From: Roseomonas sp.
GTDB lineage: Bacteria > Pseudomonadota > Alphaproteobacteria > Acetobacterales > Acetobacteraceae
NCBI GenBank assembly: GCA_020249865.1
Contig: JADCEV010000152.1
Location: 1-34,579, forward strand
Reading direction: 5' to 3'
Length of the DNA: 34,579 bases
Shown here: positions 1 to 34,579 of the stretch, one piece after another
Position numbering within the stretch: position 1 is the first letter of the stretch
How the letters are laid out: every line of letters starts with the position of its first letter
Translations under genes and position numbers: made by a program
Notes under the pieces: generated by a model
Databases searched by the model: none
Told to the model about the DNA's origin: nothing
What the model saw: the letters and a program-made list of their open reading frames with translations, nothing else

Positions 1-267
1 CTTCACGCCAAAGCGCCGGTCGTAATAACCAGCCAAAGCCTTGCGCAGCCCCGGAATCCCCTTGGACATGGAATAGCGATGGGTGCGCGGGTCCTGCACC
101 GCTTCAATCAGCTTCGCGACAATATGCGGCGGTGTGGGCGTATCGGGATTGCCCATGCCAAGGTCAACAATATCCTCAGCCGCCGCGCGCGCCTTGGCCT
201 TGGCGGCATTCACCTCAGCAAAGACATAGGGCGGCAGGCGCCGGATACGGTGGAAATCCTCGGTCAT
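1..267 (-). CDS. Class I/II PLP-dependent aminotransferase, N-terminal fragment cut by window edge
   Basis: The first 89 codons of a gene that continues to the left of the window. The translation begins [20 protein letters not shown] and contains a glycine-rich [15 protein letters not shown] stretch and an [13 protein letters not shown] stretch. These are the hallmarks of the fold-type I aminotransferases often annotated as alanine (AlaC-like) or LL-diaminopimelate aminotransferase. The PLP-binding lysine lies outside the window, so substrate choice cannot be judged. The ATG at 267 gives the usual N-terminus of this family; no strong ribosome binding site is visible before it. The lipoprotein gene at 313-909 lies 45 bp upstream on the same strand and may be cotranscribed. 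Family assignment is firm, exact substrate is not. Confidence 0.85.
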
Positions 268-312
268 GGCTTCAGTCTCAATGATTAGGGGCTGCGCTTA
301 TAGACCACCCGG

Positions 313-909
313 TCACGGCCGGCGAGGCGGATCACGCAAAACTGGTGGCGGGGGTGCGCCGGCGGGGGCCAGCGTGGGCGCGCTCGGCACGCCAGCGGGG
401 GCAATGACGGGCGCGGCCGGAATGCCCGAAGGTTCGGGCAAGGCAGCCGGTACTGGGGTGGCTTGCTGCGGTGTCACGGCGGGGGCCGCCGGTTCGGTGG
501 GCGCGGCAGGCGCTGGGATGGCCATGCCGGCCAAGGCCGGGGCCAAAGCGGGCGGAGGCGGCCCCAAGCGCGGCACGGCGCCCGGTAGGGCACCCAGCGG
601 TTCGCGGCTGGCTTCGCGTTGCTGCACCAACCGGGCGGCCAGGGCTTCGCGGGATGCCATATCCGGGGTTTCGGGGCGCGGCGGCAGGGCGCCCAGATTG
701 GGAAAGGGCGCATTGGGATTGGGGGGCGCGGGGCGGCCTTCGGTCGCAGGCCCCCAGGCGCGGTCCCAGAATTTCGCCACCGCCTGGCCGGATTGCGTTG
801 AGCAGCCAGCTAGCATCAGCGGCAGCAGCACGCAAAACCATGCTTGATTGGCCCGGCTTCGCCACCTAGGTTGAACTTCGGTTCCGGTTGTCTCGCGATG
901 CTCGCTCAT
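313..909 (-). CDS. Proline/alanine-rich lipoprotein of unknown function
   Basis: A 198-residue protein with an N-terminal positively charged stretch, a hydrophobic segment (about residues 23-34) and a lipobox LAGC with the acylated cysteine at about residue 36. It is therefore predicted to be a signal peptidase II substrate anchored in a membrane. The rest is low-complexity Pro/Ala/Gly sequence, without a recognisable domain, that could act as a flexible periplasmic tether. An AGGGG-type ribosome binding site lies about 6 bases before the ATG at 909. The gene is divergent from phaC across 81 bp and precedes the aminotransferase gene. The opposite strand is also open over most of this length because the DNA is GC-rich; the lipobox and ribosome binding site favour the minus strand. 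I do not recognise the family. Confidence 0.72.
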   Translation of the reverse strand: MSEHRETTGTEVQPRWRSRANQAWFCVLLPLMLAGCSTQSGQAVAKFWDRAWGPATEGRPAPPNPNAPFPNLGALPPRPETPDMASREALAARLVQQREASREPLGALPGAVPRLGPPPPALAPALAGMAIPAPAAPTEPAAPAVTPQQATPVPAALPEPSGIPAAPVIAPAGVPSAPTLAPAGAPPPPVLRDPPRRP

Positions 910-990
910 GCGCCCCTGCCTGCAAAAGGGGGTTAGCCTGAAACGGGCACGGCGCGAAGCACCCGGACGAAACTAGCCAGGAAGCCTGCC

Positions 991-2772
991 ATGGCCGAAA
1001 GCGATCCGCCCAATTTCCGCCTGCCCGATCCGGCGCTGGTCAGCCGCACCATGGCCGATGTGGCGGAACGCGGCCAGCGCATTGTCGCGGATTTCCTGAA
1101 GCGCCAGGCGGATCAGCCTGGTGAGGCCGACCCGATGCATATCGGCAATGCCTTTCTGGATATGACGTCGCGGCTGATGGCCAATCCGGCCAAGCTGATG
1201 CAGGCGCAGATCGGCTTTTGGCAGGATTATTTGACGCTTTGGGGCAATACCGCGCGGCGCCTGATGGGGGAACCCGCGCCGGCCGTGATCGCTGAAGATC
1301 AGAAGGATAAGCGCTTCAAGGATGAAGCCTGGCGCCATAATGAAGTGTTTGATTTCATCCGGCAGAGCTATTTGCTCTCCGCCCGCTATATGCAGGGCCT
1401 GGTGCATGACGCGGAGGGCATGGATGAAAAAACCGCGCAGAAGGTGGATTTCTACACGCGCCAATTCGTGGATGCGATGAGCCCCACGAATTTCGCCCTG
1501 ACCAATCCGGAAGTGCTGCGCCGCACGGCGGAAACAGGTGGCGAAAATCTGCTGAAGGGCCTTTCAAATCTTCTGACCGATCTGGAACGCGGCCAGGGGA
1601 ATCTGCGCATCCGCATGACGGATGAAAGCAAGTTCAAGGTGGGTGAGAATATCGCCGTCACCCCCGGCAAGGTTGTCTATCAGAATGATCTGATGCAATT
1701 GATCCAGTATACGCCAACCACTGAGAAGGTGCTGAAGCGGCCGCTGCTGATCCTGCCGCCCTGGATCAACAAATATTATATCCTCGATCTGCGCCCGAAG
1801 AATTCCTTCATCCGCTGGGCGGTGGATCAGGGGCATACGGTTTTTGTGGTTTCCTGGGTCAATCCGGATGAACACCTCGCCGAAAAAGGGTTTGAGGATT
1901 ACATGCTGGAAGGCCCTTATGCGGCGCTGGATGCAATTGAAAAGGCAACCGGCGAGAAATCCGTGAATGCGATTGGCTATTGCCTTGGCGGCACGCTGCT
2001 ATCAGCGACACTCGCGCATATGGCGGTCAAGCGCGATACGCGCATCAAATCGGCGACCTTCTTCACGACCATGGTGGATTTCACTGAATCCGGTGAATTG
2101 GGCGTTTTTATTGATGAGGAACAATTGAAGGCGCTTGAAGCGAAGATGCAAAAGCGCGGCTTCCTGGAAGGGAGCGAAATGGCGACCACCTTCAATATGC
2201 TGCGCGCCAATGATCTGATCTGGTCCTTCGTGGTGAACAACTACCTGCTGGGGCAGGACCCCTTCCCGTTTGATTTGCTCTACTGGAATGATGATTCAAC
2301 GCGCATGCCCGCGCGCATGCATTCCTTCTATTTGCGCCGGATGTATCAGCAGAATGATCTGATCAAGCCGGGCGGGATCGAATTGCTTGGCGTCAAGATT
2401 GACCTGCGCAAGATCAAGCTGCCGACCTATATTCTCTCAACGCGGGAAGACCATATCGCGCCCTGGGCTTCCACCTATCGCGCAACCCAGACCTATGCCG
2501 GCGATATCCGCTTTGTGCTGGCGGCGTCCGGCCATATTGCGGGCGTGGTCAATCCGCCGGATGCAGGCAAATACAGCCATTGGGTGAATAAGGATTTGCC
2601 GGCAGAACCTGAAGCCTGGCTGGCGGGATCAACGGAATTGGCAGGGTCCTGGTGGACAGATTGGCAGCGCTGGGTTGCCGGGCAGGACCCCGCGCAAGTG
2701 CCGGCTCGCCAGCCGAAAAACGCGATCGAAGATGCGCCGGGCAGTTACGTGAAGGTGATGGCGCAGGATTGA
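991..2772 (+). CDS. phaC: Class I poly(3-hydroxyalkanoate) synthase PhaC
   Basis: A 593-residue polymerase that joins (R)-3-hydroxyacyl-CoA units, mainly 3-hydroxybutyryl-CoA, into polyester granules in the cytoplasm. The N-terminal third (about 1-200) is the helical PhaC N-domain, followed by an alpha/beta-hydrolase domain. The lipase-like box GYCLGG carries the catalytic Cys331. Asp487 (in REDHIAPW) and His515 (in SGHIAGVVNPP) complete the triad. Length and spacing match class I enzymes (Cupriavidus necator PhaC, 589 residues), which work as homodimers without PhaE or PhaR. A ribosome binding site AGGAAG lies just before the ATG at 991. phaA and phaB are not in the window. The next gene, 27 bp downstream on the same strand, is a short-chain dehydrogenase and probably shares the transcript. 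Confidence 0.97.
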   Translation: MAESDPPNFRLPDPALVSRTMADVAERGQRIVADFLKRQADQPGEADPMHIGNAFLDMTSRLMANPAKLMQAQIGFWQDYLTLWGNTARRLMGEPAPAVIAEDQKDKRFKDEAWRHNEVFDFIRQSYLLSARYMQGLVHDAEGMDEKTAQKVDFYTRQFVDAMSPTNFALTNPEVLRRTAETGGENLLKGLSNLLTDLERGQGNLRIRMTDESKFKVGENIAVTPGKVVYQNDLMQLIQYTPTTEKVLKRPLLILPPWINKYYILDLRPKNSFIRWAVDQGHTVFVVSWVNPDEHLAEKGFEDYMLEGPYAALDAIEKATGEKSVNAIGYCLGGTLLSATLAHMAVKRDTRIKSATFFTTMVDFTESGELGVFIDEEQLKALEAKMQKRGFLEGSEMATTFNMLRANDLIWSFVVNNYLLGQDPFPFDLLYWNDDSTRMPARMHSFYLRRMYQQNDLIKPGGIELLGVKIDLRKIKLPTYILSTREDHIAPWASTYRATQTYAGDIRFVLAASGHIAGVVNPPDAGKYSHWVNKDLPAEPEAWLAGSTELAGSWWTDWQRWVAGQDPAQVPARQPKNAIEDAPGSYVKVMAQD

Positions 2773-2799
2773 AGCGCGACCAAGGGAAGGAAACACATC

Positions 2800-3549
2800 A
2801 TGGCGGGCAGATTGGCGGGGAAGCTTTGTTTCGTCACCGCAGCAGGCCAAGGCATTGGTCGCGCCACCGCGCTTGCCATGGCCGCCGAAGGCGCGCGGGT
2901 GGTAGCGACGGATCGTGATGCGGCGCTGCTCGCTACACTGAAAGCGCCCGGCATTACCACAGCGGTTTTGGATGTGCTGGATGATGCCGCCATCGCCGCC
3001 GCCGCCAAGGCCGCAGGCCCGGTGGATATCCTGTTCAATTGCGCCGGCTTTGTGCATCAGAACACCATCCTGTCCTGCACCGATCAGGATTGGGATTTCG
3101 GCTTTGCGCTGAATGTGCGGGCCATGTGGAAGGTGGCGCAAGCCTTCATCCCCGGCATGCTGGAACGCCGCGGCGGCAGCATTGTGAACATGTCTTCCGC
3201 CTGTTCATCCATCAAGGGCGCGCCCAATCGCTTTCTGTATGGCACCACCAAGGCGGCTGTGGTCGGCCTCACGAAATCCATCGCGACCGAATATGTCGCG
3301 CAGGGCATTCGCTGCAATTGCCTCTGCCCCGGCACGGTGGATACACCATCGCTTCACGACCGAATCGCCGCCAATGCCGCCGCCGCCGGGTCGGTAGAGG
3401 CCGCCCGCGCGGCCTTTGTCGCGCGCCAAGCCATGGGGCGGCTTGCGACGGCCGAGGAAATGGCCGCTTTGGTCCTTTATCTGGCTTCCGATGAGGCCGC
3501 TTTCGTCACCGGCCAGGCCATTGTGATTGACGGCGGCTGGACATTGTAG
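2800..3549 (+). CDS. BDH2-like short-chain dehydrogenase (3-hydroxybutyrate or 2-keto-3-deoxy-fuconate type)
   Basis: A 249-residue classical SDR with the NAD-binding TAAGQGIG motif (13-20), NCAG (80-83), catalytic Ser133, Tyr147 and Lys151, and a C-terminal VIDGGWTL. The sequence strongly resembles human BDH2/DHRS6 throughout, including the AGFVHQNTIL, CPGTVDTPSLHDR and RLATAEE stretches. Arginines at 144, 188 and about 209 correspond to the anion-binding arginines of BDH2 (alignment from memory). The same subfamily in bacteria includes 2-keto-3-deoxy-L-fuconate dehydrogenase. The context supports both readings: phaC lies 27 bp upstream (3-hydroxybutyrate metabolism), and a fumarylacetoacetase-fold hydrolase two genes downstream is the usual partner of the fuconate enzyme. 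The ribosome binding site GGAAGG lies about 12 bases before the ATG. The subfamily is clear; the substrate is undecided. Confidence 0.88.
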   Translation: MAGRLAGKLCFVTAAGQGIGRATALAMAAEGARVVATDRDAALLATLKAPGITTAVLDVLDDAAIAAAAKAAGPVDILFNCAGFVHQNTILSCTDQDWDFGFALNVRAMWKVAQAFIPGMLERRGGSIVNMSSACSSIKGAPNRFLYGTTKAAVVGLTKSIATEYVAQGIRCNCLCPGTVDTPSLHDRIAANAAAAGSVEAARAAFVARQAMGRLATAEEMAALVLYLASDEAAFVTGQAIVIDGGWTL

Positions 3550-3582
3550 GAAGCCAGGGCTGCTTTCCTGAAGGAGGATGAA

Positions 3583-3819
3583 ATGGCCAGTGAATTTGCC
3601 GTGCCGATGATGGGCGCGATGGGTGCCGTGGTGCTTGCCGGCATGAATGAGGATGTGGCGATGCCCGCCTATATGATGTTGGGCTCGATTGCCATGCTGA
3701 TCGCGCTGCTGCTTGCCGCGGGCGCCGTGACCTTGCCGGTCAACAGCATCCAGGCGCTGGCCTTCGGCGGCATTGGCCTCGCACTTTTCGGGCATGTGCG
3801 CGCCCGCCGTTCCAATTGA
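3583..3819 (+). CDS. Small hydrophobic membrane protein of unknown function
   Basis: A 78-residue protein with a very strong ribosome binding site, AAGGAGG at 3571-3577, five bases before the ATG. It holds a hydrophobic stretch at about residues 8-20, a clear transmembrane segment at about 28-50 and a further hydrophobic segment at about 54-71. It ends in a basic tail (HVRARRSN), which by the positive-inside rule should be cytoplasmic. I do not recognise the family. It sits 33 bp after the SDR gene and 15 bp before the fumarylacetoacetase-fold gene, so it is almost certainly cotranscribed with them. No catalytic motif is visible. The ribosome binding site and tight spacing are the main evidence that it is real. 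Confidence 0.78.
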   Translation: MASEFAVPMMGAMGAVVLAGMNEDVAMPAYMMLGSIAMLIALLLAAGAVTLPVNSIQALAFGGIGLALFGHVRARRSN

Positions 3820-3834
3820 GGGAGAGAGGCTCAG

Positions 3835-4683
3835 ATGAAGCTGCTGCGTTACGGCCCGGCGGGCCAGGAAAAGCCGGGCATTCTGGATGCCGCCGGCGCC
3901 ATTCGTGATCTTTCGGGCGTTGTGCCCGACATCACGGGTGATGTGCTCTCCCCCGCCGCGCTGGCCAAGATTGCCGCGGTGGATGTGAATAGCCTGCCCA
4001 AGGTTGCCGGCAATCCGCGCCTTGGCTCGCCGGTCACCGGCATGAAGAATTTGATTTGCATCGGGCTGAACTATGCCGATCACGCGGCGGAAACCGGCGC
4101 GCCGATTCCGAAGGAACCGATTGTGTTCCTGAAATCGCTCAATGCGCTGCAAGGGCCGAATGATGATGTGGTGATCCCGCGCGGATCGGTGAAGACCGAT
4201 TATGAGGTGGAGCTTTGCATCATCATCGGCACGCGCGCCAAATATGTCTCGGAAGATCAGGCGCTGGACCATGTCGCCGGCTATGCCGTTGGCAATGACG
4301 TGTCTGAGCGTGAATGGCAGGCGGAACGCGGCGGCGCTTGGGATAAGGGCAAGGGGTTTGATACTTTCGGCCCGCTGGGTCCCTGGCTGGTGACGAAGGA
4401 TGAAGTGCCAGATCCGCAGAACCTCGCCATGTATTGCGATGTGGATGGTGTGCGCGAACAGAATGGGTCCACCAAGACCATGATCTTCGGCGTGAAGCAG
4501 ATCGTGTCTTATGTCAGCCAATGCATCACGCTCAATCCCGGTGATGTGATCTTCACCGGCACACCGCCCGGTGTGGGGCTTGGCAAGAAGCCGACGCCGA
4601 TCTTCCTGAAGGCAGGTCAGACCATGAAGCTTGGCATTGCCGGGCTTGGTGAGCAGACGCAGAAGCTTGTCGCCAGCGCCTGA
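3835..4683 (+). CDS. Fumarylacetoacetate hydrolase-fold protein (2,4-diketo-3-deoxy-fuconate hydrolase-like)
   Basis: A 282-residue protein of the FAH superfamily, which cleaves C-C or C-N bonds of 2-keto or 2,4-diketo acids with a divalent metal. Visible family features are the core start ICIGLNYADHAAE, the acidic metal-binding segment DYEVEL, the FDTFGPLGPW loop and the GDVIFTGTPPGVGLG C-terminal signature. The N-terminal about 65 residues (KLLRYGPAGQEKPG and following) are typical of the subfamily annotated as ureidoglycolate lyase or 2,4-diketo-3-deoxy-L-fuconate hydrolase. In the L-fuconate pathway this enzyme acts directly after the SDR found two genes upstream, which supports that reading. 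No dehydratase, lactonase or aldolase of that pathway is in the window. The ribosome binding site GAGGGAGAGAGG lies before the ATG. Superfamily is certain, substrate inferred. Confidence 0.92.
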   Translation: MKLLRYGPAGQEKPGILDAAGAIRDLSGVVPDITGDVLSPAALAKIAAVDVNSLPKVAGNPRLGSPVTGMKNLICIGLNYADHAAETGAPIPKEPIVFLKSLNALQGPNDDVVIPRGSVKTDYEVELCIIIGTRAKYVSEDQALDHVAGYAVGNDVSEREWQAERGGAWDKGKGFDTFGPLGPWLVTKDEVPDPQNLAMYCDVDGVREQNGSTKTMIFGVKQIVSYVSQCITLNPGDVIFTGTPPGVGLGKKPTPIFLKAGQTMKLGIAGLGEQTQKLVASA

Positions 4684-4696
4684 AACAGCGACGCTA

Positions 4697-4996
4697 GTGA
4701 TCTTTGACTTCCCCACCCGGAAGCCGGGTGGGGAAGCGCAGGCCCGCGCGTTGCGCGCTTTGGCCGAAGACATCGCAGCCGAGCCTGACTTGATCTGGAA
4801 AATTTGGACCGAAGATAAGGCAGCCGGGCGTTCCGGCGGGATTTATCTGTTCCGCAATCGCGCGGCTGCGGAAGCCTATCACGCGAAGCATGCCGCACGG
4901 CTGACCGCGGCAGGTGTGACGGGGATTGAGGCTGTTTATCGTACTTACAACGCTGAACTCACCGCCATCACACGCGGGCCTGTCAGCAGCCCCTAG
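4697..4996 (+). CDS. YdhR-like putative monooxygenase
   Basis: A roughly 99-residue protein resembling Escherichia coli YdhR (dimeric alpha/beta-barrel fold, putative monooxygenase). The diagnostic core is LIWKIWTED, then SGGIYLFRN, AAAEAYHAKHAARL and a C-terminal NAELTAI. The frame stays open back to an ATG at 4631, but that start would overlap the preceding gene by 53 bp and add residues absent from the family. The GTG at 4697, 14 bp after the preceding stop, gives the usual length and an N-terminus VIFDFP, although no good ribosome binding site precedes it. The stop codon TAG (4994-4996) is the first three bases of a palindromic repeat element. It is last in the phaC-to-ydhR run. Family assignment is good, start uncertain, substrate unknown. 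Confidence 0.8.
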   Translation: MIFDFPTRKPGGEAQARALRALAEDIAAEPDLIWKIWTEDKAAGRSGGIYLFRNRAAAEAYHAKHAARLTAAGVTGIEAVYRTYNAELTAITRGPVSSP

Positions 4997-5098
4997 AGCG
5001 TGTTGCGTTCACATGTGTTCACGCCACCCGCTCTACCTCGTTGTTTTTCGAGCATCTTCACACGTTCAGATGATTCCATCTGAACGTGATCTGCTCTA
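4994..5098. repeat. Palindromic intergenic element between converging genes (probable bidirectional terminator)
   Basis: The sequence is bounded by TAGAGC at 4994-4999 and GCTCTA at 5093-5098, an inverted pair. Inside are two hairpins. The first is TAGAGCG (4994-5000) pairing with CGCTCTA (5029-5035), around the palindrome CACATGTG (5010-5017). The second has perfect 12-bp arms CACGTTCAGATG (5061-5072) and CATCTGAACGTG (5077-5088) with a 4-base loop. The terminal TAG on each strand is the stop codon of the flanking gene (YdhR-like and gltX). The compact palindromic form is typical of REP/MITE-like intergenic elements. Only one copy is in this window, so repetition in the genome is an inference. 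It could serve as terminator for both converging transcripts. Confidence 0.7.
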
Positions 5099-6490
5099 AC
5101 CCGCCGCGGCAAGAATGCGCAGTGTTGCTTCCTCCCGCCCCAGCGCCCAGAGCACAGCATCAATCGGCGGGCTGGTGGTGCTGCCACTCAGTGCCGCGCG
5201 CAAGGGCTGCGCCACCTGGCCAAGCTTGATGCCCTTCACATCGCAGTAATCGCGCAGCCACTGGTCCAGATCCTGCTTTTCCCAAGGCGCTGTCTGCAAA
5301 AACGCCGCCAGATCGGCAAGCCGCGCCTTGGCTTCTGGCGTCAGCAATGCCTCGGCCTTGGCTTCCATCATCGGTGCGCCATCCTGCACCGCAAAAGCCG
5401 CAGCGCCGGTCAATTCTTCAACCGTCTTGGCCCTTTCCTTCAGGAAGGGCATCAGCATCCGCACGCGCTTGGCGCCATCCGGCCCGAACAATACGGTGCG
5501 TTTCGCCAGCCGCTCCAGCACGTCACGCGTCAGCACATCATCTTCGGCCAGGCGCAGATATTGCCCGTTCAAATGCGTGAGCTTGGCATAATCCATCCGC
5601 GCCGCCGCACGCCCGACATCCCTGATGTCGAATAACGTCACGGCCCGATCGCGCGGGATGAATTCCTCATCGCCATGCCCCCAGCCAAGCCGCAGCAGAT
5701 AATTGCAGACGGCATCGGGCAGATAGCCTTGCTCACGAAAATCCAGTACGGAAACCGCGCCATGGCGCTTCGATAGCTTGGCGCCATCCGCGCCATGGAT
5801 CAGCGGCACATGGGCGAAATGCGGGCGCGTCCAGCCCATCGCGTCATAAACCATGCATTGGCGGAAGGTATTGGTCAGGTGGTCATCGCCGCGGATCACA
5901 TGGGTGATGCGCATATCGTGATCATCCACCACAACCGCATGCAGATAGGTCGGCGTGCCGTCACTGCGCAGAATGATCATATCGTCCAATTCGCTATTGG
6001 CGACGCGCACTTCACCCTGCACCAAATCCGCCACCACGGTTTCGCCTTCCAAAGGCGCCTTGATGCGTATGGCGAAGGGCTTGCCCGCCTGTTCCGGCCC
6101 CGGCTCCCGCTCACGCCAGCGGCGGTCATAACGGGGCGGGCGGCCTTCGGCGGCGGCGCGTTCGCGCATTTCAGCCAATTCTTCCGGCGTCGCCCAGCAG
6201 CGATAGGCCTTGCCCATGGCCAGCAGCGCTTCGGCGATTTCGCGATGCCGTGCTTCCCGCTGCGCTTGGAACACCGGCGGTTCATCGGGCGAAAGGCCGA
6301 GCCATTCCAGGCTGTCCAGGATCTGATCCACCGCTTCCCGGGTGGAGCGTTCGCGATCCGTATCTTCAATGCGCAGCAGGTATTCCCCGCCATGGTGGCG
6401 CGCGAAAAGCCAATTGAACAAGGCAGTGCGGGCCCCGCCGATATGCAGATAGCCGGTGGGGGAAGGGGCAAAGCGCGTGCGAACCGTCAT
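5096..6490 (-). CDS. gltX: Glutamyl-tRNA synthetase
   Basis: A 464-residue class I aminoacyl-tRNA synthetase that charges tRNA-Glu with glutamate in the cytoplasm. The N-terminus TVRTRFAPSPTGYLHIGGAR contains the HIGH-type motif (HIGG, about 16-19). The Rossmann-fold region carries RIEDTDRERS. The KMSKS-type motif appears as KLSKRHG at about residue 238, and a helical anticodon-binding domain follows. Length is normal. The open frame runs far upstream of 6490, but the ATG at 6490 places the family N-terminus exactly and the extra residues have no family resemblance. The stop codon lies inside the palindromic element at 4994-5098. comEC is divergent across 124 bp; no convincing promoter consensus was seen in that gap. 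Confidence 0.97.
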   Translation of the reverse strand: MTVRTRFAPSPTGYLHIGGARTALFNWLFARHHGGEYLLRIEDTDRERSTREAVDQILDSLEWLGLSPDEPPVFQAQREARHREIAEALLAMGKAYRCWATPEELAEMRERAAAEGRPPRYDRRWREREPGPEQAGKPFAIRIKAPLEGETVVADLVQGEVRVANSELDDMIILRSDGTPTYLHAVVVDDHDMRITHVIRGDDHLTNTFRQCMVYDAMGWTRPHFAHVPLIHGADGAKLSKRHGAVSVLDFREQGYLPDAVCNYLLRLGWGHGDEEFIPRDRAVTLFDIRDVGRAAARMDYAKLTHLNGQYLRLAEDDVLTRDVLERLAKRTVLFGPDGAKRVRMLMPFLKERAKTVEELTGAAAFAVQDGAPMMEAKAEALLTPEAKARLADLAAFLQTAPWEKQDLDQWLRDYCDVKGIKLGQVAQPLRAALSGSTTSPPIDAVLWALGREEATLRILAAAG

Positions 6491-6614
6491 GGCATACTCA
6501 TCATTCTCCTGATGCGCTGCCTTTAAAGCACAAGCGGCGCGGGGGAAATCTGGCCCCAGGGCGGGGGCGTGATGAAATTCCTGTTTGGTTGTTTGACGGG
6601 GCCCATATAAACTT

Positions 6615-8762
6615 ATGGTTGTGTCCGTCCTGACCCCTTCCCTGCCCCGAAGCCCAAGCCTGACCGCATCGCCCGGCTTGTGGCGGGTCAGGGCGGCCGA
6701 GGCTTTCGCCGCCGAACGGCAGCAGCAGGCGCTTTGGCTGCCCGTCGCCATGGGCGCGGGCATCCTGCTGTATTTCAGCCTGCGAAGCGAACCGGATGCA
6801 AGGCTGATCTGGCTGGCCCCTGGCCTGATCATCGCCGCGCTGCTTCTTGCGCGCCGCTGGCCTTTCTGCGGCTGGCTTTGCGCTTTGGTTGCGGCGGGCA
6901 GCTTTGGTTTTGCCGTGACGCTCTGGCATGCGCAAAGGGCGCCGCCGCCGCTCTCCCCACCGCCACGGGCAATCGTGGTGCAAGGCATTGTGCAAAATGT
7001 GCAGGCGCTGCCGCAGGGGCTGCGCGTGACGCTTGCCGATGCGCGGCTTGGGCCAGAGGCACCGCGCCTGGAACGCAGCATCCGGCTGCGTCTGCGCAAT
7101 AATGACCCCGCACGGCCAATGCCCGGCGATCTGCTCAGCGTCCGCGCGCTGATCCGCGCCCCGGCAGCGCCGGCCTATCCCGGCGCCTGGGATTTCCAAC
7201 GCGCGGCGTTTTTCAGTGGTCAGGGCGGCGTTGGCTTTGCCATTGGCGCGGCAGAGGTCACGCCAGGCGCCGGCGAAGCCCCGCCCTTTGCCGGCTTGCG
7301 CACCGAACTCGAAGCTCGTGTTCTTGCGGCCTTGCCCGGCTCCGCCGGGGCAATTTCAGCGGCGCTGCTGACCGGTAGCCAAAGCGCCATTCCAGCGGCT
7401 GATCTGAATGCCATGCGCGATTCGGGTCTTGCGCATCTGCTGTCTGTTTCCGGCTTGCATATCGCGATTGTGATGAGCGTTTCCTTCTGGGTGACGCGCT
7501 TGCTGTTGGCGCTTTATCGCCCTCTTGCCTTGCGCGTGCCGGGTAAGCTGCTGGCGGGATGTGGCGCCTTGCTTGCCGGGGGCTTCTACATGCTGCTGAC
7601 CGGCGCGCAGGTGCCCATGCAGCGCAGCTTTGCCATGGCGTGTCTGGTGACGCTCGCCATTCTGGCGGGGCGGAAGGCGATTTCGCTGCGCGGCCTGGCT
7701 TGGGCTGCGGCGGTGGTGATGGTCTTCGATCCGGCGTCCCTGCTTGGCCCATCCTTCCAAATGTCCTTCGCGGCGGTGCTGGCCCTGATCGCGGGGTGGG
7801 AGGCCGTGCAGCCGCGCCTTGCCGGGCTGCGCGGCCAGAAGGGTTGGGCGTGGCGCATTGGCTTTGGTGTGTTTGGGTTGATGATGACCTCGGTGCTGGC
7901 GGGTGCGGCGACAGCGCCCTTCGGCCTCGCGCATTTTGGGCGGCTGCAATGGTATGGGGTGGCGGCGAATGCGGTGGCGGTGCCGCTCACCTCCTTCATT
8001 GTCATGCCTGCCGGCATGTTGGCGGCTCTGCTGATGCCGCTTGGCCTGGAAGCGCCGGCGCTTTGGGTGATGGGCTTTGGGGTGGAGGGGATCTTGTGGG
8101 TGGCGCGCATTGTCGCCGCCTGGCCGGGAGCGACGGAATCCGCCATGCCGATGCCCGGCTGGGGCTTGGCGGTCTTCGCCTTTGGGCTTTGCTGGCTATG
8201 CCTGTGGCGGCGCTGGTGGCGCGCCTTGGGCGTGCTGCCGATGATCCTTGGCCTGGCAAGCGCGGGCTTGGGGCAACCGCCCCATATCCTGGTGTCGCAA
8301 GATGCGCGGTTGGTTGGGTTTTTCACGGCGGATACGCTTTTCATCCAACGCCAACAGGGCGCTTCCAACCTGACGCGCGACGCCTGGCTCAGGCTTTATG
8401 GGCAGGATGCGGCCAGGGCTTTGCCCGTGGAAGGCACAAGCCCCGATGGAAAGCTTAGCTGCTCTGCTGAAGGCTGCCTGTTTCATGCGGGCACGAGCGC
8501 CTTTTTCGTCCGCCGCGGCGATGTCATGGCGCAATGCGGCAAGGTTGCCGTGATCATCTCGGCCGAGCCCATCCGGCAGCGCTGCCGGCAGAGCATTCTG
8601 GTTGATCGTTTTTCCGTCTGGCGCAATGGCACGCATGCAATCTGGCTTTTGCCGTCCGGCGCGCAGGTAATTTCTGATCGCGCCTGGCGCGGTGATCGGC
8701 CCTGGGTGCCGCCGCTGCCGCAACCTCGTGCGGCGGCCGAACCGCCGGCGCCGATTGAATAA
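6615..8762 (+). CDS. comEC: ComEC/Rec2-family DNA-uptake channel protein
   Basis: A 715-residue polytopic inner-membrane protein of the ComEC/Rec2 family, the channel that carries single-stranded DNA into the cytoplasm during transformation. After an N-terminal hydrophobic region (about 40-95) and a small soluble DUF4131-type domain, the Competence domain begins around residue 235. It carries the signature SGLAHLLSVSGLHIAIV, followed by many transmembrane helices to about residue 540. The C-terminal soluble part (about 560-715) aligns by character with the alphaproteobacterial type (DAWLRLYGQD, DRFSVWRNGTHAIWLL) but shows no HxHxDH metal site of the beta-lactamase-like nuclease domain. The ATG at 6615 has no good ribosome binding site. 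Only 4 bp separate its stop from the converging gene at 8767. Other competence genes are not in the window. Confidence 0.93.
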   Translation: MVVSVLTPSLPRSPSLTASPGLWRVRAAEAFAAERQQQALWLPVAMGAGILLYFSLRSEPDARLIWLAPGLIIAALLLARRWPFCGWLCALVAAGSFGFAVTLWHAQRAPPPLSPPPRAIVVQGIVQNVQALPQGLRVTLADARLGPEAPRLERSIRLRLRNNDPARPMPGDLLSVRALIRAPAAPAYPGAWDFQRAAFFSGQGGVGFAIGAAEVTPGAGEAPPFAGLRTELEARVLAALPGSAGAISAALLTGSQSAIPAADLNAMRDSGLAHLLSVSGLHIAIVMSVSFWVTRLLLALYRPLALRVPGKLLAGCGALLAGGFYMLLTGAQVPMQRSFAMACLVTLAILAGRKAISLRGLAWAAAVVMVFDPASLLGPSFQMSFAAVLALIAGWEAVQPRLAGLRGQKGWAWRIGFGVFGLMMTSVLAGAATAPFGLAHFGRLQWYGVAANAVAVPLTSFIVMPAGMLAALLMPLGLEAPALWVMGFGVEGILWVARIVAAWPGATESAMPMPGWGLAVFAFGLCWLCLWRRWWRALGVLPMILGLASAGLGQPPHILVSQDARLVGFFTADTLFIQRQQGASNLTRDAWLRLYGQDAARALPVEGTSPDGKLSCSAEGCLFHAGTSAFFVRRGDVMAQCGKVAVIISAEPIRQRCRQSILVDRFSVWRNGTHAIWLLPSGAQVISDRAWRGDRPWVPPLPQPRAAAEPPAPIE

Positions 8763-8766
8763 CCCC

Positions 8767-9507
8767 CTACCCCAGCAGCCGTAGCGCCATCACCGCCAGC
8801 ACCACGCCATTCAGCAGAAACAACCCCGCCGCCACGCCGCGTATCAGGCGCCCATGGCTTTTGCCGAAAAACCGCCCGAGCAACGCCACGCCGATCAGCG
8901 CGGGGATCGTGCCGGCGACGAAGCTCACCATCGCCAACGCACCGCCGAGCGCGCTGCCCGTCGCTGCCGCCCCGGCCAGGGCGCCGTAGAGCAGGCCGCA
9001 AGGCAGCGCCGAGAGCAGCAAGCCAAGCGCCACCCCGCGCAGCCCAGTGGGGGCTGCCAGCAGCAGGCCAAGACGTGCTTCCAATAGGCTCGGCAAGCGC
9101 GGCGTGGCGAGGCGCGGCAGCAGCGCGGCAAGCCGGGCGGAGGCTTGCGCAAACATCAGCAGCGCCGCGAGGGCAAGCATCCCCGCCAGCACCAGCCGCC
9201 AGCCGGTGCCGAGGCTCACCGCACCTACCACCCCGCCGGCCAGCGCGCCGAGCAAGCCGTAACCAATCGCCCGACCAGCATGATAGGGCAGCAATGCCGC
9301 GCCAGAAAGGCGCCGCAGCATCCCGCCAGACGCCGCCTGATCCGCCATCGCCGCAGATTGCGCCAGCACAAAGGGCCCGCACATGGCAGCGCAATGGCTG
9401 GCCCCGCCCGCCAAGCCGGCCAGGAACAGCGCGCCCATCACCGCCCAAAGCCCACCCGGGCCAAGCGCTTCCAGCCCATGCAGGCAAGTGGCGAGGAATT
9501 CCGCCAT
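8767..9507 (-). CDS. TauE/SafE-like (DsbD_2-type) integral membrane protein
   Basis: A 246-residue protein with six or more hydrophobic helices. The N-terminal motif GGASHCAAMCGPFVL (about residues 34-48) has the HCxxMCGP pattern typical of the so-called sulfite exporter TauE/SafE family related to DsbD/CcdA transmembrane domains. A second cysteine segment, LSALPCGLLYGAL, occurs in the middle. Members are often linked to copper handling or cytochrome oxidase maturation, but nothing here shows the substrate. It starts 6 bp after the stop of the uracil-DNA glycosylase gene on the same strand, so the two probably share a transcript without an obvious functional link. Family firm, function unknown. 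Confidence 0.87.
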   Translation of the reverse strand: MAEFLATCLHGLEALGPGGLWAVMGALFLAGLAGGASHCAAMCGPFVLAQSAAMADQAASGGMLRRLSGAALLPYHAGRAIGYGLLGALAGGVVGAVSLGTGWRLVLAGMLALAALLMFAQASARLAALLPRLATPRLPSLLEARLGLLLAAPTGLRGVALGLLLSALPCGLLYGALAGAAATGSALGGALAMVSFVAGTIPALIGVALLGRFFGKSHGRLIRGVAAGLFLLNGVVLAVMALRLLG

Positions 9508-9513
9508 GGAAAG

Positions 9514-10362
9514 CTACGCCGATGCCTGATCCAGCGCGCGCCGCAGCAGCAGCAAATCCGCCCAGGCTTCGCGCTTGGAAGCCGGGCTGCGCAGCAAATA
9601 GGCGGGATGAAGCGTCGGCAGCGCGGGAATGCGGCCAAGGCCGGGGATTTCCACCTCATGCCAACGGCCACGGAGCCGGGTGATACCCTCCTTGCCGCCG
9701 ATCAGCCCTTTGGCCGCGACGCCCCCCACCAGCACCAGCCGCTTCGGGCGGATCAGCGCCACCTGACGGCGCAGGAAGGGCAGGAAAAGCGCCACTTCCG
9801 CATCGGTTGGCGTGCGGTTCCCGGGCGGCCGCCAGGGCAGGATATTGGTGATGTAGAAATTACTCTCCCGCGAGAGGCCAACGGAGGCGAACATCCGATC
9901 CAACAATTGGCCCGAAGCGCCAACAAAGGGCCGGCCGGCGCGGTCTTCATCCGCCCCTGGTGCCTCGCCAATCAGCATCAGGCCGGCATCTGTGATGCCT
10001 TCACCAAACACTAGATTCGTCGCGGTTTCCCTGAGCGCCGAGCCATCAAAGGCCGCAATCGCCGCCTTCAGCGCCGCCAGATCGGGGGCAGCGGCGGCCA
10101 GGGCTTCGGCCCGCGTATTGGCCGGCGGCGCGGGCGCCAGGGCAACCGGGGCAGCGCGGATCGGGCGCGGGGCCGGTTCCGGTGCGGGGCGCGCGGCTTC
10201 GGGGGCGCGCGCAGGAGCCTCCCGCAGCGCCAGGCGATCCGCGGGGCTTTCCATCAGCGCCTCATCCGCGCCCCAGTCGCATTGCAGCGCCAGGGCGGCG
10301 GCCAGGGCGGATTTCTCCTGCTCCATCCCCCACATATCGGCCCGGTGCGGGGTTCCGCGCAA
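9514..10362 (-). CDS. Uracil-DNA glycosylase, family 4-like, lacking cluster cysteines
   Basis: A 282-residue base-excision repair enzyme that removes uracil from DNA. The N-terminal about 85 residues are Ala/Pro-rich and probably disordered. The catalytic domain shows motif 1 [17 protein letters not shown] (from residue 132) and motif 2 HPAYLLRSP near the C-terminus, plus [16 protein letters not shown], all typical of family 4 or the alphaproteobacterial branch. Classical family 4 enzymes hold a [4Fe-4S] cluster with four cysteines. Here the only cysteine is Cys28, in the linker, and the position where relatives have GCAL reads GSAL (Ser108). The true start could be one of the internal methionines at residues 10 or 13. 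The gene is divergent from ETF-QO. Confidence 0.93.
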
Positions 10363-10413
10363 CCCGCGGCTTCGCTACATGGAGCAAATAGCCAAGAGGA
10401 AAGGCAGTTCGTG

Positions 10414-12042
10414 ATGTCCGAAGAACGGGAAGCGATGGAATTTGATGTGCTGATCGTGGGCGGTGGGCCTTCGGGTCTGGCCGCCGCCATCCGCCTGAAA
10501 CAGCTCGCGCCCGATATGGCGGTGTGCCTGATTGAAAAGGGCAGCGAGATCGGCGCGCATATCCTCTCGGGCGCCGTGTTGGAACCGCGTGCGCTGGATG
10601 AGCTTATTCCCGATTGGCGCGATGATCCGCCGGCGCTTGCCACACCCGCCGGTGATGACCGCTTCATGTTCCTGACGGAAACCAAGGCCTTCAAGCTGCC
10701 AACGCCGCCGGCGATGAATAATCACGGCAATTACATTGTCTCGCTCGGCAATGTCTGCCGTTGGCTGGGTGCAAAAGCTGAGGCGCTTGGCGTTGAAATC
10801 TATCCGGGCTTCGCCGCTTCCGAGACGATCATTGAAGATGGCCAGGTGCGCGGCGTGGTGGCCGGCGTGATGGGCATTACGAAGGATGGTGAAAAGGGGC
10901 CGAATTACCAGCCGGGGATGGAACTCCGCGCCAGTTACACGCTGTTTGCCGAGGGCTGCCGCGGTTCGCTCACGAAAAAGCTTTTTGAGACCTTCAATTT
11001 GCGCGATGGCGTCGCACCGCAGACCTTTGGTTTGGGGATCAAGGAATTATGGGAAATCCCGAAGGAAAAGCATCAGCCGGGCCTGATTTGGCATAGCGTG
11101 GGCTGGCCCCTGAACACCGATACCTATGGTGGGTCGTGGTTGTATATGCTTGGCGATAATCTGGTCAGCATCGGCTTTGTTGTCGGGCTGGACTACCAAA
11201 ATCCCTGGCTTTCGCCGTTTGAGGAATTTCAGCGCTTCAAGCAGCACCCGGCGGTGCGCGCCATGCTGGAAGGGGGCAAACGCATTGCCTATGGCGCGCG
11301 GGCCTTGAATGAAGGTGGCTTCCAGGCGATCCCGAAGCTGGTTTTCCCCGGCGGTGCGATCATTGGTGATTCGGCGGGTTTCCTGAATGTGCCAAAGATC
11401 AAGGGCACGCATACGGCCATGAAATCCGGCATGATCGCGGCGGAAGCACTCGCCGCCGCTTGTGCCACAGAAAATCGCGCGCCGGTGCTGAATGCCTATC
11501 CGGAAATGCTGCGCCATTCCTGGATTTGGCCGGAATTGGAGGCGGTGCGGAATATCCGGCCAGGCTTCGCGAAATTCGGCTTCTGGGGCGGCATGATCAA
11601 TGCCGCGATTGAAACCTATATCACGCGCGGCAAATCACCCTGGACGCTGTCGCATCATGAAGATCACGCCGTGCTGAAGAAGGGTTCGGAGGCACCGAAA
11701 ATCACCTACCCAAAACCCGATGGCGTTTATTCCTTCGATCGGCTGTCTTCTGTATTCCTGGCGAATACCAATCATGAGGAAGACCAGCCAGCACATTTGA
11801 AGCTGCGCGATCCTGGGCTTTGGAAGGGTGTGAATTGGGAAATCTTCGGCAGCCCCGAAAGCCGCTATTGCCCCGCCGGGGTTTATGAGGCGGTGGGCGT
11901 GGAAGAAGGACAGCCGCGCCTGGTGATCAATGCGCAGAATTGCGTGCATTGCAAAACCTGCGACATCAAGGACCCGACGCAGAATATTGATTGGTGCACG
12001 CCGGAAGGCAGCGGCGGGCCGAATTACATTGGCGGCATGTGA
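10414..12042 (+). CDS. Electron transfer flavoprotein-ubiquinone oxidoreductase
   Basis: A 542-residue membrane-associated flavoprotein that passes electrons from reduced ETF (fatty-acid and amino-acid oxidation) to ubiquinone. The FAD-binding GGGPSG lies at residues 16-21. The C-terminal [4Fe-4S] ligands are Cys486 (RYCPAGVYE), Cys510, Cys513 and Cys516 (NCVHCKTCDIKDP), with spacing like the mitochondrial enzyme. The ending QNIDWCTPEGSGGPNYIGGM is the family C-terminus. The open frame extends upstream to 10282, but the ATG at 10414 gives the usual N-terminus and follows AGAGGAAAGG at 10394-10403; a GTG at 10411 is an alternative. etfA and etfB are not in the window. The GST-like gene follows after 29 bp. 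Confidence 0.97.
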   Translation: MSEEREAMEFDVLIVGGGPSGLAAAIRLKQLAPDMAVCLIEKGSEIGAHILSGAVLEPRALDELIPDWRDDPPALATPAGDDRFMFLTETKAFKLPTPPAMNNHGNYIVSLGNVCRWLGAKAEALGVEIYPGFAASETIIEDGQVRGVVAGVMGITKDGEKGPNYQPGMELRASYTLFAEGCRGSLTKKLFETFNLRDGVAPQTFGLGIKELWEIPKEKHQPGLIWHSVGWPLNTDTYGGSWLYMLGDNLVSIGFVVGLDYQNPWLSPFEEFQRFKQHPAVRAMLEGGKRIAYGARALNEGGFQAIPKLVFPGGAIIGDSAGFLNVPKIKGTHTAMKSGMIAAEALAAACATENRAPVLNAYPEMLRHSWIWPELEAVRNIRPGFAKFGFWGGMINAAIETYITRGKSPWTLSHHEDHAVLKKGSEAPKITYPKPDGVYSFDRLSSVFLANTNHEEDQPAHLKLRDPGLWKGVNWEIFGSPESRYCPAGVYEAVGVEEGQPRLVINAQNCVHCKTCDIKDPTQNIDWCTPEGSGGPNYIGGM

Positions 12043-12071
12043 AAACGCCAGATCAGGACAGGAAAAATACC

Positions 12072-12680
12072 ATGCTGAAAATCCACGGCATCGCCCGTTC
12101 CCGTGCCTTTCGCTGCATCTGGGCCGCCGAAGAAGCCGGCCTTGCCTATGAAGTGATTCCGCTTGGCTTCGCGCCCGGATTCAAGCTGGAACGCCCGCTT
12201 GCAATCAACCCGAACAACAAGATCCCCGCCTTGGAAGATGGTGATCTGGTGCTGTTCGAAAGCCTTGCGATCAATCTGCATATCGCGGGCAAGGTCGGCG
12301 TACCGCTGATGCCCACCGGCAATGATGCCTCGCGCGTGCTGCAATGGACGCTTTGGGCGGCGACGGAGGTTGAGCCGCATGTGATGCGCTGGGCCTACAA
12401 TGCCTTCCTCCGCGCACCGGCAGATCGCATCGCGGCAGAGGCAGTTCTGGGCAAGGAAGCCACCGATCAGCGGCTTGCGGTGCTCGAATCGGAATTGTCG
12501 GGGCGTGATTATCTGGTGGGTAATGGCTTCACCATCGCTGATCTCAACCTTGCTTCCGTGCTCTATGGCTCCTTCGTGAATGGGTATGACTTCACCGCTT
12601 TTCCGAAGGTGAAGGCTTGGCTTGCGCGCTGCCTGGAACGCCCGGCGGCCAAGCGCGCAAGGGCGCAGCGCGAAGGGTAA
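12072..12680 (+). CDS. Glutathione S-transferase family protein
   Basis: A 202-residue protein with an N-terminal thioredoxin-like domain (about 1-78) and a helical C-terminal domain. The N-terminus LKIHGIARSRAFRCIWAAEE puts Ser/Arg residues at the usual glutathione-activating site. The family features NKIPALEDGD (cis-proline region) and LFESLAINLHIA (glutathione-binding ES) are present, as is FTIADLNLAS in the C-domain, the conserved N-capping motif. The substrate is unknown; these proteins conjugate or reduce electrophiles. The ATG at 12072 follows a GACAGGAAAAA ribosome binding site, and upstream in-frame codons are not family-like. Cotranscription with ETF-QO (29 bp) and the Bug gene (31 bp) is likely. 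Confidence 0.93.
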   Translation: MLKIHGIARSRAFRCIWAAEEAGLAYEVIPLGFAPGFKLERPLAINPNNKIPALEDGDLVLFESLAINLHIAGKVGVPLMPTGNDASRVLQWTLWAATEVEPHVMRWAYNAFLRAPADRIAAEAVLGKEATDQRLAVLESELSGRDYLVGNGFTIADLNLASVLYGSFVNGYDFTAFPKVKAWLARCLERPAAKRARAQREG

Positions 12681-12711
12681 GGCTTAACGCCCAAATTCGG
12701 GAGGAATGAAG

Positions 12712-13677
12712 ATGATCCATCGTCGTCTATTGCTGGCGGCACCCATGCTGGCCATGCCGGCCTTGGCCCGCGCGCAAGCCTGGCCGTCACGCCCGGTGCG
12801 CATTGTGCTGGCCTATCCTCCGGGAGGGTCCACCGATGTGCTGGCGCGCACCCTTTCTGCGGCTTTGCAGGAAGCCATCCCGGGTAGCACCTTTGTGGTG
12901 GATAATCGCCCGGGCGGGGCCGCGGTGGTTGGGACGCATGCGGTGGCCCAAGCGGCGGCCGATGGCTATACGCTGGCGCTGGGCAATAACCAGACCCATG
13001 CGGCGAATGCGGCCATGCTGCCTTCCCTGCCCTTTGACCCGATTGCGGATTTCGCGCCCATCGCCAAGCTGGCAACCGTGCATCACGCCTTGGTGGTGCC
13101 GGCCAACGGTGCCAGGACCTTGGCCGAACTGGCCGCGAAGGGCCGCAATGGCGGTAAGGTAACTTACGCGTCTTCCGGTGCCGGTTCCGCCAGCCATGTG
13201 ATTGCCGAGACCTTCGCACGGCGGGAGCGTTTGGATGCCACCCATGTGCCCTATCGCGGCGGTGCCCAGGCCACCACGGATACGGTTGCGGGTGTTGTGG
13301 ATTTCTTTGTCTCCACCTGGCCGCAGGTGGTTTCCCTGGTGCGCGAGGGCCGGCTGCGGGCGCTTGGCATTGGCGCCCCGGCGCGCCTGCCCGAAGCGCC
13401 GGATGTGCCGACCTTCGCGGAACTGAGCGCGCCTGATCTGGCGGTGGATGCCTGGTTCGGGCTTTGGGCGCCGGCCCGCACCCCGCCCGAGATCATCGCG
13501 CGGCTATCCGACAGCTTGCTCCGCATCCTGGCTGAGCCCGCCATGCGTGAACGGCTGCAGTCCCAGGGTTTTGTGGCCGCGCCCATGGCATCAACGCCCT
13601 TCGCTGAATTCCAAAAGGCGGAATTGGCGCGTTGGCGCGCGCTGGTTGACCTGACCGGGATCAGGCTTGCCGGTTGA
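12712..13677 (+). CDS. Bug-family (tripartite tricarboxylate transporter-type) solute-binding protein
   Basis: A periplasmic binding protein of about 321 residues. A signal peptide (HRRLLLAAPMLAMPALARAQA) precedes WPSRPVRIVLAYPPGGSTDVLAR, the characteristic Bug/TctC start where the PPGG loop contacts the ligand. The middle carries YASSGAGSASHV and DATHVPYRGGAQA, both strongly conserved in the family. The Shine-Dalgarno GGGAGG (12699-12704) nearly touches an ATG at 12706, so the ATG at 12712 with 7-base spacing is the more likely start. No TctA or TctB membrane partners are nearby; such orphan Bug proteins are common, and the ligand (usually a carboxylate or aromatic acid) cannot be told. A hairpin lies 30 bp downstream. 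Confidence 0.94.
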   Translation: MIHRRLLLAAPMLAMPALARAQAWPSRPVRIVLAYPPGGSTDVLARTLSAALQEAIPGSTFVVDNRPGGAAVVGTHAVAQAAADGYTLALGNNQTHAANAAMLPSLPFDPIADFAPIAKLATVHHALVVPANGARTLAELAAKGRNGGKVTYASSGAGSASHVIAETFARRERLDATHVPYRGGAQATTDTVAGVVDFFVSTWPQVVSLVREGRLRALGIGAPARLPEAPDVPTFAELSAPDLAVDAWFGLWAPARTPPEIIARLSDSLLRILAEPAMRERLQSQGFVAAPMASTPFAEFQKAELARWRALVDLTGIRLAG

Positions 13678-13707
13678 GCCGTTTTGTTCCTACCCCGTAA
13701 ATGAAAA

Positions 13708-13727
13708 GGGGCGCCTTGCGGCGCCCC
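13708..13727 (-). terminator. Terminator-like hairpin after OmpA copy 1 (probably bidirectional)
   Basis: Perfect 8-bp arms GGGGCGCC (13708-13715) and GGCGCCCC (13720-13727) enclose a 4-base loop. On the minus strand the loop reads GCAA (a GNRA-type tetraloop) and the stem is followed by TTTT, so it best fits the end of the OmpA gene at 13757. It also lies downstream of the plus-strand Bug gene, where the tail reads AAATCTTT. Confidence 0.85.
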
Positions 13728-13756
13728 AAATCTTTCCCGATACGCATATCCCCGAA

Positions 13757-14824
13757 TTAGCGGAGGATGATTTCCACGCGACGGTTCTGCGGCTCACGCA
13801 CACCATCGGCCGTCGGCACCAGGTTGTTTTCCTCACCAAAGCCGCGCGTGACGATTTCGTTGCGCGGCACACCGCGGCGCACCAGCTCAGCCGCCACCGC
13901 ATTGGCGCGACGCTGAGACAGACCCATGTTGTAATCCGCCGGTCCGGAGCGATCCGTGAAGCCATTCACTTCAATGCGGGTCACCCCGGCACCACGTGAC
14001 GAAGCGGCTTCGCCAATGATCTGGCGGGCGCGATCGGTCAGGTCAGCCTTGCTCCAGTCAAAGAAGACCAGGAAGGTGCGGGCAGCAGAAACTGGCGCAG
14101 CAGCCGCAACAGCCGGGGCCGCGTTGAAGGCGTAGCGGAGGCCAACCAGCAGGGAGTGGTTGAAGTTATCAACCTCAATATCCACCTTCTGCGAGGCAGA
14201 GCCTACCCCCGCGATCTTCGCGGTGTTCGTAACACCTATTTCGGGGCTCGAGGTCGCCATAAAGCGATACTCGGCTGTCAAAGACAAGCCAGGCACCGCG
14301 CTGATTGGCAAAGACAGACCAACAATTGCCTGGCCACCAAATGCGCCTTCAGTGCCACTATAGGTGTCGCTGCTACCGGCTTGTGAAATGCCAACGCTGT
14401 CATAATCATGCCAGATATAACCTGCGCCGACACCAACATATGGCGTCAATCCACCAAGCATTCCCCCGAGGTTGATATCGTAGAGAATGTTTGCCATTGC
14501 ACCGTAACTCGTGACCGTTCCTGTCGCACCCGGCCCTTTCAAACTTCCTCCGAGCTTGACGTCAGTAACATCATTTGACCGGTAGTTACCTTCAAGTTCG
14601 ACGCGAAAGCCATTCCCAAAACCCCAACCGAGGCTCAGAACGCCAACATACCCCCAGGAGAAATCATTCGTGTTATTGCCGCCCTTAAAGGTGACGTCGG
14701 TTTCCATTAAACGGTTCGTACCGAACCCCGCGCCAAGATACAGCCCATTCACGGGCTGGGCCTGCGCCAGCACCGGAAGCGCAACCACCGCCGCAGCGGC
14801 AAGAAGGGTCTTTTTGAAGCTCAT
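13757..14824 (-). CDS. OmpA-family outer-membrane protein, copy 1
   Basis: A 355-residue protein. A signal peptide (MSFKKTLLAAAAVVALPVLA, cleavage after AQA) precedes an outer-membrane beta-barrel (about 23-240, alternating aromatic strands such as LYLGAGFG, YVGVLSLGWGFGNGF and MANILYDINLGG). An Ala-rich linker leads to the OmpA C-terminal domain (about 249-355), which binds peptidoglycan (NGFTDRSG, LSQRRANAV, NRRVEIIL). It would tie the outer membrane to the cell wall. Compared with the other three copies the 107-residue tail differs at three positions (AASS for AASA, GLSQ for QLSI). A ribosome binding site GAGGAAAG precedes the ATG. It has its own hairpin terminator and 306 bp before the next copy, so it is a separate transcription unit. 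The barrel may bind ligands or phage; that is not shown. Confidence 0.93.
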   Translation of the reverse strand: MSFKKTLLAAAAVVALPVLAQAQPVNGLYLGAGFGTNRLMETDVTFKGGNNTNDFSWGYVGVLSLGWGFGNGFRVELEGNYRSNDVTDVKLGGSLKGPGATGTVTSYGAMANILYDINLGGMLGGLTPYVGVGAGYIWHDYDSVGISQAGSSDTYSGTEGAFGGQAIVGLSLPISAVPGLSLTAEYRFMATSSPEIGVTNTAKIAGVGSASQKVDIEVDNFNHSLLVGLRYAFNAAPAVAAAAPVSAARTFLVFFDWSKADLTDRARQIIGEAASSRGAGVTRIEVNGFTDRSGPADYNMGLSQRRANAVAAELVRRGVPRNEIVTRGFGEENNLVPTADGVREPQNRRVEIILR

Positions 14825-15130
14825 CGTCTTTCCTCACTTCTCTTTCACAGCGAAGGAATCGTGTCCCAGCGCTTCAGCAAAGTTGGTTAATCTTAATAAC
14901 AATAAGAGCGTGAAGGAGGAGACCTAAATTCATCTCGGGGGGGCAAGCGAGACCAAAAGGCCACGGACCGTGCTGAAATTGCCACACTCAATATGGAAGA
15001 TCAGGACCGGTAGGTCATGCTTGGCACCGAGATCAAGGCCAAAAGTGCATTAATTTATTTGGACGTAAGGGCGATAAAAAAGGGGCGCCTTGCGGCGCCC
15101 CCAATCTTTCCCAGGTGGGATCTTCCCGAA
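14825..15130. other. Intergenic region between OmpA copies 1 and 2
   Basis: 306 bp without a supportable gene. Reading on the minus strand it holds the terminator hairpin of copy 2 (15082-15101) and then the leader of copy 1. The leader is more A+T-rich than the surroundings (around 14880-14930 and 15045-15080) and so likely carries the copy 1 promoter, although no clear -35/-10 pair was found. Confidence 0.6.
15082..15101 (-). terminator. Terminator hairpin after OmpA copy 2
   Basis: Perfect arms GGGGCGCC (15082-15089) and GGCGCCCC (15094-15101) with a loop that reads GCAA on the minus strand, followed on that strand by six T residues. It has the same stem and loop as the hairpin after copy 1, which suggests it was duplicated with the gene. 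Confidence 0.9.
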
Positions 15131-16270
15131 TTATTTCAGGATGATTTCCACGCGACGGTTCTGCGGCTCACGCACGCCATCGGCCGTCGGCACCAGGTTG
15201 TTTTCTTCGCCGAAGCCACGAGTCACGATTTCGTTGCGCGGCACACCGCGGCGCACCAGCTCAGCGGCCACCGCATTGGCGCGACGGATGGAAAGCTGCA
15301 TATTGTAGTCCGCCGGGCCGGAACGGTCCGTGAAGCCATTCACTTCAATGCGGGTCACGCCAGCGCCACGCGCAGAGGCGGCTTCACCGATGATCTGGCG
15401 GGCGCGATCCGTCAGGTCAGCCTTGCTCCAGTCAAAGAAGACCAGGAAGGTGCGGGCAGCGGCAACAGGTGCCGCAGCGGCAACAGCCGGGGCCGCGTTG
15501 AAGGCGTAGCGCAGACCAACGAGGACGGAATGGTTCACGTTATCCAAATCAACTGTTCTTTTGGTCCCTGAGAGGGTGGAGTTGACTTCATGACCAGATG
15601 TCATCATGAAGCGGTATTCCGCCGTCATGGCAAGGCCCGGAACGGCAGCGATCGGCAGGGATACACCGGCAATCGCCTGTCCTCCCCAACTTCCACTGTC
15701 ACCGGTCAGCACGGACATCGTATTACCTACTTTGGTGCCGACTTCGTCATACTCATGCCAAACGTAACCAAGACCAGCGCCCAGATACGGGTTTATGCCA
15801 CCCAGGGCGCCATTAAGGTCAAAATCATACATAAGATTCAACATGGCGCCAAAGCTGGTGGCTGTTCCTGTTGAACCAGATTGGGCAAAGCCAGCGGCAT
15901 TGGTTTTGCCGCCCCCCAAGGGTGGCGCCGTAACTACTGGGGGAGGGGCGGCACTGCCAGCGCTTCTAGAAAAAATGCCAGACACCTCATTTTGGCGATA
16001 ACTGGCTTCAATTTCGGCACGAAGGCCATTACCGTACCCCCAACCCAAACTGAGCACGCCTGCAAAGCCCCAAGAAAATTCGGCGGAGTCCAAACCGAGG
16101 GCTCGTAAAGCTGACTTATCGGCGGCCGAAGAACCCGAGAGATCCGATCTGTCCAGGTAATTCCCGCCGATACCTCCGCCGAGATAAAACCCACTGACAG
16201 GTTGCGCCTGCACCATGACTGGCGAGGCCAAAAGAATTGCTGCCACGCAAATCGATTTTCCGTAGGTCAT
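15131..16270 (-). CDS. OmpA-family outer-membrane protein, copy 2 (longest, proline-rich loop)
   Basis: A 379-residue protein with a signal peptide unlike the other copies (MTYGKSICVAAILLASPVMV, then QAQP), a beta-barrel of about 250 residues and the shared OmpA C-terminal domain ending in Lys instead of Arg. The barrel carries an extra loop with SRSAGSAAPPPVVTAPPLGG and following Gly/Asn-rich residues, between the strand QNEVSG and the strand SFGAMLNLMYDF; this is absent from the others. The frame is open upstream to 16414, but the ATG at 16270 starts a proper signal peptide and follows GAGGAG. The leader contains a small hairpin at 16306-16322. Likely an outer-membrane porin-like or anchoring protein; the ligand is unknown. 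Confidence 0.92.
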   Translation of the reverse strand: MTYGKSICVAAILLASPVMVQAQPVSGFYLGGGIGGNYLDRSDLSGSSAADKSALRALGLDSAEFSWGFAGVLSLGWGYGNGLRAEIEASYRQNEVSGIFSRSAGSAAPPPVVTAPPLGGGKTNAAGFAQSGSTGTATSFGAMLNLMYDFDLNGALGGINPYLGAGLGYVWHEYDEVGTKVGNTMSVLTGDSGSWGGQAIAGVSLPIAAVPGLAMTAEYRFMMTSGHEVNSTLSGTKRTVDLDNVNHSVLVGLRYAFNAAPAVAAAAPVAAARTFLVFFDWSKADLTDRARQIIGEAASARGAGVTRIEVNGFTDRSGPADYNMQLSIRRANAVAAELVRRGVPRNEIVTRGFGEENNLVPTADGVREPQNRRVEIILK

Positions 16271-16305
16271 GACTTCTCCTCGAAACTTTTTCCTCGACAC
16301 GAGCC

Positions 16306-16322
16306 CTCCTGAGAGGCAGGAG
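16306..16322 (-). other. Inverted repeat in the leader of OmpA copy 2
   Basis: CTCCTG (16306-16311) and CAGGAG (16317-16322) form a perfect 6-bp stem with a 5-base loop, 36 bp upstream of the ATG at 16270. On the minus-strand transcript it would sit in the 5' untranslated region. It could be an mRNA-stabilising or regulatory hairpin, or chance. The other three copies have no equivalent at this place. Confidence 0.4.
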
Positions 16323-16460
16323 CTGGACAGAGACTCACACTTATCCAGTAAGGTTAAAACATAAAACGGAGTCAATGAGTATCCAACATTTGCCAGAAAA
16401 GATTCAACGCCCACAGAAGCACAAGTTACTGCTGGTCATAAAAGCCAAATCGCACAAAAA

Positions 16461-16480
16461 AAGGCGCCTCACGGCGCCTT
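16461..16480. terminator. Bidirectional terminator hairpin after OmpA copy 3
   Basis: AAGGCGCC (16461-16468) pairs with GGCGCCTT (16473-16480). The A-run before it and T-run after it extend the stem and give a U-tract on both strands. The loop reads GTGA on the minus strand, again a GNRA type. It lies 30 bp after the stop of copy 3 and so serves the minus-strand gene. Confidence 0.88.
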
Positions 16481-16509
16481 TTTCCTTGTCCGGCTGAGAT
16501 CAGCCCGAA

Positions 16510-17601
16510 TTAGCGGAGGATAATTTCCACGCGACGGTTCTGCGGTTCACGCACGCCATCAGCCGTCGGCACCAGGTTGTTTTCCTCACCAAAGCCGCGC
16601 GTGACGATTTCGTTGCGCGGCACACCGCGGCGCACCAGCTCAGCGGCCACCGCATTGGCGCGACGGATGGAAAGCTGCATGTTGTAGTCCGCCGGGCCGG
16701 AACGGTCCGTGAAGCCATTCACTTCAATGCGGGTCACACCAGCGCCACGCGCAGAAGCGGCTTCACCGATGATCTGGCGGGCGCGATCCGTCAGGTCAGC
16801 CTTGCTCCAGTCGAAGAAGACCAGGAAGGTGCGAGCAGCGGCCACTGGCGCGGCAGCGACCGGCATGGCTGGCGCGGCGTTGAAGGCGTAGCGCAGGCCA
16901 ACGAGCAAGGAGTGATTGAAGTTATCAACATCCGAGTTGAGGCGAGTCTGTGACACGCCAGAACCCGAGGTAATGTTACCAGTTCCGTTAATGTCATGCC
17001 CGAGCGTGCCCATGAAACGATATTCGGCAGTGACTGCAAGGCCAGGGACGCCGCTGATGGGCACGGAGAAACCGAGGATAGCCTGATATCCGAAGGCACC
17101 CGTATCGCCATTATACACAGCCCGCTCACCAGTTGAGCGACGCGCGCCAACATCCTGATAGTCGTGCCAAATATAGCCAGCACCGGCGCCAATATAGGGC
17201 GTCAGCCCACCCAGGGCGCCACCAAGATTGAAGTCATAAAGGGCGTTCGCCATCACGCCATAGCTGACAGCCGTGCCTTTACCGCTTGCAATACCCTGTA
17301 CCGACGCGCCACCCACCCTGGTATCGCTCACTTCGTTGGACCGATAGTTGCCTTCTATTTCCGCCCGCAGACCGTTGCCAAAGCCCCAGCCCAAGCTCAA
17401 AACACCAACATAACCAAGCTGAAATTCATTTTCGATCTTGGTGCCGGCTGCATTATTCACTGATCCATTCAGCGTTGTGTCTTGCAGCAAGTTTCCGCCA
17501 ATGCCACCGGCGATGTAAAGCCCGCTCACCGGCTGGGCATGCGCCAATACCGGCATTGCTACCACCGCCGCGGCGGCGAACAGAGTTGTTTTGAACTTCA
17601 T
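16510..17601 (-). CDS. OmpA-family outer-membrane protein, copy 3
   Basis: A 363-residue protein: signal peptide (MKFKTTLFAAAAVVAMPVLA, then HAQP), beta-barrel to about residue 245 with strands LYIAGGIGGNLLQ, YVGVLSLGWGFGNGL and ANALYDFNLGGALGGLTPYIG, an Ala/Pro linker, and the OmpA peptidoglycan-binding domain. Its 107-residue tail is identical in protein to that of copy 4, although the DNA differs at scattered silent sites. The loops (KSTGERAVYNGD-like and NGTGNITSGSGVS-like segments) are specific to this copy. The ribosome binding site is weaker than for the other copies (GGGAAA about 7 bases before the ATG). A hairpin terminator follows. Structural or porin-like role inferred from the family. 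Confidence 0.92.
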   Translation of the reverse strand: MKFKTTLFAAAAVVAMPVLAHAQPVSGLYIAGGIGGNLLQDTTLNGSVNNAAGTKIENEFQLGYVGVLSLGWGFGNGLRAEIEGNYRSNEVSDTRVGGASVQGIASGKGTAVSYGVMANALYDFNLGGALGGLTPYIGAGAGYIWHDYQDVGARRSTGERAVYNGDTGAFGYQAILGFSVPISGVPGLAVTAEYRFMGTLGHDINGTGNITSGSGVSQTRLNSDVDNFNHSLLVGLRYAFNAAPAMPVAAAPVAAARTFLVFFDWSKADLTDRARQIIGEAASARGAGVTRIEVNGFTDRSGPADYNMQLSIRRANAVAAELVRRGVPRNEIVTRGFGEENNLVPTADGVREPQNRRVEIILR

Positions 17602-17714
17602 TGCGATTTCCCATCCTGAAAGGTAACACGATGACTGCGGAGCTTAGCGAATCCCAAGGCTCAGTGGAAGAAGTTTTAGCCTTCAACGATGCTTCCGCAT
17701 AGCCCTAAACGAAG

Positions 17715-17736
17715 CGGGGCGCCCTGAGGCGCCCCG
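17715..17736 (-). terminator. Hairpin after OmpA copy 4
   Basis: CGGGGCGCC (17715-17723) and GGCGCCCCG (17728-17736) form a perfect 9-bp stem with a 4-base loop. Unlike the other copies it lacks a clear T-run on the minus strand and the loop reads TCAG there, so termination may be weaker. It lies 26 bp after the stop of copy 4. Confidence 0.7.
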
Positions 17737-17762
17737 TCCACTCTCACAGGTAACCGCGAGAG

Positions 17763-18806
17763 TTACCGCAGGATGATTTCTACGCGACGGTTCTGCGGTT
17801 CACGCACACCATCCGCCGTCGGCACCAGGTTGTTTTCTTCCCCGAAGCCGCGCGTAACGATTTCGTTGCGCGGCACACCGCGGCGCACCAGCTCAGCCGC
17901 CACCGCATTGGCGCGACGGATGGAAAGCTGCATATTGTAGTCCGCCGGGCCAGAACGGTCCGTGAAGCCATTGACTTCAATGCGGGTCACGCCAGCGCCG
18001 CGAGCAGAAGCGGCTTCACCAATGATCTGGCGAGCGCGATCAGTCAGGTCAGCCTTGCTCCAGTCAAAGAAGACCAGGAAGGTGCGGGCAGACGCAACAG
18101 GCGCGGCAGCGGCCACGGCCGGGCCGGCATTGAAGGCATAACGCAGGCCGACCAGCAGCGAATGGTTCGCGTTATCAACATCAAACGTGGTCCGAGAACC
18201 AGCACTATTCGAGGTGATTTCATGACCGGCAGTCATCATGTAACGGTATTCACCGGTCAGCGCCAAGCCAGGCACCGCTGCTATCGGCAGAGAAACACCC
18301 AAAATCGCCTGGCCACCCCAGTTTCCATTATCACCATTCAGCACATTCTTCACGCCACCGACATTGGTGCCCACATCCTCATATTCATGCCAAACGTAGC
18401 CGCCACCAATACCGACATACGGGGTCAATCCGCCAAGAGCGCCATTGAGATTGAAATCATAAAGGAGGTTCAGCATTGCACCGTAGCTTGTCGCGGTGCC
18501 AGTCGCACCAGGCCGAGCCGCATTGCGGTTGGTGATGCCGGATACATCATTTTGACGATAACTGCCTTCGATTTCCGCGCGCAGACCGTTTCCGAACCCC
18601 CAACCGACGCTCAACACTCCGACATAACCCCATGAAAAATCAATGGTGTCGTTGCCAGGTGTACCGCTAACGGTAGCGTCCGTTTCCTGCAACAGGTTAC
18701 CGCCGAAGCCGGCACCCAAATAAAGCCCTGTCACCGGCTGAGCCTGCGCCAGCGCAGAAAGCGCTACTACCGCCGCAGCGGCCAGAAGGGTGTTTTTGAA
18801 GCTCAT
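17763..18806 (-). CDS. OmpA-family outer-membrane protein, copy 4
   Basis: A 347-residue protein: signal peptide (MSFKNTLLAAAAVVALSALA, then QAQP) almost the same as copy 1, beta-barrel (LYLGAGFGGNLLQ, YVGVLSVGWGFGNGL, MLNLLYDFNLNGALGG) and the shared OmpA domain. The barrel combines features of copies 1 and 2: the signal peptide and first strand are like copy 1, the NLNGALGG segment and HEYEDVGTNVG loop are like copy 2. That makes it a possible mosaic. A strong ribosome binding site GAGGAAAAA precedes the ATG. It is the first gene of the array in the direction of transcription and faces a 639-bp region without genes. Confidence 0.93.
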   Translation of the reverse strand: MSFKNTLLAAAAVVALSALAQAQPVTGLYLGAGFGGNLLQETDATVSGTPGNDTIDFSWGYVGVLSVGWGFGNGLRAEIEGSYRQNDVSGITNRNAARPGATGTATSYGAMLNLLYDFNLNGALGGLTPYVGIGGGYVWHEYEDVGTNVGGVKNVLNGDNGNWGGQAILGVSLPIAAVPGLALTGEYRYMMTAGHEITSNSAGSRTTFDVDNANHSLLVGLRYAFNAGPAVAAAAPVASARTFLVFFDWSKADLTDRARQIIGEAASARGAGVTRIEVNGFTDRSGPADYNMQLSIRRANAVAAELVRRGVPRNEIVTRGFGEENNLVPTADGVREPQNRRVEIILR

Positions 18807-19445
18807 TGCTTTTTCCTCATCTTAATTTCGCGGAGCCGCCTGACATCAACGATTCCGAAATAACCCGATCTGCCTCCTCTTAGCATGTTTCGTCGGCCAA
18901 ACTAGCTTGGTTTAGCGGCACAAGCCCTCACGTGTCGCTTCGGTCACTCACTGTGGCAAATTTGCAATATACCCGCCTGGCCCATGCGGCAATCAGGGGC
19001 TGTGTCGCCCCATGCCCCAACTCAGTAGGTGTGAGATGGCCCCATCTAAATTAGCGCTTTCCCCACGCTTCGCCCCATCCCACCGGCGGGGGCGGTCCTC
19101 ATGGCACTAATCGGCCCCCTGGGCGGTAACTCGGCTAAATGTAGCGCAGGGTGGCAGTGATCACGCCGCGACCCCAGGCTTGCATCATGTGCCTTTGGGG
19201 CGTTGCGCGCGGCCTTCCCCCTTTGTGCGGGCGCCATGGGGAAAGCGGCATCGTTCCGAGATTTGCGGCGGACCAGGCTGGCCGCTGGCGCCTACGCTCA
19301 CACGCGGTTTCGGTAAGCGTTGAAAAGGCACCGAATGTGCGTACCCCGGCCAAACTGCCGACCCCAAGCGCGTCCAGCGAGGATGGGGCGCATTCAAGCC
19401 AAGCGCAGCCACTTGGCGGCCCAGAAAACTCTCCGAAACAGTGGG
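18807..19445. other. Geneless region with possible mobile-element remains
   Basis: 639 bp in which no open frame has family resemblance. The first about 100 bp must carry the promoter of OmpA copy 4. Around 18998-19080 the block GCCCCAT occurs three times (CGCCCCATG, GGCCCCATC, CGCCCCATCC), with an inverted repeat AGATGG (19034-19039) / CCATCT (19042-19047) followed by AAATTAGCGC. Clustered short repeats of this look occur at the ends of some insertion sequences, but no transposase reading frame was recognised. The region borders a decayed ABC transporter, which fits an area of gene loss. Confidence 0.4.
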
Positions 19446-20060
19446 TTAGGGCGATTTCCGCGAAGGATCTGGGACGGGGACTACCGGAAGCGGGATCACC
19501 CTCTCAATCCGGCACCGCACGTCATCCCCTTGCGCAAACACGGCCGCCCCCGCCGGCGCCACTACAAATAGATGCCCGGCCTTTGTCCCCACCTCATATT
19601 CATGCGTCTGCCCCAAAAACGCGGCACGCTTGATCTGACCGGGCAGGCCCTCACCCTCTTCGGCCAGCGTCACCGCCTCCGGCCTGATCGCGAGTAGCGC
19701 CGGGCCTGACGGATGGGGGCGGAGCCTGGTTTCAAGCGCCACGCCCGCCAGGGAAATCCGCCCAGGGCCAAGCACTTCGCCTTCCAGCACATTCGCCTCC
19801 CCCATGAAATCGGCGATGAAGGCATCGGCGGGCTCATCATACAGTTCCCGCGGCGTGCCCATCTGCGCGATCTTGCCGGCGCGCATGACGCATACAAGGT
19901 CGGAAGCCGCAAGCGCTTCCTGCTGGTCATGCGTGACATAAACCACGGTCAGGCCAAGGCGTTTCTGCAGATCGCGGATATCTTCGCGCACTTGCCGGCG
20001 CAGGCGCGCGCCATGGCGCGGTGTACGATTTCCGCACGTCCCACGCGTTTTCCATCGCAA
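19446..20060 (-). pseudogene. Truncated ABC importer ATPase (C-terminal half only)
   Basis: An open frame whose homologous part starts at about 20009. It contains the post-Walker-B region LRRQVREDIRDLQKRLGL, the H-loop segment VVYVTHDQQEALA, then GTPRELYDEPADAFIADFMG and a TOBE domain to the C-terminus. This is the ferric-iron/polyamine/phosphonate class (FbpC, PotA and AfuC-like). Walker A, the LSGGQ signature and Walker B are all missing, so it cannot bind or hydrolyse ATP. The residues before 20009 (RWKTRGTCGNRTPRHG) have no family likeness. A permease scrap lies directly upstream in another frame, which indicates a deletion joining the two genes. It lies downstream of the inositol phosphatase gene on the same strand. 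Confidence 0.85.
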
Positions 20061-20203
20061 AAAACCGCCGCCAGCATGATCAGGATCAGCACGGTGGAAT
20101 AGACGGTGGCAAGGCTATGGCGCGCTGAGACAAGGAAGATCACGGCGGAAACAGCAGTCACGGCATGGACAAAGCTGAAGGCGAGTACCGCAATCCCGAT
20201 GAC
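20027..20203 (-). pseudogene. ABC importer permease remnant (C-terminal scrap)
   Basis: In one minus-strand frame this stretch reads LAFSFVHAVTAVSAVIFLVS, then ARHSLATVYSTVLILIMLAAVF. It resembles the last two transmembrane helices of FbpB/AfuB/PhnV-type permeases, where SFVRAMTAVSAVIFLVS and AYSTVLIVVMLAAV are typical (from memory of the family). The loop between the helices is shortened by about 20 residues, a stop precedes the fragment at 20204-20206, and no start or upstream helices remain. It directly abuts the ATPase fragment. The 66 bp between it and the phosphatase stop are not recognisable. Confidence 0.7.
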
Positions 20204-20269
20204 TCATATGAATACCCCAAAGCACCGGCATAGATGCCAAGGATACGGAAGCGGGGTTCTTGTTCCCGT

Positions 20270-21052
20270 TCATGGTGACATCAAACGCATCAGGCCGGCC
20301 CCCAAAGCAGGCGCCGCAAAGCAGATGGGATTGCCGTTGGCCAGCCAATCGCCGCTGTCGAAGGCATTCGTCCAGCAGCCGGCTTCGCGCGCGATGGCGA
20401 GTGCGCCGCAGGCATCCCAGGCATTAATGTGCAATTCCATATAGCCATCCAAGCGCCCAATCGCGGTTTCCACCAGGCCGAGCGTACCAGAACCACCGCA
20501 ACGCATACCAGCACCGCTTGCCATGACGCGCCCGGCAAGTGCGATGTATTCCGCAACCGGCCGCCGCAGTGACCAGCCGATTTCAATCGTCGCGCGGCCA
20601 AGGTCACTGGTGTTCGCTGCCCGTATCGCCGCACCATTCAGCGTGGCACCGCAGCCCTGCGCACCCAGTATCACTTCGCCCGGCGCATGGCGGGCAATGG
20701 CGCCCAGCACCGCGCGGCCATCTAGCGCAAGACCGATGGAGACACACCAGCGATCCCCCCCGCGCGCGAAATTGGAGGTGCCATCAATGGGATCAATGAT
20801 CCAAAGCGGGCCGGAATCAGATACCTCGCCACCGCCTTCCTCACCCAGGATCCCCTCACCAGGAAAAAGTCGCGTGAGTTCGCCGCGAATGAAATCCTCG
20901 GTCGCGCCATCAGCTTCGGTCAGGAAATCCTGCGCGCCCTTCAAGCGCGCGGCGCCCTTGCCTTCAAGGCGCAGCCGGGCAGCAAGGGCGGCGGCATCCC
21001 GCGCCATCGGCGCCAAAAGCGAAAGGCGGCGCTGCAATTCGGCGGGCTTCAC
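20270..21052 (-). CDS. Inositol monophosphatase family enzyme
   Basis: A 260-residue magnesium-dependent phosphatase of the IMPase/FBPase fold. The metal-binding motifs are complete: GEEGG (70-74), DPIDGTSNF (87-95) and WDACGALAIAREAG in the C-terminal third. The family hydrolyses inositol-1-phosphate and related sugar or cyclitol phosphates; histidinol phosphate is an alternative in some members. Its start overlaps the stop of the SDR gene by 4 bp (ATGA), so the two are translationally coupled and belong to the iolG operon. This supports an inositol-phosphate substrate. An ABC importer, now broken, followed it on the same strand. Fold and catalytic competence are clear; the substrate is inferred. 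Confidence 0.93.
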   Translation of the reverse strand: MKPAELQRRLSLLAPMARDAAALAARLRLEGKGAARLKGAQDFLTEADGATEDFIRGELTRLFPGEGILGEEGGGEVSDSGPLWIIDPIDGTSNFARGGDRWCVSIGLALDGRAVLGAIARHAPGEVILGAQGCGATLNGAAIRAANTSDLGRATIEIGWSLRRPVAEYIALAGRVMASGAGMRCGGSGTLGLVETAIGRLDGYMELHINAWDACGALAIAREAGCWTNAFDSGDWLANGNPICFAAPALGAGLMRLMSP

Positions 21053-21843
21053 GTATAGGCCCCCATCACATTCTGATCGAAATCCACCAAGGCGCCGGTC
21101 ATCATCTCGGCCGCGTCGGACAGCAGATAAATCGCAAGCCCCGCCACATCAGCGGGCTTGATCAGCCGCCCAAAAGGCTGCGCCGCTTCGGCCTTGGGCA
21201 GCCAATCTGGTGGATTGCCGTCACGCTGTTGGATCACGTGTTCACCCGGCGTATCGGCCCAGCCAAGATTGATGCCATTCACGCGAATGCGCATGTGTCT
21301 CAGGCCAAGCGCTGTGTTTTTCGTGAGTGTGGCAAGCGCGCCCTTGGAAGCCGCATAGGCGGTCAGGAAAGGCTGGCCGCCATGGCTCGACATGGTGATG
21401 ATGTTCACAATGGCGCCGGGGCGCTTGGCTTCAGCCAGGCGTTGCGCCATCGCCTGCGTCAATTGAAAAGGGGCGCGTGCATTCACCGCAAAAAGCCGAT
21501 CCCAAAGCGCTACTGATGTGTCCAGAATACTGCCGCGATCCGTGAGGCCCGCCGCATTGATCAGCCCATCCACCAGGCCAAGCCTTGCTTCGGCTTCAGG
21601 AATAATGCGCGCAACGCTTTCGGCATCTGCCAGATCAGCCGCGCAAAACTGCGCGCGTGTGCCTAGCGCGTGGAGCTTCGCCACCACCGCCTTGCCGCGC
21701 GCCTCATGCCGACCCGTGATGGTAATGGCACCAGCGCCGGCTTCCGCCGCGGCCAGGGCGCAGCCTTCCCCAATGCCCTGCGTGCCACCGGTGATCAGGA
21801 TATGCCGCCCCGCAAGAGAGATTTTCGGCAAAGCGCCCTTCAC
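21049..21843 (-). CDS. Short-chain dehydrogenase in the inositol cluster
   Basis: A 264-residue classical SDR: NAD(P)-binding ITGGTQGIG (about 17-25), NAAG, a catalytic Ser in ITMSSHGG and YAASKGAL with the Tyr/Lys pair, then NGINLGWADTPGE, a modified PG loop. The C-terminus DFDQNVMGAYT departs from the usual IDGG ending, so the substrate pocket may be unusual. It overlaps iolG and the phosphatase gene by 4 bp on either side (ATGA at both junctions), so the three are tightly coupled. A role in oxidising or interconverting an inositol isomer or inosose is plausible from context only. Family certain, substrate unknown. Confidence 0.92.
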   Translation of the reverse strand: MKGALPKISLAGRHILITGGTQGIGEGCALAAAEAGAGAITITGRHEARGKAVVAKLHALGTRAQFCAADLADAESVARIIPEAEARLGLVDGLINAAGLTDRGSILDTSVALWDRLFAVNARAPFQLTQAMAQRLAEAKRPGAIVNIITMSSHGGQPFLTAYAASKGALATLTKNTALGLRHMRIRVNGINLGWADTPGEHVIQQRDGNPPDWLPKAEAAQPFGRLIKPADVAGLAIYLLSDAAEMMTGALVDFDQNVMGAYT

Positions 21844-22826
21844 AGCCTCACGGGTTTGCCGCTGGCAAGTGACGCATTGGCTGCCTCCGCCAAAACCAGG
21901 GCGCGGCGGCCATCTTCCGCACCGACCGGCATGGGCGTTTTGTTCAGCACCGCAGCAATGAAGGCCGCCAATTCGATACGATAGGCATCGGCATAGCGTT
22001 CCAGAAAGAAATGCAGCGGCTTGTCGGAAACAACCGCCTGGCCATCGGCCAATTCCACTGTTGTAGGTGTGCGATTACCGGCGATCAGGCGCCCGGCACT
22101 GCCAAAAACCTCCACGCGCTGGTCATAGCCGTAGCTGGCGCGCCGGCTGTTATTGATATGCGCCATGCGCCCGCTTGGCGTGCGCAGCAGCACCATGGCG
22201 CTATCAATATCGCCGGCAGCACCAATCGCCTGATCCACCAGATTGGCACCATGGGCGAAGACCTCATTGGGTTCTTCGCCCAACATCCAGCGCGCCATAT
22301 CGAAATCATGAATGGTCATGTCGCGAAACAACCCGCCCGAGACCTTCACATAAGAAATCGGCGGCGGCGCCGGGTCGCGGCTGGTGATGATGACCTGTTC
22401 CACCGCGCCAATAGCGCCGACAGCGATGCGGCGATGCAATTCGGCGAAGGAAGGATCAAAGCGCCGATTGAAACCAACCAGCATGGGCACGCCGGCCTTC
22501 GCTACTTCGGCGAGGCAGGCATCCACACGCGGTAGCGCAAGATCAATTGGCTTTTCGCAGAATATCGCCTTGCCTTGGCGCGCCGCGGCCATCACCAGAT
22601 CGGCATGGGTATCGGTGGAAGACGCGATAATCACAGCGCCGACTTCCGGATCGGCCAAAGCGCTTGCCGTATCACTGACGCGCGCGCCATAGCGCCCCGC
22701 CAATGCCGCCGCGGCTTCGGCATTGATATCCACCACATGCTTCAGCCTGGCACGGCCGGATGCGGCAAGATTGCCGGCATGAATGGCGCCGATACGTCCG
22801 GCGCCGAATTGGGCGAAGGTCAGCAT
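21840..22826 (-). CDS. iolG: Inositol 2-dehydrogenase-like Gfo/Idh/MocA oxidoreductase
   Basis: A 328-residue NAD-dependent dehydrogenase that would oxidise myo-inositol to 2-keto-myo-inositol (scyllo-inosose). The N-terminal Rossmann fold starts FGAGRIGAIHAGN (about 7-19). The EKP motif (CEKPIDL, Glu91-Lys92-Pro93), GFNRRFDPSF and the catalytic RDMTIHDFD (D-x3-H) are all present. An open frame continues upstream to 23126 but runs through the divergent promoter and iolD on the other strand; the ATG at 22826 gives the proper fold start. It is first in the minus-strand operon and divergent from iolD across 97 bp. iolG is the best name from motifs plus neighbours; a related cyclitol dehydrogenase is possible. 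Confidence 0.9.
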   Translation of the reverse strand: MLTFAQFGAGRIGAIHAGNLAASGRARLKHVVDINAEAAAALAGRYGARVSDTASALADPEVGAVIIASSTDTHADLVMAAARQGKAIFCEKPIDLALPRVDACLAEVAKAGVPMLVGFNRRFDPSFAELHRRIAVGAIGAVEQVIITSRDPAPPPISYVKVSGGLFRDMTIHDFDMARWMLGEEPNEVFAHGANLVDQAIGAAGDIDSAMVLLRTPSGRMAHINNSRRASYGYDQRVEVFGSAGRLIAGNRTPTTVELADGQAVVSDKPLHFFLERYADAYRIELAAFIAAVLNKTPMPVGAEDGRRALVLAEAANASLASGKPVRL

Positions 22827-22851
22827 GCTTGGCCTGGCGTTTCCTGGATGG

Positions 22852-22890
22852 TTCTTGCGCGGTGGTTTCAATGACCGTAACACGCAAGAA
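22852..22890. promoter_or_regulatory. Inverted repeat in the iolG/iolD divergent promoter region, candidate operator
   Basis: TTCTTGCG (22852-22859) and CGCAAGAA (22883-22890) are perfect 8-bp inverted arms. Inside them CGGT (22860-22863) and ACCG (22874-22877) form a second, slightly offset inverted pair. The structure sits near the middle of the 97-bp gap between the two divergent start codons (22826 and 22924). It could bind a dimeric regulator controlling both operons. No regulator gene is adjacent, and it matches no consensus I can name. Confidence 0.5.
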
Positions 22891-22923
22891 AGGCGGGACA
22901 ATACCCCCAGCCGAGGAGATTCC

Positions 22924-24762
22924 ATGGCGAGCCTCACTCTGACCGCGGCTGAGGCTGTGGTCCGCTTCCTGGCAGCGCAGGAAACCGAGATTGATGGCCG
23001 GGCGCTCCCGCTTTTCGGCGGTGTCTGGGCGATTTTTGGCCATGGCAATGTCGCCGGGCTGGGGCCGGCTTTGGAAGCGCATCGCGGCAAGCTGCCGGTT
23101 TTTCGTGCGCATAATGAACAGGCCATGGCGCTGGCCGCGATTGCCTATGCCAAAACCCATGCGCGGCGACGCATGATGGCCTGCACGAGTTCCATCGGGC
23201 CGGGGGCGACCAATATGGTGACGGCTGCGGCCGTGGCGCATGCGAATCGCCTGCCGCTTTTGCTATTGCCCGGCGATGTCTTTGCCAGCCGGCGCCCCGA
23301 TCCGGTCTTGCAGCAGATCGAACATTTCAGCGATGCGACGCTTTCCGCCAATGATTGCTTCCGCCCCGTGTCGCGCCTTTTCGATCGCATCACGCGCGCC
23401 GAACAATTGCTGACCGCTTTGCCCGCCGCCATGCGGGTGCTGACCGATCCCGCCGAATGCGGCCCCGTCACGCTGGCCTTCCCGCAGGATGTGCAAACCG
23501 AAGCCATGGCGTGGCCTGCCGAGTTTTTCCGCAAGCGCCTGTGGCGCCCGCGTGCTGCGGAGCCGGATGCGCGAGAACTCGCCGCTGCCACCGCGCTGCT
23601 CGCGCAGGCGAAACGCCCGATCATCATCATCGGTGGTGGTGTGAAATATGCGCGGGCGGAAGCCACACTTGCAGATTTTGCTGGGCGGCATGGCATTCCC
23701 CATGCCGAAACCCAGGCGGGCAAGGGCAGCTTACCCTGGGACGCGCCGGGCAATCTGGGCGCCATTGGCGTGACCGGCACGGCGGCGGCCAATGCGCTGG
23801 CCGCGAAAGCGGATGTTGTCCTGGCGATCGGCACCAGGTTGCAGGATTTCTCGACCGGCTCTCGTGCCTTGTTTCCGAAGGCGCGCGTGATCGGCCTGAA
23901 TGTTGTGGGCTTTGATGCGCATAAGCATGGTGCGCTGCCGCTTGTGGCCGATGCGGCGCGAGGGCTTGTTGCACTCTCAACCGCGCTCGGTGCCTGGGCA
24001 GCGCCGCAAGCCTGGCAAGGCAAGGCACGCAGCGCCATCCAGCAATGGCAGCGCGTGGTGGATCGCGTCACCGCCGCGCCCAAGGGCAAAAGCGCTGGCC
24101 CGCCCACTGATGCGCAGGTTTTGGGCGCGGTCAATCGCGCCATGCCGCGCCATGGCATGGTTGTCTGCGCGGCCGGCGGCCTGCCCGGCGAATTGCACAA
24201 GCTTTGGCGCGCGCAAGATGGCACCGGCTACCATCTGGAATATGGCTATTCCTGCATGGGCTATGAAATTGCGGGCGGGCTTGGTGCAAAACTTGCCGCG
24301 CCAGACCGCGAAGTGGTGGTGATGGTCGGTGATGGCAGCTATCTGATGATGAATAGCGAAATCGCGACTTCCATTGCGCTTGGCGCCAAGCTTACGATCA
24401 TCGTTCTGGATAATCGCGGCTTTGGCTGCATTCATCGCCTGCAACGCGGCACAGGCGGCGTGGCCTTCAATAACCTGCTGGCCGATGCCGCACCGCGCAT
24501 TGATTTCGCCGCCCATGCTGCGGCGCTCGGCGCCGAAGCACGCAAGGTCAGCGATATCGCCGCGCTGGAAGCCGCCCTGCCCGGCGCCTTGGCCGCCAAG
24601 CGCACGCAGGTGATCGTGATTGAAACAGACCCGGAAAGCGGCACAGCCGAAGGCGGCGCCTGGTGGGAAGTGCCGGTCAGTGCCGCGCCGCATTCCCCCG
24701 CGCAAGAAGCCGCCCGCAGCGATTATGACGTGAAGCGCCGCAACCAGGCGGAAGGGGGCTGA
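22924..24762 (+). CDS. iolD: 3D-(3,5/4)-trihydroxycyclohexane-1,2-dione hydrolase
   Basis: A 612-residue thiamine diphosphate enzyme that opens the six-carbon ring to 5-deoxy-glucuronate in inositol catabolism. The three-domain layout of the acetolactate synthase family is visible. The N-terminal PYR domain carries the catalytic glutamate in RAHNEQAMALAA (Glu65), followed by STIGPGATN-like SSIGPGATNMVTAA. A central domain contains PIIIIGGGVKYA. The C-terminal PP domain has the ThDP/Mg motif GDGSYLMMNSEI (469-480). FGHGNVAGLGPAL near the start and GFGCIHRLQ are specific to IolD. The ribosome binding site GAGGAG (22913-22918) is 5 bases before the ATG; the frame is open further upstream but not family-like. 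iolE follows after 2 bp. Confidence 0.95.
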   Translation: MASLTLTAAEAVVRFLAAQETEIDGRALPLFGGVWAIFGHGNVAGLGPALEAHRGKLPVFRAHNEQAMALAAIAYAKTHARRRMMACTSSIGPGATNMVTAAAVAHANRLPLLLLPGDVFASRRPDPVLQQIEHFSDATLSANDCFRPVSRLFDRITRAEQLLTALPAAMRVLTDPAECGPVTLAFPQDVQTEAMAWPAEFFRKRLWRPRAAEPDARELAAATALLAQAKRPIIIIGGGVKYARAEATLADFAGRHGIPHAETQAGKGSLPWDAPGNLGAIGVTGTAAANALAAKADVVLAIGTRLQDFSTGSRALFPKARVIGLNVVGFDAHKHGALPLVADAARGLVALSTALGAWAAPQAWQGKARSAIQQWQRVVDRVTAAPKGKSAGPPTDAQVLGAVNRAMPRHGMVVCAAGGLPGELHKLWRAQDGTGYHLEYGYSCMGYEIAGGLGAKLAAPDREVVVMVGDGSYLMMNSEIATSIALGAKLTIIVLDNRGFGCIHRLQRGTGGVAFNNLLADAAPRIDFAAHAAALGAEARKVSDIAALEAALPGALAAKRTQVIVIETDPESGTAEGGAWWEVPVSAAPHSPAQEAARSDYDVKRRNQAEGG

Positions 24763-24764
24763 TC

Positions 24765-25652
24765 ATGCGTATTCGTCTTGGCATCAATCCGCTCACCTGG
24801 ACCAATGACGACATGCCGGAATTGGGCGCAGCCACGCCGCTCGAGACCTGCCTCACTGAGGGCAAGCAGGCCGGCTTTGCGGGGTTTGAGCTTGGCAATA
24901 AGTTTCCGCGCGATGCTGCTGTGCTGCGCCCCATCCTGGCGCAGCATGGGCTTGATCTGGTGTCCGGCTGGTATGGTTCGCGCCTGTTGGAACGCGATGT
25001 GGATGCCGAAATGGCAGCGGCGGAAGCGCATATCAGCCTTTTGGTGGCGATGAGTTGCAAGGTGATGGTGCATGCGGAAGTCGCCCGCGCCATTCATGGC
25101 GAAAGGGGTGTCGCGCTGTCACGGCGCCCCGTGATGACCGATGCGGATTGGGCGATTTTCGCCCCCCGCATTACGGAATTTGCAAGGCGCCTCAAGGCGC
25201 GCGGGTTATGGCTTGCCTATCACCACCATATGGGCACGGTGATTGAATCCCAGGCGGAAATTGATCGGTTGATGGCACTCACCGGGCCGGAGGTCGGGCT
25301 TTTGCTCGATACCGGACACCTCACTTTTGCTGGCGGCGATCCCGCGCTGGCGGCGCGCCAGCATGCGGCGCGCATTGTGCATGTGCATTGCAAGGATATC
25401 CGCAGGGCGGTGCTGCAAGACGTGAGCGCGCGTGATCTGCCCTTTCTGGCGGCGGTGCTTGAGGGTGTCTTCACCGTGCCCGGCGATGGCTGCGTGGATT
25501 ACCCGGCGGTGCTGAAACCCTTGGCGTCCGGTGGCTACAAAGGCTGGTTGGTGGTGGAGGCCGAACAGGACCCCGCCAAGGCGCATCCCCTCACCTATGC
25601 GCGCATGGGCCATGACAATCTGGCGCAGCTTGCGCGTGATGCTTTTGGGTGA
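24765..25652 (+). CDS. iolE: Inosose (myo-inosose-2) dehydratase
   Basis: A 295-residue TIM-barrel enzyme of the xylose isomerase-like/AP-endonuclease-2 family that dehydrates scyllo-inosose to the dione used by IolD. The N-terminus RLGINPLTWTNDDMPELG is characteristic of IolE. Metal-site segments include GLWLAYHHHMGTVIES, LLLDTGHLTFAGGDP and IVHVHCKDIR, and the C-terminal GWLVVEAEQDPAKAHP is also typical. It starts 2 bp after the iolD stop, so the pair is coupled. The rlmJ gene begins only 3 bp after its stop, so unrelated housekeeping genes may be read from the same promoter. Confidence 0.95.
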   Translation: MRIRLGINPLTWTNDDMPELGAATPLETCLTEGKQAGFAGFELGNKFPRDAAVLRPILAQHGLDLVSGWYGSRLLERDVDAEMAAAEAHISLLVAMSCKVMVHAEVARAIHGERGVALSRRPVMTDADWAIFAPRITEFARRLKARGLWLAYHHHMGTVIESQAEIDRLMALTGPEVGLLLDTGHLTFAGGDPALAARQHAARIVHVHCKDIRRAVLQDVSARDLPFLAAVLEGVFTVPGDGCVDYPAVLKPLASGGYKGWLVVEAEQDPAKAHPLTYARMGHDNLAQLARDAFG

Positions 25653-25655
25653 GGC

Positions 25656-26480
25656 ATGAATTATCGCCACGCCTTTCATGCCGGCAATCATGCGGATTGC
25701 CTGAAGCATGCACTGCTGCTGTCGCTGCTCTCGGCACTCAAGCGCAAGCCCACACCTTTTGCGGTTTTGGATACGCATGCCGGCTGCGGCATCTATGATC
25801 TGGCCGCATCGGAAGCCGCCCGCACCGGCGAAGCAACGCGCGGCGCCTTGCGGCTTGCCGACAGCACCAACCCTGCGCTGGCGCCATTTCTTGAAGCTTT
25901 GAAAAAGGCGGGCTTTCCGGCCTTCTATCCAGGCTCACCGGCGCTGATCCGCGCCGCGCTCCGCCCGCAGGATCGGCTAATGGCGGTGGAACTTCACCCG
26001 GAAGATCACGCGCGACTCAAGGCGCATTTCAAGCGCGATGCGCAGGTTGCGGTGCATAAGCGCGACGCCTGGGAAGCACTGCGCGCCTTGACGCCCTTTC
26101 CCGAAAAACGCGGCCTGGTGCTGATTGACCCGCCCTTCGAACAGGAAGGTGATTATGGCCGCATCACTGATGCCATGGCCATGCTGCGCCATCGCTTCCG
26201 CGCCGCCATCATCGCCGCCTGGTATCCCATCAAGCATCGCGCGCCGGTGCGCGGCTTTCATCATGCGCTGATGGAAGCGGGCGTGGCACCGCTGCTGGCG
26301 GCTGAATTGTGGTTGCGCGAACCGACAGATCCGCAAAGGCTAAATGGCAGTGGGCTGGTGGTCGCCAATCCACCGCAGGGCTTTGCCGAAGACTCCGCCG
26401 AAATTCTGCCCGCCTTGCTGGCCGGCCTCGGCGCCAATGAGGCCGGCGCGGGCAGCACCGTCACATGGCTGAAACCATGA
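25656..26480 (+). CDS. rlmJ: 23S rRNA (adenine(2030)-N6)-methyltransferase
   Basis: A 274-residue SAM-dependent methyltransferase that methylates A2030 of 23S rRNA. The N-terminus MNYRHAFHAGNHADCLKHA is the family signature. The SAM-binding segment VLDTHAGCGIYDL (about 37-49) and the catalytic LIDPPFEQEGDY (DPPF) are present, and the C-terminal GSGLVVANPPQG also fits. Length is normal. It sits 3 bp behind iolE and overlaps gpsA by 4 bp (ATGA), so iolD-iolE-rlmJ-gpsA form one tightly packed run. No functional link to inositol is apparent. Confidence 0.95.
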   Translation: MNYRHAFHAGNHADCLKHALLLSLLSALKRKPTPFAVLDTHAGCGIYDLAASEAARTGEATRGALRLADSTNPALAPFLEALKKAGFPAFYPGSPALIRAALRPQDRLMAVELHPEDHARLKAHFKRDAQVAVHKRDAWEALRALTPFPEKRGLVLIDPPFEQEGDYGRITDAMAMLRHRFRAAIIAAWYPIKHRAPVRGFHHALMEAGVAPLLAAELWLREPTDPQRLNGSGLVVANPPQGFAEDSAEILPALLAGLGANEAGAGSTVTWLKP

Positions 26481-27460
26481 CGGATCATGTTGCCATTATC
26501 GGCGCAGGCGCCTGGGGCACGGCGCTGGCCATTCAGGCGCATCGCGCGGGTCAGCGCGCTATGCTCTGGGCGCGCGATCCGGCGCGCGCCGCCTTGATCC
26601 AACAAAGCCGCGCGAATGAACGCTTGCTGCCCGGCGTCAACTTGCCCCATGGCATCAGCATCACCGCCGATGCGGGGCAAGCGTTGGCAGGCGCGGCGCT
26701 GATCCTGCTGGTGGTACCGGCGCAGGCGCTCCGCCCCGTGCTGCAAAGCCTGCCGGCGTTGACTGCCCCTGTGCTGATTTGCGCCAAGGGTGTTGAGGCA
26801 GGCAGCCTGATGCTGCCGCTTGAAATCCTCGCGGATACGCATCCGCGTAGTGTCGCCGGCGTGCTGAGCGGCCCCAATTTCGCCCATGAAATTGCGCGCG
26901 GCCTGCCCGCTGCCGCGGTGGTGGCAAGCCTTGATGCCGGCTTGCGCGCGCTTGGCGTGGCGCGGCTTGGGTCCGCGAGTTTCCGGCTTTACGGCGGTGA
27001 TGATCCCGTAGGTGCGGAAATTGGCGGCGCAGCCAAGAATGTGATTGCCATTGCGGCCGGCGCGGTGATGGGCGCAGGCCTTGGGGAGAATGCGCGCGCC
27101 GCGCTGATCACGCGCGGGCTTGCGGAGATTGCGCGCCTGGCCAGCGCGCTTGGTGGGCGCGCCGATACGGTTGCGGGGCTTTCGGGCCTGGGTGATTTGC
27201 TGCTCACGGCAACGGGGCCGGGCAGCCGCAATACCTCGCTCGGCATGGCGCTTGGGCGTGGCGAAAACTTGGCCGACATTCTCGCCGCGCGGCAGGGTGT
27301 CACGGAAGGGGTGATGACAGCGCCTGCCTTGGTTGCGCGCGCGGCACAGCTTGGCGTTGACCTGCCGATTTGCGCCGCGGTGGCTGCGCTGGTGCGCGGC
27401 AAGGTGACGGTGCAGGAAGCGGTGGCGCGGTTGCTGGCGCGGCCGCAGCGGGATGAATAG
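26477..27460 (+). CDS. gpsA: Glycerol-3-phosphate dehydrogenase [NAD(P)+]
   Basis: About 327 residues. It reduces dihydroxyacetone phosphate to sn-glycerol-3-phosphate for phospholipid synthesis. The N-terminal VAIIGAGAWGTALA is the nucleotide-binding motif. ICAKGVEAG, VLSGPNFAHEIARG, the catalytic-lysine region EIGGAAKNVIAIAAG and AGLSGLGDLLLTATG are all conserved. Two starts are possible: the ATG at 26477, which overlaps the rlmJ stop in an ATGA and gives the usual N-terminus, and an ATG at 26465, which adds four residues. I chose the former. The following gene, hemD, begins 48 bp downstream. Confidence 0.97.
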   Translation: MTDHVAIIGAGAWGTALAIQAHRAGQRAMLWARDPARAALIQQSRANERLLPGVNLPHGISITADAGQALAGAALILLVVPAQALRPVLQSLPALTAPVLICAKGVEAGSLMLPLEILADTHPRSVAGVLSGPNFAHEIARGLPAAAVVASLDAGLRALGVARLGSASFRLYGGDDPVGAEIGGAAKNVIAIAAGAVMGAGLGENARAALITRGLAEIARLASALGGRADTVAGLSGLGDLLLTATGPGSRNTSLGMALGRGENLADILAARQGVTEGVMTAPALVARAAQLGVDLPICAAVAALVRGKVTVQEAVARLLARPQRDE

Positions 27461-27508
27461 CCGAAGATATACTCGCCAATCACGCCCGATCAGGTCTAGC
27501 CTTTCCCC

Positions 27509-28246
27509 ATGCCGCGCCAGGCCGCCCGCGCATCACGCGCCATTCTGATTACCCGCCCGGAACCCGGCGCGGCGGAGTCCGCGCGTGCTGTTGCAGCCCT
27601 TGGTTGGGAAGCGGTGCTGGCGCCCGCGCTGGCGCTGACCGCCCTGCCCTTGAAGGCGCCCGGCAATTGCCAGGCGATGATCATCACCAGCCGCGCCGCT
27701 GCGCGCGCCCTGCCACCCGCCGTGCTACCCGTGATTGCGGTGGGCGAAGCGACCGCCACCGAGGCCCGCGCACGCGGTTTTGCCGATGTGCGTGCCGCGG
27801 CAGGGGATGCGCAGGCGCTCGCGGCGCTGATTGGCGCAACACTAAAGCCCGAAGCAGGCACGCTTTGCCTTGCGGTCGGGGAAGGCTATGCGCTTGATCT
27901 CGCCTCTGCCTTGCGTGCCAAGGGGTTTCGCGTGCTCCGCCGTGTGGTTTATGAGGCGCGGCCCAGCGCCGCATTGCCAGCAGAAGCGCGCCAAGCCATT
28001 CGGGAAGGGCACGTCCATGCCGCGCTTTTCACCTCGCCCCGCTCTGCAAGAGAGGCCATGCGCTTGCTACGCGATGCCGAATTGCAAAAGGAAGCGCAGA
28101 ATATCATCGCCATCGCGCTCAGCCCGCGCATTGCCGCCGCCCTTGCCGCCCTGCCCTGGGCGGAAATCCGCACGGCAAGCCGGCCAGATCACGCCGCCTT
28201 GTTGGCATGCCTTGGCCCCGCAGATGTGCTAAAGACGCCGGCATGA
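27509..28246 (+). CDS. hemD: Uroporphyrinogen-III synthase
   Basis: A 245-residue enzyme that closes and inverts ring D of hydroxymethylbilane in tetrapyrrole synthesis. HemD proteins are poorly conserved, but the pattern is visible: ILITRPEPGAAE at the N-terminus, MIITSRAAARAL, VIAVGEATATEARARGF, VVYEARPSAALP and AALFTSPRSARE. Its position immediately before the Mic60-like and HemY-like genes (4-bp ATGA overlap with the former) is the standard alphaproteobacterial arrangement and strengthens the call. hemC, often next to it, is not in the window. Confidence 0.9.
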   Translation: MPRQAARASRAILITRPEPGAAESARAVAALGWEAVLAPALALTALPLKAPGNCQAMIITSRAAARALPPAVLPVIAVGEATATEARARGFADVRAAAGDAQALAALIGATLKPEAGTLCLAVGEGYALDLASALRAKGFRVLRRVVYEARPSAALPAEARQAIREGHVHAALFTSPRSAREAMRLLRDAELQKEAQNIIAIALSPRIAAALAALPWAEIRTASRPDHAALLACLGPADVLKTPA

Positions 28247-29352
28247 GCGATACCTCTCCCGCCCCCAAGCGCCGCCTTGATCCGCTTTTGCTGCCGCTTT
28301 TTGCCGGCGGCGCGGTGCTGGTTTTGGCTCTTGGCTGGCTGCTGATCACGCCGCGCCCAAGCGCCCCGCCCCTGCCCAATCTCGGCCCGCTGGAAGCGCG
28401 GCTTGCCGCCCTGGAAGCCCGCCCCGGCTTCAACGCCGCGCCACTCGAAACCCGCATCACCGCGCTGGAAGCGCGGCCCCGCGCCGCCGCACCCGATCTG
28501 GCACCGATTGCGCAGCGGTTGGAAGCGCTGGAAGCCCGCCTTGCCGGGTTGGAAGGCAGGCCCGCGCCAAGCCTGGATGTCTCCGGCCTTGCCCCGCGCG
28601 CCTTGGCGGAAACCCTGGCCACTAGGCTCGATCGCCTGACCGAACGGCAAGATGCCATCGCCGCCCGGCTGCAAGCCGCCGATGCCGAGGCTTTGCGCCG
28701 GACCGAGGATCTGGCGCGCAGCCTGCTCATCCGCCTGGAAGCCGCCGAAAAGGCTGAGGCCGAGCGCATCGCCGCCGCAGGTGCCGCTTTGGAAGGCCGC
28801 TTGGCCGGTGCCGAATCCGCGCTGGGCGCCCGCATGCAGGCCCTTGAAGCGGCGCAGGCGCGCATCGCGGGGATTGAGGCGCGGACCAATCGCGTGCAGG
28901 CCATCGCCGCGCTGCGTGCGCGACTGGATGCGGGGCAGGCGCTGGGGCCGGCTCTTGCGCCCTTCCCCAACCCGCCGGCGGCGCTCAGCCGCTTCGCCTC
29001 GGCCAGCCCGCCCACGGAAGCGGCACTTCGCTTGGCCTTTGAAGACGCCGCCCGCGCCGCCCGCGCCGCGAGTGAACCCGCGCGGGAAGGGCAATCCATT
29101 CTGGAAAGCGCCTCTGCCCGGCTGGCGGGGCTGATCACCATAAGGCGGGGCGAGACGATCATTTGGGGTGATGAAGCCGCTGCCGCCTTGGAAGCGGCGC
29201 GCCGCGCGCTCGAAGCCGGCGATCTGCCTGGCGCCTTGGGCAGGCTTTCGCCCCTGCCACCCGCTGCCCGCACGGCCTTGGGCGCTTGGGAAGCGGATGC
29301 CCAGGCGCTGCTCGCCGCGCGCGCGGCCATCATCACCCTGGCCGGGGGCTGA
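28243..29352 (+). CDS. Mic60/mitofilin-like inner-membrane protein
   Basis: A 369-residue protein with one N-terminal transmembrane helix (about residues 16-36) after a short cytoplasmic tail, then a long periplasmic Ala/Glu/Arg/Leu-rich coiled coil (about 45-230). A C-terminal helical domain follows, with TRLAGLITIRRG-like and EAARRALEAGDLPGAL segments typical of the mitofilin signature. The coiled coil includes short imperfect repeats of LEARLAALEARP type. Alphaproteobacterial Mic60 homologues sit between hemD and hemY and can bend inner membranes. The ATG at 28243 overlaps the hemD stop (ATGA); an in-frame ATG at 28207 is less likely. Call rests on architecture, context and the C-terminal region. 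Confidence 0.82.
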   Translation: MSDTSPAPKRRLDPLLLPLFAGGAVLVLALGWLLITPRPSAPPLPNLGPLEARLAALEARPGFNAAPLETRITALEARPRAAAPDLAPIAQRLEALEARLAGLEGRPAPSLDVSGLAPRALAETLATRLDRLTERQDAIAARLQAADAEALRRTEDLARSLLIRLEAAEKAEAERIAAAGAALEGRLAGAESALGARMQALEAAQARIAGIEARTNRVQAIAALRARLDAGQALGPALAPFPNPPAALSRFASASPPTEAALRLAFEDAARAARAASEPAREGQSILESASARLAGLITIRRGETIIWGDEAAAALEAARRALEAGDLPGALGRLSPLPPAARTALGAWEADAQALLAARAAIITLAGG

Positions 29353-29358
29353 GGCGCC

Positions 29359-30606
29359 ATGCGCAAGGCGCTTTTGCTGCTGGCGGCGCTGATTGGTGTC
29401 GCCGCCATCACGCTTTGGCTGCTCAGGCTGGGCGGTTCGGTGGAAATCCGTGCGGGTGATTTCTGGGTGGGCCTGCCTGTGCCGGTGGCAGCCGCGCTTC
29501 TGGCGCTTGGCTTCATTCTGCTGCATGGCGGCTTGCGGCTTTGGGCCTGGTCGCGCGCTGTGCCCGGCAGGTTGGGGCTACGCCGCGCCGCGCGGCGCCG
29601 GGCGGATGGTGATGCGGCCATCACGCGCGCCCTGATTGCACTCGGTGCCGGCACTGCCCCGCGTGCCCTGGAAGAAACCCGCCGCGCGCGGGCGCTTTTG
29701 GGCGATACGCCACAAACCTTGTTGTTGGCGGCTGAGGCCGAAAAACTGGCCGGCAAGGAAGACGCAGCGGGGGCGATTTTCAAGAAATTGTCGGAAGATC
29801 CCTCGGCGCGTTTCCTTGGGCTGCGCGGGCTGCTGCGGCAAGCCATGCAGCGTGAGGATTGGCCCGAAGCCCAGCGCCTGGCGCGGGAAGCGGAGGCAGC
29901 GCAACCAGGTGCGGCGTGGCTGCGCGAAGAGCGTCGGCTGCTCGCGGAACGCACGCGGGATTGGCGTGAGGCGCTGGCGCTTTGCCCACCGGATGGCCCG
30001 CGCGCGGCCTTTGCGCTCGCGGCAGCCGCAGCGGAGCCCGATGCTTCCAAGGCAGCAGAATTGGAAAAGCAAGCGGTCGCGGCGGATGTGAAATTTGCCC
30101 CAGCGGCCTTGGCGCAGGCGGCGCGGTTGATGGCGGCAGGCAGCCAGCGCCGTGCGCGCAATGTGCTGGAAGCCGCCTGGAATGCCGCCCCGCATCCGGA
30201 TTTGGGCGCGGCCTGGATTGAGGCTGTGCCGGCGCCGCTCGCCCGCGTGAAGGCGGTGGAGGACCTGACGCATCGCAACCCCGGCCACCCCGAAGCGCGG
30301 CTTTTGATGGCGCGGGTCGCGCTGGCGGCGGGGCTCACGGGCCGGGCGCGCAGTGAATTGGATGGCTTGGTGCAAAGTGGTGCAGCGGATCGGCGCGCCT
30401 TTCTGCTTTTGGCGGAATTGGAGCGCGCCGAGCATGGCGATAGCGCCGAAGGCCGCGCGGCCGAGGCTGCTTGGCTCCGCGAAGCTGCCAATGCCGCCGG
30501 CGCGCCGCGCTGGCGCTGCGATGCCTGCGGGGCGGAACACAGCGCCTGGAAGCCCGATTGTGCGGCGTGTGGCACGCTGGGGCGGATTGGTTGGTCACGG
30601 CCCTGA
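29359..30606 (+). CDS. hemY: HemY-like membrane TPR protein with C-terminal zinc ribbon
   Basis: A 415-residue protein with two N-terminal transmembrane helices (about 3-23 and 43-63) forming the HemY N-domain (GDFWVGLPVPVAAALLALG), then helical TPR-like repeats to about residue 370. The C-terminal end carries a four-cysteine motif, Cys387, Cys390, Cys401 and Cys404 (WRCDACG ... CAACG). It resembles the rubredoxin-like metal site of LapB/YciM. This is the proteobacterial HemY of unknown function, not the Bacillus protoporphyrinogen oxidase of the same name. It starts 6 bp after the Mic60-like gene. Membrane and scaffold role inferred. Confidence 0.9.
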   Translation: MRKALLLLAALIGVAAITLWLLRLGGSVEIRAGDFWVGLPVPVAAALLALGFILLHGGLRLWAWSRAVPGRLGLRRAARRRADGDAAITRALIALGAGTAPRALEETRRARALLGDTPQTLLLAAEAEKLAGKEDAAGAIFKKLSEDPSARFLGLRGLLRQAMQREDWPEAQRLAREAEAAQPGAAWLREERRLLAERTRDWREALALCPPDGPRAAFALAAAAAEPDASKAAELEKQAVAADVKFAPAALAQAARLMAAGSQRRARNVLEAAWNAAPHPDLGAAWIEAVPAPLARVKAVEDLTHRNPGHPEARLLMARVALAAGLTGRARSELDGLVQSGAADRRAFLLLAELERAEHGDSAEGRAAEAAWLREAANAAGAPRWRCDACGAEHSAWKPDCAACGTLGRIGWSRP

Positions 30607-30673
30607 CGCAGCCCACCTTGCCCGATGGCGCAAGCGCTGTATGGAAGCGCCAGGATTTGACAAGGAACTGGCC

Positions 30674-31378
30674 ATGGCCCTGACCCCCGCCCAGAAGACC
30701 GCGCTTGAAGCGGTCACCACCGCAACGCTGACGACCGTTTTGCTCAAGAAGGGCGTGCGCTTCTGCTACATCGCGGGATCGAACCCGATCGTGCAGGGTG
30801 ATCGTCGGCGCATTGTGGGCCCTGCCTTTACGCTCCGCTTCACGCCGACGCGGGAAGATTTGGCAACGGTGGATAGCTGGTCCTCACCGCGTTCCACGCG
30901 CGCTGCGATTGAAGAAATGCCAGAAGGTTGCGTTGCCGTGGCTGATGCGATGGGCAGCAAGGCGGCGGGGATTTTCGGCGATATCCTGTGTGCGCGTATG
31001 GCGAAGAAGGGTGTCGCTGGCCTGGTGACAGATGGCGTGGTGCGCGATGGCGCGGGCGTGATTGGCACGGGCCTGCCGGTTTACTGCCAAGGCTATGTCG
31101 CGCCGGCTTCTGTGGCGGCGCTGAATTTCGTCGGCTGGCAGGAAACCATTGGCTGCGGCGGTGTCACCGTTGTGCCGGGCGATATCATTGTGGCGGATGC
31201 CGATGGCGCGGTGGTGATCCCGCAAGCGCTGCTGGATGCCGTGGTGGAAGCCGCGGTGGAACAGGAACGGCTGGAAGCCTGGATCATGGAAGAAGTCGGC
31301 AAGGGCGTGCCTCTGCCCGGCCTTTACCCGCCCAATGCCGAGACCAAGGCGCGCTACGAAGCCACCCGCAAGGGTTGA
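30674..31378 (+). CDS. RraA-family protein (possible 4-hydroxy-4-methyl-2-oxoglutarate-type aldolase)
   Basis: A 234-residue protein of the RraA/HMG-aldolase fold. The active-site segment GDILCARMAKKGVAGLVTDG is followed by VVRDGAGV, with Arg124 and Asp125 in the position of the catalytic RD pair of class II pyruvate aldolases. The protein may therefore be an aldolase and not the RNase E regulator RraA, which is shorter. A C-terminal extension of about 40 residues (EERLEAW-like, PPNAETKARYEATRKG) is typical of the longer family members. The ATG at 30674 has AAGGAA before it; an ATG 33 bp upstream is in frame but not family-like. It lies 67 bp after hemY and converges on an amidohydrolase gene. 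Confidence 0.88.
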   Translation: MALTPAQKTALEAVTTATLTTVLLKKGVRFCYIAGSNPIVQGDRRRIVGPAFTLRFTPTREDLATVDSWSSPRSTRAAIEEMPEGCVAVADAMGSKAAGIFGDILCARMAKKGVAGLVTDGVVRDGAGVIGTGLPVYCQGYVAPASVAALNFVGWQETIGCGGVTVVPGDIIVADADGAVVIPQALLDAVVEAAVEQERLEAWIMEEVGKGVPLPGLYPPNAETKARYEATRKG

Positions 31379-31386
31379 TTTGAAAA

Positions 31387-31406
31387 GGGGGGCTTTGCAG
31401 CCCCCC
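31387..31406. terminator. Bidirectional terminator between RraA-family and amidohydrolase genes
   Basis: GGGGGGCT (31387-31394) and AGCCCCCC (31399-31406) form a perfect 8-bp stem with a 4-base loop (GCAA on the minus strand). AAAA precedes it and AATTTTC follows, giving U-tracts on both strands. It lies 8 bp after one stop codon and 5 bp before the other. Confidence 0.9.
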
Positions 31407-31411
31407 AATTT

Positions 31412-32266
31412 TCAAAACCCATAAAGCCGCGCAGGGTTTTCCACCAGGACGCGGCGGCGTTCCGCATCACTCGGCGCCCATTGGCCGAGCAAATCAAGCA
31501 AATGGCCATCTTCCGGCATCCAGTGCTGCAAGCTTGGATGCGGCCAATCCGTGCCCCACACCGCGCGATCCGGCGCGGCATCCAAAAGCGCCCGCGCAAA
31601 GGGCGCCACATCGGCAAAGGGTGGCCCGCCCGAGATGCGATAGCCGGAAATCTTCACCCAGCATTGCGGGCTTTCCAGCATCTTGAGCAGCGCCTTGAAG
31701 CCTGCGCCATTCAACCCTTCGCTGGTTTTCACCCCGCCCATGTGATCCACCACCACCGGCACCGGTAGCGTCGCAAGACGCGGCGCCAATTCCGGCAATT
31801 GATGGCCTTCCGCGTAAAGCTGCAAATGCCAGCCAAGAGGTGCGATGCGCCGCGCCAAAGCTTCCAATTGTTCAAGCGGCGTTCCATTGCCGCTGACAGC
31901 ATTGAAGCGCACGCCGCGCGTGCCGCGCGCATGCAGTTTCTTGAGCGCGGCATCATCAAAACTATCGTCAATCACGACAACAACGCGCGCACAATCCAGG
32001 CCGAATTGCTCCGCGGCATCAAGCGAGACTTCATTCTGCGTGCCATAGACACTCGGCTGCACAATCACCATGCGTTCAATGCCAAGTGCCGTGGCCATGC
32101 GCTGATAATCGGCAATGGTCGCTGCCTGCGGGTCATAATGCCGCCCCGCATCAAGCGGGAAGCGATCATAAGGCCCGAAGATATGAAAATGGCAGTCGCA
32201 GGACAGCGCGGGCGCTCGCCAGGAAGGGCGCGGCGTGGTGGCAAGCGGCGGCAGGCAGGGTTTCAT
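31412..32266 (-). CDS. Amidohydrolase family protein (LigI/TIM-barrel lactonase-like)
   Basis: A 284-residue metal-dependent hydrolase of the amidohydrolase-2 family. The N-terminal CDCHFHIFGP supplies the HxH metal motif. VVVDHMGG and GTDWPHPS carry the later histidine and the aspartate, and the C-terminal ENPARLYGF is typical. Close families include 2-pyrone-4,6-dicarboxylate lactonase and sugar-acid lactonases. An in-frame ATG at 32299 exists, but the ATG at 32266 has a GAAGGAAA ribosome binding site and clears the nitroreductase stop by 13 bp. It is last in the dihydroorotase-nitroreductase-amidohydrolase operon. Substrate unknown. Confidence 0.9.
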   Translation of the reverse strand: MKPCLPPLATTPRPSWRAPALSCDCHFHIFGPYDRFPLDAGRHYDPQAATIADYQRMATALGIERMVIVQPSVYGTQNEVSLDAAEQFGLDCARVVVVIDDSFDDAALKKLHARGTRGVRFNAVSGNGTPLEQLEALARRIAPLGWHLQLYAEGHQLPELAPRLATLPVPVVVDHMGGVKTSEGLNGAGFKALLKMLESPQCWVKISGYRISGGPPFADVAPFARALLDAAPDRAVWGTDWPHPSLQHWMPEDGHLLDLLGQWAPSDAERRRVLVENPARLYGF

Positions 32267-32279
32267 TGCGTTTCCTTCT

Positions 32280-32975
32280 CTATTCGCCCCAACCCGCAAA
32301 GCGCGCGAAATCCCGCGCCGGGGCGCGTTCCGTCACCAGGCTGTTTTCCACCGCATCCGGGTCCGCATAGCCAAGCGCCATGCCGCAAACCAGCATTTCC
32401 TCGGGCGGGATTTCCAGCATGGTTTGGATGGTGCGGTGATAGGGCATGAAGGCCGCTTGCGGGCAGGTATCCAAGCCCATGCCGCGCGCCGCCACCATCA
32501 CATTTTCCAGGAACATGCCGTAATCCAGCCAGGAACCCTGTTCCAGATCGCGATGGATGGTGAAGATCAACCCAACCGGCGCGCCGAAGAAAATCAGATT
32601 GCGCCCGTGTTGCACGCGCATCCTTTCATTCTCACCCTTCGCAATGCCGAGCAGCGCGTAAAGATCCCAACCCACCTTGCGGCGGCGGCCGTGATAGGGC
32701 TCAAAAAACTTGCGCGGATAATATTGGTATTCGGATTCGGGGGTGACGCCGCTGGCGTGTTCCGCCATCAGCGCATCACATAACCGCTTGAGCGGCGCGC
32801 CGGTCAGCGCATGTACCTTCCAGGGCTGGATATTGCTGCCCGAAGGGGCGCGCGCCGCAACATCCAGCAGATGTTCCACATCCGCCTGCGGCACAGGCTG
32901 CGGCAAGAAGGCCCGGATGGAACGGCGTGAGGTGATCGCCGCTTCCACCGCCTGTTGCGCGGCAGCGTCCAGCAT
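32280..32975 (-). CDS. Nitroreductase family protein
   Basis: A 231-residue FMN-dependent oxidoreductase. The N-terminal SRRSIRAFLPQPV and ARAPSGSNIQPWKVHAL are the FMN-binding signatures. The central GSWLDYGMFLENVMVAARGMGLDTCPQ and the C-terminal GMALGYADPDA complete the fold. Members reduce nitroaromatics or quinones, and some act on flavins; nothing here decides. Its start codon shares one base with the stop of the dihydroorotase gene (TGATG), so they are coupled. Normal length, no missing motif. Confidence 0.93.
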   Translation of the reverse strand: MLDAAAQQAVEAAITSRRSIRAFLPQPVPQADVEHLLDVAARAPSGSNIQPWKVHALTGAPLKRLCDALMAEHASGVTPESEYQYYPRKFFEPYHGRRRKVGWDLYALLGIAKGENERMRVQHGRNLIFFGAPVGLIFTIHRDLEQGSWLDYGMFLENVMVAARGMGLDTCPQAAFMPYHRTIQTMLEIPPEEMLVCGMALGYADPDAVENSLVTERAPARDFARFAGWGE

Positions 32976-34306
32976 CAGGCGCGCCTGGTGTCAATGAATT
33001 CCACCGGGCGGCCTTGCGGCGCGCCCTGCACTTCATCATCGCGCATGGCGATATGGCCGCGCACCACCGTCATCACCGGCCAACCGCTGCAACGATGCCC
33101 GGCAAAGGGTGTCCAGCCACAGGGCGAGACGATCCAGCTATCTTCGATGGTGCGGGTTTTCTTCATATCCACCACTGTCACGTCACCATCCATGCCAACC
33201 GCAAGCCGCCCCTTGGTCTTGGCGCCATAAATCCGCGCGGGGCCGGCGCACATCAAATCCGCCAGACGCGGCAGGGAAAGCCGCCCGGCGCTGACATGGT
33301 CCAGCATCAAGGGCACAATGGTTTGAATGCCCGTCAGCCCCGCCGCGGTATCCGGCCAGGGGCGTTCCTTTGCTGCGCGGGAATGCGGCGCGTGATCCGA
33401 TCCCACGCAATCAACCGTGCCATCGGCCACCGCCTTCCAGGCCGCTTCCAAATGCCGCGCATCGCGAATGGGTGGGTTCATCACCGCATAGCCGCCAAGC
33501 CGCCCATAGGCTTCATCGGTTTGCGTCAGGTGGTTCAGCAAGACTTCGCAGCTTGCAACATCTCGGAAATCCGCGAGATAGGCCAATTCCTCCGCGGTTG
33601 AGACATGCAGGATATGCGCGCGCCGTCCGGTCTTGCGCGCCAAGGCCATCAGCCGGCGTGTGCCGAGCATCGCCGTTTCCACATCACGCCATTCCTGATG
33701 CTTGATATGCGGCATGCCGGGCGTGAACATGGGCTTGCGCGCCTGTAGCCGATATTCGTCTTCCGAATGATAGCAAATGGCGCGGCGGCCGGAACGCATC
33801 ACCGCTTCCAGGCTTTCATCATCCTCCACCAGCAAATCCCCGGTGGAGGAGCCCGCGAAAATCTTGATGGCGCAAACATTGGGCTCAAGCTCAAGCGCTG
33901 CCAGTTCGGCGATATTCGTCTTGGTGCCGCCAACATATATCCCTATGTCGCACCAGGCATGGCCGTGCACGAAGTCACGCTTGGCATTCAGCCTTTCGGT
34001 ATTGGTGATGGAAGGCGTGGTATTCGGCATGTCGAAAACCGCCGCCAGACCGCCGAGCACAGCAGCGCGGGTGCCGGTTTCCATGGTTTCCACCTTGGGG
34101 TCGCCGGGGTCGCGCAAATGCACATGCGGGTCAATCAGGCCGGGCAGCAAATGGAGGCCCTTGCAATCCACACTTTGCGCGGCTTCTGCCTGGGTCAGGT
34201 CACCAATGGCGGCGATTCGCCCGGCGCGGATGCCGATATCGGCACGCTCCACCCCCCAAGGCATCACACAATGGCCGCCCTTCAGGGCCAGATCGAAACG
34301 CGCCAT
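32975..34306 (-). CDS. pyrC: Dihydroorotase (class I, PyrC/allantoinase superfamily)
   Basis: A 443-residue zinc amidohydrolase that would interconvert carbamoyl-aspartate and dihydroorotate in pyrimidine synthesis. The metal site is complete: HVHLRDP (His61, His63), the carboxylated lysine in AIKIFAGSS (Lys148), His180 in CYHSED, His234 in HILHVS, and Asp304 in GSDHAPH. The C-terminal PCGWTPFAG and RPVEF are typical of dihydroorotase; allantoinase and dihydropyrimidinase are relatives. The ribosome binding site GGGAGGAG lies 7 bases before the ATG. It is the first gene of a three-gene operon and its upstream flank leads into a tandem repeat array. Gene symbol inferred from motifs. Confidence 0.88.
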   Translation of the reverse strand: MARFDLALKGGHCVMPWGVERADIGIRAGRIAAIGDLTQAEAAQSVDCKGLHLLPGLIDPHVHLRDPGDPKVETMETGTRAAVLGGLAAVFDMPNTTPSITNTERLNAKRDFVHGHAWCDIGIYVGGTKTNIAELAALELEPNVCAIKIFAGSSTGDLLVEDDESLEAVMRSGRRAICYHSEDEYRLQARKPMFTPGMPHIKHQEWRDVETAMLGTRRLMALARKTGRRAHILHVSTAEELAYLADFRDVASCEVLLNHLTQTDEAYGRLGGYAVMNPPIRDARHLEAAWKAVADGTVDCVGSDHAPHSRAAKERPWPDTAAGLTGIQTIVPLMLDHVSAGRLSLPRLADLMCAGPARIYGAKTKGRLAVGMDGDVTVVDMKKTRTIEDSWIVSPCGWTPFAGHRCSGWPVMTVVRGHIAMRDDEVQGAPQGRPVEFIDTRRA

Positions 34307-34379
34307 GGCAGTCTCCTCCCGGTATAGCGGTGCTACATTGCACCATGGCGCCTGTGTGAAAAGATGGCGTGTTTTGGGG

Positions 34380-34579
34380 CCGCCGATCAGATGCTTGTTT
34401 GAGCGACTGATTCACGGCTCCGGCATTCGCCTCCGCCGATCAGGCGCTTGTTTGCGCGACTGATTCACGGCTCCGGCATTCGCATCCGCCGATCAGATGC
34501 TTATTTGAGCGACTGATTCACGGCTCCGGCATTCGCCTCCGCCGATCAGGCGCTTGTTTGCGCGACTGATTCACGGCTC
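34380..34579. repeat. 53-bp tandem repeats, alternating two unit types
   Basis: Units start at 34380, 34433, 34486 and 34539, exactly 53 bp apart; the fourth is cut by the window end. All begin CCGCCGATCAG and contain GACTGATTCACGGCTC. Units 1 and 3 carry GATGCTTNTTTGAGCG, units 2 and 4 carry GGCGCTTGTTTGCGCG, so the higher-order period is 106 bp. ATCAG and CTGAT within each unit can pair as a hairpin stem. There are no unique spacers, so it is not a CRISPR. No reading frame is preserved (53 is not a multiple of 3). It lies upstream of the dihydroorotase gene. Confidence 0.92.

Follow-up and report, generated by a model that had tools for sequence, protein, structure and literature searches.

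A gene cluster of Roseomonas sp. that joins enzymes of inositol breakdown to the scraps of an ABC importer probably descends from a module for the uptake and breakdown of a phosphorylated cyclitol, most likely inositol monophosphate. In the ancestral cluster, an importer of the AfuABC type, composed of a periplasmic binding protein (AfuA), a double-length permease (AfuB) and an ATPase (AfuC), would have carried the phosphorylated cyclitol anion inward, and a cytoplasmic phosphatase of the inositol-monophosphatase family (IMPase) would have taken the phosphate off. IolG would then have oxidised the ring, perhaps together with an SDR oxidoreductase acting as a second cyclitol dehydrogenase, after which IolE would have dehydrated the product and IolD opened the ring. 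Sequence comparison establishes which gene families are present, that they are linked, that the contact residues of AfuA are conserved and that this strain has lost the importer; we infer what the substrate is, that the phosphatase acts on it and what the SDR does.

Enzyme genes and importer remnants

The window, the whole stretch of 34,579 nucleotides that was analysed (contig JADCEV010000152.1), carries on the plus strand iolD (trihydroxycyclohexanedione hydrolase, 22921..24762; NCBIfam TIGR04377, 895.9 bits for a cut-off of 715) and iolE (inosose dehydratase, 24765..25652; NCBIfam TIGR04379, 407.7 bits, cut-off 290). These run divergently from three genes on the minus strand, iolG (inositol 2-dehydrogenase, 21840..22817; NCBIfam TIGR04380, 439.9 bits, cut-off 355), an SDR oxidoreductase gene of subfamily PRK06198 (21049..21843; NF004847, 342 bits, cut-off 240) and the IMPase gene (20270..21052; PF00459, 163.6 bits, cut-off 27). 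The coordinates bear out the arrangement described in the original prediction, with 4-bp overlaps between iolG and the SDR gene (21840-21843) and between the SDR and IMPase genes (21049-21052) and a divergent iolD-iolE pair, and its naming of iolG, iolD and iolE holds, all three scoring above the NCBIfam equivalog cut-offs. The nearest solved chain to the iolG product is 4hkt (Inositol 2-dehydrogenase, E 8e-96), and the SDR has a solved relative in 4nim (E 5e-73). The IMPase matches solved inositol-1-monophosphatases at E 4e-31 and weaker, and its translation contains the word DPIDGT, a metal-binding motif of the inositol-monophosphatase family. It is a PF00459 member like inositol-1-monophosphatase, HisN and CysQ, but the NCBIfam cut-offs assign it to none of them, its scores lying below those of the equivalogs for HisN (111 vs 275.15 bits) and inositol-1-monophosphatase PRK10757 (108 vs 332). 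The window genome has four further PF00459 genes, including one CysQ above the cut-off and one HisN 2 bits below it.

No intact importer is present in the window, only remnants, all on the minus strand. What survives of an AfuB-type permease gene is its C-terminal end (20006..20186; HMM positions 640-715 of 716), in two pieces, 20186-20099 and 20102-20006, which match positions 12569-12656 and 12701-12798 of the related locus L005 by blastn. An ORF at 19446..20060 encodes the C-terminal half of an AfuC-type ATPase, including its TOBE domain (TOBE_2, 42 bits; HMM positions 164-335 of 335); inside it, the ATPase remnant proper spans 20009-19489, matches L005 13333-13853 by blastn and lacks the N-terminal half. 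A further remnant, which the original prediction did not include, is a 42 nt scrap of an AfuA-type binding-protein gene (20210..20251; blastn to L005 9950-9991, 88% identity, E 7e-10), and the same stretch is also matched in L002 and L003. The three remnants align collinearly with L005, L046 and L001, confirming that a permease and an ATPase lie decayed on the same strand as the phosphatase, and the importer loss that had been predicted is real. We assign the remnants to the AfuABC class because the intact genes of relatives are of the AfuABC type. The importer is likewise dead in L002, L003 and L004, and the AfuA gene of L001 is split over two frames; most simply, the window shares its loss with the three other MAG species (L002, L003, L004).

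Importer death in these loci, together with the failure to find IolB and IolC, would suit a cluster that is a decaying relic devoid of function in this strain. We regard this as very improbable, as all five enzyme genes are open in the window and their dN/dS values against L002 or L003, both with a dead importer, are 0.06-0.16, the same range as in the importer-bearing pair L005-L046. By this measure purifying selection continues to act on the enzymes though the importer is dead. The remnants themselves call for care with the dN/dS reading: between the window and L003, the ATPase remnant shows 6, 5 and 20 differences at codon positions 1, 2 and 3 (187 each), mostly at the third, and the dead upstream stretch differs at 18 of 260 positions, fewer than the synonymous sites of the flanking genes (dS 0.24-0.30), a pattern that could reflect residual constraint or recombination spreading the decayed allele. 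Because the importer is dead yet the enzymes appear selected, they probably receive their substrate through another transporter, and a candidate feeder is the second AfuABC system on contig C33 of the window genome, which is intact and has three binding proteins. Endogenous inositol phosphate made by Ino1 was considered as a source and rejected, as the window genome has no PF07994 match.

Class of the importer and its contact residues

That the importer is of the sugar-phosphate (AfuABC) class, in line with the original prediction, is supported by the AfuAs of relatives. The intact L046 AfuA aligns with 4r72-4r75 over the mature chain (E 5.8e-88). Compared with AfuABC of Actinobacillus and Citrobacter, as described in the accessible part of PMC4546632, the binding protein can be aligned over its mature length, the contact residues S37, T150, H205, D206 and E229 are largely matched, and the binding-protein, permease and ATPase genes are likewise consecutive; the importer studied here differs in adjoining iol genes and an IMPase gene, with scraps only in the window. 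In an alignment of 69 rows, of which 10 are C33-type paralogues, the equivalents of T150, H205, D206 and E229 are kept in 59 of the 59 other rows, and that of S37 in 54 of 59, all of these rows coming from relatives. The pyridoxal-5-phosphate binding protein P5PA (6wce) is a homologue (E 2e-78) with other residues at the D206 and E229 positions, whereas the iol-linked AfuAs keep both. We also considered the 2-aminoethylphosphonate transporter PhnS2-PhnU2-PhnT2 and rejected it, the L046 proteins falling below the NCBIfam cut-offs (200.8/392.75, 253/593.25 and 360.5/457.7 bits). A 65-row tree, the Actinobacillus protein not being among the AfuAs sampled, places all 42 linked AfuAs on one branch (100/100), apart from 17 unlinked ones. 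The ligands given for AfuA are G6P, F6P, S7P and M6P, and inositol is mentioned nowhere in the text of that paper (PMC4546632). A cyclitol phosphate is our reading of the substrate, and a hexose phosphate would fit the same AfuA residues.

Linkage to the phosphatase and iol genes in relatives

A search of relatives, proposed with the original prediction, found intact binding protein-permease-ATPase genes beside the phosphatase-SDR-iolG set in many of them. Of the 54 loci found to hold a relative of the SDR, 37 show AfuA, 37 the IMPase and 34 both; AfuA, IMPase and iolG occur together in 30, and AfuA with iolD in 32. Fuller clusters also exist: L029 and L031 read AfuA-IMPase-IolC-IolB-IolE-IolD / IolG-SDR (with AfuA partial, at the sequence end, and the L029 IolB belonging to PF04962 but scoring under the cut-off of TIGR04378), Neorhizobium sp. 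SOG26 has IolB-E-D-C / IolG-AfuABC-IMPase in one cluster, and in G160 AfuABC adjoins IolG-C-D-E-B without an IMPase. On plasmids of Rhizobiaceae and Pantoea, AfuABC-IMPase forms a four-gene unit, the AfuABC and IMPase genes lying 3.4-3.6 kb apart on the same strand in 17/17 records common to the two sets of listed matches (16 from Sinorhizobium). The rhizobial IMPases are of a more distant kind, since they score 219-247 bits with the IMPase HMM (one second copy 282) vs about 395-436 for the Roseomonas type. One annotation is discordant: a gap-filling table (PMC3272708) gives 2-dehydropantoate 2-reductase for SM_b20362, which is annotated as an inositol-phosphate phosphatase.

The linkage has exceptions. 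When 12 plasmid AfuABC-IMPase loci were typed, two had iol genes nearby and ten, including those of S. meliloti, S. medicae and Pantoea dispersa, had none within flanks of 7-14 kb. In two Rhizobiaceae the unit is followed by genes annotated as Ugp (glycerol-3-phosphate importer), and in Pseudoroseomonas one AfuABC stands with no IMPase or iol genes nearby; compared by eye, the AfuABC loci without iol genes show no common partner. L008 has the SDR and iol genes with both IMPase and importer absent within its 3.6 kb, no IMPase was seen in the available DNA of the AfuA-iol loci L034, L036, L039, L090, L092, L094, L099, L104, L116 and L120, and in Devosia loci the SDR is linked to iolG with no AfuA seen. 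Only 15 of the 35 genomes of the genus carry the linked AfuA as a close copy (81% or more). Across 150 Acetobacteraceae, IolD is found in 19/26 genomes with AfuA vs 36/124 without (Fisher 7e-5), and in 18/19 vs 37/131 when only linked-branch AfuAs are counted (Fisher 3e-8), a split chosen after viewing the tree; all these counts ignore shared ancestry.

These observations bear on whether AfuABC imports ordinary hexose or heptose phosphates, with the IMPase stripping or supplying phosphate and the iol genes being neighbours with a separate job. The largely kept G6P-AfuA contact residues and the ten iol-free plasmid loci are in its favour, but iol linkage recurs in separate gene orders, the linked AfuAs share a branch and AfuA co-occurs with IolD. 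Moreover, hexose phosphates go into glycolysis without dephosphorylation. We therefore hold a hexose or heptose phosphate to be unlikely. The route of the original prediction, cyclitol-phosphate import followed by the phosphatase and IolG, is partly upheld: the linkage, the AfuABC class and the fuller iol clusters elsewhere speak for it, and L008, the failure to find IolB in the genus or an IolC above its cut-off in the window genome, and the presence of iol genes near only two of 12 plasmid units speak against a simple reading of it.

A possible pathway without IolB and IolC

IolB was detected in 0/35 genomes of the genus (E <= 0.001; completeness 77-100), a search of the window genome for a remote IolB gave no match to PF04962, and the best IolC match there scores 141.5 bits for a cut-off of 300, so that the described route of inositol breakdown can be followed only as far as IolD. 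Both proteins are absent from 35 of the 55 IolD-bearing Acetobacteraceae genomes, in a family survey at E <= 1e-20 that very divergent IolBs may escape (those of L029, L038 and L039 score 84.8-116.8 bits). AfuA occurs in 18/35 IolD genomes without IolB vs 1/20 with IolB (Fisher 4e-4), and linked-branch AfuA in 17/35 vs 1/20 (Fisher 9e-4). Retention of the phosphate through the pathway, which would make IolC needless, we reject on chemical reasoning, because the carbon phosphorylated by IolC derives from the aldehyde carbon of 5-deoxyglucuronate, which can bear no phosphate before isomerisation, and because the IMPase would have no role. Glucuronate isomerase (UxaC), considered as a replacement for IolB since it stands beside the SDR in L035, has no match in the window genome. 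Neighbours at 50 IolD loci offered no convincing lower pathway; a xylose-isomerase-like TIM barrel is common to seven and a tartrate-dehydrogenase-like gene to three.

The missing steps might be explained if the importer's cargo were a less common cyclitol ester or phosphodiester, such as a fragment of glycerophosphoinositol or a non-myo cyclitol bearing a phosphate, whose ring the SDR and IolG would interconvert. The concentration of AfuA in genomes lacking IolB, the Ugp genes of the two Rhizobiaceae and the SDR-iolG linkage in Devosia agree with such a substrate, but IolG, IolE and IolD score as standard family members and AfuABC also occurs in clusters with IolB and IolC, which leaves it decidedly improbable.

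A survey of myo-inositol catabolic clusters counted only those with three or more of iolB, C, D and E (PMC9430895); the window IolG, IolD and IolE are standard members of such clusters, whereas the cluster, with only iolD and iolE of the four, falls outside that definition. The Caulobacter module likewise pairs iol enzymes of an alphaproteobacterium with an importer of the ABC type, but this importer, IbpA, takes free myo-inositol, whereas a phosphorylated substrate is proposed here; for derivatised inositols, e.g. inositol phosphates, the authors only speculate about transport by another transporter, of the HlyB family (PMC2597717). Titles and abstract beginnings in the open-licence literature yielded no characterised bacterial inositol-phosphate importer, and in PMC5082522 the inositol-phosphate term occurs in the references only.

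More tentatively, this AfuABC branch, often annotated as iron transport, could serve Rhodospirillales, Rhizobiaceae and Pantoea as a dedicated inositol-monophosphate importer that works together with an IMPase in the cytoplasm, and in Roseomonas-type Acetobacteraceae could feed an IolG/IolE/IolD cyclitol pathway without IolB or IolC. Phytate is reported to be abundant in terrestrial and aquatic environments, and inositol phosphates to account for 2-60% of the organic phosphorus of animal waste (PMC9430895). Should the AfuABC-IMPase unit import inositol phosphates, the "iron ABC permease" annotations in Rhizobiaceae and Pantoea would be misnomers, and bacteria would not need to remove all phosphate extracellularly first.

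Gene cluster and importer remains in the window

The genome that carries the window comprises 3.65 Mb in 154 contigs (completeness 100, contamination 0.19), the window being its contig C60. The original prediction had proposed a cyclitol-phosphate uptake and breakdown module with a decayed importer, and the positions it gave for iolG, the SDR gene, the inositol-monophosphatase-family phosphatase (IMPase) gene, iolD and iolE, as well as the 4-bp overlaps, were confirmed in the sequence. IolG, IolD and IolE pass the NCBIfam equivalog cut-offs, the SDR is a member of subfamily PRK06198 by profile cut-off, and the phosphatase belongs to PF00459, with no finer class assignable. The closest named relatives of the SDR protein come from Roseomonas sp. 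MAGs (93–97% identity) and from locus L046, labelled Alphaproteobacteria (92%), followed in protein identity by Falsiroseomonas and other Roseomonas. Elsewhere in the window, three OmpA-domain proteins are encoded close together on the reverse strand (13757–14824, 16510–17601 and 17763–18806), the last two having a C-terminal OmpA half identical in translation.

Remnants of an AfuABC-type importer lie behind the IMPase gene on the same strand in the form of three scraps: 42 nt of the binding protein (AfuA), the end of the permease (AfuB) and the C-terminal half of the ATPase (AfuC). Remnants of the same kind occur in three other loci, L002, L003 and L004. Compared with the importer-bearing locus L005, the window, L002 and L003 share both end points of the binding-protein scrap, and with L004 they also share the base at which the permease remnant starts. 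Since these end points coincide, importer loss is most simply read, from the sequences compared, as one event common to the window, L002, L003 and L004; in L002 and L004 the ATPase is damaged differently. Oddly for a dead gene, the ATPase remnant (window 19446–20060) is still an open frame, and its differences from L003 fall mainly at the third codon position (6, 5 and 20 of 187). When the window is compared with L002 or L003, the five enzyme genes give dN/dS values of 0.06–0.16, similar to the importer-bearing pair L005–L046, values that recombination could have blurred. In L001 (9591–10600), where the cluster is otherwise intact, AfuA is split between two reading frames, through either an independent further lesion or an assembly error.

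The intact cluster in relatives and its binding protein

The importer expected beside the phosphatase, SDR and iolG genes was indeed recovered in relatives. Among 54 loci encoding SDR relatives, taken from named genomes by a non-exhaustive pattern scan and typed with HMMs made from those same loci, AfuA and IMPase each occur in 37, both together in 34, both with iolG in 30, and AfuA with iolD in 32. The commonest order is iolE-iolD divergent from iolG-SDR-IMPase-AfuA-AfuB-AfuC; the IMPase gene is on the opposite strand in L033, L035, L040 and L053. L034, L036 and L039 have AfuA and no IMPase within the DNA stretch examined, and L008 has neither IMPase nor AfuABC within 3.6 kb past the SDR gene. 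The L006 sequence ends directly past its own SDR gene. L051 has iolG, IolB and an AfuC-like gene, with AfuA absent from the typed stretch, and L038 has iolG, IolB and IolC on a stretch that ends shortly past the SDR gene. The Devosia loci L045 and L047–L049 carry iolG, D, E, B and C but neither AfuA nor IMPase, L043 carries iolG and IolC without either, L050 has iolG alone among the counted genes, and L041, L042, L044 and L052 have none of them at the scores used. Within the genus, 15 of 35 genomes encode a protein 81–100% identical to the linked AfuA, one of them in two pieces. In L035 (6517–7929, a Rhodospirillales MAG), a glucuronate isomerase (UxaC) gene adjoins the SDR gene and AfuABC, a possible hint on uronate handling; UxaC has no match in the window genome.

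Over the mature chain, the L046 binding protein matches solved AfuA structures (4r72–4r75, E 6e-88) and 8x1a (E 1e-91). AfuA is reported to bind G6P, F6P, S7P and M6P, with the sugar contacts H205, D206 and E229 described as essential and the phosphate contacted by S37 and T150 (PMC4546632). We placed these residues through the alignment of L046 with the AfuA structure, the chain index being the published number + 2, an offset inferred from matching letters. In our alignment of 69 rows, some of them one gene fetched twice, the T, H, D and E positions are invariant in the 59 rows left when the C33-type paralogues described below are set aside; the S position is conserved in 54 of these, the other five having A. 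Unlike the iol-linked AfuA, P5PA deviates at two of the contact positions. Assignment as a 2-aminoethylphosphonate transporter was rejected, the match falling short of the model cut-offs. In a tree of 65 AfuAs, a single branch (100/100) gathers all 42 with iol, IMPase or SDR neighbours, along with six lacking such a neighbour in the DNA examined; the 17 outside this linked branch are all unlinked.

An intact second AfuABC system, another possible source in this strain, is present in the window genome on contig C33 (14700–21100; L073 8723–15101). Its permease and ATPase accompany three AfuA-like proteins in tandem, and a PhnD-type transporter, with a phosphonate/phosphate binding protein and ABC genes, comes next. 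The three AfuAs, all outside the linked branch, have H-D, M-E and H-N at ligand-contact residues; one has all five contact residues and the other two lack the full set. Similar triplets occur in genomes G026 and G010. Ino1, a further possible source, had no match in the window genome.

Inositol genes across the Acetobacteraceae

We surveyed 150 Acetobacteraceae genomes and found IolD in 55 (E ≤ 1e-100), IolB in 22 (E ≤ 1e-20), IolC in 23 (E ≤ 1e-85) and AfuA in 26 (E ≤ 1e-75), the window genome counting as AfuA-bearing solely through its C33 copies. IolB and IolD occur together in 20, therefore 35 of the 55 IolD genomes are without IolB, and none of these 35 has IolC at its threshold; with completeness ≥90% and contamination ≤5% required, 28 of 46 IolD genomes are without IolB by the survey tables. 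IolD is found in 19/26 genomes with AfuA versus 36/124 without (Fisher 7e-5, ancestry ignored). In seven of the 26, including the window genome, every AfuA falls outside the linked branch; IolD is present in 18/19 linked-branch genomes versus 37/131 others (Fisher 3e-8, ancestry ignored), a division drawn once the tree was known, with genome G108 assigned by 85% identity. AfuA and IolD are near each other on one contig in 13 of the 19 genomes that have both and on different contigs in five, the window genome being the remaining one. AfuA occurs in 18/35 IolD genomes without IolB versus 1/20 with it (Fisher 4e-4, ancestry ignored).

At E ≤ 0.001 no genome of the genus (35 searched) yielded IolB; by the printed figures, nine of these are <90% complete, >5% contaminated or both. 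The window genome has no match to PF04962 and none to IolC reaching the cut-off; the described route therefore stops after IolD. Searches of this genome and the compared loci found no replacement for the IolB and IolC steps.

Fuller clusters, plasmid loci and proposed route

Fuller inositol clusters exist elsewhere. L029 and L031 combine IMPase, IolC, IolB, IolE, IolD, IolG and SDR with an AfuA gene that the end of the retrieved sequence truncates, the IolB and IolC identities in L029 having been checked separately. In genome G160, AfuCBA adjoins IolG-IolC-IolD-IolE-IolB and IMPase is absent there; in Neorhizobium sp. SOG26, IolB-E-D-C is divergent from IolG-AfuA-B-C-IMPase.

Among 72,556 plasmid records, 162 matched AfuA (E ≤ 1e-50) and 164 the Neorhizobium IMPase. 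The 17 records common to the best 40 of each set, paired by hand and 16 of them Sinorhizobium, all have AfuA and IMPase 3.4–3.6 kb apart on one strand, and AfuABC precedes IMPase in seven of eight further IMPase-match loci, L151 being the exception. Only two of 12 typed plasmid loci (L146 and L149) have iol genes within their flanks, and no IMPase or iol gene is near the AfuABC of a Pseudoroseomonas plasmid. The rhizobial and Pantoea IMPases score 219–247 bits (282 for one second Shinella copy), below the Roseomonas-type (about 395–436); therefore the phosphatase may, judging from these HMM scores, have been recruited to AfuABC on more than one occasion. The four-gene AfuABC-IMPase order is also present on S. 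meliloti 1021 pSymB (L141), where we infer that the genes are most likely SMb20362–SMb20365. A 2025 paper names SMb20363 FbpC1 and gives the products of SMb20362 and SMb20365 as an inositol-phosphate phosphatase and a putative iron-binding protein, respectively (PMC12542648); a gap-filling table in another paper enters SM_b20362 as dehydropantoate reductase (PMC3272708). On Shinella sp. HZN7 plasmid pShin-02 (L153 8424–22284), two ABC importers annotated as iron-type, each accompanied by a gene of the inositol monophosphatase family, precede a dual-specificity-type phosphatase and a metallophosphoesterase, and the region looks like an organic-phosphate island. In Neorhizobium galegae VafX2, Ugp genes follow the AfuABC-IMPase unit; on a Rhizobium sp. 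CC-CFT758 plasmid (L149 9570–20801), this unit lies between iolG and Ugp genes with a Na/Pi cotransporter, and such an arrangement of iolG, glycerol-3-phosphate importer and cotransporter may hint at joint use of phosphatidylinositol breakdown products.

In the proposed route, AfuABC would import a phosphorylated cyclitol and the IMPase, from its family and linkage, would remove the phosphate. IolG would then oxidise the product, IolE dehydrate it and IolD open the ring, family-level assignments of activities established for these families; the SDR might be a second dehydrogenase, a guess from its frequent pairing with iolG. By title and abstract, we found no characterised bacterial inositol-phosphate importer in the open-licence literature, where an unrelated transporter class has been speculated to move inositol phosphates (PMC2597717), and a 2022 survey of inositol clusters would by its definition omit those with only iolD and iolE (PMC9430895). 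The kinds of component are already known; the combination of an AfuABC-class importer with iol enzymes, and its probable substrate, were not found described in that literature.
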